Below, one piece after another: positions 1 to 64,000 of a stretch of 64,000 bases of DNA (positions within the stretch are counted from its first letter, which is position 1; each line of letters starts with the position of its first letter). The DNA comes from Nonomuraea rubra (GTDB taxonomy: Bacteria > Actinomycetota > Actinomycetes > Streptosporangiales > Streptosporangiaceae), in the NCBI RefSeq assembly GCF_014207985.1, contig NZ_JACHMI010000001.1, forward strand, positions 9,965,001-10,029,000, read 5' to 3'. Under the pieces are notes generated by a model, which made no database searches, had not been told where the DNA came from, and was given only the letters and a program-made list of their open reading frames with translations. The position numbers were made by a program, and so were the translations under genes.

Positions 1-185
1 CGACCGCGGTGGTCGAGTGGGTAACGGAACGCGTTCCCGATCTGCCCGTCATCGCTCGCGTGCGCCCGGCCAACACCGCCTCTCAACGAGAGGCGGTACG
101 CGCCGGCCTGGTACGGGCTCAACACCTCGACACCACCGGCGAGGACGGCCCGGACTGGATCTTCGCGAAGAACCTGCCTGGCTGA
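1..185 (+). CDS. GNAT family N-acetyltransferase, C-terminal fragment
   Basis: The frame enters from the left edge (first full codon at base 3) and stops with TGA at 183-185, leaving about 60 residues. These resemble the last strand and helix of GNAT acetyltransferases that use acetyl-CoA: an ARVRPANTAS stretch, then REAVRAGLVRA, then a GEDGPDWIF ending, the usual pattern in RimJ/RimL-like proteins. The substrate cannot be told because the acetyl-CoA-binding core lies outside the window. The gene ends nine bases before the stop of comEC on the other strand, so the two are convergent with almost no spacer. Confidence 0.7.
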   Translation, partial: TAVVEWVTERVPDLPVIARVRPANTASQREAVRAGLVRAQHLDTTGEDGPDWIFAKNLPG

Positions 186-194
186 ACCGCCTCG

Positions 195-3092
195 TCAGGG
201 GCCGCGAGGGACCACCACCATGCCTCCTTCACGTTCGACGACCGCGAGGTCCCCTGACTGGTCCGTCCGGTAGACGGTGAGTCCGAGGCTGCGGAGAAGA
301 CCCAGTGTCGACGTGGCGGGATGGCCGTAGTCGTTGTCGGCTCCCACGCTGATCAGCGCCGCTCGGGCGCCGAGCGAAGCCAGGAAGGCGGGCGACTGCC
401 TGTTCGATCCGTGGTGCGGCGTCTTCAGCAGGTCGGCTCGTACGGGGAGCCGGCGCAGCAGGTCATCCTGTGCCTCCGTTTCGAGGTCGCCGCTGAGCAG
501 GATCGAGCCGGAGCGCCAGCGTACGTGCAGAACCACGCTCGAATTGTTGATCGCGCTGCCCTCGCCCTGCCCGTTCATGTCACCATCGGCAGGATCCGGA
601 GCCAGTACGGTCAGCTCTGATGGGCCGAAGCGCCAGCGGGTGCCCGGCGGGGCCGTCCATTCGGGTATCCGGTGGCGCGCCAGGGTGGCCGAGATCCGGG
701 CTTCGGAGCGCGAGCCCGGCCGGTGTGGGCTGATGACCGCCGCCCCGACCCGCCGGCCCCTGAGGACACCTGGCAGGCCGTCCACGTGATCGGCGTGGGG
801 ATGGGTGAGGACGAGCAGAGGTACGTCCTGGACGCCGACTCTTCGCAGGCAGCGGTCCATCGCGACCGCGTCCGGGCCTGCGTCGACCACGACTCCCCGT
901 CCCTGCCCGGCCGAGACGACGAGGCCATCGCCCTGCCCTACGTCGCACATCACCATCAGCCATCCCTTGGGCGGCCACGGGCCGACGATGGGCCGGACCA
1001 CCAGGACCGCCACCAGAGCGGCTGCGGCGGCCGTCAGTGCGATGGCGCGCCAGGCACGGTGTCTCAGGACGGGGATCGCCACGATCACCGTCAACAGGAG
1101 CAGGCCGAGCCCTGGCAGGCCGGCAGGCCAGGGCATGGTGGCGAAGGGCAGGTTGACCGCCCAGCCTGCGACCATGATGATCCAGCCGACCGCGTACCCT
1201 GCGGGGATCACCAGGAGCCTGGCGGCGTCCGGCCACACGGGCGCCACCAGCGCGGCACCGAAGCCGAGCAGGGTCGCGGGTGCCACCGCCGGCGCGACGA
1301 GCAGGTTCGTGATCACCGCTACGGGCGTCAGCTGGCCCGCCATCAGCACCAGTACAGGCGTCACGGCCACCTGAGCAGCCGCCGGCACGGCCACGGCCTC
1401 AGCCAGCCAGCGAGGAAGCCGGAAACGCGGAAGATGGTAACGGGGAAGCCGATCACTGGAAGGCCCATCGCGGGGCAGCCGGTCAAGAGACTCTCGGCCG
1501 AGAGGGAGCCGGTCGAGGGACGGCCGGTCGGGGGGAAGCTCGTCGGGGGGAGGCTGGTCGCAGAATTCGGAGTTTTCGCGATCTTGTGCGTGTCCGGGGA
1601 TGCGGTTTCCTTCCTGCCTGGGTATGCGGACTTGCTCGGAGATGGGCACATGCTCGTGCTCCACACCAGGCAGGCGGGGTTGCTCCAGGTCAGGGGTGTG
1701 GCCGGGCTTCTCCGGGAGGCCGGTTTCCTGGTTTGTGCCTGACAGCTTGTCTCGCCAGTGCGGGGCGAGGAGGAGGATGCCGGCGGTGGCCGTGACCGAG
1801 AGGGCGAAGCCGTACGAGCGGGCCAGGTCGGGGGCGAACAGGACGAGGAAGAGGACCGTGGCCGACAGGGCTGCGAAGCCGTCCTTCGAGCGGCCCGTAC
1901 CCATGGCGATGGCTGCGGCGAGACCCATGAGAAGAGCGCGGAGCACGCTCGGGGACGGCCGGGCGACCACCGTGAACGCGAGCATCGCTACGGCGGCGAA
2001 GCCCGCCCTGACGGGAAGGGAGAGGCCGATCAGGCGGGAGAGGGCGAGCACCGCGCCTGCGACGATCGCCAGATTGGCGCCTGAAACGGCGTTCAGGTGG
2101 CTCAGACCCGCTTCTCTGAGGTCGGAGGTCACCTGGGGATCCATGCGGGAGACGTCGCCCACGACGAGGCCGGGGAGGAGGCCGCGCTGGTCGGGAGGGA
2201 GGACGTCGGCGGCGGATCGGAGGCCCGATCTGAATGCGCCTGCCGCTGTGTGCAGGGTGGATGGGCGTGTCAGGACGCGCGGCGGGCTTCGGACGAGCAG
2301 GGTTGCCGCTTCCAGGGTGCCGGGGGTTGGTCTCGCCAGGCGGCCGGTGACTTCTACGTCCTGGGTGGGCAGGAGGGTGGACCAGGCTTGGCCTGTGGCG
2401 AAGACCGTGATGGGGATGTTGACGGCTTGTCTGGTTGTGGGGGTTTGGATGAGTTTGAGGTTCGCGGAGACTACGTAGCTCTCCTGGGTGAAGCGGGCGT
2501 TTCTGTTGGATCTGCGCTTTGGGTCGCCGGTCAGGGTGATGTGGGCGGCGATGAAGGCGTTTTTGCTGGCCAGGTCTGCTGTCGGGCCCGTTGTGAGGGC
2601 GTGGATGCGAAGGGCTGTCGAGGCTGAGGCCGCTGCTGTGCAGATGAGTGTGGCCAGCAGGATGTTGCGCCATCCGGCGCGCCCGGATGGCGAGGGTGGG
2701 TCGGATGCGAAGCGTGGCGGGGAGGGGAGGGCGGGGCCGGGTGGTGTGGTGGATGGCGTTGGGCGTGATTGTTGGCGGGACGTCGCGGGTGTTCTTGTGA
2801 GCCAGGCTGTGGCTGCGGCGGCGAGGGCTGCGGAGGTGGCGACGATCATGCCGATGAGGGGTGGGCAGGCGAGGAGGATCAGGGCGCTGGCCCACGCTGT
2901 CAGGGCCGGGAGGACCAGGGGCCAGGCATGCGCCTGCCTGGCGGTTTGCTGGTGTTCCTGAGCAGGGTCAGGCCTCGGGCCGCTGCAGGCCCGTGCAGCG
3001 TCGGTCTGCTCACTGGTGTGTACGCCGGTGCGGTGCGCAGGTTGAGGCCGGGCCGTGGGGTGGCGGCTGTTGCCGGGGTGGGGGTCGGGCAT
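195..3092 (-). CDS. comEC: ComEC/Rec2 family DNA-uptake channel protein
   Basis: ComEC is the inner-membrane channel that passes single-stranded DNA in natural competence. The order is an N-terminal membrane part, a competence domain (SHLNAVSGAN near residue 330), more membrane segments, and a C-terminal metallo-beta-lactamase-like domain with DVGQGDG, THPHADHVDG and HHGS metal-binding motifs. At 965 residues it is longer than usual, because about 105 residues (roughly 450-555) of Pro/Arg/Asp-rich repeats (DRLPLG, DRLPRD, DRLPRY) interrupt the membrane domain. The ATG at 3090-3092 lies one base past the comEA stop, so the pair is coupled. Whether this lineage is naturally transformable is unknown; many actinomycetes keep comEA/comEC without shown competence. 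Confidence 0.93.
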   Translation of the reverse strand: MPDPHPGNSRHPTARPQPAHRTGVHTSEQTDAARACSGPRPDPAQEHQQTARQAHAWPLVLPALTAWASALILLACPPLIGMIVATSAALAAAATAWLTRTPATSRQQSRPTPSTTPPGPALPSPPRFASDPPSPSGRAGWRNILLATLICTAAASASTALRIHALTTGPTADLASKNAFIAAHITLTGDPKRRSNRNARFTQESYVVSANLKLIQTPTTRQAVNIPITVFATGQAWSTLLPTQDVEVTGRLARPTPGTLEAATLLVRSPPRVLTRPSTLHTAAGAFRSGLRSAADVLPPDQRGLLPGLVVGDVSRMDPQVTSDLREAGLSHLNAVSGANLAIVAGAVLALSRLIGLSLPVRAGFAAVAMLAFTVVARPSPSVLRALLMGLAAAIAMGTGRSKDGFAALSATVLFLVLFAPDLARSYGFALSVTATAGILLLAPHWRDKLSGTNQETGLPEKPGHTPDLEQPRLPGVEHEHVPISEQVRIPRQEGNRIPGHAQDRENSEFCDQPPPDELPPDRPSLDRLPLGRESLDRLPRDGPSSDRLPRYHLPRFRLPRWLAEAVAVPAAAQVAVTPVLVLMAGQLTPVAVITNLLVAPAVAPATLLGFGAALVAPVWPDAARLLVIPAGYAVGWIIMVAGWAVNLPFATMPWPAGLPGLGLLLLTVIVAIPVLRHRAWRAIALTAAAAALVAVLVVRPIVGPWPPKGWLMVMCDVGQGDGLVVSAGQGRGVVVDAGPDAVAMDRCLRRVGVQDVPLLVLTHPHADHVDGLPGVLRGRRVGAAVISPHRPGSRSEARISATLARHRIPEWTAPPGTRWRFGPSELTVLAPDPADGDMNGQGEGSAINNSSVVLHVRWRSGSILLSGDLETEAQDDLLRRLPVRADLLKTPHHGSNRQSPAFLASLGARAALISVGADNDYGHPATSTLGLLRSLGLTVYRTDQSGDLAVVEREGGMVVVPRGP

Positions 3093-3093
3093 G

Positions 3094-4311
3094 TCAGACC
3101 CGGACCTTCGGCTTGATTTCCTCGAACTTTCTTGGGCCGATGCCAGTGACTTCGCGGAGTTGTTCGATGCTGGTGAAGCCGCCGCGGGTTGTGCGGAACT
3201 CGGTGATGCGGGCTGCCAGGACCTCTCCCACGCCTGGGAGTTGTTCGAGTTGGTCGGTGGTGGCGGAGTTGAGGTCCAGGATCGTGGCGGCGGGGTCGGT
3301 GGCTGGAAGGCCGGGTTGGGCTGCTTCGGGGGAGGTGGCGCCCACCACGATCTGCTCGCCGTCGATCAGGCGTCTGGCCAGGTTGAGTGAGCCTGTGGAG
3401 GCTCTGCGGGACACGCCTCCCGCGGCTGTCACCGCGTCCGCTACCCGGGCGCCCGTGGGGAGCCGGTAGACGCCGGGGTGGCGGATCTTGCCGGTCACGT
3501 GGACGGTGACCTTGGTTGACGTGGTCGCTGGGGGCGTGGGTGCCATCGGGCTCATGGGAGTGGGTGGTGGCAGGGGTTGTGATGAGGGTTTCGACTGCCA
3601 GATGAAGAAGATGGCCACGGCGGTTGCCAGCACGCTCACGGCGAGAAGGACGCGTAGGCCGGGTTTGCCTGGGTCGAGGGCCGTCTCGCCCTGGGTGGCC
3701 ACGAGTTTGCGTAGTGCCTGGAGGGCGGCGGGCGATGGTGATGGCGATGAAGTGGGCGGCGGGCCGGGGGCAGGAACGCCAACGGGGGCCTTGACGAAGG
3801 CGGGGGCCTTGACGAAGGCGGGGGCGGAGGTAGCGGTGGGGGCGGGGTCAGTGTTTGGGGAGGCGGGACTGGGTGGTGGGGTGGTTGGCCACCGCTGGGC
3901 CGGCGGGGCGTCCTGGTCAGCCGGCGACCAGGACGGGGCGGTCGGCCGCCGCTCGACCGACGGCTTGTCCTGCTTGGCTGGGGACCGCCCAGCCGGATGC
4001 GGGCGCTCTGGTGGTAGGGGCTGATGCAGGAGGAAGTCGGTGCCGTCCCCGCTGGTGTGCTCGGTGATCGCAGCGCTGACGCGAGAGGTGTGCGTTTGAG
4101 GTGGTGGCCCGAAGGGGGTGTCGGCCGCTTGGGCGCGCTCCGGTGGCTCCTGCGGCGAGGTCGGGCGGCGCTTCGGTGGGTATGCCGGGACGGCTGCCGT
4201 GCCCCACGGAGGGCGGCCGAGGAGGCGGCGGGGGCGGCGGGCAGGGGTGGTGATCGACCGTAGCCGGGACTCGGCTATGGCGCGCTCTGCCGTGGGGTCG
4301 GGGGTTCGCAC
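3094..4311 (-). CDS. comEA: ComEA family helix-hairpin-helix DNA-binding protein
   Basis: ComEA is the membrane-anchored DNA receptor that feeds ComEC. From the N-terminus there is a long cytoplasmic Pro-rich region (about 210 residues), one membrane segment (VLLAVSVLATAVAIFFIW), a Pro/Thr linker, an SLBB-type domain (VTVHVTGKIRHPGVY), and a C-terminal helix-hairpin-helix pair (LPGVGEVLAARI, then VTGIGPRKFEEI). The C-terminal half is a standard ComEA; the N-terminal region is much longer than in Bacillus ComEA and contains a six-residue tandem repeat (APAFVK). The start is a GTG without a clear ribosome site, so the N-terminus could be shorter. It lies between degV and comEC, the usual actinobacterial order. 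Confidence 0.9.
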   Translation of the reverse strand: MRTPDPTAERAIAESRLRSITTPARRPRRLLGRPPWGTAAVPAYPPKRRPTSPQEPPERAQAADTPFGPPPQTHTSRVSAAITEHTSGDGTDFLLHQPLPPERPHPAGRSPAKQDKPSVERRPTAPSWSPADQDAPPAQRWPTTPPPSPASPNTDPAPTATSAPAFVKAPAFVKAPVGVPAPGPPPTSSPSPSPAALQALRKLVATQGETALDPGKPGLRVLLAVSVLATAVAIFFIWQSKPSSQPLPPPTPMSPMAPTPPATTSTKVTVHVTGKIRHPGVYRLPTGARVADAVTAAGGVSRRASTGSLNLARRLIDGEQIVVGATSPEAAQPGLPATDPAATILDLNSATTDQLEQLPGVGEVLAARITEFRTTRGGFTSIEQLREVTGIGPRKFEEIKPKVRV

Positions 4312-4460
4312 GGCGGAGAATGTATGGCTTGAGCTTTGGCTGGCGGGGACCGAGCGGGGTTCTGTGGATGGAGGAGGCAGCGGGGTGGATGGTTGTGGAC
4401 AGTGCGGAGAGCCAGGTGGGCGGAGGAGAGGGCTGGGTCGGTGGGTCGGGGAAGGTGTGG

Positions 4461-5387
4461 CTAGAGGTCAGGTGAGGTGATGGTCAGGCCGAGCAGGCCT
4501 GGGCCCACGTGGGCGCCGATCACGGCCCCCACCTCGACCATCCGAAGATCCCTCAGCCCCGGCACCCGCTTCCGCAACCGCTCCGCCAACGCCTCCGCTC
4601 GTTCCCTCGCCGCCAGATGCTGCACCGCCACCTCTACCCGCCTCTCCCCCGCCACCTCCACCGCCAGGTCCTCCAGGCGGGCGATGGCGCGGGACGACGT
4701 ACGGACCTTCTCCAGGAGGGAGATGCGGCCGTCGGCGAGGTGCAGGAGCGGCTTGATCATGAGGGCGGAGCCGAAGAGGGAGGCTGCCGCGCCGATGCGG
4801 CCGCTGCGGTGAAGGTAGTCGAGGGTGTCGACGTAGAAGAACGTCCGGGTGCCGCGCATGCTGCGGCGGGCGGCGGCGGCGACCTCGTCCGGCGGGGCTC
4901 CGGACGCGGCGGCGCGGGCGGCTGCCAGGACGGGGTAGCCCAGGCCCATCGCGATGGAGCGGCTGTCGATCACGTCCACCGGTACGGGGGCGTCGCGGGC
5001 GGCGGTCCTGGCGGACTCGATGGTGCCCGACAGTTCGCCCGAGACGTGGATCGAGACGATGGCCGTGGCCCCGCCGGCAGCCAGGTCGGAGTAGCAGGCG
5101 GCGAAGCGGGCGGGGGCGGGGCGGGAGGTGGTGGCGTGGGCGAGGTCTCCGGTGAAGGATCCCTCGTCGAAGGTGCGACCGCCGGTGAAGGACCCCTCGT
5201 CGAAGGTATGGCCACCTGAAGGGCCGCTTGGAGAGTCGCCTGAAGACCCGCTTGAAGGGCCGCCGCCGGCCGTGGTGACGCGTGGGCCGGGACCCTGGGC
5301 GATCACCTGTACGGGCACCACCGCCACCCCAGCCACAGCCCCCAGATAAGCAGTCGAATCCGTAACCACGGCAACCGATGGCGACAT
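4461..5387 (-). CDS. DegV family fatty-acid-binding protein
   Basis: DegV-family proteins bind a fatty acid and serve as the FakB-like subunit that presents it to a fatty acid kinase. Seen here are the N-terminal VAVVTDSTAYL, the TSRPAPARF loop (family TSQPSP), VSIHVSGELSGTIESA, DSRSIAMGLG and the GRIGAAASLFG/IKPLLHL region. At 308 residues it is longer than the usual 280: about 45 residues of Gly/Ser-rich sequence and a duplicated 11-residue block (TFDEGSFTG) lie just before the TSRPAP motif. It follows hutI by 13 bases and precedes comEA by about 150 bases. No fakA-like gene is present in the window. Confidence 0.88.
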   Translation of the reverse strand: MSPSVAVVTDSTAYLGAVAGVAVVPVQVIAQGPGPRVTTAGGGPSSGSSGDSPSGPSGGHTFDEGSFTGGRTFDEGSFTGDLAHATTSRPAPARFAACYSDLAAGGATAIVSIHVSGELSGTIESARTAARDAPVPVDVIDSRSIAMGLGYPVLAAARAAASGAPPDEVAAAARRSMRGTRTFFYVDTLDYLHRSGRIGAAASLFGSALMIKPLLHLADGRISLLEKVRTSSRAIARLEDLAVEVAGERRVEVAVQHLAARERAEALAERLRKRVPGLRDLRMVEVGAVIGAHVGPGLLGLTITSPDL

Positions 5388-5400
5388 AACCCGAGATTAG

Positions 5401-6609
5401 CTACTGAACCGGCGTTCCACCCCGCCACACCCGCCGCGGCTTCAGCCCGAACGACCAGGCGAAGGCGCCCTCGTGGTCGGCGTCCCACTGGACGATGTCG
5501 GCCAGCCGGCCGGGAGCCAGCACGCCGCGGTCGGGCGCGCCGAGTACGGTGGCGCCGCCGAGGGTGGCCGCGCGCAGGGCGTCGTTGACGCTCATCCCGA
5601 ACGCCGACACCGCCATGGCCACGACCAGGGACATCGAGGTGATGCCGCAGTAGCCGGGGTTGTGGTCGCTGCCGAGGGCGATCTGCACGCCGTGCTTGAT
5701 CATCTGGCGGACCGGCGGGAGGTGGCCGCGCTGGAGGGCGGTGGCGGGGCAGACGACGGCGGGCACGCCGTAGCGGGACATGATCGCGATGTCCTCGTCG
5801 GACATGTGGTGCAGCCCGTCGGCCGACGCGCAGCCGAGCTCTGCGGCGAGCTGGACGGCGCCGCGGCGGCTGAAGATGCCGGCGTGGATGCGCGGCAGCA
5901 GGCCCACGTTGCGGCCGGAGGCCAGGACCCAGCGGGATTCCTCGGTGGTGAAGTAGCCCTCGTCGCAGTAGACGTCCACGCTGTCGGCGCCGGCGGCGGC
6001 CGCGTCGGCGCACCAGGCGCCCACGGCCTCGACGTACTCGCGCTGCCTGCCGAAGTACTCCGGCGGCACCACGTGCGCGGCCAGGAACGTGACGTGCACC
6101 CGCGGCATCATCGGCTCCTTCTCCAGCTCGCGCAGGAGCCGCACGTCGGCGAGCTCGCCGTCGCGGGTGAGGTGGTAGCCGGTCTTGGCCTCGACGGTCG
6201 TGGTGCCGCTGAGCAGCCAGCCGCGCAGCCGCTCGCGCACGCCGTTGCAGAGCGTCCACGGGTCGGTGCCGCGGGTCACGGTGACGGTGGAGCCCACGCC
6301 GCCGCCCGCCGCGGTGATCGAGGCGGAGGTGGAGCCGCCGGTGCGGATGGCCAGCTCGGCGTAGCGGTTGCCGGCGTAGACGGGGTGCGTGTGGGCGTCG
6401 ATGAGGCCGGGCGTGACGAGTGCGCCGCCGAGGTTCTCGACGTGGTCGACGTCGACGATGTCATCGACCACGCCGGGCACGCTCTGGGGAAGGTCCGGCG
6501 CGCGGCCGACCCAGGCGATGCGGTCGTTGTGCACCAGGATGGCGGCGTTGCTGAGGACCTCGTTGCCGGTCCAGAGGCGGCCGATGTTGGTCAGGAGTCG
6601 GACGGTCAC
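5401..6609 (-). CDS. hutI: Imidazolonepropionase
   Basis: HutI hydrolyses 4-imidazolone-5-propanoate to N-formimino-L-glutamate in histidine breakdown. It is a metal-dependent amidohydrolase: the zinc-binding HTH occurs in TPGLIDAHTHPVYAGNRYAE, substrate and metal residues follow in EAKTGYHL, LAAHVVPPEY, CDEGYFT and HAGIF, and the late aspartate motif is LGSDHNPGYCG (family GSDFNPG). I chose the GTG at 6607-6609, preceded by GGGGTGG; an in-frame GTG at 6639 would add ten residues. No hutU or hutH lies nearby, so the rest of the histidine pathway must be elsewhere. The closely spaced degV-comEA-comEC downstream suggests read-through. Confidence 0.88.
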   Translation of the reverse strand: MTVRLLTNIGRLWTGNEVLSNAAILVHNDRIAWVGRAPDLPQSVPGVVDDIVDVDHVENLGGALVTPGLIDAHTHPVYAGNRYAELAIRTGGSTSASITAAGGGVGSTVTVTRGTDPWTLCNGVRERLRGWLLSGTTTVEAKTGYHLTRDGELADVRLLRELEKEPMMPRVHVTFLAAHVVPPEYFGRQREYVEAVGAWCADAAAAGADSVDVYCDEGYFTTEESRWVLASGRNVGLLPRIHAGIFSRRGAVQLAAELGCASADGLHHMSDEDIAIMSRYGVPAVVCPATALQRGHLPPVRQMIKHGVQIALGSDHNPGYCGITSMSLVVAMAVSAFGMSVNDALRAATLGGATVLGAPDRGVLAPGRLADIVQWDADHEGAFAWSFGLKPRRVWRGGTPVQ

Positions 6610-7037
6610 CGCATCACCACCCCGTACGACCCCCCGCACGAGCGCGCAGCCCAGCGCACGGCCTGTGCCGCGCCCACTGAGTCCGCTCCGGGTCCGGACG
6701 ACATGGGGGGTCTCCTGCTCTTCCGCATCGAGTTGTGCGGTGACCGTATCGCCGGAGCCATGATCCGGCGATTTCAGTTCAGTTACGTTATTTCACATGT
6801 TGGGCTGCTGTACAGGGTTATTCGGAAGAAAGACCATTCATCCCAACCATCACGCAGCCCTACCTTGTCACCATGGTTACCGCTGACGACGTTCACACCC
6901 TCAGCCACCATGAGACCAGAACCCAAACCCAAAACCAGACCAACGTTAGGTCTGGCCAATCCTAGCAATCCCAGGGTTCTGGGACCACTGCCGCTTTTGG
7001 GTAGCTGTGCGCGCTTTGCGGCGAGTAATGCGCGAAG
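6610..7037. other. Gene-free region with inverted repeats between hutI and hflX
   Basis: This stretch is less GC-rich than its surroundings and I find no convincing gene in it. It should hold the hutI promoter. Three inverted repeats stand out: CCAGACC/GGTCTGG at 6935-6955 (seven-base stem, seven-base loop), TCCCAG/CTGGGA at 6969-6984, and a near-perfect palindrome at 6867-6880 centred on ACCATGGT. They may be operators or parts of an RNA structure; the sequence does not decide. Confidence 0.45.
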
Positions 7038-7062
7038 TGGCCCGGCCATGACGGCCGGGCCA
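7038..7062 (-). terminator. Intrinsic-type terminator hairpin after hflX
   Basis: A perfect ten-base inverted repeat, TGGCCCGGCC/GGCCGGGCCA with a five-base loop, begins 12 bases past the hflX stop. There is no T-tract after it in the direction of transcription, which is common for actinomycete terminators. Confidence 0.7.
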
Positions 7063-7074
7063 CCCGACAGGTTC

Positions 7075-8487
7075 CTAGGAGACGCGCTCTACCGGCTTGC
7101 CCACGCGCAGCAGCTCCTGCGACAGGCTGGGCAGGACCCTGGCGTGCAGGATCGTCCCGTCGCCCACGTGGTCCACGGAGAGCACCTCGCCCTCCCGGTG
7201 GGCCCGGGAGATGAGATCCCCCCGCTCGTACGGCACCAGCAGATGCACCTCGTGATCGAGCCGCGGCAGCCGCTCCTCGATGAGCTGCATCAGCGCGGGG
7301 ATGCCCTTGCCCGTGCGGGCGGACACCACGATGCTGTCCCGCTCACGCCGCGCGATCCGGTCCAGCACCTCCTGGTCGGCCGCGTCCGCCTTGTTGATCA
7401 CCACGATCTCGGGGATCTCGGAGGCGCCCTCGATGTCGGCGAACACCTCACGCACGGCCGCGAGCTGACCCTCGGGGTCGGGGTGCGACCCGTCCACGAC
7501 GTGCAGGATCAGGTCGGAGTCGGCGACCTCCTCCAGCGTGGACCTGAACGCCTCCACGAGCTGGTGCGGCAGGTGCCGGACGAAGCCGACGGTGTCGGCG
7601 ATCGTGAACAGCCTGCCCTCCGGCGTGCGCGCGCGGCGCACGGTCGGGTCGAGGGTGGCGAACAGTGCGTCCTCCACCAGCACGCCCGCGCCCGTGACGC
7701 GGTTGAGCAGCGAGGACTTGCCGGCGTTGGTGTAGCCGGCGATGGCCACGGCGGGCACCTCACGGCGCTGGCGCCGGTAGCGCATGGTCTCGCGCGAGGT
7801 GGACATGCCGCTGATCTGGCGGCGCAGCTTGGACATGCGCTCGCGGATCCGCCGGCGGTCCAGCTCGATCTTGGTCTCACCGGGGCCGCGGCCGCCGATG
7901 CCGACGCCGCCCGCGGCGCGACCGCCGACCTGCCGGGACAGGTTGCCACCCCAGCCTCGCAGGCGCGGCAGCAGGTACGACAGCTGCGCCAGCTCGACCT
8001 GGGCCTTGCCCTCGCGGCTCTTGGCGTGCTGGGCGAAGATGTCGAGGATCAGCGCGGTCCGGTCGATGACCTTGACCTTGACGATGTCCTCGAGCTGGCG
8101 GAGCTGGCCAGGGGTCAGCTCACCGTCGCAGATCACGGTGTCGGCGCCGCTGGACTCGACCACGTCGCGCAGCTCCAGCGCCTTGCCGGAGCCGATGTAC
8201 GTGGCCGGGTCGGGCTTCTGGCGACGCTGGATGAGCCCGTCGAGCACCTGCGACCCGGCCGTCTCGGCCAGGAGCTTCAGCTCGAGCAGGGAGTTGTCGG
8301 CGTCCTCCGCGGTGCCGGAGGTCCAGACGCCGACCAGGACGACCCGTTCGAGCCGCAGCTGACGGTACTCGACCTCGGAGACATCCTGGAGTTCGGTGGA
8401 GAGTCCCGCCACGCGGCGGAGCGCCTGGCGATCCTCTAGGTCCATGTCGCCGGTCTCGAACGCGTCGAGCTCGGAGTATTCGTGCAT
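7075..8487 (-). CDS. hflX: GTPase HflX (ribosome-associated)
   Basis: HflX is a GTPase that binds the large ribosomal subunit and splits stalled or stress-damaged ribosomes. The N-terminal HflX domain ([28 protein letters not shown], a Gly-rich [14 protein letters not shown] loop) is followed by a G domain with G1 [12 protein letters not shown]3 [10 protein letters not shown] and G4 NKADA. I start at the ATG at 8485-8487, with AGAG nine bases upstream; an ATG at 8496 and a GTG at 8547 are also in frame. In many actinomycetes hflX follows miaA and dapF directly; here about 36 kb of other genes separates them. A strong hairpin follows the stop. Confidence 0.93.
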
Positions 8488-8575
8488 TCGTGTCATCTCT
8501 ATGAGGGAACGTCTGGACACCTCGGTGTCTTCCCACGATGGTGGCACGACATCCGCGGCGCAATCATCTGGTTAA

Positions 8576-9274
8576 TCAAGCGGGCTTCACGGTGATGTTC
8601 CCCGAACCGGCGGTCAGCGAGATCTTGTGCGCGGAGGAGGTGTCGTTCTTGACCGTCACGGCGGTGTCACCCGAGCCCACCTCGGACTTCACGTCGTAGG
8701 CGCCGTCGGGGACGCTGAGCGTGATGTCGCCCGATCCGGCCTCCAGCTCGGCGCTGTCGGGCGCGGTGACGTACTTGAGCTCGAGGTTCCCCGAGCCCGT
8801 CTCCGCGAACACCTGCTTGCCCGCCAGCCCGGCGGCGTCCACGTCGCCGGAGCCGGCGTTCACGTCGATCGGCCCGGTGAGGTTCCTGAGCGTCAGGTTG
8901 CCCGAGCCGGTCTCCAGGTCGACCGAGAGACCCTTGGGGATCTCGATCTTGTAGTCGACGCTGCAGCCCCCGCCCCAGTCCGACGGGCACGTGTACGACA
9001 TGAGCAGCGTCTCGCCCTCGACCTTGTGCTCGGGCTTGGGCTTGCTGCCTTCACCGCGCCAGTGCAGGGTCTCGACGACGCGTACGGCGGTGCCGCCGGT
9101 CTCGGTGATCACGGCGTCGCCCGAGTTGCTCCTGAGCTGGAGCTTGGTGACCTTCTCCGTCACCTGGTACGAGGCCGACTCCGAGGTGCCCGGCTGGGCG
9201 AGGTCGGCCAGCCCGCAGCCGGTCAGCAGCGCGGCGGAGGCCAGCAGTCCGGCCGCGAGCGCGATGGTCTTCAT
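8576..9274 (-). CDS. DUF4097-type adhesin-like lipoprotein
   Basis: This is a 232-residue exported lipoprotein. MKTIALAAGLLASAALL is a signal peptide ending in a lipobox (LLTGCG). The body is a repetitive beta structure with the pattern GSGN/D-x-T every 15-25 residues (ETGSGNL, NAGSGDV, EAGSGDI, EVGSGDT, TAGSGNI), as in DUF4097/DUF2807 beta-helix proteins. Its role is unknown; such proteins usually sit on the outer face of the membrane and are often linked with envelope stress genes. Two cysteines near the middle (TCPSDWGGGCS) could form a disulfide. I chose the ATG that gives a proper signal peptide. It is transcribed away from aceB across a shared 143-base promoter region. Confidence 0.75.
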   Translation of the reverse strand: MKTIALAAGLLASAALLTGCGLADLAQPGTSESASYQVTEKVTKLQLRSNSGDAVITETGGTAVRVVETLHWRGEGSKPKPEHKVEGETLLMSYTCPSDWGGGCSVDYKIEIPKGLSVDLETGSGNLTLRNLTGPIDVNAGSGDVDAAGLAGKQVFAETGSGNLELKYVTAPDSAELEAGSGDITLSVPDGAYDVKSEVGSGDTAVTVKNDTSSAHKISLTAGSGNITVKPA

Positions 9275-9344
9275 GGAAGAGATGGTGTCGCGCGATCCCC
9301 CTGGCCCACATCGGGGATGACCCCAGGCGAACCCCAACCTTTGA

Positions 9345-9361
9345 CCCCTGAGGGTCAGGGG
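9345..9361. promoter_or_regulatory. 17-base palindrome in the lipoprotein/aceB promoter region
   Basis: CCCCTGA and TCAGGGG form a perfect seven-base inverted repeat around GGG, 57 bases before the aceB start. It may be a protein-binding site or an upstream hairpin; no regulator can be assigned. Confidence 0.35.
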
Positions 9362-9372
9362 GGTAACTTCAC

Positions 9373-9409
9373 TTCCACAATCCAGAACTCATTTTCCACA
9401 ATACGGAAA
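9373..9409 (+). promoter_or_regulatory. Putative operator of the aceB-glc operon
   Basis: TTCCACAAT occurs twice, at 9373-9381 and 9394-9402, exactly 21 bases apart (two helical turns). The second copy is part of an inverted repeat, TTTCC-N7-GGAAA (9393-9409), which ends nine bases before the aceB ATG. A regulator bound here would block transcription or ribosome entry. The two IclR-family genes at the operon's end are natural candidates, since IclR proteins control malate synthase in other bacteria; the link is inferred. Confidence 0.5.
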
Positions 9410-9417
9410 GAGGTCCC

Positions 9418-10995
9418 ATGGAGATCACCGGCCCGATGCTCGACCGGTTCGACGAGATCCTCACGCCGGAGGCGCTCGATTTCGTGGCGGCTCTCCAGCG
9501 GGAGTTCGGCGCCAGGCGGCTGGAGCTGCTGGAGGCCCGCCAGGCGCGCCAGGCGGAGCTGTCGGCGGGCGGCATGCTCGACTTCCTGCCCGAGACGAAG
9601 GAGATCAGGGAGAGCGACTGGCAGGTCGCGCCCCCGGCGCCCGGCCTGGAGGACCGCCGCGTCGAGATCACCGGCCCCGTCGACAAGAAGATGACCATCA
9701 ACGCGCTCAACTCCGGCGCCAAGGTGTGGCTGGCCGACTTCGAGGACGCCAACTCCCCGCTCTGGGAGAACTGCGTGTCCGGCCACCTCAACCTGCGCGA
9801 CGCGCTCGACCGCACGATCGACTTCGAGACCGGCGGCAAGGCGTACGCGCTCAAGCCCGACGGCGAGCTGGCCACCGTGGTCGTGCGCCCGCGCGGCTGG
9901 CACCTGGACGAGAAGCACGCCCAGGTGGACGGGCGGCCCGTCTCGGGGTCGCTGTTCGACTTCGGGCTCTACTTCTTCCACTGCGCCCAGCGGCAGCTCG
10001 ACAAGGGCAAGGGCCCGTACTTCTACCTGCCCAAGATCGAGTCGCACCTGGAGGCGCGGCTCTGGAACGACGTGTTCACCAGGGCCCAGGAACTGCTCGG
10101 CATCCCGCACGGCACGATCAGGGCGACGGTGCTGATCGAGACGTACCCGGCGGCGTTCGAGATGGAGGAGATCCTCTACGAGCTGCGCGACCACTCGGCC
10201 GGGCTGAACGCGGGCCGCTGGGACTACCTGTTCAGCGTGATCAAGAAGTTCCGTACGAGGGGCCGTGAGTTCCTGCTGCCCGAGCGGAACGCGGTCACGA
10301 TGACGGCCCCGTTCATGCGCGCGTACACCGAGCTGCTCGTGCGCACCTGCCACAAGCGCGGCGCGCACGCCATCGGGGGGATGGCGGCGTTCATCCCCTC
10401 GCGCAGGGACCCCGAGGTCAACGCCGTGGCGCTGGAGAAGGTGCGGGCGGACAAGACGCGCGAGTCCGGCGACGGGTTCGACGGGTCGTGGGTGGCGCAC
10501 CCTGACCTGGTGCCGATCTGCCGGGAGGTGTTCGACGGCGTGCTCGGCTCGCGGCCGAACCAGCTCGACCGGCTGCGCGAGGACGTCAGCGTCACGGCCG
10601 GCGAGCTGCTGGCCGTCTCCGAGACGCCGGGCGACATCACCGAGGCGGGGCTGCGCAACAACGTGGACGTGGCGCTGCGGTACCTGGCCGCCTGGATGGG
10701 CGGGCTCGGCGCGGTCGCCATCCACAACCTCATGGAGGACGCCGCCACGGCCGAGATCTCGCGGTCTCAGATCTGGCAGTGGATCCACAACGACATCACG
10801 CTCGCCGACACCGGCCAGCAGGTGACCAAGGAGCTGGTCGAGCGGATCATCACCGAGGAGGTGGCGAAGATCGCCACGGAGCCGGGCTACGACGAGAAGC
10901 TCTTCGCGCAGGCGACGGCCCTGTTCAAGGAAGTGGCGCTGGACGATGATTTCGCCGAGTTCCTGACCCTTCCCGCCTACGCCCGGATGCCGTAA
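9418..10995 (+). CDS. aceB: Malate synthase A
   Basis: Malate synthase condenses glyoxylate with acetyl-CoA to give malate. The 525-residue length and N-terminus match the AceB (A-type) enzyme, not the larger GlcB. Visible family signatures include [72 protein letters not shown] and the C-terminal [11 protein letters not shown]. The ATG follows AAAGAGG. With glcDEF immediately downstream the operon forms a full route: glycolate to glyoxylate (GlcDEF), then to malate (AceB). No isocitrate lyase aceA is adjacent, which suggests that glyoxylate comes from glycolate rather than from the glyoxylate shunt. Confidence 0.95.
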
Positions 10996-11003
10996 ATATT
11001 CTG

Positions 11004-12446
11004 ATGATGATGGACACGCTGGTCGCGGCTCTGCGTTCGCTCCTGCCCGCCGATTCGGTCATCACCGATCCGGTGCGATTGCGCACGTACGAGTGCGACG
11101 GCCTCACCTACCACCGGGCGACTCCCGGCGTGGTCGTCCTGCCCGGCACGGCCGAGCAGGTCGCCCAGGTGGTACGGCTGTGCAACGAGCACGGCGTGCC
11201 GTTCGTGGCCAGGGGCTCGGGCACCGGCCTGTCGGGGGGCGCGCTCCCGCGCGAGGACGGCGTGCTGATCGTCACCTCGAAGATGCGCGCGATCCTGGAG
11301 ATCGACCTCGACGACCGCCGGGCGGTCGTGGAGCCCGGCGTCACGAACCTGGCCATCACCGAGGCGGTCCGCGACCGCGGCTACTACTACGCCCCCGACC
11401 CCTCCAGCCAGCAGGTCTGCTCGATCGGCGGCAACGTCGCGGAGAACTCCGGCGGCGCCCACTGCCTCAAGTACGGCTTCACCGTCAACCACGTGGAGGC
11501 CTGCGAGATCGTCACCCCGGACGGCGACCTGGTCACGCTCGACCGCATGGACCCGGGTTACGACCTGCTGGGGGCGTTCATCGGCTCGGAGGGCACGCTG
11601 GGCATCGCCACCAAGATCACGGTACGGCTGTGCCGCGCGCCCGAGGCCGTGACCACGGTGCTGGCCGCGTTCGAGAGCATCGAGCAGGGCGGGCAGGCCG
11701 TCTCGGCGATCATCGGCGCGGGCATCGTGCCGGCCGCGATCGAGATGATGGACGCGCTGGCCATCGAGGCTGCCGAGGCGGCGGTGGCCTGCTCCTACCC
11801 CGCGGGCGCGGGCGCGGTGCTGATCGTGGAGCTGGACGGGCCCGCCGCCGAGGTGGAGCGGCAGTTCGCGCAGCTCCGGGAGATCTGCGCGAACGCGTTC
11901 GAGCTGCGCGTGGCGGCCGACCCGGCCGAGCGGGCGGCGATCTGGAAGGGCCGCAAGTCGGCGTTCGCGGCCGTCGGGCGCATCAGCCCGGCCTACATCG
12001 TGCAGGACGGCGTGGTGCCGCGCACGTCGCTGCCCGCCGTGCTGGCCGCCATCGACCGGCTGTCGGCGGAGCACGACATCAGGGTGGCCAACGTCTTCCA
12101 CGCCGGTGACGGCAACCTGCATCCGCTGGTGCTGTTCGACGACGCGGAGCCGGGCGCCGGTGAGCGGGCCGAGGTGGTGTCGGGCGCGATCCTCGACCTG
12201 TGCATCGAGCACGGCGGCTCGATCACGGGCGAGCACGGGGTCGGCGTGGACAAGTCCCGGTACATGCCGAAGATGTTCAGCGAGGACGACCTGGACACCA
12301 TGCAGCTCGTCCGGTGCGCGTTCGACCCCCAGGGGCTGGCGAACCCGGGCAAGGTGTTCCCCACCCCGCGCCTGTGCGGCGAGGTGCCCGGCGTGCGCAA
12401 GGGCGTGCATCCGCTGGTCGAGTCGGGGAAGGCGGAGCAGTTTTGA
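11004..12446 (+). CDS. glcD: Glycolate oxidase FAD subunit GlcD
   Basis: GlcD is the flavin subunit that oxidises glycolate (or D-lactate) to glyoxylate, passing electrons through GlcF to the respiratory chain. The 480 residues show a PCMH-type FAD-binding domain (ARGSGTGLSGG, CSIGGNVAENSGG, GSEGTLGIATKI) and an FAD-oxidase C-terminal domain ending with HAGDGNLHPLVLFD and GEHGVGVDKSRYM. It starts eight bases after aceB, at the first of three consecutive ATG codons, with no clear ribosome site, so coupling to aceB is likely. D-lactate dehydrogenases share this fold; the neighbouring glcE and glcF and the malate synthase favour glycolate. Confidence 0.93.
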   Translation: MMMDTLVAALRSLLPADSVITDPVRLRTYECDGLTYHRATPGVVVLPGTAEQVAQVVRLCNEHGVPFVARGSGTGLSGGALPREDGVLIVTSKMRAILEIDLDDRRAVVEPGVTNLAITEAVRDRGYYYAPDPSSQQVCSIGGNVAENSGGAHCLKYGFTVNHVEACEIVTPDGDLVTLDRMDPGYDLLGAFIGSEGTLGIATKITVRLCRAPEAVTTVLAAFESIEQGGQAVSAIIGAGIVPAAIEMMDALAIEAAEAAVACSYPAGAGAVLIVELDGPAAEVERQFAQLREICANAFELRVAADPAERAAIWKGRKSAFAAVGRISPAYIVQDGVVPRTSLPAVLAAIDRLSAEHDIRVANVFHAGDGNLHPLVLFDDAEPGAGERAEVVSGAILDLCIEHGGSITGEHGVGVDKSRYMPKMFSEDDLDTMQLVRCAFDPQGLANPGKVFPTPRLCGEVPGVRKGVHPLVESGKAEQF

Positions 12447-13606
12447 TCGCGGGCGTGACGGTGAGGGAGGCCGGCCCCGGCGACGCGGTGAACGGCGTGC
12501 GGCCCCGCTGGGTGGCGCTGCCCGAGACGGTCGGGGAGATCGCGGCCGTGCTGCGCGCCGGCGCTGAACAGGACCTGGCGGTGGTGCCGACCGGCGGCGG
12601 CACGAAGCTGCACTGGGGCCCGCCGCCCGAGCGGTGCGACGTGCTGCTCGACCTGTGCTGCATGAACGAGATCCTGGAGCACGCCGCGGGCGACCTGGTG
12701 GTGCGCGCCCAGGCCGGCGTGACCATGGACGCGCTGGCGGGCATGCTCGCGGCCAAGGGGCAGGAGCTGGCGCTCGACGTGCCGTTCACCGAGGGCACGA
12801 CGGTCGGCGGCACGCTGGCCGCCTCGCTGCCCGGCCCGCGCTCCTTCCGCTACGGCACCGCCCGCGACCTGCTCATCGGCATCACCGTGGTGCTGCCCGA
12901 CGGCACGATCGCCTGCTCAGGCGGCAAGGTGGTCAAGAACGTCGCCGGTTACGACCTGGGCAAGCTGTTCACCGGCTCGTACGGCACGCTCGGCGTCATC
13001 GCGGAGGCCACGTTCCGCCTGCACCCGCTGCCCGCGGACCGCCGCTGGGTCGTCGCCGAGCTGGATCGGGCCGAGGTGGCGCCGGTCGCCGCGCGGCTGG
13101 CGGCCTCGCAGGCCGAGCCGAGCGCGGTGGAGGTGGACTGGCCGGATCCCGGCGGGCCCCTCACGCTGGCGGCGCTGGTGGAGGGCACGGCGGCCGAGGC
13201 CAGGGCCGGGGCGCTGCGCGAGCTGATCGGCGGCGGCTCCCCGACCACGGAACAGCCCTCCTGGTGGGGGCTGATCGAGCGGGACGAGGTGCTGGTCGAG
13301 CTGCGGTTCCTCCCGAAGGACACCGCGGCCGTGCTCGACGCCGTGGCCGGGACCGGGCTGGCGCTGCGCGGCTCCGCCGTGAGCGGGCGGGTGCTGCTGG
13401 AGGCACGCGGGGCCCTGACAGAGGATGAGCTGGCCGCCGCCGTGGCGCGGCTCAGGGAACGGGCGCGGGCGCACGTGCTCGCCGCGCCGTACGACGGGCT
13501 GGACCGGTGGGGGCGGGTGAGCGGGCTGCCGCTGATGCGGCGGGTCAAGGAACGGTTCGACCCCGGGCGCAGGATGTCTCCCGGACGGTTCGTGGGAGGC
13601 ATCTGA
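12443..13606 (+). CDS. glcE: Glycolate oxidase subunit GlcE
   Basis: GlcE is a second FAD-binding subunit of glycolate oxidase, shorter than GlcD. The PCMH-type FAD domain is visible (VPTGGGTKLHWG, VRAQAGVTMDALAGML, VGGTLAASLPGPRSFRYGT, KNVAGYDLGKLFTGSYGTLG); the C-terminal part is the variable GlcE half. I start at a TTG at 12443-12445 overlapping the glcD stop (TTGA), with GGCGGAG just upstream; a GTG at 12455 is the alternative. The stop overlaps the glcF ATG by one base (TGATG), so glcD, glcE and glcF are translationally coupled. Confidence 0.88.
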   Translation: MIAGVTVREAGPGDAVNGVRPRWVALPETVGEIAAVLRAGAEQDLAVVPTGGGTKLHWGPPPERCDVLLDLCCMNEILEHAAGDLVVRAQAGVTMDALAGMLAAKGQELALDVPFTEGTTVGGTLAASLPGPRSFRYGTARDLLIGITVVLPDGTIACSGGKVVKNVAGYDLGKLFTGSYGTLGVIAEATFRLHPLPADRRWVVAELDRAEVAPVAARLAASQAEPSAVEVDWPDPGGPLTLAALVEGTAAEARAGALRELIGGGSPTTEQPSWWGLIERDEVLVELRFLPKDTAAVLDAVAGTGLALRGSAVSGRVLLEARGALTEDELAAAVARLRERARAHVLAAPYDGLDRWGRVSGLPLMRRVKERFDPGRRMSPGRFVGGI

Positions 13607-14808
13607 TGGACCCGAAACTGATCAACGACTGCGTGCACTGCGGGTTCTGCCTGCCGACCTGCCCGACGTACGCGCTGTGGGGCGAGGAGATGGATTCGCC
13701 GCGCGGCCGCATCCACCTGATGAAGCAGCACGTCGAGGGCACCCCGATCACGCCCGAGATGGCCGGGCACTTCGACGCCTGCCTGGGCTGCATGGCGTGC
13801 GTGACGGCCTGCCCGTCCGGGGTGAAGTACGACCGGCTGATCGAGCTGACCAGGGTCGAGGTGGAGCGGCAGCACGTGCGCGAGCCTGAGGACCGGGCCG
13901 TGCGCGGGATCGTGTTCAACCTGTTCCCCTACCCGCGTCGGCTGCGGCTGCTGCGGCCGACGATGTGGCTGGCCGAGCGGATGGCGCCGTTCCTCACCCG
14001 CGCGAACCCGAGCCTGGGCGCCATGGCCGCGCTCGCGCCGCGCGTGGAGCACCGGCAGCGCCTGCCGCGCCTGGTCAGGGCCAGGGGGGAGCGCCGGGCC
14101 ACCGTGGGGATGCTGCTCGGCTGCGTGCAGCGGGAGTTCTTCCCGCAGGTCAACGCGGCCACCGCGCGGGTGCTGGCGCTGGAGGGGTGCGACGTGGTCG
14201 TCCCGCCCGAGCAGGGCTGCTGCGGGGCGCTCAGCGTGCATTCCGGGCGCGACGCGCAGGCCAGGCGGCTGGCGGGCCGGACGGTCAGGGCGTTCGAGCG
14301 GGCCGGGGTGGAGACCGTCGTGGTGAACGCGGCCGGGTGCGGCTCCTCCATGAAGGAGTACGCCGAGTTGCTCGGGTACGAGCCCGGGTTCCGGGTCATG
14401 GACCTGTCGGAGTACCTGGCCGAGCTGGGGCCGGTGGCCAAGCGGCATCCGCTGCCGCTCACCGTCGCCTACCACGACGCCTGCCACCTGGCCCACGCCC
14501 AGGGGGTGCGGGCGCAGCCGCGCGGGCTGCTGGGCGCGATCCCGGAGCTGGTGCTGCGCGAGATCCCCGAGTCGGCCATCTGCTGCGGGTCGGCGGGCAC
14601 GTACAACCTGCTGCAGCCCGAGGCCGCCCGCGACCTCGGGGACAGGAAGGCCTCGGCGGTCGGCACGACCGGCGCCGAGCTGCTGGTCTCCGCCAACCCC
14701 GGCTGCACGATGCAGATCGCCGCCGCCATGCGCCGCGCCGGCGGCACCATCAGGGTGGCGCACACGGCCGAGGTCCTGGACGCCTCCCTGCGTGGAGTGA
14801 TGCTGTGA
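13606..14808 (+). CDS. glcF: Glycolate oxidase iron-sulfur subunit GlcF
   Basis: GlcF carries the iron-sulfur clusters that take electrons from GlcD/GlcE to quinone. Two ferredoxin-type 4Fe-4S motifs are present: CVHCGFCLPTCPTY near residue 9 and CLGCMACVTACPSG near residue 59. Two CCG domains follow, with QGCCGALSVHSG and SAICCGSAGTYN. At 400 residues it has the usual length. It begins inside the glcE stop codon and completes the glcDEF complex. The first IclR regulator follows after 64 bases. Confidence 0.93.
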   Translation: MDPKLINDCVHCGFCLPTCPTYALWGEEMDSPRGRIHLMKQHVEGTPITPEMAGHFDACLGCMACVTACPSGVKYDRLIELTRVEVERQHVREPEDRAVRGIVFNLFPYPRRLRLLRPTMWLAERMAPFLTRANPSLGAMAALAPRVEHRQRLPRLVRARGERRATVGMLLGCVQREFFPQVNAATARVLALEGCDVVVPPEQGCCGALSVHSGRDAQARRLAGRTVRAFERAGVETVVVNAAGCGSSMKEYAELLGYEPGFRVMDLSEYLAELGPVAKRHPLPLTVAYHDACHLAHAQGVRAQPRGLLGAIPELVLREIPESAICCGSAGTYNLLQPEAARDLGDRKASAVGTTGAELLVSANPGCTMQIAAAMRRAGGTIRVAHTAEVLDASLRGVML

Positions 14809-14872
14809 GCGACCGCAGGGAGCGAACCATCAGACGCAGCGAGTTGCTCGCCGGCCCGACGGAGGAGGGTCG

Positions 14873-15613
14873 GTGAGTGTCCAGTCCGTGGAGCGGGCGC
14901 TGGACGTGCTCGAAGCGCTGGCCGAGCACGGCGGCGAGGCCGGGCTGTCGGAGATCGCCGCCAGGACCGGGCTGCCGTACGGGACCATACACCGGCTGCT
15001 GCAGACCCTGCTCGCCCGCGGTTACGTACGCCAGGAGTCCGACCGCCGCTACGCCCTGGGCGGCGGCCTGGTACGGCTGGGCGGCATCGCGGAGAGCATG
15101 GTCGGGGTGTGGGCGCAGCCGTACCTGACCAAGATGGTCGAGCTGTCCGGCGAGACCGCGAACCTGGCCGTGCTCGAAGGCGACTTCGTCGTCTACGTGG
15201 CGCAGGTGCCCTCGCCGCGCAGGCTGCGGATGTTCGCCGAGGTCGGGCGGCGGGTGCTGCCGCACAGCACGGCGGTGGGCAAGGTGCTGCTGGCCGGGCG
15301 GCCCGCCTCGGACGCGGTCGCCGTGTTCGAGCGCACCGGCATGCCGCGCCGCACCCCCAACACGATCACCGACGTGTCCTCCATGCTCGCCGAGCTGGGG
15401 ATGGTCAGGAGCCGCGGCTACGCCATGGACCTGGGCGAGGAGGAGCTGGGCGTGCACTGCCTGGCCGTGCCCGTGTGGGACGGCGACCGGGTGGTGGCCG
15501 CGATGTCGGTGTCGGGGCCGGCCGAGCGGATCGACGCGCTGGACCGCGACGACCTGGCCGAGCGCATGCGCAAGATCGCGCTCGACTTCGGCGGCGAGCT
15601 GGCTCCGGGCTGA
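14873..15613 (+). CDS. IclR family transcriptional regulator (first of two)
   Basis: An N-terminal winged helix (SVQSVERALDVLEALAEHG, LSEIAARTGLPYGTIHRLLQTL) is followed by an IclR effector-binding domain (TANLAVLEGDFVVYVAQV, LPHSTAVGKVLLA, VPVWDGDRVVAAMSVSGP). The GTG start follows GGAGGAGGG. It is the last gene of the aceB-glcDEF run and so probably a local regulator sensing glyoxylate or a related acid, by analogy with IclR and AllR; the effector is not proven. A second IclR gene starts 42 bases later. The two share domain plan but differ clearly in sequence. Confidence 0.9.
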   Translation: MSVQSVERALDVLEALAEHGGEAGLSEIAARTGLPYGTIHRLLQTLLARGYVRQESDRRYALGGGLVRLGGIAESMVGVWAQPYLTKMVELSGETANLAVLEGDFVVYVAQVPSPRRLRMFAEVGRRVLPHSTAVGKVLLAGRPASDAVAVFERTGMPRRTPNTITDVSSMLAELGMVRSRGYAMDLGEEELGVHCLAVPVWDGDRVVAAMSVSGPAERIDALDRDDLAERMRKIALDFGGELAPG

Positions 15614-15655
15614 GGCCGGCGGAGCGGCGGCGGGCTGAGGCTATTGTGTTGCGCT

Positions 15656-16396
15656 ATGGGCAACAGCACGTCGGTTCAGTCCGTCGATCGTGCCATCGCG
15701 ATCCTGGAGATCCTGGCCCGTGACGGGGCCACGCGCGTGACGGACCTGGCGGCCGAGCTCGACGTGCACAAGTCCACGGCGTTCCGGCTGCTGGCGGCCC
15801 TGGAGCGGGGCGGGCTGGTGGAGCAGACCGGGGAGCGCGGGCGCTACCGGCTCGGCTTCGGCGTCGTACGGCTGGCCGGGGCCGCCACCGCGCAGCTCGA
15901 CCTGTCGCGCGAGAGCCGCCCGGTGTGCCTGCGGCTGGCGGAGGCGATCGGCGAGACCGTCAACATCGCGGTCGGCCGGGGCGGCGACGCGGTCAACGTC
16001 AGCCAGGTACGCGGCCCCGCGGCGATCAGCGGCCACAACTGGGTCGGGCAGCGCACCCCCTCCCACGCCACCTCCAGCGGCAAGGTGCTGCTGGCGCACG
16101 GCGTGCTGCAGCTCGGCCCCGAGCTGGAGCGCTACACGCCGCACACCATCACCGCGCCGGAGGAGCTGCGCCTGGAGGAGATCAGGGAGCGCGGCTGGGC
16201 GGCCACGGTGGAGGAGCTGGAGGTCGGGCTGAACGCGGTGGCGGCGCCCATCAGGGGCGCCGACGGGTCGGTGGTGGCCGCCGTCAGCGCCTCGGGGCCC
16301 TCCTACCGGCTGACGCCGGACCGGCTGGCAGAGGTGGGCGCGGCCCTGGTCGCGGGCGCGAGGGAGATAAGCCAGCGCATCGGATATTACGGTTAG
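15656..16396 (+). CDS. IclR family transcriptional regulator (second of two)
   Basis: The 246 residues carry an IclR winged helix (SVQSVDRAIAILEILARDG, LAAELDVHKSTAFRLLAAL) and effector domain (GETVNIAVGRGGDAVNVSQV, TPSHATSSGKVLLA, APIRGADGSVVAAVSASGP). The ATG at 15656 is preceded by TATTGT eight bases away and has no ribosome site, so it may be read from its own leaderless transcript as well as from the operon. Targets could be the aceB operator, its own promoter, or the sarcosine/dimethylglycine operon elsewhere in the window; none of this is shown by the sequence. Confidence 0.9.
   Translation: MGNSTSVQSVDRAIAILEILARDGATRVTDLAAELDVHKSTAFRLLAALERGGLVEQTGERGRYRLGFGVVRLAGAATAQLDLSRESRPVCLRLAEAIGETVNIAVGRGGDAVNVSQVRGPAAISGHNWVGQRTPSHATSSGKVLLAHGVLQLGPELERYTPHTITAPEELRLEEIRERGWAATVEELEVGLNAVAAPIRGADGSVVAAVSASGPSYRLTPDRLAEVGAALVAGAREISQRIGYYG
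16388..16393 (+). promoter_or_regulatory. Putative -10 box of a leaderless transcript (DUF2277 gene)
   Basis: TACGGT lies exactly seven bases before the ATG at 16401 and there is no ribosome site, fitting transcription starting at or next to the start codon. It overlaps the end of the second IclR gene. Confidence 0.4.
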
Positions 16397-16400
16397 TGGC

Positions 16401-16613
16401 ATGTGTAGAAGCATCAAGACCCTCCGCCCGCCGTACACCGAGAGCGTGACCGAGGAGGACGTGCGGGCCGCGGCGCTGCAGTACGTCAGGAAGATCTCCG
16501 GCTTCCGCGCGCCCGCGGCGCACAACGCGGAGGCGTTCGACCGGGCCGTCGAGACGATCACCAGGGCCTCCGAGGAGCTGCTGGGGGCGCTCCAAGTTCG
16601 CGGGAGTCGTTGA
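16401..16613 (+). CDS. DUF2277 domain-containing protein
   Basis: This 70-residue protein matches the small DUF2277 family over its whole length: it opens with MCRSIKTLRPP, continues with TEEDVRAAALQYVRKISGFR and ends in a helical AFDRAVETITRASEELL segment. Family members are about 75-95 residues long and their function is not known; the conserved cysteine at position 2 may matter. It starts five bases after the IclR stop without a ribosome site, so it may be leaderless. It looks soluble. Confidence 0.85.
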   Translation: MCRSIKTLRPPYTESVTEEDVRAAALQYVRKISGFRAPAAHNAEAFDRAVETITRASEELLGALQVRGSR

Positions 16614-16676
16614 CAGGGCCTGCGCGTCGGAGAAGTCTCCCCGGTGTAACCCCCAGCGATCCCCCAGGGAGCTCCC

Positions 16677-18581
16677 ATGATCAGCGGGTTGTACCAGGGA
16701 CAGGACGGCGACTCTCGGCTGGCGCTGCGCATCGACGTCGACGGGGCCAGGCCCATGGGCCGGGTGAGCGGCGACCTGTTCACGGTGGCCGGGGCGACCA
16801 CCTCCTACGTCGGCTCGTTCGTGGTCCACGCCCCCGCCGTGCGGGCCGGGCTGATCCAGGGGCGGGGAGACTTCACGTTCGCCGCCCCGGCGCGCGACGT
16901 GAGCATCACGATCACCGGGGACGCCGTGACGGCGGCGGTCGCGGGGCGCACCTACCAGGTGTCGTTCGTCTCGCCGCACTTCCGCAGCGTGCTGCTGGAG
17001 CAGGACTCCGTGGTGGGGACGGCGCCGTTCGTGGCGTACCGCACCGGGTCGCTGCCCGGGCCCGCCGGGTCGCCGGACCGGGAGCTGAACGTGGTGTCGG
17101 CGTACGCGGAGGCGGGCATCGAGCTGACCCTGGCAGAGCCGGGCGTCATCCCCGTCGAGGGGTCGGGCACGGACCTGGCGTGGGACGACGCCGAGCTGCA
17201 CCACGCGATGACGCGGCACTTCGGCGCGTTCGGGGACGCGGTGGCGTGGCGGCTGTGGCTGCTGGTGGCCAGCAAGCACGTGGGCGGCTACCGGGGGATC
17301 ATGTTCGACTACAACGACGCGCACCAGCGGCAGGGCGCCGCGGTCTTCTACGACGCGATCAAGGGTGACACGCCGCAGGCCCAGCGGGCGCAGTTACGGA
17401 CGTACGTGCACGAGCTCGGCCACGCCTTCAACCTGCTCCACTCCTGGCAGAAGAACCTCGCCACCCCGCCCCAGCCCCTCGGCCCCCACGGCGGCTTCGG
17501 CGACCTGTCGTGGATGAACTACGTGCAGAACTACCAGCCCGGCGGCGAGCCGGGCTACTGGGCCGCCTTCCCCTTCCAGTTCACCGACGCCGAGCTGATC
17601 CACCTACGCCACGGCTTCTACCGCGACGTCGCCATGGGCGCCAACGCCTTCGGCACCGGCGCCGCCGAGATCGACCCCTTCGAGCAGCCGGTCGAGGACC
17701 ACTCGGGGCTGCGGCTGGAGCTGCGGGCCAAGGACTCGTACGAGCTGGGCGAGCCCGTCGTGCTGGAGCTCAAGCTCGCGTACGTGGACGAGCCGCGCAC
17801 GACGCACGGCCACCTGCACCCCGACACGGAGTTCACCCAGGTGTCGATCACGCAGCCGGGCGGCAGGACCGTGCTGTACCGGCCGATGATGCGGCACTGC
17901 GTGGACACCTCCCCCGAGATCCGCCTGGACCCGGGCAACCCGGCCATCTACCGCAGCGCGTACATCGGGCACGGCCGGGACGGCCACTACTTCCAGCTCC
18001 CCGGCGAGTACCAGATCCGCGCCCAGTACGTCGCCGCCGACGGCTCCCGCATCGTCTCCCCCGTCTGCCCGATCAGGGTGCGCTTCCCGGTCAGCCGTGA
18101 CGACCACCTGGTGGCCGAGCTGATGCTGGGCGAGGACCAGGGCAAGCTGTTCTCCCTGATGGGGTCCGACTCGCCGGCGCTGCGCGCGGGCAACGAGGCG
18201 CTGGACGAGGTCATCGGCCGCTACGGCGACCACCCGCTGGCCGTCTACGCCCGCCTGGTCAAGGGGCTCAACGCGGAACGGGAGTTCAAGGAGCTGACGG
18301 CCGGCAACCGGCTGCGCGTCCGCCCGCCGGACCCGAAGCAGGGCATCGAGCACCTGACGGCCGTGGCCAGGGACGCCGGCATCGACAACATCACGCTGAA
18401 CCTGGCGATGCGGCGGCTGGCCCGGGCGGAGGCGCGGCAGGGGGACATCGTGCGGGCCAACGCGGTCATGGACAAGATGGTCGCCACGTTCGAGGCCAAG
18501 GGGGTCAACGAGATCGTCCTGGGGCAGATCCGCCGCCAGGCCGAGCTGACGAAGTCCGCGCTCAGCGCCGAGCTCTCCTGA
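16677..18581 (+). CDS. Metzincin-like zinc metalloprotease, uncharacterised
   Basis: I do not recognise the family by name. Residues 245-255 read HELGHAFNLLH, an HExxHxxxxxH zinc site in which the usual metzincin glycine is replaced by asparagine; SWMNYV, with Met280 25 residues on, has the form of a Met-turn. Before it lies a beta-rich N-terminal domain of about 200 residues; after it come a beta domain (about 340-480) and a helical tail. There is no signal peptide or membrane segment, so it is either cytoplasmic or released in an unusual way. The ATG follows AGGGAG. It converges with an exported-protein gene, the two stops being one base apart. Confidence 0.75.
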   Translation: MISGLYQGQDGDSRLALRIDVDGARPMGRVSGDLFTVAGATTSYVGSFVVHAPAVRAGLIQGRGDFTFAAPARDVSITITGDAVTAAVAGRTYQVSFVSPHFRSVLLEQDSVVGTAPFVAYRTGSLPGPAGSPDRELNVVSAYAEAGIELTLAEPGVIPVEGSGTDLAWDDAELHHAMTRHFGAFGDAVAWRLWLLVASKHVGGYRGIMFDYNDAHQRQGAAVFYDAIKGDTPQAQRAQLRTYVHELGHAFNLLHSWQKNLATPPQPLGPHGGFGDLSWMNYVQNYQPGGEPGYWAAFPFQFTDAELIHLRHGFYRDVAMGANAFGTGAAEIDPFEQPVEDHSGLRLELRAKDSYELGEPVVLELKLAYVDEPRTTHGHLHPDTEFTQVSITQPGGRTVLYRPMMRHCVDTSPEIRLDPGNPAIYRSAYIGHGRDGHYFQLPGEYQIRAQYVAADGSRIVSPVCPIRVRFPVSRDDHLVAELMLGEDQGKLFSLMGSDSPALRAGNEALDEVIGRYGDHPLAVYARLVKGLNAEREFKELTAGNRLRVRPPDPKQGIEHLTAVARDAGIDNITLNLAMRRLARAEARQGDIVRANAVMDKMVATFEAKGVNEIVLGQIRRQAELTKSALSAELS

Positions 18582-18582
18582 G

Positions 18583-19005
18583 CTAGCCGCCGGTACGGGA
18601 GACCGGCACGCCGCCGGCACAGGTGATCTTCAGTTCGAGCTCCTCGCCCTCGTCCGGCTCGAACTCGACCTTCGCCTCCCGCGCCGGCCCCGGCTCCACC
18701 TCGTCCACCGAGTAGTCCTGGGCGGGGCTCCAGGAGCGCAGCGTGACCAGGTCGCCGTCGCAGGAGGCGATCACCGTGCCGCCCGCGCTGCGGATCAGCC
18801 TGCCCTGCGAGGTCCCCGACGGCGCCGCGCTCGCGGTGACGGCGGCGCGGGTGGTGGCGGTGGCGAGGGCGGCGCGGACGTCGTCACGGCTGAGCACGTG
18901 GCTGTCGGTGCCGGTCAGGCCGTTGCCGAGCAGGCCGAGCACCGCCACCGCGGCGCCGGTGGCCGCGAGCGCGGTGACCACCCAGGCGACGACGAGCTTC
19001 TTCAT
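18583..19005 (-). CDS. Small exported or membrane-anchored protein beside a two-component system
   Basis: The 140 residues begin with a positively charged stretch and a hydrophobic helix (LVVAWVVTALAATGAAVAVLGLL) that is either a signal peptide or a membrane anchor. The extracytoplasmic part has two cysteines (IASCDG and KITCAG) that could pair, and an acidic segment (FEPDEGEELEL). I do not recognise a family. It is transcribed away from the response regulator gene across 93 bases that hold three TAAGGC repeats, so it is probably a target of that system and perhaps its sensor partner. Confidence 0.6.
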   Translation of the reverse strand: MKKLVVAWVVTALAATGAAVAVLGLLGNGLTGTDSHVLSRDDVRAALATATTRAAVTASAAPSGTSQGRLIRSAGGTVIASCDGDLVTLRSWSPAQDYSVDEVEPGPAREAKVEFEPDEGEELELKITCAGGVPVSRTGG

Positions 19006-19031
19006 GCCACTCAGATTTCCCCACGTACGGC

Positions 19032-19059
19032 TAAGGCCAGGTTAAGGCGACGCTAAGGC
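19032..19059. promoter_or_regulatory. Three TAAGGC repeats at 11-base spacing, putative response-regulator operator
   Basis: TAAGGC occurs at 19032, 19043 and 19054, each exactly 11 bases after the last, all on one face of the helix. This is the layout bound by OmpR/PhoB-type regulators. It lies between the divergent exported-protein gene and the OmpR-type regulator gene, and a related copy in reverse precedes the PepSY gene. Confidence 0.65.
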
Positions 19060-19085
19060 TGCCCTGGACAGCGGCGATGACCGTC

Positions 19086-19091
19086 TACGTT
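19086..19091 (+). promoter_or_regulatory. Putative -10 box of the response regulator gene
   Basis: TACGTT stands seven bases before the ATG at 19099, with no ribosome site, as expected for a leaderless message. The TAAGGC repeats lie 27 bases upstream, in place for activation by the regulator itself. Confidence 0.45.
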
Positions 19092-19098
19092 TCTGTAT

Positions 19099-19779
19099 AT
19101 GGCGGACATCCTGCTCATCGAGGACGACGTGGCGATCCGTACAGCGCTCAGCCGCGGGCTGCGGGACCTCGGCCACGCCGTCTCCTCCTCGCCCACGGCG
19201 CTGGAGGGGCTGCGGCTGGCCGTACAGGACCGGCCGGACCTGATCGTGCTGGATCTGGGGCTGCCCGATCTCGACGGGGTGGAGCTGCTGCGGATGTTGC
19301 GGGCGGTCAGCCGGGTGCCGGTCATCGTGGCGACGGCCCGCGACGGGGACGCCGAGATGGTGCCGGTGCTGGACGCGGGGGCCGACGACTACGTGGTCAA
19401 GCCGTACAGTGCGGCGCAGCTCGACGCGCGGGTGCGGGCCGTGCTGCGGCGGGCCGGCGGCGCGGCGCCCGAGGAGCCGCTGAAGGTGGGGGCGCTGCGG
19501 GTGGACCCGCGGGCGCGGACCGCGACGCTGGACGGGGCCGCGCTGGACCTGACGCCGCGGGAGTTCGACGTGCTGCACTACCTGGCGGCGCGGCCGGGCG
19601 AGGTCGTCACCAAGCGGGAGCTGCTGACCGAGGTGTGGCAGCTGCCCTACGGGGGTGCCGACAAGACCGTGGACGTGCACCTGTCGTGGTTGCGCAGGAA
19701 GCTGGGCGAGACGGCCGCCGAGCCCGTGTACCTGCACACGGTGCGCGGCGTCGGGGTGAAGCTGGTCGAGCCGTCGTGA
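19099..19779 (+). CDS. OmpR family response regulator
   Basis: The 226 residues have a receiver domain (LLIEDD with acidic pocket, phosphoacceptor Asp in LIVLDLGLPDLDG near residue 52, switch Thr in IVATARDGD, Lys in YVVKPYS) and an OmpR-type winged-helix DNA-binding domain (LDLTPREFDVLHYLAARPGE, TVDVHLSWLRRKLGE, TVRGVGVKL). The kinase start codon overlaps its stop (GTGA), so the pair is coupled. Direct repeats at 11-base spacing in its own promoter suggest autoregulation. The kinase ectodomain and the PepSY neighbour suggest an envelope or metal/peptide signal. Confidence 0.93.
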   Translation: MADILLIEDDVAIRTALSRGLRDLGHAVSSSPTALEGLRLAVQDRPDLIVLDLGLPDLDGVELLRMLRAVSRVPVIVATARDGDAEMVPVLDAGADDYVVKPYSAAQLDARVRAVLRRAGGAAPEEPLKVGALRVDPRARTATLDGAALDLTPREFDVLHYLAARPGEVVTKRELLTEVWQLPYGGADKTVDVHLSWLRRKLGETAAEPVYLHTVRGVGVKLVEPS

Positions 19780-21014
19780 GGCGGTGGCTGGCGCTGCTCG
19801 TCGCGGCCACGACGTCGCTGGTGCTGATCGCGCTGCTGGTGCCGATGGCGCTGCTGATCCGGGCGGTGGCCGAGAACGGGGCGATGAGCCGGGCCACGGC
19901 CGCCGCGGAGTCCGTGGCGGTCGCGGTGGGCACGCCCGACCTGGGGCTGGCGGTGGAGCAGGTGTCGCGGCCCGTGACGGTGTTCCTGCCGGACGGGCGG
20001 ACGGTCGGGGACCGGGCCGCCCGGTCCGACGCCGTACGCCTGGCCGCCACCGGGCGCAGCGTCACCGCCGAGGCCGACGGGGGCAGGGAGGTGCTGGTCT
20101 CGGCGCAGTCGCCCGGAGGGACGGCCGTGATCAGGGTGTTCGTGCCGGACGCCGAGCTCATGCGGGGTGTCAGGGAGGCGTGGCTGGCGCTGGCCTTGCT
20201 AGGGATCGGGCTGGTGGCACTGGGCATCGTGCTGGCGGACCGGCTGGCGCTGGCGGTGACGCGGCCGGTGGACGGGCTGGCGCGGGTCTCGCACCGGCTG
20301 GCCGGAGGCGACCTGACGGCCAGGGCCGAGCCCGGCGGGCCGCCCGAGGTGCGTTCTGTGGCGCTGGCGCTCAACCACCTGGCCGGGCGGATCGACGAGC
20401 TGCTGGCGGCAGAGCGGGAGTCCGTGGCCGACCTCTCTCACCGCCTGCGCACGCCGCTGACGGGCCTGCGGCTGGACGCCGAGTCGCTGCGCGACCCTGA
20501 GGAGGCGGCGCGCGTGCAGGCCAGGGTGGACGCGCTGGAGCGGGCCGTGAGCGCGGTGATCACGGAGGCGCGGCGGCGCTCGGCCGGGCGCGGCTCGTGC
20601 GACGCGGCGGCGGTGGTGCGCGAGCGCGTGCGGTTCTGGTCGGTGCTGGCCGAGGACCAGGGGCGGGAGGTGTCGATCTCCGTGCCCGACGGGCCGCTGC
20701 CGGTAGCGGTGGGGGTCGAGGAACTGGCGGCGTGCGTGGACGCGCTGCTCGGCAACGTCTTCGCGCACACCCCCGAAGGGGCCTCCATGTCCGTACGGCT
20801 CCAGCCTCGCCCCCAGGGCGCCCTGCTGGTCGTGGAGGACGCCGGGCCCGGGTTCGACGCCGCGGCGCTGGAGCGGGGGGCCAGCGGGGGCGGCTCGACG
20901 GGGCTGGGGCTCGACATCGCGCGGCGTACCGCCGAGTCGTCGGGTGGCGGGCTGGCCGTCTCCAGGTCGGCGGAGGGCGGGGCCCGGGTGGACGTCACCT
21001 TCTCGTCGCCTTAA
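19776..21014 (+). CDS. Sensor histidine kinase
   Basis: The 412 residues run: membrane helix (LALLVAATTSLVLIALLVPM), an extracytoplasmic sensor of about 90 residues, a second helix (LALALLGIGLVALGIVLA), HAMP, a HisKA dimerisation helix with phosphorylated His in DLSHRLRTPLTGLRL, and an ATPase domain (VEDAGPGFD, GGGSTGLGLDIARRTAES). The start is the GTG at 19776 that overlaps the regulator stop. An N-box is weak (LLGNVFAHTPEG, where family members have DNAxxH), but ATP-lid and G-box glycines are present. It should phosphorylate the upstream OmpR-type regulator. Confidence 0.92.
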   Translation: MRRWLALLVAATTSLVLIALLVPMALLIRAVAENGAMSRATAAAESVAVAVGTPDLGLAVEQVSRPVTVFLPDGRTVGDRAARSDAVRLAATGRSVTAEADGGREVLVSAQSPGGTAVIRVFVPDAELMRGVREAWLALALLGIGLVALGIVLADRLALAVTRPVDGLARVSHRLAGGDLTARAEPGGPPEVRSVALALNHLAGRIDELLAAERESVADLSHRLRTPLTGLRLDAESLRDPEEAARVQARVDALERAVSAVITEARRRSAGRGSCDAAAVVRERVRFWSVLAEDQGREVSISVPDGPLPVAVGVEELAACVDALLGNVFAHTPEGASMSVRLQPRPQGALLVVEDAGPGFDAAALERGASGGGSTGLGLDIARRTAESSGGGLAVSRSAEGGARVDVTFSSP

Positions 21015-21024
21015 CCGGCCTTTA
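21008..21024. promoter_or_regulatory. Reverse-orientation copy of the TAAGGC-type operator before the PepSY gene
   Basis: GCCTTA at 21008 and GCCTTT at 21018 are the reverse complement of the TAAGGC unit (one mismatch in the second), ten bases apart, with a weaker third unit after them. They overlap the kinase stop and lie 37-53 bases before the PepSY gene, so it probably belongs to the same regulon. Confidence 0.45.
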
Positions 21025-21060
21025 GCGCCCGGTTACCGGAGATCGCGATTACCTGGACCC

Positions 21061-21426
21061 ATGCGAATCACGAAGAAGCTCCTCGTTGCCGGAATCGTCT
21101 CCCTCGCCGCCACCGGCGGCGCCGTCTACGCCACCGCCGCCTACGCCGCGGAGTCCGCCGGGACCGCCGCTCCGGCCGTCGCCCCCAAGGTCACGGCCGA
21201 GCAGGCCATCGGCATCGCCCTGAAGGAGGTGCCGGGCTCCTGGGTCAGCGAGCTGGACTTCGACAGCCGGGGCCAGCAGGCCGACGTCTGGGAGCTGGAG
21301 CTGACCAAGGGCACCGAGCGGCACGAGGTGGACGTGGACGCCGCCTCGGGCAAGGTCACCAAGCAGCAGGCCGACCAGGACGACGACGACCGGGACGACG
21401 ACGGTGACGACGGCGACGACGACTGA
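21061..21426 (+). CDS. Secreted PepSY-domain protein with acidic tail
   Basis: The 121 residues consist of a signal peptide (MRITKKLLVAGIVSLAATGG, cleavage near AYAAES), one PepSY domain (VTAEQAIGIALKEVPGSWVSELDF, ELELTKGTERHEVDVDAASGKV) and an Asp-rich tail of about 20 residues. PepSY domains occur in inhibitors of secreted peptidases and in envelope sensing proteins. Small PepSY proteins next to two-component systems are common in actinomycetes. The acidic tail could bind calcium or other cations. It is followed by a strong hairpin terminator. Confidence 0.85.
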   Translation: MRITKKLLVAGIVSLAATGGAVYATAAYAAESAGTAAPAVAPKVTAEQAIGIALKEVPGSWVSELDFDSRGQQADVWELELTKGTERHEVDVDAASGKVTKQQADQDDDDRDDDGDDGDDD

Positions 21427-21446
21427 TCCTGCGACGTGGTGATGGT

Positions 21447-21471
21447 GCCGGCCCGCGGTCAGCGGGCCGGC
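21447..21471. terminator. Bidirectional hairpin terminator
   Basis: GCCGGCCCGC and GCGGGCCGGC pair perfectly over ten bases around a five-base loop, 20 bases after the PepSY stop and four bases past the stop of the convergent gene at 21476. It can serve both strands. Confidence 0.75.
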
Positions 21472-21475
21472 CTTC

Positions 21476-22492
21476 TCAGGTCCTGGGGGCGATCAGGAGG
21501 GTCACCGTGCGGTTGCGGCGGGGGTCGCGGAACGGGTTGTCCGACTGGTCGGCGCTGACCAGGGTGAAGGCGGTGATCGGCAGCCTGCCGCCCTCCGCCA
21601 GGTAGCGGGCCGCCACGAGGGCACGGCCCAGCGCGACCACGGAGCCGCCTCGTGTCCGCCCTCCGGGGACGGGCACCGCGTGGCCCACCACGGTGGTGTC
21701 CACCTGCATGCCCGCGATCCGGCGGCCGAGCGCGCGCAGCAGGGGCGGGCCCGCGGCGCCGATGTCCGCACTGGCCGGGAAGAGCCCCGTCTTGAAACGC
21801 ACCCGTACGTCCTGGGACCGGCGCTGCACGATCAGCCCCGGCATGGCCAGCCTCCGTGCGATCACGACCAGCTCCCGCTTGCGATCGGCTGCCTGCCTGG
21901 CCTTGCGCTCCGACTCCGCCGCCTTCCTGGCCTCCACGGCCGCGACGTGCTCGCGCAGCGCGTCGGCCTCGGCCGAGGAGCCGGGCCGTGAGGCGGCGGG
22001 GCCGGCCGGCTGCGCCGTTCCGGCGGCCACCTGTCCCTGTGCGGCCGGGTCCGGGCTCAGGACGACGATCCCTGCGGCCAGCGCGACCACGGCTACCGCC
22101 GCCGCGGCCACCCCGAGCCAGCCGGTGTGGAGCAGGGGCTTCGAGCGGCGACGGCCGAGGCGAATCTCCTCGATCGTGCGCCGCCCCGCCTCCGCTCCCT
22201 GGTCGTCGGGCGACACCTCCTGCACGGCCGCCCAGCACCGGTCCGCCTCCTCCAGCTCCCCGCGCTGGGCGTGCACCCTGGCCCGCAGGTCGAGCGCGGC
22301 CACCACGGCAGCCGCATCCGCGTCGAGCGCGCTGGAGGTGCCCGGTGTGCCGGAAGTGTCAGGCGTGGCCCGGACGGCGAGGTCGGGCAGCTCCAGCTCG
22401 TCCAGGAGGCGTACGGCCCCGTCCAGGTCGCCCGCCCGCGCGGCCGACCGCGCCCCGTTCACGACGAGCCGCACCCGCAGCGGATCGCTCAT
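21476..22492 (-). CDS. TPR / membrane / OmpA-like protein, last gene of the Hsp70-kinase operon
   Basis: Three parts are visible in 338 residues: a cytoplasmic helical repeat region of about 110 residues (ARSAARAGDLDGAVRLLDEL, RARVHAQRGELEEADRCW) resembling TPR units, a membrane helix near 123-145, and an extracytoplasmic part with an Ala/Arg-rich coiled stretch and an OmpA/MotB-like domain (VRVRFKTGLFPASADIG, LRALGRRI, and PFRDPRRNRTVTLLI). OmpA-like domains normally grip peptidoglycan, so the protein may tie the chaperone system to the wall. Its start overlaps the Hsp70 stop by four bases. A terminator follows the stop. Confidence 0.7.
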   Translation of the reverse strand: MSDPLRVRLVVNGARSAARAGDLDGAVRLLDELELPDLAVRATPDTSGTPGTSSALDADAAAVVAALDLRARVHAQRGELEEADRCWAAVQEVSPDDQGAEAGRRTIEEIRLGRRRSKPLLHTGWLGVAAAAVAVVALAAGIVVLSPDPAAQGQVAAGTAQPAGPAASRPGSSAEADALREHVAAVEARKAAESERKARQAADRKRELVVIARRLAMPGLIVQRRSQDVRVRFKTGLFPASADIGAAGPPLLRALGRRIAGMQVDTTVVGHAVPVPGGRTRGGSVVALGRALVAARYLAEGGRLPITAFTLVSADQSDNPFRDPRRNRTVTLLIAPRT

Positions 22493-24951
22493 CGCCTGAC
22501 CAGCCCGATGATCTTGTCCTGCTCGTTCTTGGGCAGCATCCGGATCAACCGCTGGTTGACCCCCTCGAGCGCGCGCTGGTCACCATCGGCGATGGCCTGC
22601 ATGCCCTCCCGGATGAGCGCGCCTGCCTGCCCCGCCGGCTCCAGCGCGTCCCGCAGCGCCTGGAACAGCTTGACAGGCCAGTCGGGGCCGCGCCGCTCCA
22701 GCTCCATCAGCAGCAGGTAGGCCCGGTCGATCTGAGCCCGCACCGCCGCCGAGTCCTGCGCCTGGATGGCCTCGCGCGAGCGCTGCCGCAGCCCGGCCAG
22801 CTCCTGCCGGTCCGCCGTGTCGCCCACCGCGTTCACCAGCCGCTCCGTCTCGGCCAGCAGCCCTTCCAGCTCCTCCACCAGGGCGGGCAGTTTCACGGCG
22901 TCCTCGACGTCGTCCAGCTCTGCCCCGAGCTCGCGCAGCCGCTCCTCGGCCGTGGCCGCCGCGCCCCCGTCCACCCTGGCGGCCTGCACCTGCTCGCGGG
23001 CGGTGGTGACCGTACCCTCGGACTCGATCTTGGCCAGGCGGCGGGAGGCGTCGGACGAGCCCTGGGCCGACGCCCGCAGGGAGTCCAGCCGCTGCTCGGT
23101 CTCGGCCAGCAGCGTCTGCAGCTTCTCCGGGTCCGGCGTGAGCACGTCGCTCAGGTTGATCTCGGCCTCGAACTGCGTCTGCACCAGCGGCACGTCCGCC
23201 ACCACCGTGACCAGGCTGGACTCGTCCACCTCGAAGGTGACCTCGACCTCGGTGCCCGCGGGCAGGTCGATGGTCACGTCGACGGGCCTGATCTCCAGCA
23301 TGCCGACCTCCCGGTTGCGGTCGCCGCGGCTCCGCTCGCCCTGCAGGACGGGGATGCGGATCGCGGCCTCGGCGTCGGAGCGGCGCAGGGCGGCTGCGGT
23401 GTGGAACACCTCGCGTACGGAGGTCGGCAGCGTAACCCCCTTGCGCAGCATCGGGGCGAACGCCCGGTCGGCGAGCTGGATCCCGAGCGAGTGCGCCAGC
23501 CGCACCCCGCCGAACTCGACCTCGCCGTGCTTGATCGACAGGGTGGAGGGCGTCAGCGGCCTGGGCGCGCCCTGGTCGTCGATCAGCTCGACGGTGAACC
23601 GCGAGGTCTGCCCCCTGTCGAGGTCCACCTCGGTGGCGAAGGAGCCGGAGGCGTTCAACGGGATCCGGCCGGTGGTGAACGGCGGCCGGCCGGCCGGGTT
23701 GCTCAGGATCACCGAGTAGCCGGTCCATTCGGTGGCCGGGCCGCTGACCCGCCCCGCGACGGTGGGCGTGGTCGTCGTGACGATGGGCTCGTAGGCCAGC
23801 TCGACCCCGAACTCCCCCTCCGCCCTCCTGACCGGCTGCGGCCGGCGCAGGGTGCCGGCGAAGATGGCGGCCCCGCGCGCGACGACGGTGGTGGGGTCGA
23901 GGCTGAGGTCCAGCTCGATGCCCAGGCCGTGGCGCGGGTCGGACAGCCGCTCCCTGAGCCCGGGCGACAGCGTGACGCCGCCGACCAGCAGCAGCCGGTC
24001 GATGTCGGCGGGGCCCAGCGAGGCCTCCTGAAGTGCGCGCCGGCACAGGTTGATCGCGCGGGCGTAGAACGGCTCGGCGGTCGAGTCGAGCTCGCCGCGG
24101 GTCAGCAGGTACTCGAAGGTCTCGGTGCCGCCGTCCTCTCCCAGGAGATCCACGGTGACGTCGGCGCGCTCGGACCGGGAGAGCTGGATCTTCGCCTCCT
24201 CGGCGGCGGCCTTCAGCTTGGCGAAGTTGAACCGCCAGCGCGGGTTGTCCCTGCGGAAGTCGCTCAGCCCCAGCTCGCGGCTGACGGCGGGCACGAGAAC
24301 GCGCTCGACCAGCGCCCAGTCGATCAGCTTGCCGCCCAGGTACGGATCGCCCGCGTGGTTGAGCACCCGCAGGTCTCCGTCGTGCTTGCTGACCACGGCC
24401 GCGTCGAAGGTGCCGCCGCCGAAGTCGAACACCATCCAGTACGCCCGATCCTCGGCGTCGTTGAACCCGTACGCGAACGCCGCCGCCGTCGGCTCCTGCA
24501 CGAGCGGGCATGCAGTGGTGAACCCGGCGAGCACGGCGGCGTCGGTGGTGGCCTTGTTCTGGTTCAGCGTGAACGCGGCCGGCACGGTGATCACGGCGGC
24601 GTCCGGCGGCGTGCCGGTGTGGTGTGCGGCGTCCGCCCGCAGCGACTTGAGCACCTCGGCCGACAGTTGCTGCGGCGACAGCTCCACCCCGGCCCTGGCG
24701 AAGCTCGTGCGCGCGTCGGCCAGCCCCATCTCCAGCTTGAACTCCGACGCGGCGTTCTCCGGGTCGGTCTCGACCCGCTCCTTGGCCCGCCGGCCGACGT
24801 GCACGAGGTCCGGCTTCGGCAGCCACACAGCGGACGGCGTGACGTCCCAGCCGTCGTTGTTCTTGATCACTGAGACGCCGTCGTGCTCGGCCACCGCGAT
24901 CGCGCTGTTCGTCGTGCCGAGGTCGATGCCGAAATCGATGGTGTCACGCAT
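22489..24951 (-). CDS. Divergent Hsp70 (DnaK-like) chaperone with an inserted beta domain
   Basis: Hsp70 proteins bind and release exposed peptide segments under ATP control. The nucleotide-binding domain (about 1-370) is complete: DFGIDLGTTNSAIAV, VITVPAAFTLNQ, LVQEPTAAAFAYGF, FDFGGGTFDAAVV, LLLVGGVTLSPGL. The substrate domain begins late, near LAHSLGIQLADRAF (canonical PLSLGIE), because about 100 residues (roughly 375-480) are inserted that look like an immunoglobulin-type beta sandwich. A long helical region fills 600-820. It is longer than DnaK (about 620) and clearly not the housekeeping copy. The gene overlaps the GrpE-like gene upstream and the OmpA-like gene downstream, so all three are probably made in step. 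Confidence 0.92.
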   Translation of the reverse strand: MRDTIDFGIDLGTTNSAIAVAEHDGVSVIKNNDGWDVTPSAVWLPKPDLVHVGRRAKERVETDPENAASEFKLEMGLADARTSFARAGVELSPQQLSAEVLKSLRADAAHHTGTPPDAAVITVPAAFTLNQNKATTDAAVLAGFTTACPLVQEPTAAAFAYGFNDAEDRAYWMVFDFGGGTFDAAVVSKHDGDLRVLNHAGDPYLGGKLIDWALVERVLVPAVSRELGLSDFRRDNPRWRFNFAKLKAAAEEAKIQLSRSERADVTVDLLGEDGGTETFEYLLTRGELDSTAEPFYARAINLCRRALQEASLGPADIDRLLLVGGVTLSPGLRERLSDPRHGLGIELDLSLDPTTVVARGAAIFAGTLRRPQPVRRAEGEFGVELAYEPIVTTTTPTVAGRVSGPATEWTGYSVILSNPAGRPPFTTGRIPLNASGSFATEVDLDRGQTSRFTVELIDDQGAPRPLTPSTLSIKHGEVEFGGVRLAHSLGIQLADRAFAPMLRKGVTLPTSVREVFHTAAALRRSDAEAAIRIPVLQGERSRGDRNREVGMLEIRPVDVTIDLPAGTEVEVTFEVDESSLVTVVADVPLVQTQFEAEINLSDVLTPDPEKLQTLLAETEQRLDSLRASAQGSSDASRRLAKIESEGTVTTAREQVQAARVDGGAAATAEERLRELGAELDDVEDAVKLPALVEELEGLLAETERLVNAVGDTADRQELAGLRQRSREAIQAQDSAAVRAQIDRAYLLLMELERRGPDWPVKLFQALRDALEPAGQAGALIREGMQAIADGDQRALEGVNQRLIRMLPKNEQDKIIGLVRR

Positions 24952-25441
24952 GCTCGTTCCTCACGTGGTCTCGGGGCGGGCAGCCGACGATCACCTGGCC
25001 CATCTGGATGTGCCGGTCCCGCAGGTAGATCGACGGTCGTACGGTCTCCAGGACCGTCTCCGCGGTCAGGGACGGGTCGTCCTGGAACAGCAGGACCTCG
25101 ATGGAGCGGCCGGAGTGGAACTCCTCGCCGTCGTGGTCCTGCACGACCAGCCCGGCCTCGGCCAGGGCGTCGCGGGTGGTGCGCAGGTAGCGGCCCGCCT
25201 GCCGGCTGGTGGCGTCCTTGCCCTGCTTGGCGAGCTTGCGCTCGGCCCGCCACAGGTTCGTGGCGGCGGTCGCGAGCGCCTTGTCGTCCGGAGCATCCGG
25301 GGCGTCCGGGATGTCCCGTGACGGGGCGAGGGCGGCGAGCAGGGCCGCGAGCTGCTCCTGGACGGGCTCGGCCCAGTCGGGCGGCGGGACGCGGAAGGCG
25401 GGATGGTGGCGGAGCTGGCGGAACCACGGGAGGAGGCTCAC
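24944..25441 (-). CDS. GrpE-like nucleotide exchange factor, putative
   Basis: The 165-residue protein starts at a GTG overlapping the kinase stop (ATGTGA) and overlaps the Hsp70 gene by eight bases. Its C-terminal half follows the GrpE plan: a helix (YLRTTRDALAEAGLVV), then HDGEEFHSGRSIEVL in place of G-x-x-FDPxxHEAV, then AETVLETVRPSIYLRDRHIQ, MGQVIVG in place of the V-x-x-GY-x-L-x-x-R-V-L-R-P-A-x-V ending. The long N-terminal coiled coil of GrpE is short or absent. Position beside an Hsp70 supports an exchange-factor role. I judge this from pattern alone; a structural comparison would settle it. Confidence 0.6.
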   Translation of the reverse strand: MSLLPWFRQLRHHPAFRVPPPDWAEPVQEQLAALLAALAPSRDIPDAPDAPDDKALATAATNLWRAERKLAKQGKDATSRQAGRYLRTTRDALAEAGLVVQDHDGEEFHSGRSIEVLLFQDDPSLTAETVLETVRPSIYLRDRHIQMGQVIVGCPPRDHVRNEHA

Positions 25442-26466
25442 ATGACCACCCCCCGGCGCCAGAGCCGCACCCTGGGCTGATGGTGTTCGCGCAGTGGCGG
25501 CCAAAGGTCGATGGCTTCCTCCATGAGCTCGGTGGCGCGCGGCAGCTCGCCGGGTACACGGTGCAGGCGCAGCGCCTCGGCGGCCAGCCGCCGGGCCCGC
25601 TCCTCGGATGGCCTGGAGCCGGACTCGCGCCGCCCGCGCAGCGCCCCGGCCAGCACCCCGGCGGTGGCGGGGCGGTTGCGCGGGTCGAGTTCGAGCGTGG
25701 CCATCACGATCTCGTCCAGGCGCGGATCGACGTCGTCGTTGTACCTGCTGGGCGGCAGCAGCGGCCGGTTGAAGCGGGAGAAGGAGTAGGAGGAGAACCG
25801 GACGCCGTCCTCGTACGGGAAGTGGTTGGTGAGCAGCAGGTACGCGATCGTGCCCACCGACCACACGTCGCTGGCGCACGAGTATCCCTGGTTGCCCAGC
25901 ACCTCGGGTGCCATGAACACCAGCGTGCCCCGCGCGCTGGCCATGAGCGTGAACGGGTCGGCCCGCTTGGCCAGGCCGAAGTCGCTGACCCGCACCCGCA
26001 TGACGCTGCCGTCGTAACCGACCAGGACGTTGGCCAGCGTGACGTCGCGGTGCACGATCGGCGGATCCTGCTCGTGGGCCACCGCCAGACCGCCCGCGAT
26101 CTGCTCCATCACGTCCACCGCGACGTCCGTCGGAACGCCGCGCGGGTAGGCCGTGGTGAGCCGCTCCAGGCTGCCGCCCGGGACGTACTCCATGGTGAAG
26201 AAGCCGCGCAGGCCCTCGGGCGTCTGCACGGTCCCGGCGTCGAACAACCGCACGATGTTGGCGTGGCCGAGCGTGGACAGCAGCCGGGCCTCACCCAGCA
26301 TGTCGTCCGTCTCCTCCAGCGACGCGACCCGCTTGAACAGCTTCATCGCCTGCAGCCCCAGGTACGCGTGCCGCACCCGGTGCACCTCCGCGAACGCGCC
26401 CTCGCCGAGCAGCCGGTCGATCACGAGCGTGTCGGTGACCTTGTCACCGCTGTTGAGCAGCGCCAT
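25438..26466 (-). CDS. Serine/threonine protein kinase
   Basis: The 342 residues hold a full kinase domain: glycine loop GEGAFAEV, ATP lysine K42 (AMKLF), HRDVTLANVLV (139-149), DFG at 162-164, and APEVL. The catalytic-loop lysine of HRDxKxxN is threonine (T143), as in some bacterial kinases with HRDVSPxN loops. There is no membrane segment; after residue 275 come about 65 residues of helical, Arg-rich tail. Gene order puts it between the PP2C phosphatase (23-base overlap) and the GrpE-like gene (4-base overlap). Likely targets are the FHA protein and the chaperone parts; this is inferred from operon structure. Confidence 0.93.
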   Translation of the reverse strand: MALLNSGDKVTDTLVIDRLLGEGAFAEVHRVRHAYLGLQAMKLFKRVASLEETDDMLGEARLLSTLGHANIVRLFDAGTVQTPEGLRGFFTMEYVPGGSLERLTTAYPRGVPTDVAVDVMEQIAGGLAVAHEQDPPIVHRDVTLANVLVGYDGSVMRVRVSDFGLAKRADPFTLMASARGTLVFMAPEVLGNQGYSCASDVWSVGTIAYLLLTNHFPYEDGVRFSSYSFSRFNRPLLPPSRYNDDVDPRLDEIVMATLELDPRNRPATAGVLAGALRGRRESGSRPSEERARRLAAEALRLHRVPGELPRATELMEEAIDLWPPLREHHQPRVRLWRRGVVM

Positions 26467-27136
26467 CGCCCCGCCCCCTCACGCCGTACTGCACCGCGAT
26501 GACCGTGATGTCGTCGGTGACCCCGCTCGCGGCGGCCGAGCCGATCAGCAGCTCGCACGCCCCCTCGATCTCGCCGGCGCCGTTCAGGACGGTGCGCAGC
26601 TCCTCCTCGCCGACGCCCCTGGTGAGCCCGTCGGTGCACAGCAGCAGCCGGTCGCCGCCGCTCAGCTCGTGCACCGACACGCCCGGCAGCACCTCCCCCG
26701 GCATGCCGACGAACCTGGTCAGCCGCCCCTCGCGCACGTGGTCCTGGGTGAGCAGGGCGAGCCCGCCCGCGCGGGCGAGGTAGATGCGGCTGTCGCCCAG
26801 GTGCACCGCCAGCGCGTGTCCCGCGCGCACCAGCAGCAGGGCCGTGGCGGCACCGGTGGTGCCAGGCCCGTTCCTGGCCGTGTCCCTGATCTGCTCGTTG
26901 AGCTGGGCCGTCGCCACGGTGACCGCGCGGTCCACGCCGGGGGCGGCGAGGGCGGCCACGCGCTCGCGCACCCTGCGGGGGAACTGCTCGACCACCGTCC
27001 GCGCGGTGACGGCGGCGTCGGCCAGGCCGCCGATGCCGTCGGCCACGACGAACGTGCCGTTGCCCGGGTCGGCCGCCAGCCGGTCCTGGTTCTCGCCGCG
27101 CAGGCCCGTCCGGGTGCCCGCCGCGTACGTGATCAT
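26444..27136 (-). CDS. PP2C family serine/threonine phosphatase
   Basis: This is a compact PP2C (PPM) phosphatase of 230 residues that removes phosphate from Ser/Thr using two metal ions. Motifs seen: GLRGENQDRL, VVADGIGGLADA (metal Asp), AVHLGDSRIYLAR, LLLCTDGLTRGV and VTDDITVIAV. No signal or membrane helix is present, so it acts in the cytoplasm and opposes the adjacent kinase. I start at the ATG at 27134-27136, which overlaps the FHA stop (ATGA). A kinase-phosphatase-FHA set is a standard phospho-signalling module; here it is wired to an Hsp70. Confidence 0.93.
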   Translation of the reverse strand: MITYAAGTRTGLRGENQDRLAADPGNGTFVVADGIGGLADAAVTARTVVEQFPRRVRERVAALAAPGVDRAVTVATAQLNEQIRDTARNGPGTTGAATALLLVRAGHALAVHLGDSRIYLARAGGLALLTQDHVREGRLTRFVGMPGEVLPGVSVHELSGGDRLLLCTDGLTRGVGEEELRTVLNGAGEIEGACELLIGSAAASGVTDDITVIAVQYGVRGRGDGAAQQR

Positions 27137-27888
27137 GTGGCGGGCCCGCTGACGTTGAGCCGGTACCCGATGCCCGTGACCGTCTCCAGGATGCTCGGGC
27201 GCGACGGGTCCACCTCGATGCAGCGGCGCACCGCGCGTACCACGCCCGCCAGGTCGGACCTGGTGTACGAGCGGTGCGGCGCCCACTCCTCCCGCGGCCC
27301 CCACAACGCCGTGATCAGCGCCTGGTGGTCGCAGGCCACGGACGCCCCGCCCGTGCTGCGCCCGGCCATGTAGCGCAGGAGCTGGTGGCCCTGCGGGCGC
27401 AGCCCCGTGATGGGCGTCTCCACGCCGTTCTCGACCCGGTAGGCGCGCGCGGCCACCCAGTCGTAGCGCAGCGCGGGGCCGGTGTGGCGGACCGGGGTCG
27501 GCGGGCCGAACGGCGCGGGCTGCGTAGTGTGCGGGTCGAGGAAGGTCAGCTCCCAGTACAGCGGCTCGCCGCCGGCGGTCATGTCGCCGAGGATCAGCAG
27601 CGTGTCGCCGTGCTGGAGGCGCTTGCGCCCCTGCAGCCGCTCGGTGACGTCACCGTGGCGCAGCAGGGTGCCGTTCACGCTGGCGTTGTCGGTCACCGAC
27701 CACATGCCGTCGGCGAAGTCGAGCGTGCAGTGCAGCCGCCCCACCCAGCGCTGCGGGTCGGGGCCCAGCTCCACGTCCGGGGCGTGCTCCGGTGAGGCCC
27801 GCCCGACCGTGATCGGCCCGCCGCCCAGCTCGATGCCGGTCATGACTCCGTCCGGTGAGCTGATGCGCAGGGTCACCGCCCGTACCAC
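27133..27888 (-). CDS. FHA domain protein with C-terminal OmpR-type winged helix
   Basis: Residues about 20-100 form an FHA phosphothreonine-binding domain (ITVGRAS, VGRLHCTL, VTDNASVNGTLL, GDTLLILG). The C-terminal 100 residues resemble an OmpR/PhoB winged helix (ITGLRPQGHQLLRYMAG, SDLAGVVRAVRRCIEVDP, ILETVTGIGYRLNV), reading like the H-x-x-R-x-x-R-R-K-L-E and T-V-R-G-x-G-Y-R-L motifs of that family. A protein with both could link kinase output to transcription, or the winged helix may have turned to protein binding. It follows the J-like gene by 16 bases and overlaps the phosphatase gene. Confidence 0.85.
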   Translation of the reverse strand: MVRAVTLRISSPDGVMTGIELGGGPITVGRASPEHAPDVELGPDPQRWVGRLHCTLDFADGMWSVTDNASVNGTLLRHGDVTERLQGRKRLQHGDTLLILGDMTAGGEPLYWELTFLDPHTTQPAPFGPPTPVRHTGPALRYDWVAARAYRVENGVETPITGLRPQGHQLLRYMAGRSTGGASVACDHQALITALWGPREEWAPHRSYTRSDLAGVVRAVRRCIEVDPSRPSILETVTGIGYRLNVSGPAT

Positions 27889-27904
27889 TTCCCGTTCCTC
27901 CCGC

Positions 27905-30073
27905 TCAACTCAGCCGGCCCGTGAGCTCCTGGCCGTCGGCACGGCTGACCAGGCACACGGCGTAGATCTGCCCGTTCTTCTTCTCCCACCGGTCCTTGCG
28001 GGGCCAGATGGTGTCGATCCGGTAGAGGGCGACGGGCGCGATGCCGGACGTCGCCTCGGCGCACTCGTCCTCGGCCTTGAAGAACACCCTCGCGTCGCCC
28101 GGCCACCGGTCCTCCGGGTCGTACAGCTTCACGTAGGCCCCGTTTTCCGCCCAGTGGGGCTCCTCGCAGCGCACGATGTCCACGCTCTGCGGCGAAGCCC
28201 CCCACGTCCGCCTGGACCGCACGCAACTGCCCACCGGCGGGTTGTCCGCGATGCGCTCCCCGAACAGATCCATCCACACCACCACCCCGTGCGGTAGGGG
28301 AGGCGGATCCTCCACGTGGCTGTCCGCGTAGGGCTCGTCGCCGATGCGGCTCACCACGCAGGGCGCGTAGTTCTCGTACCGGCCCCCGCCCTTGTTCCAG
28401 CGCTTCTCGCCGGGCAGCAGGTAGCCGATCTTGTACTGGTTCGGCGGGAGCCGTTCCTGGCGCAGTTGCAGCCTCCTGCACTCCAGCTCGGCCGTGGCGC
28501 GGACCTGGTCGCCGCCCGGGTACGGCGAGACCGCCTCGCCCAGCGGCACGTAGCCCAGCACCTCGCCCCAGTGCGGCTCGTCGCAGGGCACGGTCGGGAT
28601 CCCGGTCTCGCCCGACTCCCAGCCCGCCTGGCTCGACACGCAGGAGCCTGCGGGGACATTGTCCGCCACCGCGTCCGCGAACACCGTGCTCCGCCCGCTC
28701 TCGCTCGCCGCCGATGAAGACCAGCCGGAGAACGTGCCGGAGCACTGGCCCAGCAGGAGACCGGCCCCGGCGAGGACGGCCACCCAGAAGGCCACCCTGA
28801 GCCCGCGCCCGCGACGCGGCGCCGGCACGTACGGGACGCTCGAGGTGTACCGGGGGCCCGGTCCGGGCGAGACGCGGGTGAGGCCCAGGTCGAGGCGCAG
28901 CCGGGCGACCCGCTCGATGCCCGGCACGTCGCCGAGCTGCTCCTCGATGTAGTCCAGGTAGGCGCGGGCCACCTCGGGCCTACCCGTCCTCACCAGGGCG
29001 GTCGCCTCATCCTTGATCGTCTGGAAGGTCTCGGTGACCTGGCTCAGCACGTTGCGGTTCTGCTCGATGGTCTCCACCGTGCCCGGGTCGGTGGTCAGGT
29101 CGCGGGCGGTGTCGAGCCACCTGCGGCCTCGCTGGCCCGCCGCGGGGCCCTCGCTGTCGAGCAGCGCCATGGCGCAGTTGTTGAGGAGGATGGCGACGTC
29201 CTCGCGCAGGGCGCGGGTGCGGCGGTGCCGGGCGTGGGGCACCAGCGCGTTCAGCCGGTTCAGGCCGGGCAGCACCTTGCCGTACACCCGCCCGGCCGCG
29301 CGTTCCGGCTCGCCGTCGTCGAGCAACCCGCCCGCGGCGTTCAGCGTCGTGCGCAGCGTCTCGTACATCGGCGCGGCGAGCTCCTCGAGCCGGTCGTCGA
29401 CGACCAGCTCGGGGGCCGGCCAGCGGCGGGCCAGGTCGGCCCGGCGGCCCTGCTGGTCGCCGGGCCGGCCCGCCAGCTCGATCAGCGGCCTGACCAGCGC
29501 AGAAGGCAGCTCCCTGCGGAGCACGTCCACGGCTGACTCGTCGAGCTGCCGGTCGTCCAGCGCCGCCAGCCGGTGCCTGACGTGCTCCCAGAACGCGGCC
29601 CGGCGCAGGATCGCCTTCCACTGCGCGGCCGCCTCGGTCCAGAGCTTCTCCAGCTCCAGACGGCCGGAGGACGGCCCACCGACCTCCAGGTCGAGCGCGG
29701 CGCTGTGGGCGCGTACGGCCGCGTCGTGGTCCTTGTGCAGGCTCCGTACGCAGGGGCACGTGGCGTCGGGGGTGTCCCAGAGCCAGAACAGCTCGTCGAC
29801 CAGCCGCCTGCGGGGGTCGTCGAGCAGGCGGTCGAAGGCCGCGCGCACCTCGTCGGCCTCCACGGGCAGGTCGTGACCGAGATCGACGTCGGCTCCCACC
29901 TGGAGCGCCGTGTTGACCTTCTGCCTGCGCTCGCGGATGGCGCGCCGGTCCGCGTACGTCGACAGCCCCGTGATCCGGAACGCGTTGCGCCGGTAGAGCT
30001 CGGCCCCGGCCACCTCCTGCAAGGCCCGCCCCGTCGCGTCACCCGGCCCGCTCGCCTCGCCTGCGCCGAACAT
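27905..30073 (-). CDS. J-domain-like membrane protein with extracytoplasmic septum-formation-type domains
   Basis: First gene of the Hsp70-kinase operon, 722 residues; the ATG follows GGGGAGG. Residues about 25-105 look like a degenerate J domain (ELYRRNAFRITGLST, IRERRQKV, then AFDRLLDDPRRRLVDELFWLW) but have no HPD tripeptide. A helical middle of about 300 residues follows, then a membrane helix near 426-447. Outside the membrane are two related domains with paired cysteines (VPAGSCVSS, VPCDEPHWGEV, ELECRRL; PVGSCVRS, VRCEEPHWAEN, DECAEA) like the septum-formation/DUF4190-associated family. It could recruit the Hsp70 to the membrane and sense wall or division state. The domain calls are mine from pattern and need profile support. 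Confidence 0.7.
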   Translation of the reverse strand: MFGAGEASGPGDATGRALQEVAGAELYRRNAFRITGLSTYADRRAIRERRQKVNTALQVGADVDLGHDLPVEADEVRAAFDRLLDDPRRRLVDELFWLWDTPDATCPCVRSLHKDHDAAVRAHSAALDLEVGGPSSGRLELEKLWTEAAAQWKAILRRAAFWEHVRHRLAALDDRQLDESAVDVLRRELPSALVRPLIELAGRPGDQQGRRADLARRWPAPELVVDDRLEELAAPMYETLRTTLNAAGGLLDDGEPERAAGRVYGKVLPGLNRLNALVPHARHRRTRALREDVAILLNNCAMALLDSEGPAAGQRGRRWLDTARDLTTDPGTVETIEQNRNVLSQVTETFQTIKDEATALVRTGRPEVARAYLDYIEEQLGDVPGIERVARLRLDLGLTRVSPGPGPRYTSSVPYVPAPRRGRGLRVAFWVAVLAGAGLLLGQCSGTFSGWSSSAASESGRSTVFADAVADNVPAGSCVSSQAGWESGETGIPTVPCDEPHWGEVLGYVPLGEAVSPYPGGDQVRATAELECRRLQLRQERLPPNQYKIGYLLPGEKRWNKGGGRYENYAPCVVSRIGDEPYADSHVEDPPPLPHGVVVWMDLFGERIADNPPVGSCVRSRRTWGASPQSVDIVRCEEPHWAENGAYVKLYDPEDRWPGDARVFFKAEDECAEATSGIAPVALYRIDTIWPRKDRWEKKNGQIYAVCLVSRADGQELTGRLS

Positions 30074-30188
30074 TTCCTCCCCATCACGACCGAGGTATCC
30101 GCCTGGTCCGAGCCTGGCCGAGGCCCGTTCCGATCTCCATGGCAGGTGGATGGAATCCAGATGGGCGTACGCGCGCCCCTCCGGACGC

Positions 30189-30974
30189 TCAGCGCACCAT
30201 CCTCATGACGAGTGGCCGGTGGTCGGACAGCGTGGTGGGGAGCACGGACCCGCTGGTCGTCGTGATGCCGCGCGTGTAGACGTAGTCGATGCGGGCGTCA
30301 CCGTGGGTGGGCTTGTTCGCGTACCGGGCACCGGTGTCGGCCCAGCCCGCGCTGACGAACCGCCTCGACAGCGCGTCCGTCGGCAGCGCGTTGAAGTCGC
30401 CGGTGAGGATCAGCCCCGTCCGGGTGCCGAAGTAGTCGAGCACCTTGGCGGCCTGGGCCTCGCGGCGGCTGACCGAGGTCGCCGACAGTCCGGGCGACAG
30501 GTGCGTGGTGAACACCCGGACCTGGGCGCCGCCGCCGAGGTCGAGCCTGACCCCGGCCATGGAGCGGTTGACGGGGCAGGTGGCGAAGTCGGTGAGTTTG
30601 ATCGTCACCCGCTCGACGATCTTGTACGAGGACAGGATCGCGTTGCCCGCCTTGCCTGGCTGCGGATCGTCGCAGGGCCCCACGTCATCACCCGCTCCGA
30701 AGTGGGCGTTGTCCGTGATGTCCCAGCCGAGCTCGTCGGCGAGCAGGCGCACCTGATCGGCGTCCGGCCTGCGGTGGATCTCCTGCAACGTGACGACGTT
30801 GGCGCCGCTGTCGCGGATGACCTGGGCCATGGCCTCGATGTCGGCGTCCTCGCCGTGGATGTTCCAGCTGAGCACCACGACGTCGGCGGCTCGGGCTTGC
30901 GCCGGTGGCGGCGAGGCGACGGCGGTGAGGAGGACTAACGCTGCGATCGCTTGACTACGCCTGGTCACTCGCAT
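30189..30974 (-). CDS. Secreted endonuclease/exonuclease/phosphatase family protein
   Basis: The 261-residue protein begins with a signal peptide (MRVTRRSQAIAALVLLTAVAS, cleavage near AQARA). The rest has the EEP fold of DNase I, sphingomyelinase and phosphatases: VLSWNIHG, VVTLQEIHR (metal Glu), THLSPG, LTGDFNALP (catalytic Asp-Asn) and a final LSDHRPLVM (catalytic Asp-His). It should be an exported Mg-dependent phosphodiesterase, either a nuclease or a lipid hydrolase. TAAGAT eight bases before the ATG, with no ribosome site, suggests a leaderless start. A second exported nuclease gene lies immediately upstream. Confidence 0.88.
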   Translation of the reverse strand: MRVTRRSQAIAALVLLTAVASPPPAQARAADVVVLSWNIHGEDADIEAMAQVIRDSGANVVTLQEIHRRPDADQVRLLADELGWDITDNAHFGAGDDVGPCDDPQPGKAGNAILSSYKIVERVTIKLTDFATCPVNRSMAGVRLDLGGGAQVRVFTTHLSPGLSATSVSRREAQAAKVLDYFGTRTGLILTGDFNALPTDALSRRFVSAGWADTGARYANKPTHGDARIDYVYTRGITTTSGSVLPTTLSDHRPLVMRMVR

Positions 30975-30982
30975 GACCCGTG

Positions 30983-30988
30983 ATCTTA
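30983..30988 (-). promoter_or_regulatory. Putative -10 box of the secreted EEP protein gene
   Basis: Read on the minus strand, TAAGAT lies eight bases before the ATG at 30972-30974. It is a good match to the TANNNT form and fits a leaderless transcript. Confidence 0.4.
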
Positions 30989-31007
30989 CGGGCACATCAC
31001 GTGATAG

Positions 31008-31685
31008 TCAGCAGTTCTCCAGGATGCCTTCCATTGCCTGCTTCTCCGCCGACGTCACCCACACCCCGTACTTCGCCTTCACGTCGATCTGGCGGGCGAT
31101 GTAGGTGCAGCGGTAGGACTTGCGGGGCGGCAGCCAGGTGGCGGCGTCGGAGTCGCTCTTCTGGCCGTTCAGCGGGCCGTCCACCGCCATGAGGTTCATC
31201 GGGTCGTTGGCGAACTCCTTCCGCTTGGTGGCCGACCACTGCTGCGCGCCCTTCTGCCAGGCGTCCGAGAGCGGGATGAGGTGGTCGATCTGCACGTCGG
31301 TGCTGGTGTCCTGGCCGCGCTTGAACCTGATGGTCTTGCCGCTGTACGGGTCGTGCAGGGTGCCGGTCAGCACGATGCAGTCGTGGGTGCCGGGCCTGAA
31401 CGTCTCGTCCTCCAGGTCGCGCTTGAGGATGTCGTTGCGGGTGTCGCAGCCGTTGCGGTCCACGTCCGACCAGGCGGGGCCGAACTTGTCGCGGTCGAAG
31501 CCGGTCTTCGGGGCACGGCCCTTGACGGCGAGCTTCGCCAGCTTCTCCTTGGCGTCGGAGATCGACGCCGAATCCGGCTTGGCGGCCTCGCCGTCGCCGC
31601 GCGACGACTGTGCCACATCGAGCCCGCCGCAACCGGTCAGCATCGCCACCGTGGCCAGACCGGCCATGAACGCCCGCACCCGCAC
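31008..31685 (-). CDS. Lipoprotein HNH endonuclease (DUF1524 family)
   Basis: A 225-residue protein with a lipobox (VAMLTGCGG; Cys near residue 19), so it should be tethered outside the cell. The nuclease part has QIDHLIPLSDAWQKGA (the His-Asp core of HNH), a following NDPMNLMAVDGPLNGQKSD and WLPPRKSYRC, the pattern of the DUF1524/GmrSD-C type seen in many secreted actinobacterial nucleases. Likely role: cutting external DNA, for nutrients or competition. The start is a GTG; the first in-frame ATG would leave too short a signal peptide. It lies 33 bases upstream of another exported nuclease-like gene on the same strand. Confidence 0.87.
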   Translation of the reverse strand: MRVRAFMAGLATVAMLTGCGGLDVAQSSRGDGEAAKPDSASISDAKEKLAKLAVKGRAPKTGFDRDKFGPAWSDVDRNGCDTRNDILKRDLEDETFRPGTHDCIVLTGTLHDPYSGKTIRFKRGQDTSTDVQIDHLIPLSDAWQKGAQQWSATKRKEFANDPMNLMAVDGPLNGQKSDSDAATWLPPRKSYRCTYIARQIDVKAKYGVWVTSAEKQAMEGILENC

Positions 31686-31741
31686 GCCCGCCCCCAGACT
31701 TCCGTTTTTTCGTAAAGTCTAGGTAATGCCCAAATATCGGC

Positions 31742-34700
31742 CTATATCGCGTCAAGCAGCCACTCGGCCAGGTATCGGGTGAAGGATGAGCGCACGTAGA
31801 TGCGGTAGAGGCCGGGGGCGCGCCGCTCCAGGATGACCGCCGTCTTGCCGAGCAGGGTCTGGGCGTGACCGGGGAAGACGTCCGGGTGCAGGTCGATTGG
31901 GCAGCCGGTGATCAGGACGTCCTCGGCCGCCGGCCCCGACAGCTCCAGGATCGTCCGCTGGCCCGACACGTCCACCCAGCCCGGCGGCACCGTCCCGACA
32001 TTTCCGGACACCAGCCACCAGGACGGCCCCAGCCGCAACCCCACGCCCGGATCCGCGCCCCGCACCTCCCACATGGGCTCGAACGGCACCTCGCGCAGCC
32101 GCACCCCGGCACCGCCCGCCGCCTCGAACCGCGCCGCGAACGCGGCGGCCGGGCTCTCGGCGCGCACCTCCCGGTCCCACGGAACCCGCGCCCCGGCCAG
32201 CGGCTCGCCGTCACGGCGGGCGTTGCCCGGGTCGTAGAAGACCGGCTCCACGACGGTCACCGGGTGCGCCGCCTCCCCCGACACGGCGGTGAGCCGGGCG
32301 CCGGGCGCCACCTCCCTGGCCAGGGCCAGGCAGAACGTGCGGCCGAGCGCGGCACTGCGGTAGCTGGACGTCACGTGACCGAGCATCGGAGTGCCTCCGG
32401 CGGTGGCGACGAGCTGGGCACCCTCCTCCACCAGGGCCGCCGGGTCGTCGGGCAGCAGGCCGACCAGGCGCTTGCGGTCGCTCCTGGCGGTGTCGGGCCT
32501 GGCGTGCGAGCGCTTGCCCACGTAGTCGGGCTTGCGCCGGGAGACGATCCACGACATGCCCAGGTCCTGCGGCGTGACGGTCCCGTCGGTCTCCTGCCCG
32601 ACGATCGCGAACCCCTTCTCGGCCCGCAGCACGTGCATGGTCTCGGTCCCGTACGGCACCGCCCCGAGTTCCAGCACCGCCTCCCACAGCGCCCGCCCGT
32701 AGGCCCACGGCACGTTCACCTCGTACGCCAGCTCCCCCGAGAAGCTGATCCTGAACACCCTGCCAGGCACGCCCAGCACGTCAGTGGCCGCGTACCGCAT
32801 GAACGCCAGGTCGAGCGCCCCCGGCGCGACGGCCGCGATCACCTGCCTGGCGCGAGGCCCGGCCACCACCACGGTCGCCCAGTGGTCGGTGACCGACGTG
32901 AACGACACGTCCAGGCCGGGCCACTCCGTCTGGTGCCACTCCTCCAGCCAGTCGAGCACCATGGCGGCGTTGCCCGTGGTGGTGGTCATGAGGAAGTGGT
33001 CCTCGGCGAGCCTGGCCGTGGTGCCGTCGTCGAGCACCATCCCGTCGGCGCCGCACATCAGGCCGTACCGGCAGGCGCCGACGGCGAGCGTGGAGTACAG
33101 GTTCGTGTAGATCCGGTCGAGGAACGCGGCCGCGTCGGCGCCCCGGATGTCGATCTTGCCGAGGGTGGAGGCGTCCATGGCGGCCACGCCGGTGCGGGCC
33201 GCGCGGCACTCGCGCAGCACCGCGTCCTCCATCGACTCGCCCGCCTGGGGGAAGTACCAGGGACGTTTCCACTGGCCGACGTCCTCGAACACCGCGCCCC
33301 TCGCCACGTGGGCGTCGTGCATGGCGGTGGTCCTGACGGGGTCGGACAGCTCGCCGCGGTCCCGTCCGGCGAGGGTGGCGAACGACACCGGCACGTACGG
33401 AGGCCGGAACGTGGTCGTGCCCACCTGGCCGGGTGCGGCGCCGAGGAGGGCGGACATGAGGCCGACGACCACCGCGCCCGAGGTCTTGCCCTGGTCGGCG
33501 CCGGTGCCCGCGGTGGTGTAGCGCTTGACGTGCTCGACCGAGCGCATCCCGGTTCCCGTGGCCCTGGCCAGGTCGGCCACGGTCACGTCCCGGTGCAGGT
33601 CCGCGAACGCGAGGTCGCCCTCGACCACCCACAGGGCGGCCGGCGGGCGCGCGGGCCGCTCGTCGCACTCGGGCACCCGCAGACCGTGCGCGTCGTGCCC
33701 GGCGGCCTCCGCCCCCGCCGCGTAGCCGTCGGCGATGGCCTCGCGGGTGCCGTACAGGCCCCTGCACGCGCCGGCCGAGCGCTCCGCCTGGGCGGAGGTG
33801 CCGGGGACGAACGCCTGGAGGTGCTCGTCGAAGCGGACCCGTCCCTGCGACTGGCTGAACAGGTGCACGGCCGGGTTCCAGCCGCCCGCGACGGCCAGCA
33901 GGTCGGCCTCGACGTGCCGCGGGCCCACCTGGACGCCGTTCAGCACGCCGTCCGCGTCGCCCGTCGTTCCGGTCACGACGTCGCCCGCCACGCGGGGGTC
34001 CACGACGGCGGCGATCTCCACCCCGGCCGCGGCCAGGTCGCGGGCCGCCTCGTACCCGGAGTCCGCGCACGCGAACACCACGGCCCGCCGCCACGGCGCG
34101 ACCCCGTACCGGTTGGCGTAGGCGCGGGCGGCGGAGGCGAGCATCACGCCGGGACGGTCGTTGCCGGGGAAGGCGATCGAGCGCTCGTGCGCCCCCGTCG
34201 CCAGCACCACCTCGCGCGCCCTGATGTGCCACAGCCGCTCGCCCCGCGCCCGTCGCTCCACGGCCACCACGTAGTTGTGGTCGTAGTAGCCGACGGCGGT
34301 CGTCCGGGTGAGCACGCGTCCCGGCAGGTCGAGCCCGGCCACCCAGTCCATCGCGGGCGCGCCGTCGAGGAGCAGGCGGGAGCTGAGCAGGTCGCCGCCC
34401 AGCCGGGCCTGCTCGTCCACGAGGATCACCCGCGCGCCCGCCCTCCCCGCCGCCGTCGCGGCGGCCAGCCCGGCGGGCCCGCCGCCGACCACGAGCACGT
34501 CGCAGTGCAGGTACCCCTTGTCGCAGCGGCGATCGTCCACGGCGTCGAGGTCCACCCGGCCCTTGCCGCTCAGGCTCCACGCCTCCAGCCCGTCGTACAG
34601 CTCGACCACGGTGGCCGCCAGCATCGGGTCCGCGCCCACCCTGACCAGCGCGTTCGGCTCCTCGGGGCCGGCGGTGAAGACGCCGCGCGGCCGGCCGAGC

Positions 34701-34804
34701 GCGACGCTGCGGCCCACCACCCTGACCCCGTTGCGCAGCAGCGCGGCGGCCAGCGTGTCACCCGGCTCGCCCCGCAGAGCGCGCCCGTCGAACGTGAACC
34801 TCAT
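31742..34804 (-). CDS. soxA: Sarcosine oxidase alpha subunit fused to a gamma-like domain
   Basis: Heterotetrameric sarcosine oxidase converts sarcosine to glycine and passes the methyl group to tetrahydrofolate. The 1020 residues hold an N-terminal 2Fe-2S-fold segment (GDTLAAALLRNGVRVVG, RPRGVFTAGPEEPNALV), an FAD/NAD-binding oxidoreductase part (LVVGGGPAGLAAATAAG, VVLATGAHERSIAFPGNDRPGV) and a GcvT-type folate domain (CRYGLMCGADGMVLDDG, RISFSGELAYEVNVP). The last 150 residues (WVDVSGQRTILELSGP, DLHPDVF, SSFTRYLAEWLLDA) match the separate SoxG subunit. No soxG gene follows, so the fusion probably supplies it. The start overlaps the soxD stop. Confidence 0.93.
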   Translation of the reverse strand: MRFTFDGRALRGEPGDTLAAALLRNGVRVVGRSVALGRPRGVFTAGPEEPNALVRVGADPMLAATVVELYDGLEAWSLSGKGRVDLDAVDDRRCDKGYLHCDVLVVGGGPAGLAAATAAGRAGARVILVDEQARLGGDLLSSRLLLDGAPAMDWVAGLDLPGRVLTRTTAVGYYDHNYVVAVERRARGERLWHIRAREVVLATGAHERSIAFPGNDRPGVMLASAARAYANRYGVAPWRRAVVFACADSGYEAARDLAAAGVEIAAVVDPRVAGDVVTGTTGDADGVLNGVQVGPRHVEADLLAVAGGWNPAVHLFSQSQGRVRFDEHLQAFVPGTSAQAERSAGACRGLYGTREAIADGYAAGAEAAGHDAHGLRVPECDERPARPPAALWVVEGDLAFADLHRDVTVADLARATGTGMRSVEHVKRYTTAGTGADQGKTSGAVVVGLMSALLGAAPGQVGTTTFRPPYVPVSFATLAGRDRGELSDPVRTTAMHDAHVARGAVFEDVGQWKRPWYFPQAGESMEDAVLRECRAARTGVAAMDASTLGKIDIRGADAAAFLDRIYTNLYSTLAVGACRYGLMCGADGMVLDDGTTARLAEDHFLMTTTTGNAAMVLDWLEEWHQTEWPGLDVSFTSVTDHWATVVVAGPRARQVIAAVAPGALDLAFMRYAATDVLGVPGRVFRISFSGELAYEVNVPWAYGRALWEAVLELGAVPYGTETMHVLRAEKGFAIVGQETDGTVTPQDLGMSWIVSRRKPDYVGKRSHARPDTARSDRKRLVGLLPDDPAALVEEGAQLVATAGGTPMLGHVTSSYRSAALGRTFCLALAREVAPGARLTAVSGEAAHPVTVVEPVFYDPGNARRDGEPLAGARVPWDREVRAESPAAAFAARFEAAGGAGVRLREVPFEPMWEVRGADPGVGLRLGPSWWLVSGNVGTVPPGWVDVSGQRTILELSGPAAEDVLITGCPIDLHPDVFPGHAQTLLGKTAVILERRAPGLYRIYVRSSFTRYLAEWLLDAI

Positions 34805-35042
34805 CGAGAGTCCCTCATCTCGTGGGTGACCGTGTGCCGCTCGACGGTGAACCAGGTCCGGCAGCCGTGCACGTGGAACCAGCGCTCGTGGAACCAGCCC
34901 TTGGGGTTGTCGCGCATGAAGACGTAGGCGGCCCACTCCTCGTCGGAGGTCTCGCCGGTGGGGTACGAGATCCCGGCCTGGCCGCCGTAGTGGAACTCGT
35001 TCGCGTCGCGGGGGCCGCAGTGCGGGCAGTCGAGGAGGATCA

Positions 35043-35043
<1 letters not shown>
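34801..35043 (-). CDS. soxD: Sarcosine oxidase delta subunit
   Basis: An 80-residue subunit opening with MILLDCPHCGPRDANEFHYG, the zinc-binding N-terminus of SoxD, and closing with CRTWFTVERHT. The WAAYVFMRDNPKG segment and the full length agree with the family. SoxD is a structural subunit that binds zinc. Its ATG overlaps the soxB stop by one base, and its stop overlaps the soxA start by four, so soxB-soxD-soxA is translated as a coupled unit in the standard order. Confidence 0.93.
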
Positions 35044-38710
<3,667 letters not shown>

Positions 38711-38714
38711 TTAT

Positions 38715-38741
38715 TACGCAACACGCACCGGACTACGCAAC
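38715..38741 (-). promoter_or_regulatory. Repeated GTTGCGTA boxes upstream of the dimethylglycine oxidase operon
   Basis: TACGCAAC (GTTGCGTA on the transcribed strand) occurs at 38715-38722 and 38734-38741, 19 bases apart in the same orientation, 23-49 bases before the first ATG of the operon. This is a likely operator; the regulator is not known. Confidence 0.5.
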
Positions 38742-38774
38742 GACCATAAAGTCCAGGACCCGCCGGAACAAGAG

Positions 38775-39392
38775 CTACCGCACCGGCGAAGTGTCCCGTA
38801 CGAGATACGTGACCACACCCGCGCCCGGCACGGCCAGTTCCTCGAACCCCAGGCGGTCGTAGAAGGCCCGCGCCGCCACGTTGCTGGTCAGCATGCTCAG
38901 ATGCAGGCCCTCGACCCCCGCCCCGCGCAGCCCGTCGACGAACGCGCCCATGAGCCTGCGCCCCCACCCCTTGCCCTGCCAGTCCGGCAGCAGGTCGATG
39001 TGCAGGTGCGCCGGATGCCCCGCCAGCTCGGGCAGGATCATCCGCTCGGGCCGGTGATGCAGGGCCAGCATCTCGTCGTCCCGCGTCACGGGCGGGTCGG
39101 CGGGCACGGGCAGCGCCGCGCGCGGGATCCACTCCTCCCGGTAACGGCGCACGAACCGCTCGGTGTCGGCCGTGCCCACGATGTAGCCGACGGCGTTGCC
39201 CTCGCCGTCGTCCACCACGTGCGCGTGCTCGGGCTCGAGGATCACGTACGGGGCGGCGAACAGGTCGCCCATGAGCCGGTCGGAGGCGTACATGCCGCGG
39301 GCGTCGCCTCCGGCGTCGGCGGTGCGCACGCAGATGTCGTAGACACTGTCCAGATCCCGGGACTGGTACGAACGCACATAAGGGGAGATCAT
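38775..39392 (-). CDS. GNAT family N-acetyltransferase
   Basis: The 205 residues show an N-terminal SYQSRDLDSVYDICVRTADAGG, a central strand and the acetyl-CoA-binding loop DLLPDWQGKGWGRRLMGAFV (R/Q-x-x-G-x-G/A), then LHLSMLTSNVAARAFYDRLGFEELAV, which is typical of GNAT enzymes. The substrate is unknown; the N-terminal part resembles acetyltransferases of the OGA-like group. I start at the ATG at 39390-39392; TACGTT stands seven bases before it, indicating a leaderless message. It is divergent from the TrmB/LuxR-type regulator gene, whose own -10 box lies four bases away. Confidence 0.85.
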   Translation of the reverse strand: MISPYVRSYQSRDLDSVYDICVRTADAGGDARGMYASDRLMGDLFAAPYVILEPEHAHVVDDGEGNAVGYIVGTADTERFVRRYREEWIPRAALPVPADPPVTRDDEMLALHHRPERMILPELAGHPAHLHIDLLPDWQGKGWGRRLMGAFVDGLRGAGVEGLHLSMLTSNVAARAFYDRLGFEELAVPGAGVVTYLVRDTSPVR

Positions 39393-39399
39393 TCGCGAC

Positions 39400-39405
39400 A
39401 ACGTA
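39400..39405 (-). promoter_or_regulatory. Putative -10 box of the GNAT gene, overlapping a divergent promoter
   Basis: On the minus strand TACGTT lies seven bases before the GNAT ATG. TACGCT at 39410-39415 on the plus strand lies eight bases before a GTG start of the divergent regulator. The two polymerase footprints overlap, so the genes may exclude each other. Confidence 0.4.
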
Positions 39406-39423
39406 CCAGTACGCTGGGCACGC

Positions 39424-40425
39424 GTGAGAAAGGGCGACATGGCGCAGCAGCGGCGATTACTCGAAGGTCTCGGCGTCACCGTCGCCGAGGAGACCGCCTA
39501 CCGTGCCCTGCTCCGGCACGGCCCGGCGACGCTGAGCGAGCTGGCCACCGAGACCGGCTCGTCGGCCGCCGCCATCCGCCGCATGCTGCCCAGGCTGGAG
39601 GACCTCGGCCTGATCTCCCGCGTGGCCGGCCGCCCGCTCCGCCTCGTCGCCACGCCCCCGAACATCGCCATCGACATCCTCGTCGCCCGCCGCCAGGAGG
39701 AGCTCACCCACAGCCGCGCCGCCGCCGCCCTCCTGGCCACCGAGGTCGCCGACCGCGGCGGGCCGCATCCCGAGGAGGTGCTGGAGGTGGTGACCGGCCG
39801 CGACGCCGTGGCCAGGCGGTACCTCCAGCTCGAACGCAACGCCACCCGGGAGATGCTGGTGCTGGTGCATCCGCCGTACGCGGTGGACATCAGCGACGAC
39901 CGCGAGAACCGCCGCCGCGCCGCCCGCCAGGGCGCGCCCGTCACCCGCGGCATCTACAGCCCGCTGGCCTTCGAGCAGCCCGGCATGCTGGCCCACACCC
40001 GCCGCGCGATCGCCGACGGCGAGCAGGCCCGGCTCGGCCAGGTGCCGGTCAAGCTCGCCGTCGCCGACGCCCGCACCGCCATCCTCCCGCTGGTCTCCGA
40101 CGAGGACCGGGCCGTGGAGAGCGCCCTGGTCGTGCACCCGTCGGCGCTGCTGGACGCCCTGGTGGGCCTGTTCGAGACGCTCTGGCGTGCCGCCGTCCCG
40201 CTCCGCCTGACCCCGGAGGGCCTGGAACAGGACCGGCAGGGCCCCGACGAGGAGGTGCTGGCGCTGCTGGCGGCCGGCATGAAGGACGACGCCATCGCCC
40301 GGCAGCTCGGCCTGAGCCCGCGTACGGTGCAGCGCCGCGTCCAGGTGCTGTGCGAGCAGCTCGGCGCGCGGACCCGCTTCCACGCCGGTTTCCTCGCCGC
40401 CCACCACGACCTGCTGCCCGAGTGA
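39424..40425 (+). CDS. TrmB-type/LuxR-type dual helix-turn-helix regulator
   Basis: The N-terminal part is a TrmB-like winged helix (TAYRALLRHGPATLSELATETG, AAAIRRMLPRLEDLGLISRV), followed by a phospholipase-D-like effector region, and the C-terminus is a LuxR/GerE helix-turn-helix (EEVLALLAAGMKDDAIARQLGL, SPRTVQRRVQVLCEQLGA). This fused plan is widespread in actinomycetes and often sits beside biosynthetic or stress genes. The GTG at 39424 fits a leaderless start; the ATG at 39439, preceded by AAAGGG, is the alternative and would shorten it by five residues. The ligand is unknown. It might control the GNAT gene opposite. Confidence 0.85.
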   Translation: MRKGDMAQQRRLLEGLGVTVAEETAYRALLRHGPATLSELATETGSSAAAIRRMLPRLEDLGLISRVAGRPLRLVATPPNIAIDILVARRQEELTHSRAAAALLATEVADRGGPHPEEVLEVVTGRDAVARRYLQLERNATREMLVLVHPPYAVDISDDRENRRRAARQGAPVTRGIYSPLAFEQPGMLAHTRRAIADGEQARLGQVPVKLAVADARTAILPLVSDEDRAVESALVVHPSALLDALVGLFETLWRAAVPLRLTPEGLEQDRQGPDEEVLALLAAGMKDDAIARQLGLSPRTVQRRVQVLCEQLGARTRFHAGFLAAHHDLLPE

Positions 40426-40432
40426 CCGCTCG

Positions 40433-41221
40433 CTAGGTGATCAGGATGCCGCCGTCCACCGGCAGCGCGACCCCCGTGATGTACGAGGCCGCGTCGCTCG
40501 CCAGAAACACCGCGGCCGCCACCAGCTCGGCCGGATCCCCGGCCCGCTTCATGACCACCCGCGACTCCATCATCTGCTCCAGGTAGCCCGGCTTGTACTG
40601 CTCGGTCATCTCCGAGGCGAAGAAGCCGGGCTCCAGGCAGTTGACGCGGATGCCGCGCCGCCCGGTCCACTGCTGTGCCAGGTCGCGCGTCAGCCCGACC
40701 ACCCCGGCCTTGGACGCGCTGTAGGCGGCCTGGGGCAGCCCGGCCGTGGTCTCGCCGAGGATGCTGCCGATGTTCACGATCGACGAGCCCGGCCGCATCA
40801 CGCGGGCGCACGCCTGCGCCATCCAGTACGTCCCGTGCAGGTTGACCTCGACCACCCGGCGGAACTCCTCGGGCGACTCGCGCAGCGCGGGCACGGCAGT
40901 ACCGACGCCGGCGTTGTTGATCAGCACGTCCACGGAGCCCATGGCCTCGGCGGCGGCGGCCACGACCGCGTCGCAGTCGCCGGGCTGCGCCACGTCCGCG
41001 GGCACGGCCAGGCACCGGCGGCCGGTCTCCTCGACCAGCCGCCGCGTCTCCTCCAGCCGCTCCTTGCGCCGGGCGCAGATCACCACGTCGGCGCCCGCCT
41101 CGGCCAGGCCGCGCGCGAACGCCACCCCCAGCCCGGCGGACGCCCCGGTGACGATCGCCACCTTGCCGTCGAGCCGGAACCGCCCCAGCACGCCTGGATC
41201 CGTACTCCGCGCCTCAGCCAC
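40433..41221 (-). CDS. SDR family oxidoreductase
   Basis: A classical short-chain dehydrogenase/reductase of 262 residues: the cofactor site TGASAGLGVAFARGLAEAG, NNAGVG, the serine-Tyr-x-x-x-Lys catalytic set (GSILG, then AYSASKAGV) and the C-terminal SDAASYITGVALPVDGG are all present. DVVICARRKERLEE after the second strand suggests NADP preference (Arg residues). The family includes 3-ketoacyl-ACP reductases and gluconate 5-dehydrogenases; the substrate cannot be named. I chose the GTG at 41219-41221, preceded by GGAAGG; a GTG at 41269 is in frame upstream. It is convergent with the regulator gene. Confidence 0.87.
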   Translation of the reverse strand: MAEARSTDPGVLGRFRLDGKVAIVTGASAGLGVAFARGLAEAGADVVICARRKERLEETRRLVEETGRRCLAVPADVAQPGDCDAVVAAAAEAMGSVDVLINNAGVGTAVPALRESPEEFRRVVEVNLHGTYWMAQACARVMRPGSSIVNIGSILGETTAGLPQAAYSASKAGVVGLTRDLAQQWTGRRGIRVNCLEPGFFASEMTEQYKPGYLEQMMESRVVMKRAGDPAELVAAAVFLASDAASYITGVALPVDGGILIT

Positions 41222-41309
41222 TGACCGCGTTCCTTCCGCCGGTGAAAGCCCTACCGGGGAGGATGGCACAGCAGGGGCTCGCTCCGCACCGCCGGGCCGG
41301 TAGGCGGAC

Positions 41310-43586
41310 CTACAGGCCGTACTCCTTGACGATCCGCTCGTGCCGCTCGACCTCGACGTCGATCTCGCGGGCCAGGTCGAGCCAGGCCAGCGGGTGCACC
41401 CAGCGCTCGGTGGCGTCGTCGAGGAGCGCGTCGACCTCGGAGGGCGACACGTCCGGCGGCACCGCGACCCAGCCGAACACGCCCGGCAGCGGCTCGCTGC
41501 TGGTCGGGTGGGTGACGGTGTAGTTCTCGTCGCTGTAGACCCACATCGGCCAGCCGCGCTCGGCCATGACCTCGGTGAACTCCGCCCAGTCCTCCTCGCT
41601 CGGCGCGGCGCCGTCGAAGAAGTAACTGGTGTAGCCGCCGGGCCGCAGGATGCGCACCGCCGCGAACGGGGGCACGAAGTTCTGCTGCTCCTGCGGGTCG
41701 TCGGGGACGGGCTCGAGGAGCTGCGGGTCGAACACGACGAGGTCGCCCGCGTTGTACTCCATGCCGCGCGGCTGCGGCAGGGCGAGCCTGGCGGTGGCGG
41801 GGCCGGTGCGGATCGACAGGACCTGGCGCTGGCCGCCGTCGGGCGCGGGGAGGATGACCCGGATGAGGCCCATCTCCTCCTCGATCGGGCCCTCCTTGGA
41901 CTTGATCGGCATGCCGATCTTGGCGGCGCCCTTGCGTACGGTCTCCCAGTCCTCCGCCGAGGTGGCCATGACGATCATGCGCCAGACGTCCTCGTCGGTC
42001 AGCTCGTCGAGCACCTCCAGCAGCACCTCGGCGGCCCTGCCGTTGGCTTCGAGCTGCTGGGCGGCGCCGGACAGCAGGCGGCGGGCCTCGATGCCGGCCC
42101 CCGCGTGGATGGCGTGCTCGGCCGCGTCGACCGTCTCCTGCCAGCGCTCGCGGGCGCTGTGCAGCCTGGCCAGCGTGAGGTGCTGGGCGGCGTGCGGCAG
42201 CAGGGCGGCCATCTGCTCCAGGCGCTCGTCCTGGCGGGCCTCGATGAGCAGCGTGGTGAGGTAGGCCACGTCGTCGGAGTCGGCGCCGGCGATGTCGCCG
42301 CTGTCGACCAGCAGCTTCCAGTAGATGTCGGCGCCGGTGGCGGGGTAGCCGAGGAAGCCGAGCGTGGTGGTGTGCCGGCGGGTGGCCTCGATGTCCTGGC
42401 CGGACAGCGGGGCCAGCCAGCCGACCCACTTCTCCGGGTCGGCGTTGAAGCCGTCGGCGGCGTCGAACAGGCCCACCCGCTCCTCGACCGGGCCGGGGGC
42501 CTCGGGCTCGGCGGTGGCGTCGGCGGTGGCCCGCAGCGCGCTGATGCGCTCGCTCAGGTCGCCGGGCTCGCGCAGCTCGGCGCTGCCGGACTCGGCCAGA
42601 TCGGCCAGCAGCCTGGCCTGCCAGACGCCCTGCCTGCCGATGGCCAGCTCGCCCGCGACCAGCGCGAGCTCGACGCGGGAGCGGTAGCCGCCCATCATGC
42701 CGAAGTAGTCCATCCACTGGCGCAGGACCCGGCCGAGCTGCCAGGTGTTGGTGATCTGCGCCGAGCCGGCCAGCTTGTTGACCGCCCGCGACCACTCCAC
42801 CCACACCCGCGGGTGCTCGCCCACGACGTCGAGGTCGGGCAGCGCGTCGACGGCCTCGGCGATCCGGCCGAGCGTGGCCAGGATCAGCGCCCGGCGCACG
42901 CCGTCGCGGTGCTCCTTGGCCACCGGGTCGTCGGCCTGGAACCCGGCCGCGGCCTGCAGCGCGGTGAGCGCGTCCTCGGCGCGGCCGGCGGCCAGCAGCG
43001 CGCGGGCGCTCTCGGCGCCCAGCTCCCAGCTCGCCTCGCGCCCGGCCGTGCGCAGCCGCTCGACGGCGGACTCGGCGTAGGTGACGGCCTCGCCCGGCTT
43101 GCCCGCGTCGATGAGGGCCGCGACGTACTGGGTGACCAGCCCGGCGAAGGCGGGCTTCTCCGGGGTGGTGCTCTCGAGGTAGGCGCCGAGGGTCTCGAGG
43201 CGGTCGGTGGCGTAGCCGGGGCCGTCGGTGTTGGCCCAGACCACGGCCAGCGCCTCGACGGCGGCCGGGACGGCGGGGCACTCGCGCACGTCTTCGCGCT
43301 GAGCGAACGCCAGGAGCTGCTGGGCGTCGTCGATGGCGACCGCGCCCTGGGCCCGGTCGCCGATCCGGCCGATCAGATGCCAGTAGCGGGCGTAGAACTC
43401 GAGCCAGGGCAGCTCCAGGCTCTCGGCCTGCTGCGCGATGGCCGGGGCCATCACGTCGAGCTGCGGATACCGGCCCTCATAGGCCTGTGCAGGGAGGTCT
43501 CCCAGCGCCATGGCGAGGCCAACGTTGCCCGCCTCGGAAAGCTGCTGCTGGGTTTCGCCGACCCAGGCCCAGATGTCCACGTCCAT
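41310..43586 (-). CDS. Large TPR-like protein of unknown function
   Basis: The 758-residue protein is mostly helical. Repeats of about 34-40 residues with small residues at TPR positions can be seen (for example AALIDAGKPGEAVTYAESAV, ESARALLAAGRAEDALTALQ, ALILATLGRIAEAVDAL, ARLHSARERWQETVDAAEHA). The last 200 residues differ and form a mixed domain with many aromatic residues (GGYTSYFFDGAAPSEEDWAEF, MWVYSDENYTVTHP). No signal peptide or membrane helix is present. I do not recognise a family. It sits 20 bases from the SCO6745-type gene upstream and may be cotranscribed with it. Confidence 0.75.
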   Translation of the reverse strand: MDVDIWAWVGETQQQLSEAGNVGLAMALGDLPAQAYEGRYPQLDVMAPAIAQQAESLELPWLEFYARYWHLIGRIGDRAQGAVAIDDAQQLLAFAQREDVRECPAVPAAVEALAVVWANTDGPGYATDRLETLGAYLESTTPEKPAFAGLVTQYVAALIDAGKPGEAVTYAESAVERLRTAGREASWELGAESARALLAAGRAEDALTALQAAAGFQADDPVAKEHRDGVRRALILATLGRIAEAVDALPDLDVVGEHPRVWVEWSRAVNKLAGSAQITNTWQLGRVLRQWMDYFGMMGGYRSRVELALVAGELAIGRQGVWQARLLADLAESGSAELREPGDLSERISALRATADATAEPEAPGPVEERVGLFDAADGFNADPEKWVGWLAPLSGQDIEATRRHTTTLGFLGYPATGADIYWKLLVDSGDIAGADSDDVAYLTTLLIEARQDERLEQMAALLPHAAQHLTLARLHSARERWQETVDAAEHAIHAGAGIEARRLLSGAAQQLEANGRAAEVLLEVLDELTDEDVWRMIVMATSAEDWETVRKGAAKIGMPIKSKEGPIEEEMGLIRVILPAPDGGQRQVLSIRTGPATARLALPQPRGMEYNAGDLVVFDPQLLEPVPDDPQEQQNFVPPFAAVRILRPGGYTSYFFDGAAPSEEDWAEFTEVMAERGWPMWVYSDENYTVTHPTSSEPLPGVFGWVAVPPDVSPSEVDALLDDATERWVHPLAWLDLAREIDVEVERHERIVKEYGL

Positions 43587-43605
43587 GGGCAGTCAGTCTG
43601 CCAGG

Positions 43606-44361
43606 TCAACGAGCGTGCCCAAAACGCAGAAGGTCGATCAGCTCGTCCGATTCGCTGTCCGTCAGGACCGAAAACACCGGCGCCATGAGATCGTCGGTGG
43701 TCTCCTCCACGGCCGCGCGCCGCGCGAGCACGTCGGGGCCGGGCTCGGCGTACGGCTCCGGCCAGGTGAAGAACCTGGCGATGGCCGCGCCCTGCGACTG
43801 CCCGAGCGGGGTCCCGGTGTGGTCGGCGGCCAGCGTCGCGTCCAGCGGGTGCAGCCCGGCCGCGAGCACCGCGTTGGCGTGCAGGCCGCCGCGCAGCTCG
43901 CGGACGACGTGCATGAGCTGCACGGCCCTGGCGGGCGGGTCGCCGGGCAGCGGCACGGCCCGCCAGCCCGCGAAGAGCGGCGCCCCGACCGGTGAGGCCT
44001 GCTCGACCACCGGCTCCAGCAGCTCGGCGATCCTGGCGCAGCCCTGGTAGCCGCCCAGCTTGCGCCGGCCCCACGCGTGGCAGGCCTCGGCGTAGAGCTC
44101 GACGGCCCGGTCGGCGGGGAGCTTGCGGCCGCCGTTCCAGTTCTCCTCGACGTGCGCGGCCGGAAAGAAGACGGCTACGGCGGTGACGACGTCGGCGTCA
44201 CACTCGCCGAGCACGCCGCAGCGGCCCCTGAAGTAGACCTCGCGGGGGCCGAGGCCGTACTCGTCGCAGATGGCCTTGACCTCTCGGGAGATCATGAACC
44301 CGCCGCCGATCTGGCCGATCGGCGTCTTCACCCGTACGGCGGTGGTGCGTGGGTCTGCCAT
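43606..44361 (-). CDS. SCO6745 family protein
   Basis: The 251 residues follow the pattern of the SCO6745/SalK-like family: YFRGRCGVLGECDADVVTAV, AVFFPAAHVEENWNGG near residue 60, YAEACHAWGRRKLGG, and ARIAELLEPVVEQASPVGAPLFAGWRAVPLPGDP. Members are common in actinomycetes and of unknown biochemistry; they are often annotated as helix-turn-helix proteins without clear support. The ATG at 44359-44361 has GAGAGGTGG upstream; a GTG two codons earlier is possible. The TPR protein gene follows after 19 bases. Confidence 0.78.
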   Translation of the reverse strand: MADPRTTAVRVKTPIGQIGGGFMISREVKAICDEYGLGPREVYFRGRCGVLGECDADVVTAVAVFFPAAHVEENWNGGRKLPADRAVELYAEACHAWGRRKLGGYQGCARIAELLEPVVEQASPVGAPLFAGWRAVPLPGDPPARAVQLMHVVRELRGGLHANAVLAAGLHPLDATLAADHTGTPLGQSQGAAIARFFTWPEPYAEPGPDVLARRAAVEETTDDLMAPVFSVLTDSESDELIDLLRFGHAR

Positions 44362-44409
44362 GTCCACCTCTCAGTTCGCGAAGTAGACCCAGCATCCCCT
44401 ATTAGAACT

Positions 44410-45222
44410 TCATTCTGCAAGCATCAGTTCGCCGCTGGCCACGATCACCGCGGGGCCGGACAGGTAGCTGGTGTCCTCGTCGAGGATCACCGTCAGCGTG
44501 CCGCCCAGCACCTCGACCGTCCACGTGCCGGTGGTGTCACCGGACAGGTGCGCGGCGGCGACGGCCGTGGCCACCGAGCCGGTGCCGCACGAGCGCGTCT
44601 CGCCCGAGCCGCGCTCGAAGACGCGCATGACGGCGCGGCTGACGCCGACCGGGTTGAACAGCTCGACGTTGACCCCGCCGGGGAAGACGCCGGTGTCGAA
44701 GCCCGGCTGGTGGGTGAGGTCGAGCTGGGCGACGGGCTCGCCGATCGAGCAGGCCAGGTGGGGGTTGCCCATGTCGACGCAGATCCCCGGGTACTCGTGC
44801 CCGCCCAGCGTGGCCACGCTCTCCCCGTGCACGACCGGCTTGCCCATGTCCACCGTGACGTCGCCGTTGGGCTCGATGTGCACCTTGCGCAGCCCGCCCC
44901 TGGTCGCGATCGAGAACTCGGAGCCGTGCTCGAGCCCGGCGTCGAGCAGGTAGCGGGCGAACACGCGCACGCCGTTGCCGCACATCTCGGCCACGCTGCC
45001 GTCGGAGTTGCGGTAGTCCATGAACCACTCGGCCTGCGCGGCCTGATCGCTCACCTCGTGACTGTCCTTGGCGCGGGCCACGCGGAGCACGCCATCGGCG
45101 CCGATGCCTGCTCTCCTGTCACAGATCTTGGCGACGAGCGCGGCCGACACGTCGACCACGCCCTCGGGATCGGGCAGGATGACAAAATCGTTCTCGGTGC
45201 CGTGCCCCTTGAGAAAGCGCAT
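44410..45222 (-). CDS. dapF: Diaminopimelate epimerase
   Basis: DapF turns LL- into meso-diaminopimelate, used for lysine and for peptidoglycan cross-links. The 270 residues hold both catalytic cysteines, in MCGNGVRVFARYL and SCGTGSVATAVAAAHLSG, and the N-terminal KGHGTENDFVILPD (family KxxGxGNDF), DRRAGIGADGVL and MDYRNSDGSVAE. The start overlaps a candidate leaderless promoter (TAAACT on the minus strand, six bases upstream), so it may be expressed independently of miaA. The order miaA-dapF is conserved in actinomycetes. Confidence 0.96.
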   Translation of the reverse strand: MRFLKGHGTENDFVILPDPEGVVDVSAALVAKICDRRAGIGADGVLRVARAKDSHEVSDQAAQAEWFMDYRNSDGSVAEMCGNGVRVFARYLLDAGLEHGSEFSIATRGGLRKVHIEPNGDVTVDMGKPVVHGESVATLGGHEYPGICVDMGNPHLACSIGEPVAQLDLTHQPGFDTGVFPGGVNVELFNPVGVSRAVMRVFERGSGETRSCGTGSVATAVAAAHLSGDTTGTWTVEVLGGTLTVILDEDTSYLSGPAVIVASGELMLAE

Positions 45223-45228
45223 TGTAAA

Positions 45229-45234
45229 AGTTTA
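45229..45234 (-). promoter_or_regulatory. Putative -10 box of dapF
   Basis: TAAACT on the minus strand ends six bases before the dapF ATG and overlaps the miaA stop codon. The surrounding A/T-rich bases are unusual here, and there is no ribosome site, so a leaderless start is plausible. Confidence 0.35.
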
Positions 45235-46137
45235 TTCGCACGCGGGTCCCGCGATTCGCGCCAGGGACCGCTCAAGCAGGTCCGGGGCGTCGTACGGCAG
45301 CCACTGCACCCGCGGATCCCGGCGGAACCACGACTCCTGCCTGCGGGCGAAGCGCCTGGTCAGCCTGACCGTCTCGGCCATCGCCTGCTCCTCGCTCCAC
45401 TCCCCCTCCAGGAACCGGATCACCTGGGCGTAGCCGAGGGCGCGGCCGGCCGTACGGCCCTCCGCCAGCCCCTGGCCGAGCAGCGCGCGTACCTCGTCCA
45501 CCAGGCCCGCCTCCCACATGCGCCGCACCCTGAGCTCGATCCGCGCGTCCAGCTCCGGCCTGGGCACCTCCAGCCCGATCTGGACGCTCGGGTACACGGC
45601 GTCGTAGGACGGCATCGTGGCCGAGAACGGGCGGCCCGACAGCTCGATCACCTCCAGCGCCCGCACGATGCGGCGGCCGTTGCTCGGCAGGATCGCCGCC
45701 GCGGCGGCCGGGTCGCGCTCGCGCAGCCGCTCGTACAGGGGGGCCGGGCCGCGCTCGGCCAGCTCGGCCTCCAGCCGTGCCCTGATCTCCGGCTCCGTGC
45801 CGGGGAACTCCAGCTCGTCGATGGCCGCCCGCACGTACAGGCCGCTGCCGCCAACCAGCACGGGCACCTCGACGGCGTCGATCACCGCCCTGGCCAGCTT
45901 CTGGTACTCGGCCACGCTCGCCGTGACCGTCACGTCCCAGATGTCCAGCAGGTGGTGCGGCACCCCGCGCCGCTCCTCCTTCGTCAGCTTGGCCGTGCCG
46001 ATGTCCATGCCGCGGTAGAGCTGCATGGAGTCGGCGTTGACGCACTCGCCGCCCAGCCTGAGGGCGAGGTCCACGGCGAGATCGGACTTTCCTGCGGCCG
46101 TGGGGCCCACGACGGCGATGACTGGCTGCTGAGACAC
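45232..46137 (-). CDS. miaA: tRNA dimethylallyltransferase MiaA
   Basis: MiaA puts an isopentenyl-type group on adenosine 37 of tRNAs that read UNN codons. The P-loop VVGPTAAGKSDLAVDLA, the NADSMQLYRGMDIGTAKLT segment, PHHLLDIWD, LVGGSGLYVRA and RALGYAQVIRFLEG are all present. The chosen GTG at 46135-46137 starts 14 codons before the end of the P-loop, as in homologues; an upstream ATG would overlap the ogt gene. MiaB, encoded 5 kb away, acts on the product of this reaction, methylthiolating the modified A37. Confidence 0.96.
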   Translation of the reverse strand: MSQQPVIAVVGPTAAGKSDLAVDLALRLGGECVNADSMQLYRGMDIGTAKLTKEERRGVPHHLLDIWDVTVTASVAEYQKLARAVIDAVEVPVLVGGSGLYVRAAIDELEFPGTEPEIRARLEAELAERGPAPLYERLRERDPAAAAAILPSNGRRIVRALEVIELSGRPFSATMPSYDAVYPSVQIGLEVPRPELDARIELRVRRMWEAGLVDEVRALLGQGLAEGRTAGRALGYAQVIRFLEGEWSEEQAMAETVRLTRRFARRQESWFRRDPRVQWLPYDAPDLLERSLARIAGPACE

Positions 46138-46150
46138 ACCGACCAGTGTG

Positions 46151-46663
46151 CTAGAGATCGAGCAGCGTCGGCTGCAGGTATCCCTCATGGGTCAGCAACC
46201 AGCGCTTGGTCTCCACGCCCTCGCCGCCGCTGAACCCGCCCAGCCCGCTGCCCGCGATCACCCGGTGGCAGGGCACGACGATCGGGATCGGGTTGGAGCC
46301 CATGATCGAGCCGATGCCGCGGGCGGGCACGCTGGAGCCGCTCAGCCTGGCCAGCTCGCCGTAGGTGACCGTCCGGCCGTACGGGACCTCGTGCAGGGCC
46401 CGCAGCACCCGCAGCCGCGAGCCCGACATGAGCCGCCAGTCGATCGGCGTCTCGAACGTCCTCAGCTCGCCCGCGAAATAACCGTTCAGCTCCGCGACGA
46501 CGGAGGCCGTACGATCCGCATCATGAACCTCAGCCAGGTCGAGGCGGCCTGCCAGCCGGTCGCGGGTCCCCCAGCCCGACGCGACCAGGCCGGTCTCGGT
46601 GACGGCCAGCACGAAGCTGCCCACAGGCGTGGGCACCTCGGCGTAGGCAACCGTGGTGGTCAT
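46151..46663 (-). CDS. ogt: Methylated-DNA-protein-cysteine S-methyltransferase
   Basis: This suicide enzyme removes alkyl groups from O6-guanine in DNA. The active-site cysteine is in [20 protein letters not shown]; the helix-turn-helix part ([18 protein letters not shown]) and the [11 protein letters not shown] ending also match. At 170 residues it lacks the extra AdaA domain, so it is an Ogt-type enzyme. GAGG precedes the ATG. Its 5' end overlaps the start of rnz on the plus strand, so the two genes run away from each other with no spacer and their promoters must lie inside the neighbour's coding sequence. Confidence 0.93.
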
Positions 46664-46664
46664 C

Positions 46665-47582
46665 GTGTCCTCACGTGAGCTCGTGGTGCTGGGCACGTCC
46701 AGCGCCGTTCCTACCCGACACCGTAACCACAACGGCTACCTGTTGCGCTGGGACGGCCAGGGCTTCCTGTTCGACCCGGGCGAGGGCACCCAGCGGCAGA
46801 TGGTGCACGCCGGGCTGAGCGCGAACGACGTCCACTGGCTCTGCGTGACCCACTTCCACGGTGACCACTGCCTGGGCGTGCCGGGCGTCGTCCAGCGCAT
46901 CGCCCGCGACAGGGTGCGGCACCCGGTGCGGGCGGTCTTCCCCGGCTCCGGAGAGACGTTCTGGCGGCGGCTGCGCCACGCCGCCGCGTTCGCCGACACG
47001 GACGTCGTCTCCGAGCATCCACTCTCCGGCGACCTGGCCGGCGTCGGGCCGCTCGTCGCGCGCCGCCTGTCCCACCCCGTCGAGTCGTACGGCTACCGCG
47101 TCCAGGAGCCCGCCGGCCGCCGCATGCTGCCCGAGAAGCTGGCCGCCCACGGCATCCGCGGCCCCGAGGTCGGCGAGCTGCAGCGCACCGGCTCCGTCCG
47201 CGGCGTGACGCTCGCCGAGTGCAGCGTGCCGAAGCCCGGCCAGAGCGTGGCGTTCGTGATGGACACCCGGCTCTGCGACTCCGTCTTCGAGCTGGCCTCC
47301 GGGGTGGACCTGCTGGTGATCGAGACCACGTTCCTGTCCGCCGAGAGCGCGCTGGCCAAGGAGTACGGGCACCTGACGGCGTTCGAGGCGGGCGTGGTGG
47401 CGGCGGACGCGGGCGTGCGCAGGCTGGTGCTCACGCACTTCTCCGAGCGGTACGGCTTCGACGCCGAGCCCTCCTTCGTCGAGGAGGTACGGCGCAGCTT
47501 CGACGGCGAGGTCGTGACGGCCCGCGACCTGATGCGGATCCCCGTGCCGAAGCGTCAGGCCAGCCAGGTCCCGGCGAGGTAG
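46665..47582 (+). CDS. rnz: Ribonuclease Z / RNase Z-like metallo-hydrolase
   Basis: RNase Z trims the 3' end of tRNA precursors. The metallo-beta-lactamase core is seen in [21 protein letters not shown] (RNase Z-type N-terminus), the zinc motif [28 protein letters not shown], and the later VMDTRLCD and LTHFSERY. At about 305 residues the length fits the short form of the enzyme. I start at the GTG at 46665; a GTG at 46653 would overlap the divergent ogt start further. The end overlaps the LigB-like gene by 28 bases in a tail-to-tail arrangement. Confidence 0.9.
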
Positions 47583-48208
47583 CCGACCCCGTACGGCGCC
47601 GACGCCGTCAGCAGGCGCCCCCGGTACGCCCGCGCGCCCGCCGCCCCAGCCAGCACCTGCAGCGCCGCCCGGCCGCTCACCCACAACCTGTCGGCCTCCG
47701 CTGGGTCGAGCGCGGCCAGCGTGGCGGGGTCGCCCGTCGCGACCGCCTTCGCGATCAGCTCGTTGTACGGGCCCGCGGCCTCGTCGTACCTGCCCGGCGC
47801 CCTGGGGCTCAGGCAGGCGGAGCCGTCGGCCATGACCAGCAGCGCCACCCGGTCGCCGCGCCCGCCCAGTTCCCCGCCCAGCGCCAGGCAGTCCGCGGCC
47901 GGCGCGCCGAACGCCACGGACTGGCAGCGCTGAGGCTCCTGAGCTTCGAGCAGCAGGCGGGCGACGGTCAGGGACAGCGGCAGCACCGGCTCCCCTGCAC
48001 CCGCCGTGCGGTCCACTCCCCACGGGCGCAGGGTGCCCGCCGCACCCGCCTCGTACGCGCGGGTCGCCTCGGCGCCGCCCACCACGACCAGCGTGTCGGG
48101 ACGTGCTTCGCGCAGTGCCGCGATCGCGGCGTGGCAGGCGGAACGCAGCTCGGGCATCCCGAGCACGACCAGCGGGGTCGACGGGCAGACGGCGGCGGCG
48201 ACTAGCAC
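47555..48208 (-). CDS. Class III extradiol dioxygenase subunit B-like protein
   Basis: The 217 residues resemble the LigB-like domain of class III extradiol dioxygenases in fold signature only: [20 protein letters not shown] at the start, [36 protein letters not shown] and [13 protein letters not shown]. This small protein is regularly found near miaB, miaA and dapF in actinomycetes and its activity is unknown; histidines needed for an iron site of the true enzymes are few. The GTG start has no clear ribosome site. It converges on rnz with a 28-base overlap. Confidence 0.82.
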
Positions 48209-48255
48209 GAGCGCAAGCGTACGTGGCCACGCCCTGCCGGCCTCACCCGGAGTGT

Positions 48256-48999
48256 TCAGAAGGGCCTGCGGCCCTCGCGGATGTCGGCGATCAGGCCCCG
48301 GGTGAAGGCCTGGGACGCCTCGTGCAGCCCGCTCCCGAAGCTGATCCTGGCCACCCCGAGCTCCGCCAGCCTTCCGAGGCCCGGTGTCCGCGCGCCGAAG
48401 TACACGTTGACCGGCGCGCCGAGCTCGCTCACCAGCGCCGCGATCTCGTCCTCGTCGGCCAGCAGGATGGGGTACACGCAGTCGGCCCCCGCCTCCAGAT
48501 ACCGCCGCCCGCGCGTGACGGCCTCCTGCCTGGACGCCGGGCCGTACAGGTACACGTCGACCCTCGCGTTGATCACCAGCGCGTCCCCTGCGACCGCCCG
48601 CACCTCGGCCAGGAACTCCGCCTGCTCACCCGGATCCACCAGCTCGCCGCGGCCCGGCAGGGAGTCCTCCAGGTTGCAACCGGCGGCTCCCGCTTCTAGC
48701 AGGCGTTCGACGAGCTCGGCGGGCTTGAGCCCGTACCCTTGCTCGACGTCGGCGGTCACCGGCACGCCCTCGACGGCCCTGGCCACGCGGGCGACGGCCG
48801 CCATCATCTCGCCGACGGGGGTGAGCTCGCCGTCGTCGTAGCCCAGCACGCGCGCGACGGCGGCGCTGCTGGTGGCCACGGCGGGGAAACCCGCCTCCCG
48901 TACGGCGCGGGCGGAGGCGGCGTCCCAGACGTTGGGCAGGATCAACGGGGTGCCGGGGACGTGCAGCGCACGGAGTGCGGACGCGTTGTCAGTGGTCAT
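48256..48999 (-). CDS. Isocitrate lyase/PEP mutase family protein
   Basis: The 247 residues form a PEP mutase/isocitrate lyase superfamily barrel: ILPNVWDAASARAVREAGFP, VPVTADVEQGYG (metal-binding region), GCNLEDSL, ALVINARVDVYL, EAGADCVYPILLADEDEI. Members cut or rearrange C-C and P-C bonds next to a carboxylate; close relatives are often annotated as oxaloacetate decarboxylase or 2,3-dimethylmalate lyase. The general KKCGH-type lyase motif is not seen, so the substrate is open. An imperfect palindrome (TGGCTC-N7-GAGCCA) lies just upstream. Confidence 0.85.
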   Translation of the reverse strand: MTTDNASALRALHVPGTPLILPNVWDAASARAVREAGFPAVATSSAAVARVLGYDDGELTPVGEMMAAVARVARAVEGVPVTADVEQGYGLKPAELVERLLEAGAAGCNLEDSLPGRGELVDPGEQAEFLAEVRAVAGDALVINARVDVYLYGPASRQEAVTRGRRYLEAGADCVYPILLADEDEIAALVSELGAPVNVYFGARTPGLGRLAELGVARISFGSGLHEASQAFTRGLIADIREGRRPF

Positions 49000-49021
49000 G
49001 GCTCAACCGTAGGAGGGGCAG

Positions 49022-49040
49022 TGGCTCCCTTGTAGAGCCA
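49022..49040. promoter_or_regulatory. Palindrome upstream of the PEP mutase-like gene
   Basis: TGGCTC and GAGCCA pair over six bases around a seven-base centre, 22-41 bases before the ATG. The layout suggests an operator for a GntR/MocR- or TetR-type regulator; none is encoded nearby. Confidence 0.35.
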
Positions 49041-49150
49041 GTTCCTCCCATAAGACAGCAAGCCACTTCTTCGTCCGGCCCGCATGGGCGTTTCGCGAAC
49101 CGGCCCGCACCGTCCGCTCTTCGGGCAGGGACCGGCGAACTCACCCGTTC

Positions 49151-49720
49151 CTAGCAGCCGCTCTTCGAGCACTGGCCGGCGACCTCGCCCGCGGGACCGT
49201 TGGCCGGGGTGTCGGCGGGGGTGTCGGCGGGGGTGTCGCTGCCGGAGGACTGCGGCGCCTTGGTGGGGGACGTCGTGGCCGGCTTCTTGCCGCTGTTCGC
49301 CTGGGTGGCGGGCCGGGGGTCCGTGCCCGTCGAACCGGTGTCGTCGGTGCCGCCCGTGCCGGGGTCGGCGACGTCGCCCATGCTGCCGTCGTCGGGGGCG
49401 TCGGTGGACAGGTCGCCGTCCTCGGGGGACTCGGTGGTGACGTCGCCCATCGTGGCGTCCTCGCCACCGAGGTCGTCGGTGCCGCCGGTGGTCTGGGCCG
49501 GCGCGGGGCCGCCGCCGCTCTGCTGGGCGGCCTGGCCGGGGTTCCCCGCCAGCAGGTAGCCGGTGCCGCCGGCCGCGAGCAGGGCGACGAGCGCCGACGC
49601 GGCGATGATGAGCGGCTTCTTGTTCGTCGCTTTTCTCGGACGTCTATTTCCCGACGGCGGGCGGATGTCTCCCGGGCCGTCCAGGATCTCGTGGCGATCC
49701 GGCACGTTCGGATCATGCAT
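49151..49720 (-). CDS. Membrane-anchored Thr/Asp/Pro-rich protein with C-terminal CxxxxC
   Basis: The 189-residue protein has a short cytoplasmic N-terminus with basic residues (RRPRKATNKKP), one membrane helix (LIIAASALVALLAAGGTGYLLA) and a low-complexity outer part rich in Gly, Thr, Asp and Pro with a repeated DTPAD block, ending in QCSKSGC. The two last cysteines may form a disulfide or be a cap. I recognise no family. It diverges from a second surface-type gene (49803), so the 82 bases between hold both promoters. Confidence 0.6.
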   Translation of the reverse strand: MHDPNVPDRHEILDGPGDIRPPSGNRRPRKATNKKPLIIAASALVALLAAGGTGYLLAGNPGQAAQQSGGGPAPAQTTGGTDDLGGEDATMGDVTTESPEDGDLSTDAPDDGSMGDVADPGTGGTDDTGSTGTDPRPATQANSGKKPATTSPTKAPQSSGSDTPADTPADTPANGPAGEVAGQCSKSGC

Positions 49721-49802
49721 GGGGTTACAGCTCCCTGCGGTCGTATCGGGGAAAGCTCGCCGGCTTCCGCGGGTGATGGACCACACTAGCCGCAACGGCT
49801 GA

Positions 49803-50642
49803 ATGCTCGCACACCAATCACAAAGGAATCACGACTTGTCCCCCCTTCGATCCATTTGCCCAGGTAGCCGACCGGCCCTCGCGCCGCTGGCAGGAGTCAT
49901 CGGCGTGCTCGCCACCGCCGGAGCGGGAATATTCCTGGCATTCAGCAACTCAACCGACGCTTCACCGCAAAGACATGGGGAATTTGATCAGGAAACTTCG
50001 CTTTCCGCGAGATCGAATACGTCCGCTTCGCCACTCTGGGCATCGAACATGACACAAACAGCAACTGCGGTGGCGGCTTCTCCTGGAGCGGTCCCATTCC
50101 CGTCGACGCAGGCGGCGGCCATGGCGCTCGGGCCCTTGTCACCGCCCTGGATCGAGGCCGTGCCGCCGTGGAACCCCGACGACCTACCGCCTTGGAACGT
50201 GACAGCTCCCCCGCCTTGGGACGCCGCGCTCTCGTCCGCTCCAGGCGCCTCACCACCTCCGGGCGGGAGCCCGTACCCGTACTCCGCGGGCGTGGTCGCA
50301 CCGTCGCCGGGCGGGGCCGTGCCGATCACCGTCCCCGCGGGGACCATCGGGCCTGTCCCAACGTCCCTCAACCGCCCCCGACACTCATCCCCCACCCCTG
50401 GCCGTGCCGCCTCCCCGGGGCGTTCGCCGGCCCCTCCCCGGGAACGCTCGGCGACTCCTGACCGGGCACAGGAATCCCCGACGCCGCGAGCGTCCCCGCA
50501 GGCGCCTCCCCCGCGCCGGCCGAGCCAGCACGCCGACACCTCCCCGCCCGCCCGGGGACGCGGCCTGCCGAACCCCTGCGCCACCATGAACGATTTCCGC
50601 CGGCAGCCCTGCGATCAGGTCCTCGCCGACCTCACCCGCTGA
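49803..50642 (+). CDS. Proline-rich secreted or membrane-anchored protein
   Basis: The 279-residue protein has an N-terminal hydrophobic segment (PLAGVIGVLATAGAGIFLAF) that is a signal peptide or anchor, then a Pro/Ser-rich region with PPWxP-type blocks (SPPWIEAVPPWN, LPPWN, PPPWD) and a short ordered C-terminus, NPCATMNDFRRQPCDQVLADL. The final cysteine pair with an aromatic-Arg motif looks conserved rather than random. I know no function. GC content and codon use fit a real gene, but the start is not marked by a ribosome site. A hairpin follows the stop. Confidence 0.6.
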   Translation: MLAHQSQRNHDLSPLRSICPGSRPALAPLAGVIGVLATAGAGIFLAFSNSTDASPQRHGEFDQETSLSARSNTSASPLWASNMTQTATAVAASPGAVPFPSTQAAAMALGPLSPPWIEAVPPWNPDDLPPWNVTAPPPWDAALSSAPGASPPPGGSPYPYSAGVVAPSPGGAVPITVPAGTIGPVPTSLNRPRHSSPTPGRAASPGRSPAPPRERSATPDRAQESPTPRASPQAPPPRRPSQHADTSPPARGRGLPNPCATMNDFRRQPCDQVLADLTR

Positions 50643-50649
50643 CCACCCG

Positions 50650-50682
50650 GGCCCGTCCTCGCCACACCCTCGCGGACGGGCC
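50650..50682 (+). terminator. Hairpin after the proline-rich protein gene
   Basis: GGCCCGTCC (50650-50658) and GGACGGGCC (50674-50682) form a nine-base stem with a 15-base loop, seven bases after the stop codon. A second hairpin, CTGACA/TGTCAG, lies at 50713-50730. Confidence 0.55.
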
Positions 50683-51034
50683 TCCACCTGCGAGCACGCC
50701 ACCCCACAACGCCTGACACGCCCTTGTCAGCCGCCGACCACGTTGCGCCGACCGCCACCGCACACCACCCGCCGACCCGGCGCCGGTTAGGCACGGGCAC
50801 GCGCGCCGCCGGGCGGCCGCGGGGTCACCGCCGGGCGTCCGCCGGATCGCCACCCGACCGCGACCGAAGCACCGCCGGGACGCCGCCGAAGCACCACTCG
50901 ACCTCGGTCGAGGCACCGCCGGCCGCCGGCATGCCTCCGCCCAGCCGCCGGCATGCCGCCGCACAACACACCGCCGAGCAGCCACCGCGCGGCCCCGAGC
51001 TGCCGAGAGCCGCCGGCCGTCGCCGGGAGGGACG
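50683..51034. other. Gene-free, very GC-rich spacer between convergent genes
   Basis: I find no supported gene in these 350 bases. Apart from the small hairpin at 50713-50730 there is a short direct repeat (CGCCGGCATGCC, twice near 50925-50965). It separates the proline-rich protein gene from miaB. Confidence 0.4.
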
Positions 51035-52531
51035 TCAGTGGGCTGAGCAGCCGCCGGTGGAGGTGGGTAGCGGGGCGGGGCGGCCGATGGTGGGCATGCC
51101 GAGCAGCACCCCGGCACCCGACGACGAGGGAGCGCCCTGGCGGGCCTCCCAGGCGTCGCCGGCGCGGGTGCGGCGGACGGCCAGGGCAGCGCCGTCGGCC
51201 ACCAGGTGGTGCGGGGCCGCGTACGTGACCTCGGCCGTCACCATGTCCCCCGGCCGCGGCGTCTCGGCGCCGACCGCGAAGTGCACGAGGCGGTTGTCAG
51301 GCGCGCGCCCCGACAGCCGGTGCGTGGCGTCGTCCTTGCGGCCTTCGCCCTCCGCCACCAGCACCTCGAGCGTCCGCCCGACCTGCTTCTTGTTCTCCTC
51401 CCACGAGATCTCCTCCTGCAGGGCCACGAGCCGCTCATAGCGCTCCTGCACGACCTCCTTGGGCACCTGGTCGGGCATGGTGGCCGCGGGGGTGCCGGGA
51501 CGGATGGAGTACTGGAAGGTGAAGGCGTTGGCGAAGCGGCTCTGGCGGACGACGTCCAGGGTGCCCTGGAAGTCCTCCTCCGTCTCGCCGGGGAAGCCGA
51601 CGATGATGTCGGTGGAGATGGCCGCGTCGGGCATGGCCGCGCGGACCCGTTCGATGATGCCGAGGTAGCGCTCGGCCCGGTACGAGCGGCGCATCGCCCG
51701 CAGCACCCGGTCGGAGCCGGACTGCAGGGGCATGTGCAACTGGTGCATGACGTTGGGGGTCTCGGCCATGGCGGCGATCACGTCGTCGGTGAAGGCGGCC
51801 GGGTGGGGCGAGGTGAAGCGGACCCGCTCCAGGCCGTCGATGTCGCCACAGGCGCGCAGCAGCTTGCCGAAGGCGAGCCGGTCGCCGAACTCGACGCCGT
51901 AGGTGTTGACGTTCTGGCCGAGGAGCGTGACCTCCAGCGCCCCCTGATCCACCAATGTCCGGACTTCGGCCAAGATGTCGCCGGGCCGGCGGTCCTTCTC
52001 CTTGCCGCGCAGCGACGGCACGATGCAGAACGTGCAGGTGTTGTTGCAGCCGACCGAGATCGACACCCAGGCGGCGTACGCGGACTCGCGCTTGGTGGGC
52101 AGCGTGGAGGGGAAGACCTCCAGCGACTCCTTCAGCTCGACCTGCGCCTCGCCCTCGACGCGGGCCCGCTCCAGCAGCACCGGCAGCGAGCCGATGTTGT
52201 GCGTGCCGAAGACCACGTCGACCCACGGCGCCTTGCGGACGATCTCGCCCTGGTCCTTCTGCGCCAGGCAGCCGCCGACGGCGATCTGCATGCGCGGGTT
52301 GCGCGTCTTGGCCGGCCGGAGGTGTCCGAGGTTGCCGTAGAGGCGGTTGTCGGCGTTCTCCCGTACGGCACACGTGTTGAACACGACCACGTCGGCCGTC
52401 TCGCCGTCGGGGGCGGGCACGTAGCCGGCGTCCTCCAGCAGGCCTGACAGCCGCTCGGAGTCGTGGACGTTCATCTGGCACCCGTATGTGCGCACTTGGT
52501 ACGTGCGGGCGCCCTCCTGGGTCACAGTCAT
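51035..52531 (-). CDS. miaB: tRNA-2-methylthio-N6-dimethylallyladenosine synthase MiaB
   Basis: MiaB is a radical-SAM enzyme that adds a methylthio group to i6A37 of tRNA, the product of MiaA. The 498 residues contain the N-terminal UPF0004 domain ([38 protein letters not shown]), the radical SAM cluster motif [51 protein letters not shown], and a C-terminal TRAM RNA-binding domain. After the TRAM domain an extra tail of about 55 residues is present. I use the ATG at 52529-52531. It diverges from gluA. Confidence 0.96.
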
Positions 52532-52655
52532 GGCACGTTCAAGGGTAGTCGTTGTGCGGCTTGCGGCGGCCCGTATGGATCTAAAAGGCCAGCTTGGCGG
52601 CATGATGTGATCGGATCGGTACCGCTCGGTTAGTGCACAGCGTTCTAACGCCCTC

Positions 52656-52661
52656 TACGTT
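52656..52661 (+). promoter_or_regulatory. Putative -10 box of the glutamate transporter operon
   Basis: TACGTT stands exactly seven bases before the gluA ATG, the same arrangement as at the response-regulator and GNAT genes. There is no ribosome site, so the message is probably leaderless. Confidence 0.45.
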
Positions 52662-52668
52662 TTACTCC

Positions 52669-53424
<756 letters not shown>

Positions 53425-53429
53425 GAGTT

Positions 53430-54305
53430 ATGAGGCAGGTACACATGCACATGCGTCGAACGGGAGCGGTGCTCTCCATTGCGGCACTCGCCGCGGGCCT
53501 GGCCGCTTGTGGCGGTGGGGAACAGACGTACGCCACCGTGGCCGACAAGATCACCGGCGGCGGCACGGTCGTGGTCGGCACCAAGTGGGACCAGCCGAGC
53601 CTGGGCCTGAAGATGGGCAACGAGCCCGAGGGCTTCGACGTCGACGTCGCCAAGGCCGTGCTGAAGGAAGTGGCCGGCGGCAAGGATGTGAAGATCGAGT
53701 GGAAGGAGTCGGCCTCGTCCAACCGCGAGCCGTTCCTCCAGAACGGCACGGTCGACATCGTCTTCGCCACCTACTCCATCACCGAGGAGCGCAAGACCAA
53801 GGTCACCTTCGGCGGCCCGTACGTCGTCGCCCACCAGGACGTCATGGTCCGCAAGGACGACGCCTCGATCAACAAGCCGCAGGACCTCGTCGGCAAGAAG
53901 ATCTGCAAGGCGGCGGGCTCGAACTCGTACAAGCGCATCACCGACCCGCCCCCGGACGGCGAGCTCGACCTCGACGCCACCACCGTCGACGCGGCCAACT
54001 ACTCCGAGTGCGTGCAGAAGCTCTCCGGCAGCAACCTCGACGCCGTCACCACCGACGACCTGATCCTGGCGGGCTTCGCCAAGCAGGCCGGCGGCAACTT
54101 CAAGGTGCTGGGCCAGGGCTTCACGGACGAGAAGTACGGCATCGGCCTGAAGAAGGGCGACACCAAGACCTGCGAGGCCGTCAACAAGGCGGTGGCCACG
54201 CTGTGGAGCAACGGCACCATGAAGACGCTGCTGGACAAGTGGTTCGGCGGCATCCAGGGCCTGAACGTGTCCACGGCCGCGCCGGAGGCCGAGGGTTGCG
54301 CCTGA
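53430..54305 (+). CDS. gluB: Glutamate-binding lipoprotein
   Basis: The substrate-binding lipoprotein of the glutamate importer. A signal peptide and lipobox (GLAACGGG) are followed by a periplasmic-type binding fold: VVVGTKWDQPSLGLKMG, GFDVDVAKAV, NGTVDIVFATYSITEERK, VTFGGPYVVAHQDVMVR, GKKICKAAGSNSYKRI and KWFGGIQGLN. Anchored outside the membrane it delivers glutamate to GluC/GluD. A second copy of this gene lies after gluD. The 291 residues end with two conserved Cys (YSEC, AEGC) that probably pair with others. Confidence 0.95.
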   Translation: MRQVHMHMRRTGAVLSIAALAAGLAACGGGEQTYATVADKITGGGTVVVGTKWDQPSLGLKMGNEPEGFDVDVAKAVLKEVAGGKDVKIEWKESASSNREPFLQNGTVDIVFATYSITEERKTKVTFGGPYVVAHQDVMVRKDDASINKPQDLVGKKICKAAGSNSYKRITDPPPDGELDLDATTVDAANYSECVQKLSGSNLDAVTTDDLILAGFAKQAGGNFKVLGQGFTDEKYGIGLKKGDTKTCEAVNKAVATLWSNGTMKTLLDKWFGGIQGLNVSTAAPEAEGCA

Positions 54306-54363
54306 CCACGTCGGTGACGGCGGCCGGTGACCCGGCCGCCCGTCGCCCCTTCGGTGGAGCACG

Positions 54364-55032
54364 ATGGACGAACTAATCAAGTACGGGCCGGACCTCGCGC
54401 TGGGCTTCCTGGAGAATGTCAAGCTGTCGATCGTGGGCGCGATCGCCGCCCTGCTCCTCGGCACGATCCTGGTGGCGATGCGGGTCTCCCCCACCCCGGT
54501 CCTGCGCGCGGCCGGCACCGTCTACGTCAACGTGGTACGCAACACCCCGCTGACGCTGGTGCTGGCGTTCTCCGCGCTGGGCCTGAGCGACCAGCTCGGC
54601 CTGGTCTTCTCCGAGACGCCGACGACCAACTCGTTCTGGATCGTCGCGATGGGGCTGTCGCTCTACACGGCGGCCTTCGTCTGCGAGGCGCTGCGCGCCG
54701 GCGTGAACACGGTGCCGATGGGCCAGGCCGAGGCGGCCAGGGCGATCGGGCTGACGTTCATGCAGTCGCTGACGATGATCATCCTGCCCCAGGCCTTCCG
54801 CGCGGTCATCGCGCCGCTGGGCAGCGTGATGATCGCCATGATCAAGAACACCACGGTCGCGACCGCCGGCGGGTTCCTGCTCGACTCCGCGGCGGTCATG
54901 AAGATCACGTTCGACACGACTGGCGCGTCGATCCCGATCTTCCTCGGCATCGTCGTCGCGTTCATGGCGCTGACCATGCCGATCGGGTTCTTCACCGGCT
55001 GGCTGGCGCGACGGCTGGCGGTGGTCCGATGA
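54364..55032 (+). CDS. gluC: Glutamate ABC transporter permease GluC
   Basis: One of two membrane subunits of the importer. About five membrane helices are seen in 222 residues (LSIVGAIAALLLGTILVAM, FWIVAMGLSLYTAAFVCEAL and others) and the EAA-type loop that meets the ATPase (GQAEAARAIGLTFMQSLTMI ILPQ). It follows gluB by 58 bases. Its stop overlaps the gluD start (ATGA), so the permeases are coupled. Confidence 0.93.
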   Translation: MDELIKYGPDLALGFLENVKLSIVGAIAALLLGTILVAMRVSPTPVLRAAGTVYVNVVRNTPLTLVLAFSALGLSDQLGLVFSETPTTNSFWIVAMGLSLYTAAFVCEALRAGVNTVPMGQAEAARAIGLTFMQSLTMIILPQAFRAVIAPLGSVMIAMIKNTTVATAGGFLLDSAAVMKITFDTTGASIPIFLGIVVAFMALTMPIGFFTGWLARRLAVVR

Positions 55033-55946
55033 GCACCTCCGTGCTGTTCGACGCGCCGGGCCCGCGCGGGCGGATCCGCAACCACACGCTCACGGTGGTC
55101 AGCGTCATCGCGGTCGCCGCCGTCCTGTACGGCATCTACCGCGGGTTCGACGCCAAGGGCCAGTTCGAGGGCAAGATCTGGCAGCCGTTCCTGCAGTGGG
55201 AGACCTGGGACTTCTACATCATCCCCGGCCTCATCGGCACGTTGCGGGCGGCGGCCGTGGCGGCGGTGCTCGCGCTGGCGTTCGGCGCGATCTTCGGCCT
55301 GGCCAGGCTTTCGGACCACAAGTGGATCCGGGTGCCGGCCGGCGTGGTGGTCGAGGTGTTCAGGGCCATCCCGCTGCTGCTGCTGATCTTCTTCATCTTC
55401 TACCTGGCGCCGATGATCGCCGGTGGCGGCGACTACGCCTTCATGGCGGTCGTGCTCGGCCTCATGCTCTACAACGGCTCGGTGCTGGCCGAGGTCGTCA
55501 GGGCCGGCGTGCACGCGGTGCCCAAGGGGCAGTCCGAGGCCGCGTACGCGGTGGGCATGCGCAAGAACCAGGTGATGAGGCTGGTGCTGCTGCCGCAGGG
55601 CGTCACGGCGATGATGCCGGCGATCGTCAGCCAGCTCGTGGTGCTGCTCAAGGACACCGCGCTCGGCTACATCATCGCCTACGTCGACCTGCTCAACACC
55701 GGCTTCAAGATCCTCCCGGCCCGCTTCTTCGGCTCGCTGATCCCGGCGGCCATCGTCATCGGCGTCATCTACCTGGCGCTCAACATGGCGCTGAGCTACC
55801 TGGCCACGTGGCTGGAGAAGCGCAGCAGGCGCAGCCGCAAGACGGCGGCGCGCCCGGTCGCCGCGCCCGGCTCGGCAGAGGTCGGCGTCGGCGCGGGCCA
55901 GGGCACCGAGGGCGGCGGGCTGGCGCCCGACAAGCCCCTGGAATGA
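55029..55946 (+). CDS. gluD: Glutamate ABC transporter permease GluD
   Basis: The second permease, 305 residues. Membrane helices include LTVVSVIAVAAVLYGIYRGF, LRAAAVAAVLALAFGAIFGL, and AAIVIGVIYLALNMALSYL; the EAA loop is GQSEAAYAVGMRKNQVMRLV LLPQ. A cytoplasmic tail of about 45 residues, Arg-rich then Gly-rich, extends past the last helix. The ATG overlaps the gluC stop. GluC and GluD together form the channel through which GluA drives glutamate in. Confidence 0.93.
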   Translation: MSTSVLFDAPGPRGRIRNHTLTVVSVIAVAAVLYGIYRGFDAKGQFEGKIWQPFLQWETWDFYIIPGLIGTLRAAAVAAVLALAFGAIFGLARLSDHKWIRVPAGVVVEVFRAIPLLLLIFFIFYLAPMIAGGGDYAFMAVVLGLMLYNGSVLAEVVRAGVHAVPKGQSEAAYAVGMRKNQVMRLVLLPQGVTAMMPAIVSQLVVLLKDTALGYIIAYVDLLNTGFKILPARFFGSLIPAAIVIGVIYLALNMALSYLATWLEKRSRRSRKTAARPVAAPGSAEVGVGAGQGTEGGGLAPDKPLE

Positions 55947-56039
55947 CCCCTTCCCGGGCGGCGGGCGTCATGCTCGCCGCCCGAGATGTCAAAGAAAGCC
56001 CCAGCTCCGCATTACAGTGCGCCTGACGCGGGTATCCGG

Positions 56040-56891
56040 GTGAGCATGCGCAGGGCGGCGCTCGCGGGGGCGGCTGTGACGGTGGGGCTGGCCGCGTGTG
56101 GCGGCGGCGGCTCGTACGCCACGGTCGTGGACAAGGTCGAGAACACCGGCACCGTCGTCGTCGGCACGAAGTGGGACCAGCCGGGCCTGGGGCTGAAGAT
56201 CGGCAACGAGGAGCCCCAGGGCTTCGACGCCGACGTGGCCCGCTACCTCGTCAGCCACCTCACCGGCCGCTCCGACGTGCGGATCACCTGGCGCGAGGCG
56301 CCGTCGTCCACCCGCGAGGCGCTGCTGCAGAACGGCACCGTGGACATGATCGTGGCCTCCTACTCCATCACGGAGGCCCGCAAGCCCAAGGTGACCTTCG
56401 GCGGGCCGTACGCGATCGTCCCCCAGGACACCATGGTCCGGGCGGACGACACGCGCATCAAGAAGACGAGCGACCTGCGGGGCAAGCGGATCTGCCTGGC
56501 CGAGGGGTCGAACTCGTACCGGCGGATCGTGGACCCGCCCCCCGACGGCAAGCTGGACCTGCCGGCCCAGCTGGTGCACGCCGCCAACTACTCCGACTGC
56601 GTACGCAAGCTCGCCGCGGACCAGCTGGACGCCGTCAGCACCGAGAGCCTGATCCTGGCCGGGTTCGCCGAGCAGGACCCCGGCAGGTTCCGGCTGCTCA
56701 ACGACCCGATCACGGACGAGAAGTGGTCCGTCGGGATCAAGAAGGGCGACACCGAGACCTGCGAGGCCGTCAACCGGGCCATCGCCGGCATGTGGCGGGA
56801 CGGGACGACCGCGCGGCTGCTGCGCAAATGGTTCGGCAGGACTGATCTCGTCCTGCCGTCCGCCCTGCCGCGGCCCGAGGGCTGTCCCTGA
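56040..56891 (+). CDS. Second glutamate-binding lipoprotein, paralogue of GluB
   Basis: A binding lipoprotein close in sequence to GluB: signal peptide and lipobox (GLAACGGG), VVVGTKWDQPGLGLKIGNE, GFDADVARYL, NGTVDMIVASYSITEARK, VTFGGPYAIVPQDTMVR, GKRICLAEGSNSYRRI and KWFGRTDL. It follows gluD by 93 bases and has no permease of its own, so it probably shares GluCD. It differs from GluB at the residue before its second domain and in charge, so specificity may be shifted (for example to aspartate or glutamine). I start at the GTG at 56040; an ATG at 56046 and one at 55986 are also in frame. Confidence 0.87.
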   Translation: MSMRRAALAGAAVTVGLAACGGGGSYATVVDKVENTGTVVVGTKWDQPGLGLKIGNEEPQGFDADVARYLVSHLTGRSDVRITWREAPSSTREALLQNGTVDMIVASYSITEARKPKVTFGGPYAIVPQDTMVRADDTRIKKTSDLRGKRICLAEGSNSYRRIVDPPPDGKLDLPAQLVHAANYSDCVRKLAADQLDAVSTESLILAGFAEQDPGRFRLLNDPITDEKWSVGIKKGDTETCEAVNRAIAGMWRDGTTARLLRKWFGRTDLVLPSALPRPEGCP

Positions 56892-56941
56892 TCTACGGGG
56901 ACCGGGCCGCACTCCAAGCGATCTTCCGGCAGGATGCGGGT

Positions 56942-58792
56942 ATGCCCTTCTGGCCCTCCCCCATATCGACCAGAGACGTGGCCGGTTCCGGCGTGCGTCC
57001 CGGCTGGCCCGTGGCCATGGACGGCCAGGTGTGGTGGACCGAGGACCGTCCCGACGAGGGCGGGCGCACGGTGATCGTCCACCGCGCCGCCGACGGCACC
57101 CGCCGCGACGTGCTGCCCCCGCCCTGGTGCGCGCGCACGCGGGTGCACGAGTACGGCGGCAGCCCGTACACCGTGACCCCCGCGGGCGACGTGGTCTTCG
57201 CCAACCTCGAGGACCAGCGGCTGTACGTCGTGTCCGGTGACGGCGAGCCGGAGCCCCTCACCGACGACGGCTGCCGCTACGCGGACCTGCTGGTGCACGG
57301 CGGCCAGGTGTGGTGCGTACGCGAGCAGCACGACGAGGACGGCAAGGTCACCAGGGCCGTCGTCGCGATCCCGCTGGACGGCGGCGAGGCCCGCGTGTGG
57401 GCCACCGGCTGCGACTTCTACGCCGGTCCGGCCGTCTCGCCCGACGGGCGGCATCTGGCCTACGTCTGCTGGAACCACCCCCGCATGCCCTGGGACGGCA
57501 CCGAGCTGCGCGTCGTCCCCCTCGACGGCGCCCTCGACGGCGCCCTCGACGGCGGCGGCACCGCGTGGCGGGTCCGCGGCGGCCCGGCCGAGTCCGTGCT
57601 CGCACCCGCCTGGAAGGACGACTCCCGGCTCTACCTGATCTCCGACGCCTCCGGCTGGTGGAACCTCTACGAGGTGGGCCTGCGCGGCGAGGACGCGCGG
57701 GCGCTCCACCCGGCCGAGGAGGAGTTCACGCTGCCGCCGTGGCAGCTCGGCGGGATGCCGTACGCGGTGCTCCCCGGCGGGCGGCTCGCGGTCCTGCACG
57801 GGCGCGGCGACCTGCGGCTGGGCCTGCTCGACCCCGGCGCGGGCACGCTGACCGACCTCGACCTGCCCTGCACCGGCTGGAACGCCTCGCTGGCCGCCGA
57901 CGGCACGTCCGTCATCGGGATCGGGTACGCCGCCACCGCATCCCGCTCCGTCATCGCCGTCGACACCGCCACCGGCCGGCACCAGGCGCTCGAACACGAC
58001 GCCGCCCCCCTGCCCGACCCGGCCTACCTGCCCGTCCCCGAGCCCGTGCTCGTGCGGCGCCCCTCGGCCGACGTGCACGCGTACCTGTACCCGCCCCACC
58101 CCCTCGCCACCGACGGCACACCCCCGTACGTGATCTTCGTGCACGGCGGCCCGACCGCCCACGCCGACACCGCGCTCGACCTGGAGAAGGCGTTCCTCAC
58201 CTCACGCGGCATCGGCGTGCTCGACCTCAACTACGGCGGCTCGACCGGCTACGGCCGCGCCTACCGCGACCGGCTCAGGGGCCAGTGGGGCGTGGTGGAC
58301 GTCGAGGACACGATCGCCGCCGCCGAATGGCTGGCCGGCGAGGGCCTGGCCGACCCCGGCCGCATCGCGGTACGCGGGAGCAGCTCGGGTGGCTGGACGG
58401 TGATGGCCGCCTGCTGCCGCTCCGGCGTGTTCGCCGGAGGCGTCTCCTACTACGGCATCAGCGCCCTCGGCCCGCTCGCCGCGCACACCCACGACTTCGA
58501 GTCCCGGTACGTGGAGTGGCTGGTGGGGCCGGAGGATCCGCAGGTGTACGCCGCGCGCGAGCCTCTCGCGCTGGTGAACGGGGTGAGCTGCCCCATGCTG
58601 CTCCTGCAGGGGCTCGACGATCCCGTGGTGCCGCCCGAGCAGTCCTCCGCCTTCGCCGACGCGCTCGCCGAACGCGGGGTGCCGTGCACGTACCTGGCCT
58701 TCGAGGGCGAGTCGCACGGCTTCCGCCGCATCGAGACCCGCGCGGCGGCCCTGGCGGCGGAGCTGGCCTTCTACCAGCAGATCTTCTCGTAG
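56942..58792 (+). CDS. S9 family prolyl oligopeptidase-like serine peptidase
   Basis: The 616 residues have a beta-propeller N-terminal half (repeats with PDGRHLAYV and similar) and an alpha/beta-hydrolase domain carrying the catalytic serine in RGSSSGGWTVMAA, the aspartate in LLLQGLDDPVVPPEQ and the histidine in FEGESHGFRRIE. The oxyanion region VIFVHGGPTAHADTAL also fits. No signal peptide is seen, so it is probably cytoplasmic and degrades peptides. A 14-base tandem repeat lies between it and the convergent rny. Confidence 0.92.
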   Translation: MPFWPSPISTRDVAGSGVRPGWPVAMDGQVWWTEDRPDEGGRTVIVHRAADGTRRDVLPPPWCARTRVHEYGGSPYTVTPAGDVVFANLEDQRLYVVSGDGEPEPLTDDGCRYADLLVHGGQVWCVREQHDEDGKVTRAVVAIPLDGGEARVWATGCDFYAGPAVSPDGRHLAYVCWNHPRMPWDGTELRVVPLDGALDGALDGGGTAWRVRGGPAESVLAPAWKDDSRLYLISDASGWWNLYEVGLRGEDARALHPAEEEFTLPPWQLGGMPYAVLPGGRLAVLHGRGDLRLGLLDPGAGTLTDLDLPCTGWNASLAADGTSVIGIGYAATASRSVIAVDTATGRHQALEHDAAPLPDPAYLPVPEPVLVRRPSADVHAYLYPPHPLATDGTPPYVIFVHGGPTAHADTALDLEKAFLTSRGIGVLDLNYGGSTGYGRAYRDRLRGQWGVVDVEDTIAAAEWLAGEGLADPGRIAVRGSSSGGWTVMAACCRSGVFAGGVSYYGISALGPLAAHTHDFESRYVEWLVGPEDPQVYAAREPLALVNGVSCPMLLLQGLDDPVVPPEQSSAFADALAERGVPCTYLAFEGESHGFRRIETRAAALAAELAFYQQIFS

Positions 58793-58816
58793 CCGATCAT
58801 CGTCGTCGGAGTGCTC

Positions 58817-58872
58817 GGCTCGGTCCTGCCGGCTCGGTCCTGCCGGCTCGGTCCTGCCGGCTCGGTCCTGCC
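58817..58872. repeat. Four perfect tandem copies of a 14-base unit
   Basis: GGCTCGGTCCTGCC is repeated four times without change (58817, 58831, 58845, 58859), between the stops of the S9 peptidase and rny genes. Neighbouring units pair as short hairpins (GCCGGC cores), so the block may act as a terminator for both genes; as a variable-number repeat it is a likely strain marker. Confidence 0.9.
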
Positions 58873-58890
58873 GGCTATGTTGGGCTCGGC

Positions 58891-60507
58891 TCAGCGGGCG
58901 AACTCGGTCGCCCGCGACTCGCGCACCACCGTGATGCGGATCTGCCCGGGGTAGGTGAGCTCCTCCTCCACCTGCTTGGCCACGTCCCTGGCGATGACCT
59001 GGGCCTGGATGTCGTCGATGGCGTCCGGCTTGACCATGACCCGGATCTCCCGCCCGGCCTGCATGGCGAACACCTTCTCCACGCCGTCGTACGACTGCGC
59101 GATCTCCTCCAGCCGCTCCAGCCGCTTGACGTACGCCTCCAGGGACTCGCGCCGGGCGCCGGGCCGGCTGCCGCTGATCGCGTCGGCCGCCTGCGTGAGC
59201 ACCGCCTCGACGGTACGCACCTCGACCTCGTTGTGGTGCGCCTCGATGGCGTGCACCACGTCCTCCTCCTCGCCGTACCTGCGGGCGATCTCCGCGCCGA
59301 TCAGCGCGTGGCTGCCCTCGACCTCGTGCGTCAGGGCCTTGCCGATGTCGTGGAGCAGGGCGCAGCGCTTCATCAGCGACTGGTTCATCTTGAGCTCGGC
59401 GGCCATGATGCCGGCGATGTGGGCGGACTCGATGAGGTGCTTGAGCACGTTCTGCCCGTAGGAGGTGCGGTAGCGCAACTGCCCGAGCAGCAGCGTCAGC
59501 TCGGGGTGCATGTCGGTGATGCCCAGCTCGACCAGGGCGTCCTCGCCGGCCCGCGCGCACAGGTCCTGGACCTCCTGGCGGCTGCGGTCGTGCGCCTCCT
59601 CGATGCGCTGCGGGTGGATGCGGCCGTCGAGCACGAGCTTCTCCAGCGTCAGCCGCGCCGTCTCCCGCCTGACCGGGTCGAAGCACGACAGCAGGACCGC
59701 CTCGGGGGTGTCGTCGATGATGAGGTTCACGCCGGTCGTGGACTCGAAGGCGCGGATGTTGCGGCCCTCACGGCCGATGATCCGGCCCTTCATCTCGTCG
59801 CCCGGCAGGTGCAGCACGCTCACGACCGACTCGGCCGTCTGCTCGGCCGCCAGCCGCTGCACGGCCAGCGTCACGATCTTCGTGGCGCGCTTCTCGCCCT
59901 CCTTGCGGGCATCGCCCTCGATCTCCCTGACGATCAGCGCGGCCTCGCGCTTGGCCTGGTTCTCGATCTCCTTGACCAGCTCGTTCTTGGCCTGCTCGCC
60001 GGTCAGCCCGGCCACCCGCTCCAGGATGAGCCGCCGCTCCTGCTCGACCTGCAGCAGCTCCTCGCGCCGGTCGGCCAGCTCGACCTCGGTCTCGGCCAGC
60101 TTCCTGTCACGTTCCGCCTGCCGCCTGGCCTCCTCGTCGAGCCGCTGCTCCCGCTCGGCCAGCCTCGCCTCCCGGCGTTCCAGGTCTGCGCGCAGCTCCT
60201 TGAGCTCGGACTTGAGTATCCGGCTCTCCTCCTCGACCTCGCGCCGCATCTGCGCCGCGCTCTCGGCCGCCGCCTCCGACCTGCGCAGCATGTCCTCGGC
60301 GTCGCTCTCCGCCTTGTGGCGGATCTCCCGCGCCTCCTCCCGCGCCTGCTCCAGCTCCTCGTGCACCGCCTCCACCTGCTCGGCGCTGGGCTTCGCCTTG
60401 CCGGGCAGGCTGCCCGAGGTGCGGCGTACGACGACGAGAAGCGCCACGATCATTCCGAACGCGAGCACGAGCACCGCCACCATCAGCACCACGACCAGCG
60501 GCCCCAT
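58891..60507 (-). CDS. rny: Ribonuclease Y
   Basis: RNase Y is a membrane-bound endoribonuclease that starts mRNA decay. The 538 residues run: membrane helix (VVVLMVAVLVLAFGMIVALL), a long coiled coil rich in Glu and Arg (about 40-200), a KH domain (GDEMKGRIIGREGRNIRAFE, LIIDDTPEAVLLSCFDPVRR) and an HD domain with LLHDIGKALTHEVEGSHA. Length and order match the family. In actinomycetes rny lies near recA-recX; here a repeat-rich gap separates it from recX. Confidence 0.95.
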   Translation of the reverse strand: MGPLVVVLMVAVLVLAFGMIVALLVVVRRTSGSLPGKAKPSAEQVEAVHEELEQAREEAREIRHKAESDAEDMLRRSEAAAESAAQMRREVEEESRILKSELKELRADLERREARLAEREQRLDEEARRQAERDRKLAETEVELADRREELLQVEQERRLILERVAGLTGEQAKNELVKEIENQAKREAALIVREIEGDARKEGEKRATKIVTLAVQRLAAEQTAESVVSVLHLPGDEMKGRIIGREGRNIRAFESTTGVNLIIDDTPEAVLLSCFDPVRRETARLTLEKLVLDGRIHPQRIEEAHDRSRQEVQDLCARAGEDALVELGITDMHPELTLLLGQLRYRTSYGQNVLKHLIESAHIAGIMAAELKMNQSLMKRCALLHDIGKALTHEVEGSHALIGAEIARRYGEEEDVVHAIEAHHNEVEVRTVEAVLTQAADAISGSRPGARRESLEAYVKRLERLEEIAQSYDGVEKVFAMQAGREIRVMVKPDAIDDIQAQVIARDVAKQVEEELTYPGQIRITVVRESRATEFAR

Positions 60508-60979
60508 GTGTGCCCCGCCCTCCTCGCGTCGTCAAGAACTCATAACGCGGCCACAAACGGGAGGGGTCACAGGCGCGCCGCGGAAAGCCCTGTCGGCGTC
60601 ATCGCCGGGATCGATGTCAAGCCAAGGCTGATGGGGCGTCGACCGCTCGTGCCGACACCTCTCCTGCCTTGTTCAATTCGTCCGTCGCTCACCGGTATGG
60701 CAATCCGCACTGCGCGGAGTAACTCCTCACTGCCGTCGAGGTTATGCGTCGAACAGGTCACGAGCAAGCAAACGCGTCATCAAGCGTGTCTTACAGGCCT
60801 GCATCTCCACGTTCAGACAGGTGTCACCCATGAGTGCCGGAATCGCCCATCCGGTTGGGGCATACTGCGGCATGTCGCCCATGCGACGCTACGACCGTAC
60901 GCCGGCCAGGTCGACACCGGGTCGCCGAACGGCCAAGGCCCCCCACGCGCCGCCGGGCGCGACAAGCAGAGGCGTCGCC
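60508..60979. other. Gene-free region upstream of rny
   Basis: This part of the rny-recX gap contains no convincing gene. It should hold the rny promoter. It has lower GC than the flanking genes, and several short open frames that show no family resemblance. Confidence 0.4.
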
Positions 60980-61240
60980 GCCCACTTTGAAGGTCGTCGC
61001 CACCTGCGAGCTCATCGCTACTTGCGAAGCTCAACGACACTCGCGAAGCTCATCGCTACATGCGAAGATCACGACACTCGCGAAGCTCGCCGCCACTTGC
61101 GAGATGCGCCGCCACTTGCGAACTTCACCGCCACGTGCGCAGTTCACCGCCACGTGCGCAGTTCACGGCCACCTATGCAGTTCACGGCCACATGCGCTGA
61201 TCACGGTCGCTTACGAAAGGTCGCCGTCACCTGCGAAAAC
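60980..61240. repeat. Array of 14 degenerate 19-base direct repeats
   Basis: The core TGCGA/TGCGC (or a one-to-two base variant) recurs at 60986, 61005, 61023, 61042, 61061, 61079, 61098, 61117, 61136, 61155, 61174, 61193, 61212 and 61232, nearly always 19 bases apart. The unit is roughly CGCCACTTGCGAAGTTCAC. Units are directly adjacent with no unique spacers. The period is not a multiple of three, so it does not encode a repeated peptide. The copies differ most at the left and agree best near 61110-61180, where two neighbours are almost identical. Confidence 0.85.
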
Positions 61241-61323
61241 GGAGACCGACCGGTCCGTCCCCATGACATCCGAGTGCCGATCCGTCCCATGACGCCCGAG
61301 AAGCGGGGACATCGGAACGTACC

Positions 61324-62331
61324 TCAGGAGAAGTCCTCCTCCACCTCGACGCCCTCCTGTTCGAGCGCTTCCCGGATGACGCGGAAGGCCAGGCCGGAGG
61401 GGTAGCCCTTGCGTGCGAGCATGCCGGCCAGCCGACGGGTACGGGTCTGCGGGTCGAGCGAACGGGTGGCTGCGAGCTTGCGTTCCACCAGCCGCCTGGC
61501 CGTCTCCTCCTCCTGGTCGGGATCCAGCCGTTCCACGGCCTCGTTGACCGTGTCACTGTCGACGCCCCGGTGGCGCAGCTCGGCCGCCAGGGCGCGCTTG
61601 GCCAGCCCTCGGCCGTGGTGCCTGGAATCGACCCAGGCCGCGGCGAACGCTTCGTCGTTGATCAGCCCCAGCTCGGAGAAGCGGCTGAGCACCGCCTCCG
61701 CTGCCTCCTCCGGCACGTCCCGCTTGCGCAGGGCCTCGGCGAGCTGGGCGCGCGTCTTGGGTGCCATGGTGAGCAGGCGCAGGCAGATGTTCCGCGCCAC
61801 CGACTCAGGATCCGCCTGGGGCCCCGTACCGGCCGGGCTCTCGTCGTCTGGCCCGTCGGGCAGCCGCCCCCGCCGCCGAGTGCCCTTCCGGCCGCCCCGC
61901 CGGGACCGTCCCCCAGCACCTCCCCCGAACAGCCCTCCGCCGTCCTCAACCGACCGAGCGCCCTCAACCGGCCCGGCACCCTCAGCGGGCCCAGCGCCCT
62001 CAACCGGCCCGGCACCCTCACCGAGCCAGCCGAGCCCTTCATCAGTCCGTCCAGCTCCATCACCGAACCGCCTGGCGCCACGGTCGTCTCCTCCGTCGGC
62101 TTCACCGGAGACAGGCGGCGGAGTGACGGCCGGCCGGCCGTGTGGGGCGGGGGTGTCGTCCTCGAGAGGAGTGGCGGCGCGCAGGCGGTCGCGTTGCTCG
62201 CGCCACTCCGCCACCGATGGCCAGCCGTCCGTGGCGGAGCCGGCCAGGTCGCGCGGGCGGGAGGACGTGGGGTCGGGCCAGGCGCCCCGCTCCGGCGGCT
62301 GGGGCGCTTGCGGCCGGTCCGTGCTGCTCAT
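61324..62331 (-). CDS. recX: RecX recombination regulator with long N-terminal extension
   Basis: RecX binds RecA filaments and limits their activity. The C-terminal 170 residues are RecX: VARNICLRLLTMAPKTRAQL, VLSRFSELGLINDEAFAAAW, ELRHRGVDSDTVNEAVERL, ARRLVERKLAATRSLDPQTR. The first 165 residues are an Arg/Gly/Pro-rich region without family match, containing a repeated EGAGPV/AEGAGP block (near residues 100-125) and a basic GRSRRGGRKGTRRRGR run that could bind nucleic acid. Other actinobacterial RecX proteins are 170-260 residues. It lies 11 bases after recA and should be coexpressed. Confidence 0.93.
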   Translation of the reverse strand: MSSTDRPQAPQPPERGAWPDPTSSRPRDLAGSATDGWPSVAEWREQRDRLRAATPLEDDTPAPHGRPAVTPPPVSGEADGGDDRGARRFGDGAGRTDEGLGWLGEGAGPVEGAGPAEGAGPVEGARSVEDGGGLFGGGAGGRSRRGGRKGTRRRGRLPDGPDDESPAGTGPQADPESVARNICLRLLTMAPKTRAQLAEALRKRDVPEEAAEAVLSRFSELGLINDEAFAAAWVDSRHHGRGLAKRALAAELRHRGVDSDTVNEAVERLDPDQEEETARRLVERKLAATRSLDPQTRTRRLAGMLARKGYPSGLAFRVIREALEQEGVEVEEDFS

Positions 62332-62342
62332 GGGGTCAGCGA

Positions 62343-63428
62343 TCAGACGTCACCCGGCTTGGGGGTGGACTTCGAGCCACGGCCCGACGGAGCGGCGGCC
62401 GGAGCAGGGGCGGCAGCGGCGGGAGCGTCGAGGCGCGGGCCCACGCCCAGCTTGTCCTTGATCTTCTTCTCGATCTCGTTGGCCATGTCGGGGTGGTTCT
62501 TCAGGAAGTTGCGGGCGTTCTCCTTGCCCTGGCCGAGCTGGTCGCCCTCGTACGTGTACCAGGCGCCGGACTTGCGGACGAAGCCGTGCTCCACACCCAT
62601 GTCGATGAGGCCGCCCTCGCGGGAGATGCCCACGCCGTAGAGGATGTCGAAGTCGGCGACCCGGAAGGGCGGGGCCATCTTGTTCTTGACGACCTTGACC
62701 CTGGTACGGTTGCCGACCGCCTCCGTGCCGTCCTTGAGGGTCTCGATGCGGCGGATGTCCATCCGGACCGAGGCGTAGAACTTCAGCGCCTTACCACCGG
62801 TCGTGGTCTCGGGGCTGCCGAACATGACGCCGATCTTCTCGCGGAGCTGGTTGATGAAGATGGCGGTGGTGCCGGTGCTGTTGAGGGCGCCGGCGATCTT
62901 GCGCAGGGCCTGGGACATGAGGCGGGCCTGGAGACCGACGTGGCTGTCGCCCATCTCGCCCTCGATCTCGGCCTTGGGCACCAGGGCCGCGACCGAGTCG
63001 ATGACGATGATGTCGACGGCGCCGGACCTGATCAGCATGTCGGCGATCTCGAGCGCCTGCTCACCGGTGTCGGGCTGGGAGACCAGCAGGGCGTCGGTGT
63101 CGACCCCCAGCTTCTTGGCGTATTCGGGGTCGAGGGCGTGCTCGGCGTCGACGAACGCCGCGATGCCTCCGGCCCGCTGGGCGTTGGCCACGGCGTGCAG
63201 GGCGATCGTCGTCTTACCCGAGGACTCGGGGCCGTAGATCTCGACGATGCGGCCGCGCGGCAGGCCGCCGATGCCGAGGGCGACGTCAAGGGAGATCGAC
63301 CCCGTGGGGACCACCTCGATGGGAGCTCGGGCCTCGTCGCCCAGCCTCATGACGGAGCCCTTGCCGAACTGACGCTCGATCTGAGCCAGCGCGGTCTCGA
63401 GGGCCTTCTCGCGGTCGTTGATAGCCAT
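62343..63428 (-). CDS. recA: Recombinase RecA
   Basis: RecA pairs homologous DNA and triggers LexA self-cleavage. The 361 residues show the Walker [63 protein letters not shown] and [20 protein letters not shown] motifs, with no intein or other insertion. The C-terminal tail is Ala/Pro-rich with some basic residues. A LexA-type box lies 116-129 bases upstream of the start, so it belongs to the SOS regulon. recX follows 11 bases after the stop. Confidence 0.98.
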
Positions 63429-63543
63429 GGGAACTCCCCCTGGAGGGTCGTGGTCCGATCAGTCGAGTGAAAGCTACGGCCTGCCACCGACAATTTCTGC
63501 CGTGTCGGGGAAGACGTGGCGGCTCGGCTGTCTCAATGGTAGC

Positions 63544-63557
63544 CGAACGGCTGTTCG
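63544..63557 (-). promoter_or_regulatory. LexA (SOS) box upstream of recA
   Basis: CGAACGGCTGTTCG contains GAAC-N4-GTTC, the actinobacterial LexA binding site, with the extended CGAAC/GTTCG arms. It is 116 bases upstream of the recA start codon. Confidence 0.85.
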
Positions 63558-63624
63558 ATCACAGCAAGAACACGCAGGTCGACCATGAGAGTACGCACAT
63601 CTGCCCGTTCTCCCTGGCCAGCCG

Positions 63625-64000
63625 TCAGCCCAGCCGCGCCTCGTCAACCGCCCCGCCCGCCGCCGCGCCCGCTGCCCCGCCAACCGCGCCACCCGCCGCC
63701 GCGCCCGCCTCCTCACCCGCCACCCCGCCACCCGGCCCGGCCGCCTTCGGCGCGGACAGGAGGCGGAGCGCTTCGAGGAAGAGCTCCGGGGGGCAGCGTT
63801 CGGGCGCGAGCAGGGTCAGCAGGCGCATGCCGAGGTCCAGCGACTTCAGGATGGCGTCGGCCTCCCCGTACGGAAGCTCAGCCAGCCCGCTCCCCTCCGG
63901 CGCCAGCGGATGCCGCCCGGAACCCGTCCCCTCATCGGGGAACAACACGGCGACGAGCTGCTCACGCACGGCCGGATGGCGAGTGGCGTGCACCATGAAC
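63625..64000 (-). CDS. Uncharacterised protein, 5' end outside the window
   Basis: The frame is open to the right edge and ends with TGA at 63625-63627. About 90 residues look ordered (ATRHPAVREQLVAVLFPDEG, LPYGEADAILKSLDLGMRLL, PPELFLEALRLLSAPK), followed by an Ala/Gly-rich tail of about 35 residues (GGAVGGAAGAAAGG). I do not recognise a family. An ATG at 63994-63996 could be the start, but the frame goes on, so it may be longer. Its stop lies 68 bases from the LexA box on the recA side. Confidence 0.5.
   Translation of the reverse strand, partial: FMVHATRHPAVREQLVAVLFPDEGTGSGRHPLAPEGSGLAELPYGEADAILKSLDLGMRLLTLLAPERCPPELFLEALRLLSAPKAAGPGGGVAGEEAGAAAGGAVGGAAGAAAGGAVDEARLG

Follow-up and report, generated by a model that had tools for sequence, protein, structure and literature searches.

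A candidate membrane-tethered accessory Hsp70 cassette with a putatively rewired J-Hsp70 interface in Nonomuraea rubra

Seven genes of Nonomuraea rubra, located within a window of 64,000 nucleotides (the whole stretch of DNA that was analysed; contig NZ_JACHMI010000001.1), may encode a specialised, accessory Hsp70 machine for protein remodelling that is tethered to the cytoplasmic membrane, has a rewired J-Hsp70 interface and is built around a portable conserved core. We consider this reading about equally likely to hold or to fail. The sequences indicate that both partners have lost the canonical contact between J protein and Hsp70, which consists of the HPD motif, the equivalent of arginine 167 and the LLLD linker; the cassette machine may therefore run by a rule unseen in ordinary Hsp70s. 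The core was found again in Actinomycetota and, outside that phylum, in four Verrucomicrobiota loci, so that the cassette is more than a chance arrangement. No description of it was recognised in the open-licence papers that were searched.

Organisation of the cassette

All seven genes are on the minus strand, packed in positions 21476-30073. From the highest coordinates downwards they encode a J-like and helical/TPR protein with a C-terminal transmembrane segment and an extracytoplasmic Septum_form tail (722 amino acids, 27905-30073), an FHA and winged-helix-like protein (251 amino acids, 27133-27888), a PP2C phosphatase (230 amino acids, 26444-27136), a soluble Ser/Thr kinase (342 amino acids, 25438-26466), a putative short-stalk GrpE-like nucleotide exchange factor (165 amino acids, 24944-25441), a divergent Hsp70 (820 amino acids, 22489-24951) and a protein composed of a cytosolic TPR part, a transmembrane segment and an OmpA-like domain (338 amino acids, 21476-22492). 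The starts of the PP2C gene (27136, ATG) and of the GrpE-like gene (25441, GTG) were set in place of the mechanical open reading frame starts. Measurement of the junctions confirmed the original prediction that the genes overlap or lie at most 16 bases apart: the J-like and FHA genes are separated by 16 bases, and all others overlap, by 4 (FHA/PP2C), 23 (PP2C/kinase), 4 (kinase/GrpE-like), 8 (GrpE-like/Hsp70) and 4 bases (Hsp70/TPR-OmpA). A scan of the locus found no promoter, and a terminator scan gave one terminator-like site, no more than in shuffles. The J, GrpE and OmpA parts of the window proteins have no Pfam match above threshold, and profiles of their relatives were needed for their assignment.

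The GrpE-like and J-like proteins

The AF2 model of the GrpE-like protein (mean pLDDT 90) features the beta domain on a helical stalk that is expected of GrpE, with a short stalk. A Foldseek search with this model returned GrpE on all ranks from 1 to 12 (best E 1.5e-5), at TM-scores of only 0.37-0.51, and the predicted GrpE identity is supported by this structure search. GrpE was not among the matches of the GrpE-like profile to PDB sequences. The same profile matched 8 of 396 genomes at E <= 0.001, strongly only in the genome of the window; by eye, the matches in the other seven are five canonical GrpE and two PhoU-type proteins. This survey may undercount because just nine candidates per genome were scored.

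The J-like identity of the first protein corresponds to a weak but specific profile match and is weaker than the GrpE identity. The J-like domain (residues 31-95, 29789-29983) has four helices in the expected order and with high pLDDT in the model, and HPD is found in none of the 66 J-like sequences. When the J-like profile was compared to the PDB, 20 of 23 matches (E up to 10) were J proteins, the best at 0.0091, and a longer profile (A2) placed designed helical proteins on top (E 0.0014) with J proteins at 0.067 or worse. Pfam DnaJ matched one of 33 family members (E 0.14). Foldseek gave no match at E <= 0.001 for the 425-residue model of the protein, and Foldseek and VIA searches with the J-like model returned helical repeats only; the J fold is therefore not confirmed by structure search. 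Of the two folds that had been predicted, structure comparison thus bears out GrpE and does not list the J fold. Comparison of the window with two congeners gave similar conservation for the J-like part (82% and 82%) and the Hsp70 (84% and 81%), against 50% and 56% for the helical part of the J-like protein.

The divergent Hsp70

The cassette Hsp70 matches Pfam HSP70 at 1e-81. The equivalent of lysine 70 and the GGGTFD block are kept in all 65 cassette Hsp70s, which indicates intact ATPase motifs. In ordinary Hsp70s, the contact to the J protein is described as running via HPD, an arginine of the NBD and the linker (PMC7289447). The arginine 167 equivalent, which contacts HPD in the NBD, is absent in 65 of 65 cassette Hsp70s, and the LLLD-type linker motif is absent from residues 361-520 in all 64 testable ones, the sequence of the 65th (L047) ending at a contig end. 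Canonical DnaK loci of relatives served as control: the arginine was matched in 29 of 30, the 30th having no match to the arginine pattern, and the strict linker pattern in 25 of 30. About 98 extra residues occupy the linker position of the cassette Hsp70s. In the window protein this insert comprises residues 380-477 (23521-23814) at the NBD-SBD linker position, and a PDB search gave no clear relative of it (best E 0.14). With HPD and arginine lost, the Hsp70 and the J-like protein may not interact at all, or the ordinary J proteins of the cell may serve the cassette Hsp70.

Membrane-spanning and phosphorylation-related proteins

The terminal genes of the cassette encode the two predicted membrane proteins. 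A hydropathy peak of at least 1.6 is present in the J-like protein of 61 of 65 loci and in the TPR/OmpA-like protein of all 60 loci that have one. In the window, the transmembrane segment of the J-like protein was placed by eye near the hydrophobicity peak, at approximately residues 425-445 (28739-28801). It is followed by a Pfam Septum_form match at residues 475-563 (28385-28651, 2.2e-11) in the extracytoplasmic tail. The J-like protein is short in many loci (380-470 amino acids), with no room for this tail. A link to division, as it had been suggested, has no basis other than the Pfam name 'Septum formation' of a tail that many relatives lack. In the TPR/OmpA-like protein, Pfam TPR_2 stays below threshold (0.0014). 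A family profile of its outer domain (residues 216-338, 21479-21847) matches OmpA-like domains at E 2.6e-10, and Pfam OmpA matched 11 of 15 members and missed that of the window. The window protein reads GHAV at the position where ten sequences of another Streptosporangiales group (alignment A4) read GHTD, the aspartate of which is peptidoglycan-binding. The verrucomicrobial proteins stop shortly past the membrane segment. The earlier view that the TPR and OmpA-like proteins extend beyond the membrane is supported.

The kinase (Pfam Pkinase, 3.9e-41) has intact HRD, DFG, lysine and glycine-loop motifs, the metal-binding motifs of the phosphatase (PP2C_2, 2.9e-12) are likewise intact, and the phosphopeptide residues of the FHA protein (FHA, 2.7e-8) are present, the roles of all these motifs being general knowledge. 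The FHA serine is replaced by glycine in 16 of 20 aligned members, window included. The predicted pair of kinase and PP2C with intact motifs is thereby borne out at the level of sequence. Trans_reg_C stays below threshold in the FHA protein (2.4e-4), and at E <= 0.01 the profile of its family matches nothing in the PDB but two FHA chains of RNF8. The protein resembles EmbR-type regulators in combining an FHA domain with an OmpR-like winged helix next to a Ser/Thr kinase. It differs from EmbR, in which the winged helix precedes the FHA domain and a middle domain is present, by its order of FHA and then helix.

In 15 of 64 loci, a kinase-led BLAST cluster contributes 17 genes within a distance of 7 kb, compared to about six expected in approximately 0.9 Mb from the genome background of 88 kinase matches in 12.9 Mb; the corresponding FHA background is 11 matches. 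This kinase enrichment near cassettes is only suggestive, since many loci are close relatives and the cluster was read as a whole and not member by member. From gene order alone we infer a possible direct contact between kinase, FHA protein and chaperone.

Conserved core and distribution

Four genes make up the conserved core. Two of their products are anchored in the membrane, namely the J-like/TPR protein and a TPR protein that usually has an OmpA-like domain; the other two are the short GrpE-like protein and the Hsp70. Of 58 untruncated loci, which include four of Verrucomicrobia, nearly all keep these genes together, contrary to the scattering in relatives that would have spoken against a system. 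Hsp70 is found in 58, the GrpE-like protein in 57, the TPR membrane protein in 56 and the J-like protein by script in 54 of these loci; in four Verrucomicrobia loci beyond the 54, an adjacent open reading frame matches the J-like profile. One locus (L044) has a second Hsp70 besides the cassette Hsp70. The kinase was detected in 26 of the 58 loci (one of them, L030, being a fragment), the FHA/winged-helix protein in 17 and PP2C in 5, by profiles built in this analysis and same-strand adjacency, by which divergent PP2C or FHA could be missed. A congener carries the cassette at the same chromosomal site without FHA and PP2C. Constitutive wiring to phosphorylation, as originally predicted, is not upheld, with kinase, FHA and PP2C undetected in 32, 41 and 53 of the 58 loci; since these genes are optional modules, the phosphorylation part describes one clade and not the whole system.

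Presence of the cassette is patchy. It occurs in 5 of 54 Nonomuraea genomes, and 19 of 297 genomes of the order match the GrpE-like profile at E <= 2e-38; among the 32 matches of this survey, 13 weak ones (E 7.5e-6 to 9.6e-4) were assumed to be canonical GrpE and not checked individually. Four Nonomuraea genomes lack the whole 8.7 kb at this very site, which suggests that the cassette is gained or lost as one unit. In the closest congener, the cassette-free site lacks 8706 bases (21485-30190), which correspond to the whole cassette as one presence/absence unit. A plasmid or phage origin was rejected: none of 72,556 plasmid records matched the GrpE-like protein, and 37 phage records matched the Hsp70 only partially, none of them covering 80% and the best 10 of the 37 covering 44-45%, its general NBD.

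Relation to known systems

The closest published relative is the second theme of the GAP1-N2 GTPase conflict systems of Kaur et al. (2020, eLife), which combines Hsp70, GrpE and a DnaJ/TPR-FNIII protein (PMC7159879). Shared features are an operon of Hsp70, GrpE and a J or TPR protein near the membrane and the absence of the arginine 167 equivalent, which is also missing in two GAP1-linked Hsp70s that were examined; the cassette Hsp70 differs in that it retains the substrate domain and has an insert. Membership in the GAP1-N2 systems was rejected, since GAP1-N2 (PF20013) has no match in the whole genome and the cassette GrpE-like and J-like profiles matched nothing in a small sample of nine fetched GAP1-N2 regions. 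Two of these nine regions have an Hsp70, one of them adjoining a GrpE match that stays below threshold (E 0.00048); a weak kinase match occurs in another two. The TerY-P triad is described as vWA protein, PP2C and Ser/Thr kinase (PMC11090510). The cassette shares the adjacent kinase and PP2C; it differs in a kinase that has no zinc ribbon or OB fold in the Pfam scan and in PP2C being detected in so few loci. No von Willebrand match was found in the seven products or in ten flanking open reading frames, on which ground membership was rejected and the prediction of a TerY-P-like pair without a von Willebrand protein stands within these sequences.

With the canonical DnaK-DnaJ-GrpE machine, the cassette has the three component types, the ATPase motifs and the GrpE fold in common. 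It differs by the missing HPD, arginine 167 and LLLD linker and by the insert, the membrane anchors and the short GrpE stalk. What survives of the earlier claim of a whole chaperone machine is an Hsp70 set that is anchored in the membrane and includes a true relative of GrpE; a 'complete' canonical machine is not supported, since none of the 66 J-like sequences has HPD, none of the 65 Hsp70s has the arginine and none of the 64 testable ones has the linker. An analogy can be drawn to the mitochondrial PAM import motor of mtHsp70, Mge1, Pam18 and the HPD-less Pam16, as outlined in PMC9695410: in both, a membrane-tethered Hsp70 would work with a GrpE-type factor and a J-like subunit that lacks HPD. 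The cassette of the window differs in that it encodes no HPD partner like Pam18.

Proposed mechanism and alternatives

In the mechanism that we propose, the J-like protein would no longer trigger ATP hydrolysis in the manner of DnaJ. By analogy to Pam16, it could rather act as a subunit for docking or regulation that keeps the Hsp70 at the membrane. Clients would be brought by the TPR surfaces, the cycle would be reset by the GrpE-like protein, and the OmpA-like domain might link the complex to the wall or sense the wall. In this clade, kinase and PP2C would set the phosphorylation of a component, which the FHA/winged-helix protein would read, the simplest outcome being an adjusted transcription of the operon. 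Tentatively, and at somewhat lower confidence, the cassette Hsp70s could form a separate class in which the trigger is replaced as a whole, HPD, arginine and linker having been lost together. The 98-residue domain at the linker position and the J-like membrane partner would then couple client binding to ATP hydrolysis, the core having spread across Actinomycetota and Verrucomicrobiota and the kinase-FHA-phosphatase reader having been gained in one clade.

It is possible, though in our view unlikely, that the cassette is a conflict system, i.e. an inducible membrane Hsp70 assembly that would detect invaders and set off a response, similar to the GAP1-N2 theme. Its patchy presence with cassette-free sites, the partner genes that vary among loci and the arginine-free GAP1-linked Hsp70s would fit, as would the Hsp70, GrpE and DnaJ-FNIII neighbourhoods, the wall-facing parts and the link to a multicellular habit reported for related systems by Kaur et al. 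(PMC7159879). However, GAP1-N2 and the cassette families were not found together in the searches above, and recurrent neighbours (clusters in at least four loci, by eye) show no standout effector-like family. The flanks of 38 of 64 loci were scanned with a rough gene caller, taking at most the two closest genes of 90-700 amino acids on each side. The commonest families among the resulting 146 proteins are metabolic, transport and regulatory: among the best 25 of 137 Pfam families, ABC, SDR, APH and TetR are commonest and kinases occur in 3 members, and the best 25 of 40 PADLOC families are nearly all generic kinase models, with mad3 in 5 members. With such generic flank families, the idea of a defence island was discarded as an argument for defence, which does not disprove a defence role.

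A chaperone for envelope or cell-wall assembly appears improbable to us. In this reading, a protein of wall synthesis or division would be folded or remodelled by the Hsp70, and the OmpA-like and Septum_form parts would report the state of the wall. The OmpA-like domain with GHTD in several relatives and the Septum_form tail would suit this function, and a connection to wall synthesis is common for such Ser/Thr kinases, but these outer parts are the least constant of the cassette, given the short J-like proteins of many loci and the verrucomicrobial TPR proteins that end near the membrane segment, and the patchy presence speaks against an essential wall client. We assign the smallest likelihood to an additional chaperone of the DnaK type that has a degenerate J protein, on which ordinary DnaJ acts in trans and for which the operon provides dosage under stress: the catalytic residues are retained and a canonical dnaK is present elsewhere in this genome, but the DnaJ contact is lost and the J-like part remains conserved.

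An accessory, membrane-tethered Hsp70 with intact ATPase motifs, no HPD/arginine/linker trigger, an HPD-less J-like partner and a GrpE relative would make it possible to find out which elements Hsp70 allostery cannot do without. As a compact and portable chaperone at the membrane, the cassette is also a candidate for tests of envelope control or defence.

Organisation and distribution of the cassette

The cassette of Nonomuraea rubra (genome 12.9 Mb) is a run of seven minus-strand genes from 30073 to 21476 of the window, overlapping by 4–23 bases at five junctions and separated by 16 bases at the other. They encode a J-like/TPR membrane protein G (722 aa, 27905–30073), an FHA and winged helix protein F (251 aa), a PP2C protein E (230 aa), a Ser/Thr kinase D (342 aa), a GrpE-like protein C (165 aa), an Hsp70 B (820 aa) and a TPR-TM-OmpA-like protein A (338 aa, 21476–22492). 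On the plus strand, opposite the Hsp70 gene, an open frame of 1005 codons (21856–24873) was not accepted as a gene, such frames being typical of high-GC DNA.

For the question of which genes belong together, 65 loci were classified: 48 from genome contigs, 16 further loci of the same order (18 fetched, two duplicates dropped) and the window. Among the 58 not cut near a contig end, scripted counts gave J in 54, GrpE in 57, Hsp70 in 58 and TPR in 56. In the four loci where the script found no J, all Verrucomicrobial, the ORF directly before GrpE matches the J-like profile; one locus (L009) is without GrpE and TPR, and another (L027) without TPR. The core order is J-GrpE-Hsp70-TPR in most loci; two Streptomyces and the other Streptosporangiales group have GrpE-Hsp70-TPR-J instead. 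The kinase module is placed before or after J. The optional genes are kinase (26 of the 58, one a fragment), FHA (17) and PP2C (5). In a midpoint-rooted Hsp70 tree of 64 rows, built by a quick method and with long branches flagged, all 31 kinase rows fall inside one 45-row part, with six state changes, at least five of them forced. Given midpoint rooting, this tree makes the signalling module a gain of one clade, accompanied by losses. Two loci have two J-like genes in tandem within one operon (L027:5646–9463 and L040:5949–9454). A second protein family lies no more than 7 kb from the cassette in six loci (L011, L029, L030, L032, L034 and L036); four of its sequences read by eye as FHA plus helix-turn-helix.

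The genes on either side are unrelated to the cassette. A two-component system lies on one flank together with a PepSY protein, and the opposite flank has genes for an endonuclease/exonuclease/phosphatase-family protein and for sarcosine oxidase. Within Nonomuraea the cassette is present in 5 of 54 genomes. The flanking exonuclease-family gene is closely kept in 16 of the 54, 12 of them cassette-free; four of these 12 were fetched, and in each the two flanking genes adjoin at this one position. In the closest of the four, window 21484 is joined to 30191; in a second the junction is placed with an uncertainty of a few bases, and in the other two about 40 intergenic bases do not align. In N. fuscirosea the same site is occupied by a cassette that lacks FHA, PP2C and the outer tail of G. 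No recombinase was found by Pfam among the seven products. The sarcosine oxidase-type genes, with a dimethylglycine-oxidase-like gene, occupy 31742–38692, and the one nearest the cassette remains beside the site in congeners both with and without it.

The chaperone proteins and a proposed altered interface

Residues 380–477 of B are extra relative to the genome's own DnaK and lie between the nucleotide- and substrate-binding domains, where DnaK carries the VLLLDVTP linker. An insert at this position is common to the other aligned cassette Hsp70s, including four Verrucomicrobial ones; that of B looks like a beta-sandwich by eye, and a PDB search with it gave no clear relative. The position of DnaK arginine 167 is occupied in the 65 cassette Hsp70s by P (60), L (3), S (1) or T (1), and none of the 64 that reach residues 361–520 has an LLLD-type linker there (L047 ends at a contig edge). 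Lysine 70 and the GGGTFD block are retained in all 65. Among 30 canonical DnaK loci from relatives, 29 match the arginine and 25 a strict linker pattern.

Of 23 PDB matches to the 33-row profile of the J-like part of G (E up to 10), 20 are J proteins, the best at 0.0091; a longer profile found designed helical proteins best and J proteins at E 0.067 or worse, and Pfam DnaJ matches one of 33 members, at 0.14. The model of residues 1–425 (mean pLDDT 92) has four helices (31–35, 43–58, 73–85 and 87–95) and continues as a long helical TPR-like part; structure searches with it gave TPR and other helical repeats, and do not by themselves identify the J fold. HPD is present in the helix II–III loop in none of 66 J-like rows, GAD being commonest at that position (29 rows).

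J action is reported to be triggered by the HPD aspartate together with arginine 167 and linker aspartate 393, and DnaJ D35N to be suppressed by DnaK R167H (PMC7289447). The joint loss of HPD, arginine and linker across both proteins is the pattern expected of a rewired interface, not of decay in one gene.

More Hsp70s adjoin the cassette in two Streptomyces (L044:7012–9255, and on the minus strand near the left end of L043 and L044). The second Hsp70 of L044 likewise carries additional residues where the linker would be, and there may be a wider family of Hsp70s with such inserts. In the GAP1-linked Hsp70s of two GAP1-N2 regions (L074 and L077), too, the arginine 167 equivalent is missing, N and D standing in its place; from these two sequences, GAP1-linked systems may commonly have lost the J trigger.

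For C, Pfam GrpE is unconvincing (E 0.21; 12 of 31 family members match, best 0.0011), and GrpE is not listed in a PDB sequence search with the family profile. The same profile picks up, in five other genomes, proteins that look like canonical GrpE; the AlphaFold2 model (mean pLDDT 90) consists of two main helices, each about 20 residues long, and then a beta domain; and Foldseek against the PDB returned GrpE at ranks 1–12 (best E 1.5e-5, TM-scores 0.37–0.51). Because of these three results C is, as modelled, a short-stalk GrpE.

Hydropathy reaches a peak of at least 1.6 in G at 61 of 65 loci and in A at each of the 60 loci that encode it; in Actinomycetota this peak usually ends the helical part of G and comes after the TPR of A. 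With the 15-row profile of the outer domain of A, the search picks up YiaD at E 2.6e-10, and 59 of the 60 matches carry OmpA, Pal, MotB/MotY or TssL-type names, by which this domain is classed as OmpA-like. Pfam OmpA matches 11 of the 15 members, window A not among them; it reads GHAV where the other Streptosporangiales group has GHTD. Verrucomicrobial A stops shortly after the membrane segment, and the outer tail of G varies in length, from nearly absent to about 290 residues. Compared with two congeners (L008 and L112), the window has 50–71% identity in the helical part of G and in the TPR and stalk of A, against 81–84% in the J-like part and Hsp70. The faster-diverging parts may mark client-facing surfaces.

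Discussion

The types of component have been described before, as has a thematic relative. In the open-licence literature searched we recognised no description of this particular cassette, in which the J-Hsp70 trigger is lost on both sides. The main rival is a conflict system resembling the Hsp70 theme of GAP1-N2 (PMC7159879). The patchy presence of the cassette fits such a system; however, the window's genome has no GAP1-N2 match, no effector-like family is prominent beside the cassettes and the flanks are unlike defence islands, and we consider it rather unlikely.

An accessory Hsp70 motor at the membrane is the working that we propose, with confidence evenly balanced. Going beyond sequence and model, we infer that G and A would hold the motor at the membrane, that C would reset it and that the J-Hsp70 contact would work without HPD. 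In the window's clade, kinase and PP2C would set a phosphothreonine, which F would read, probably in transcription.
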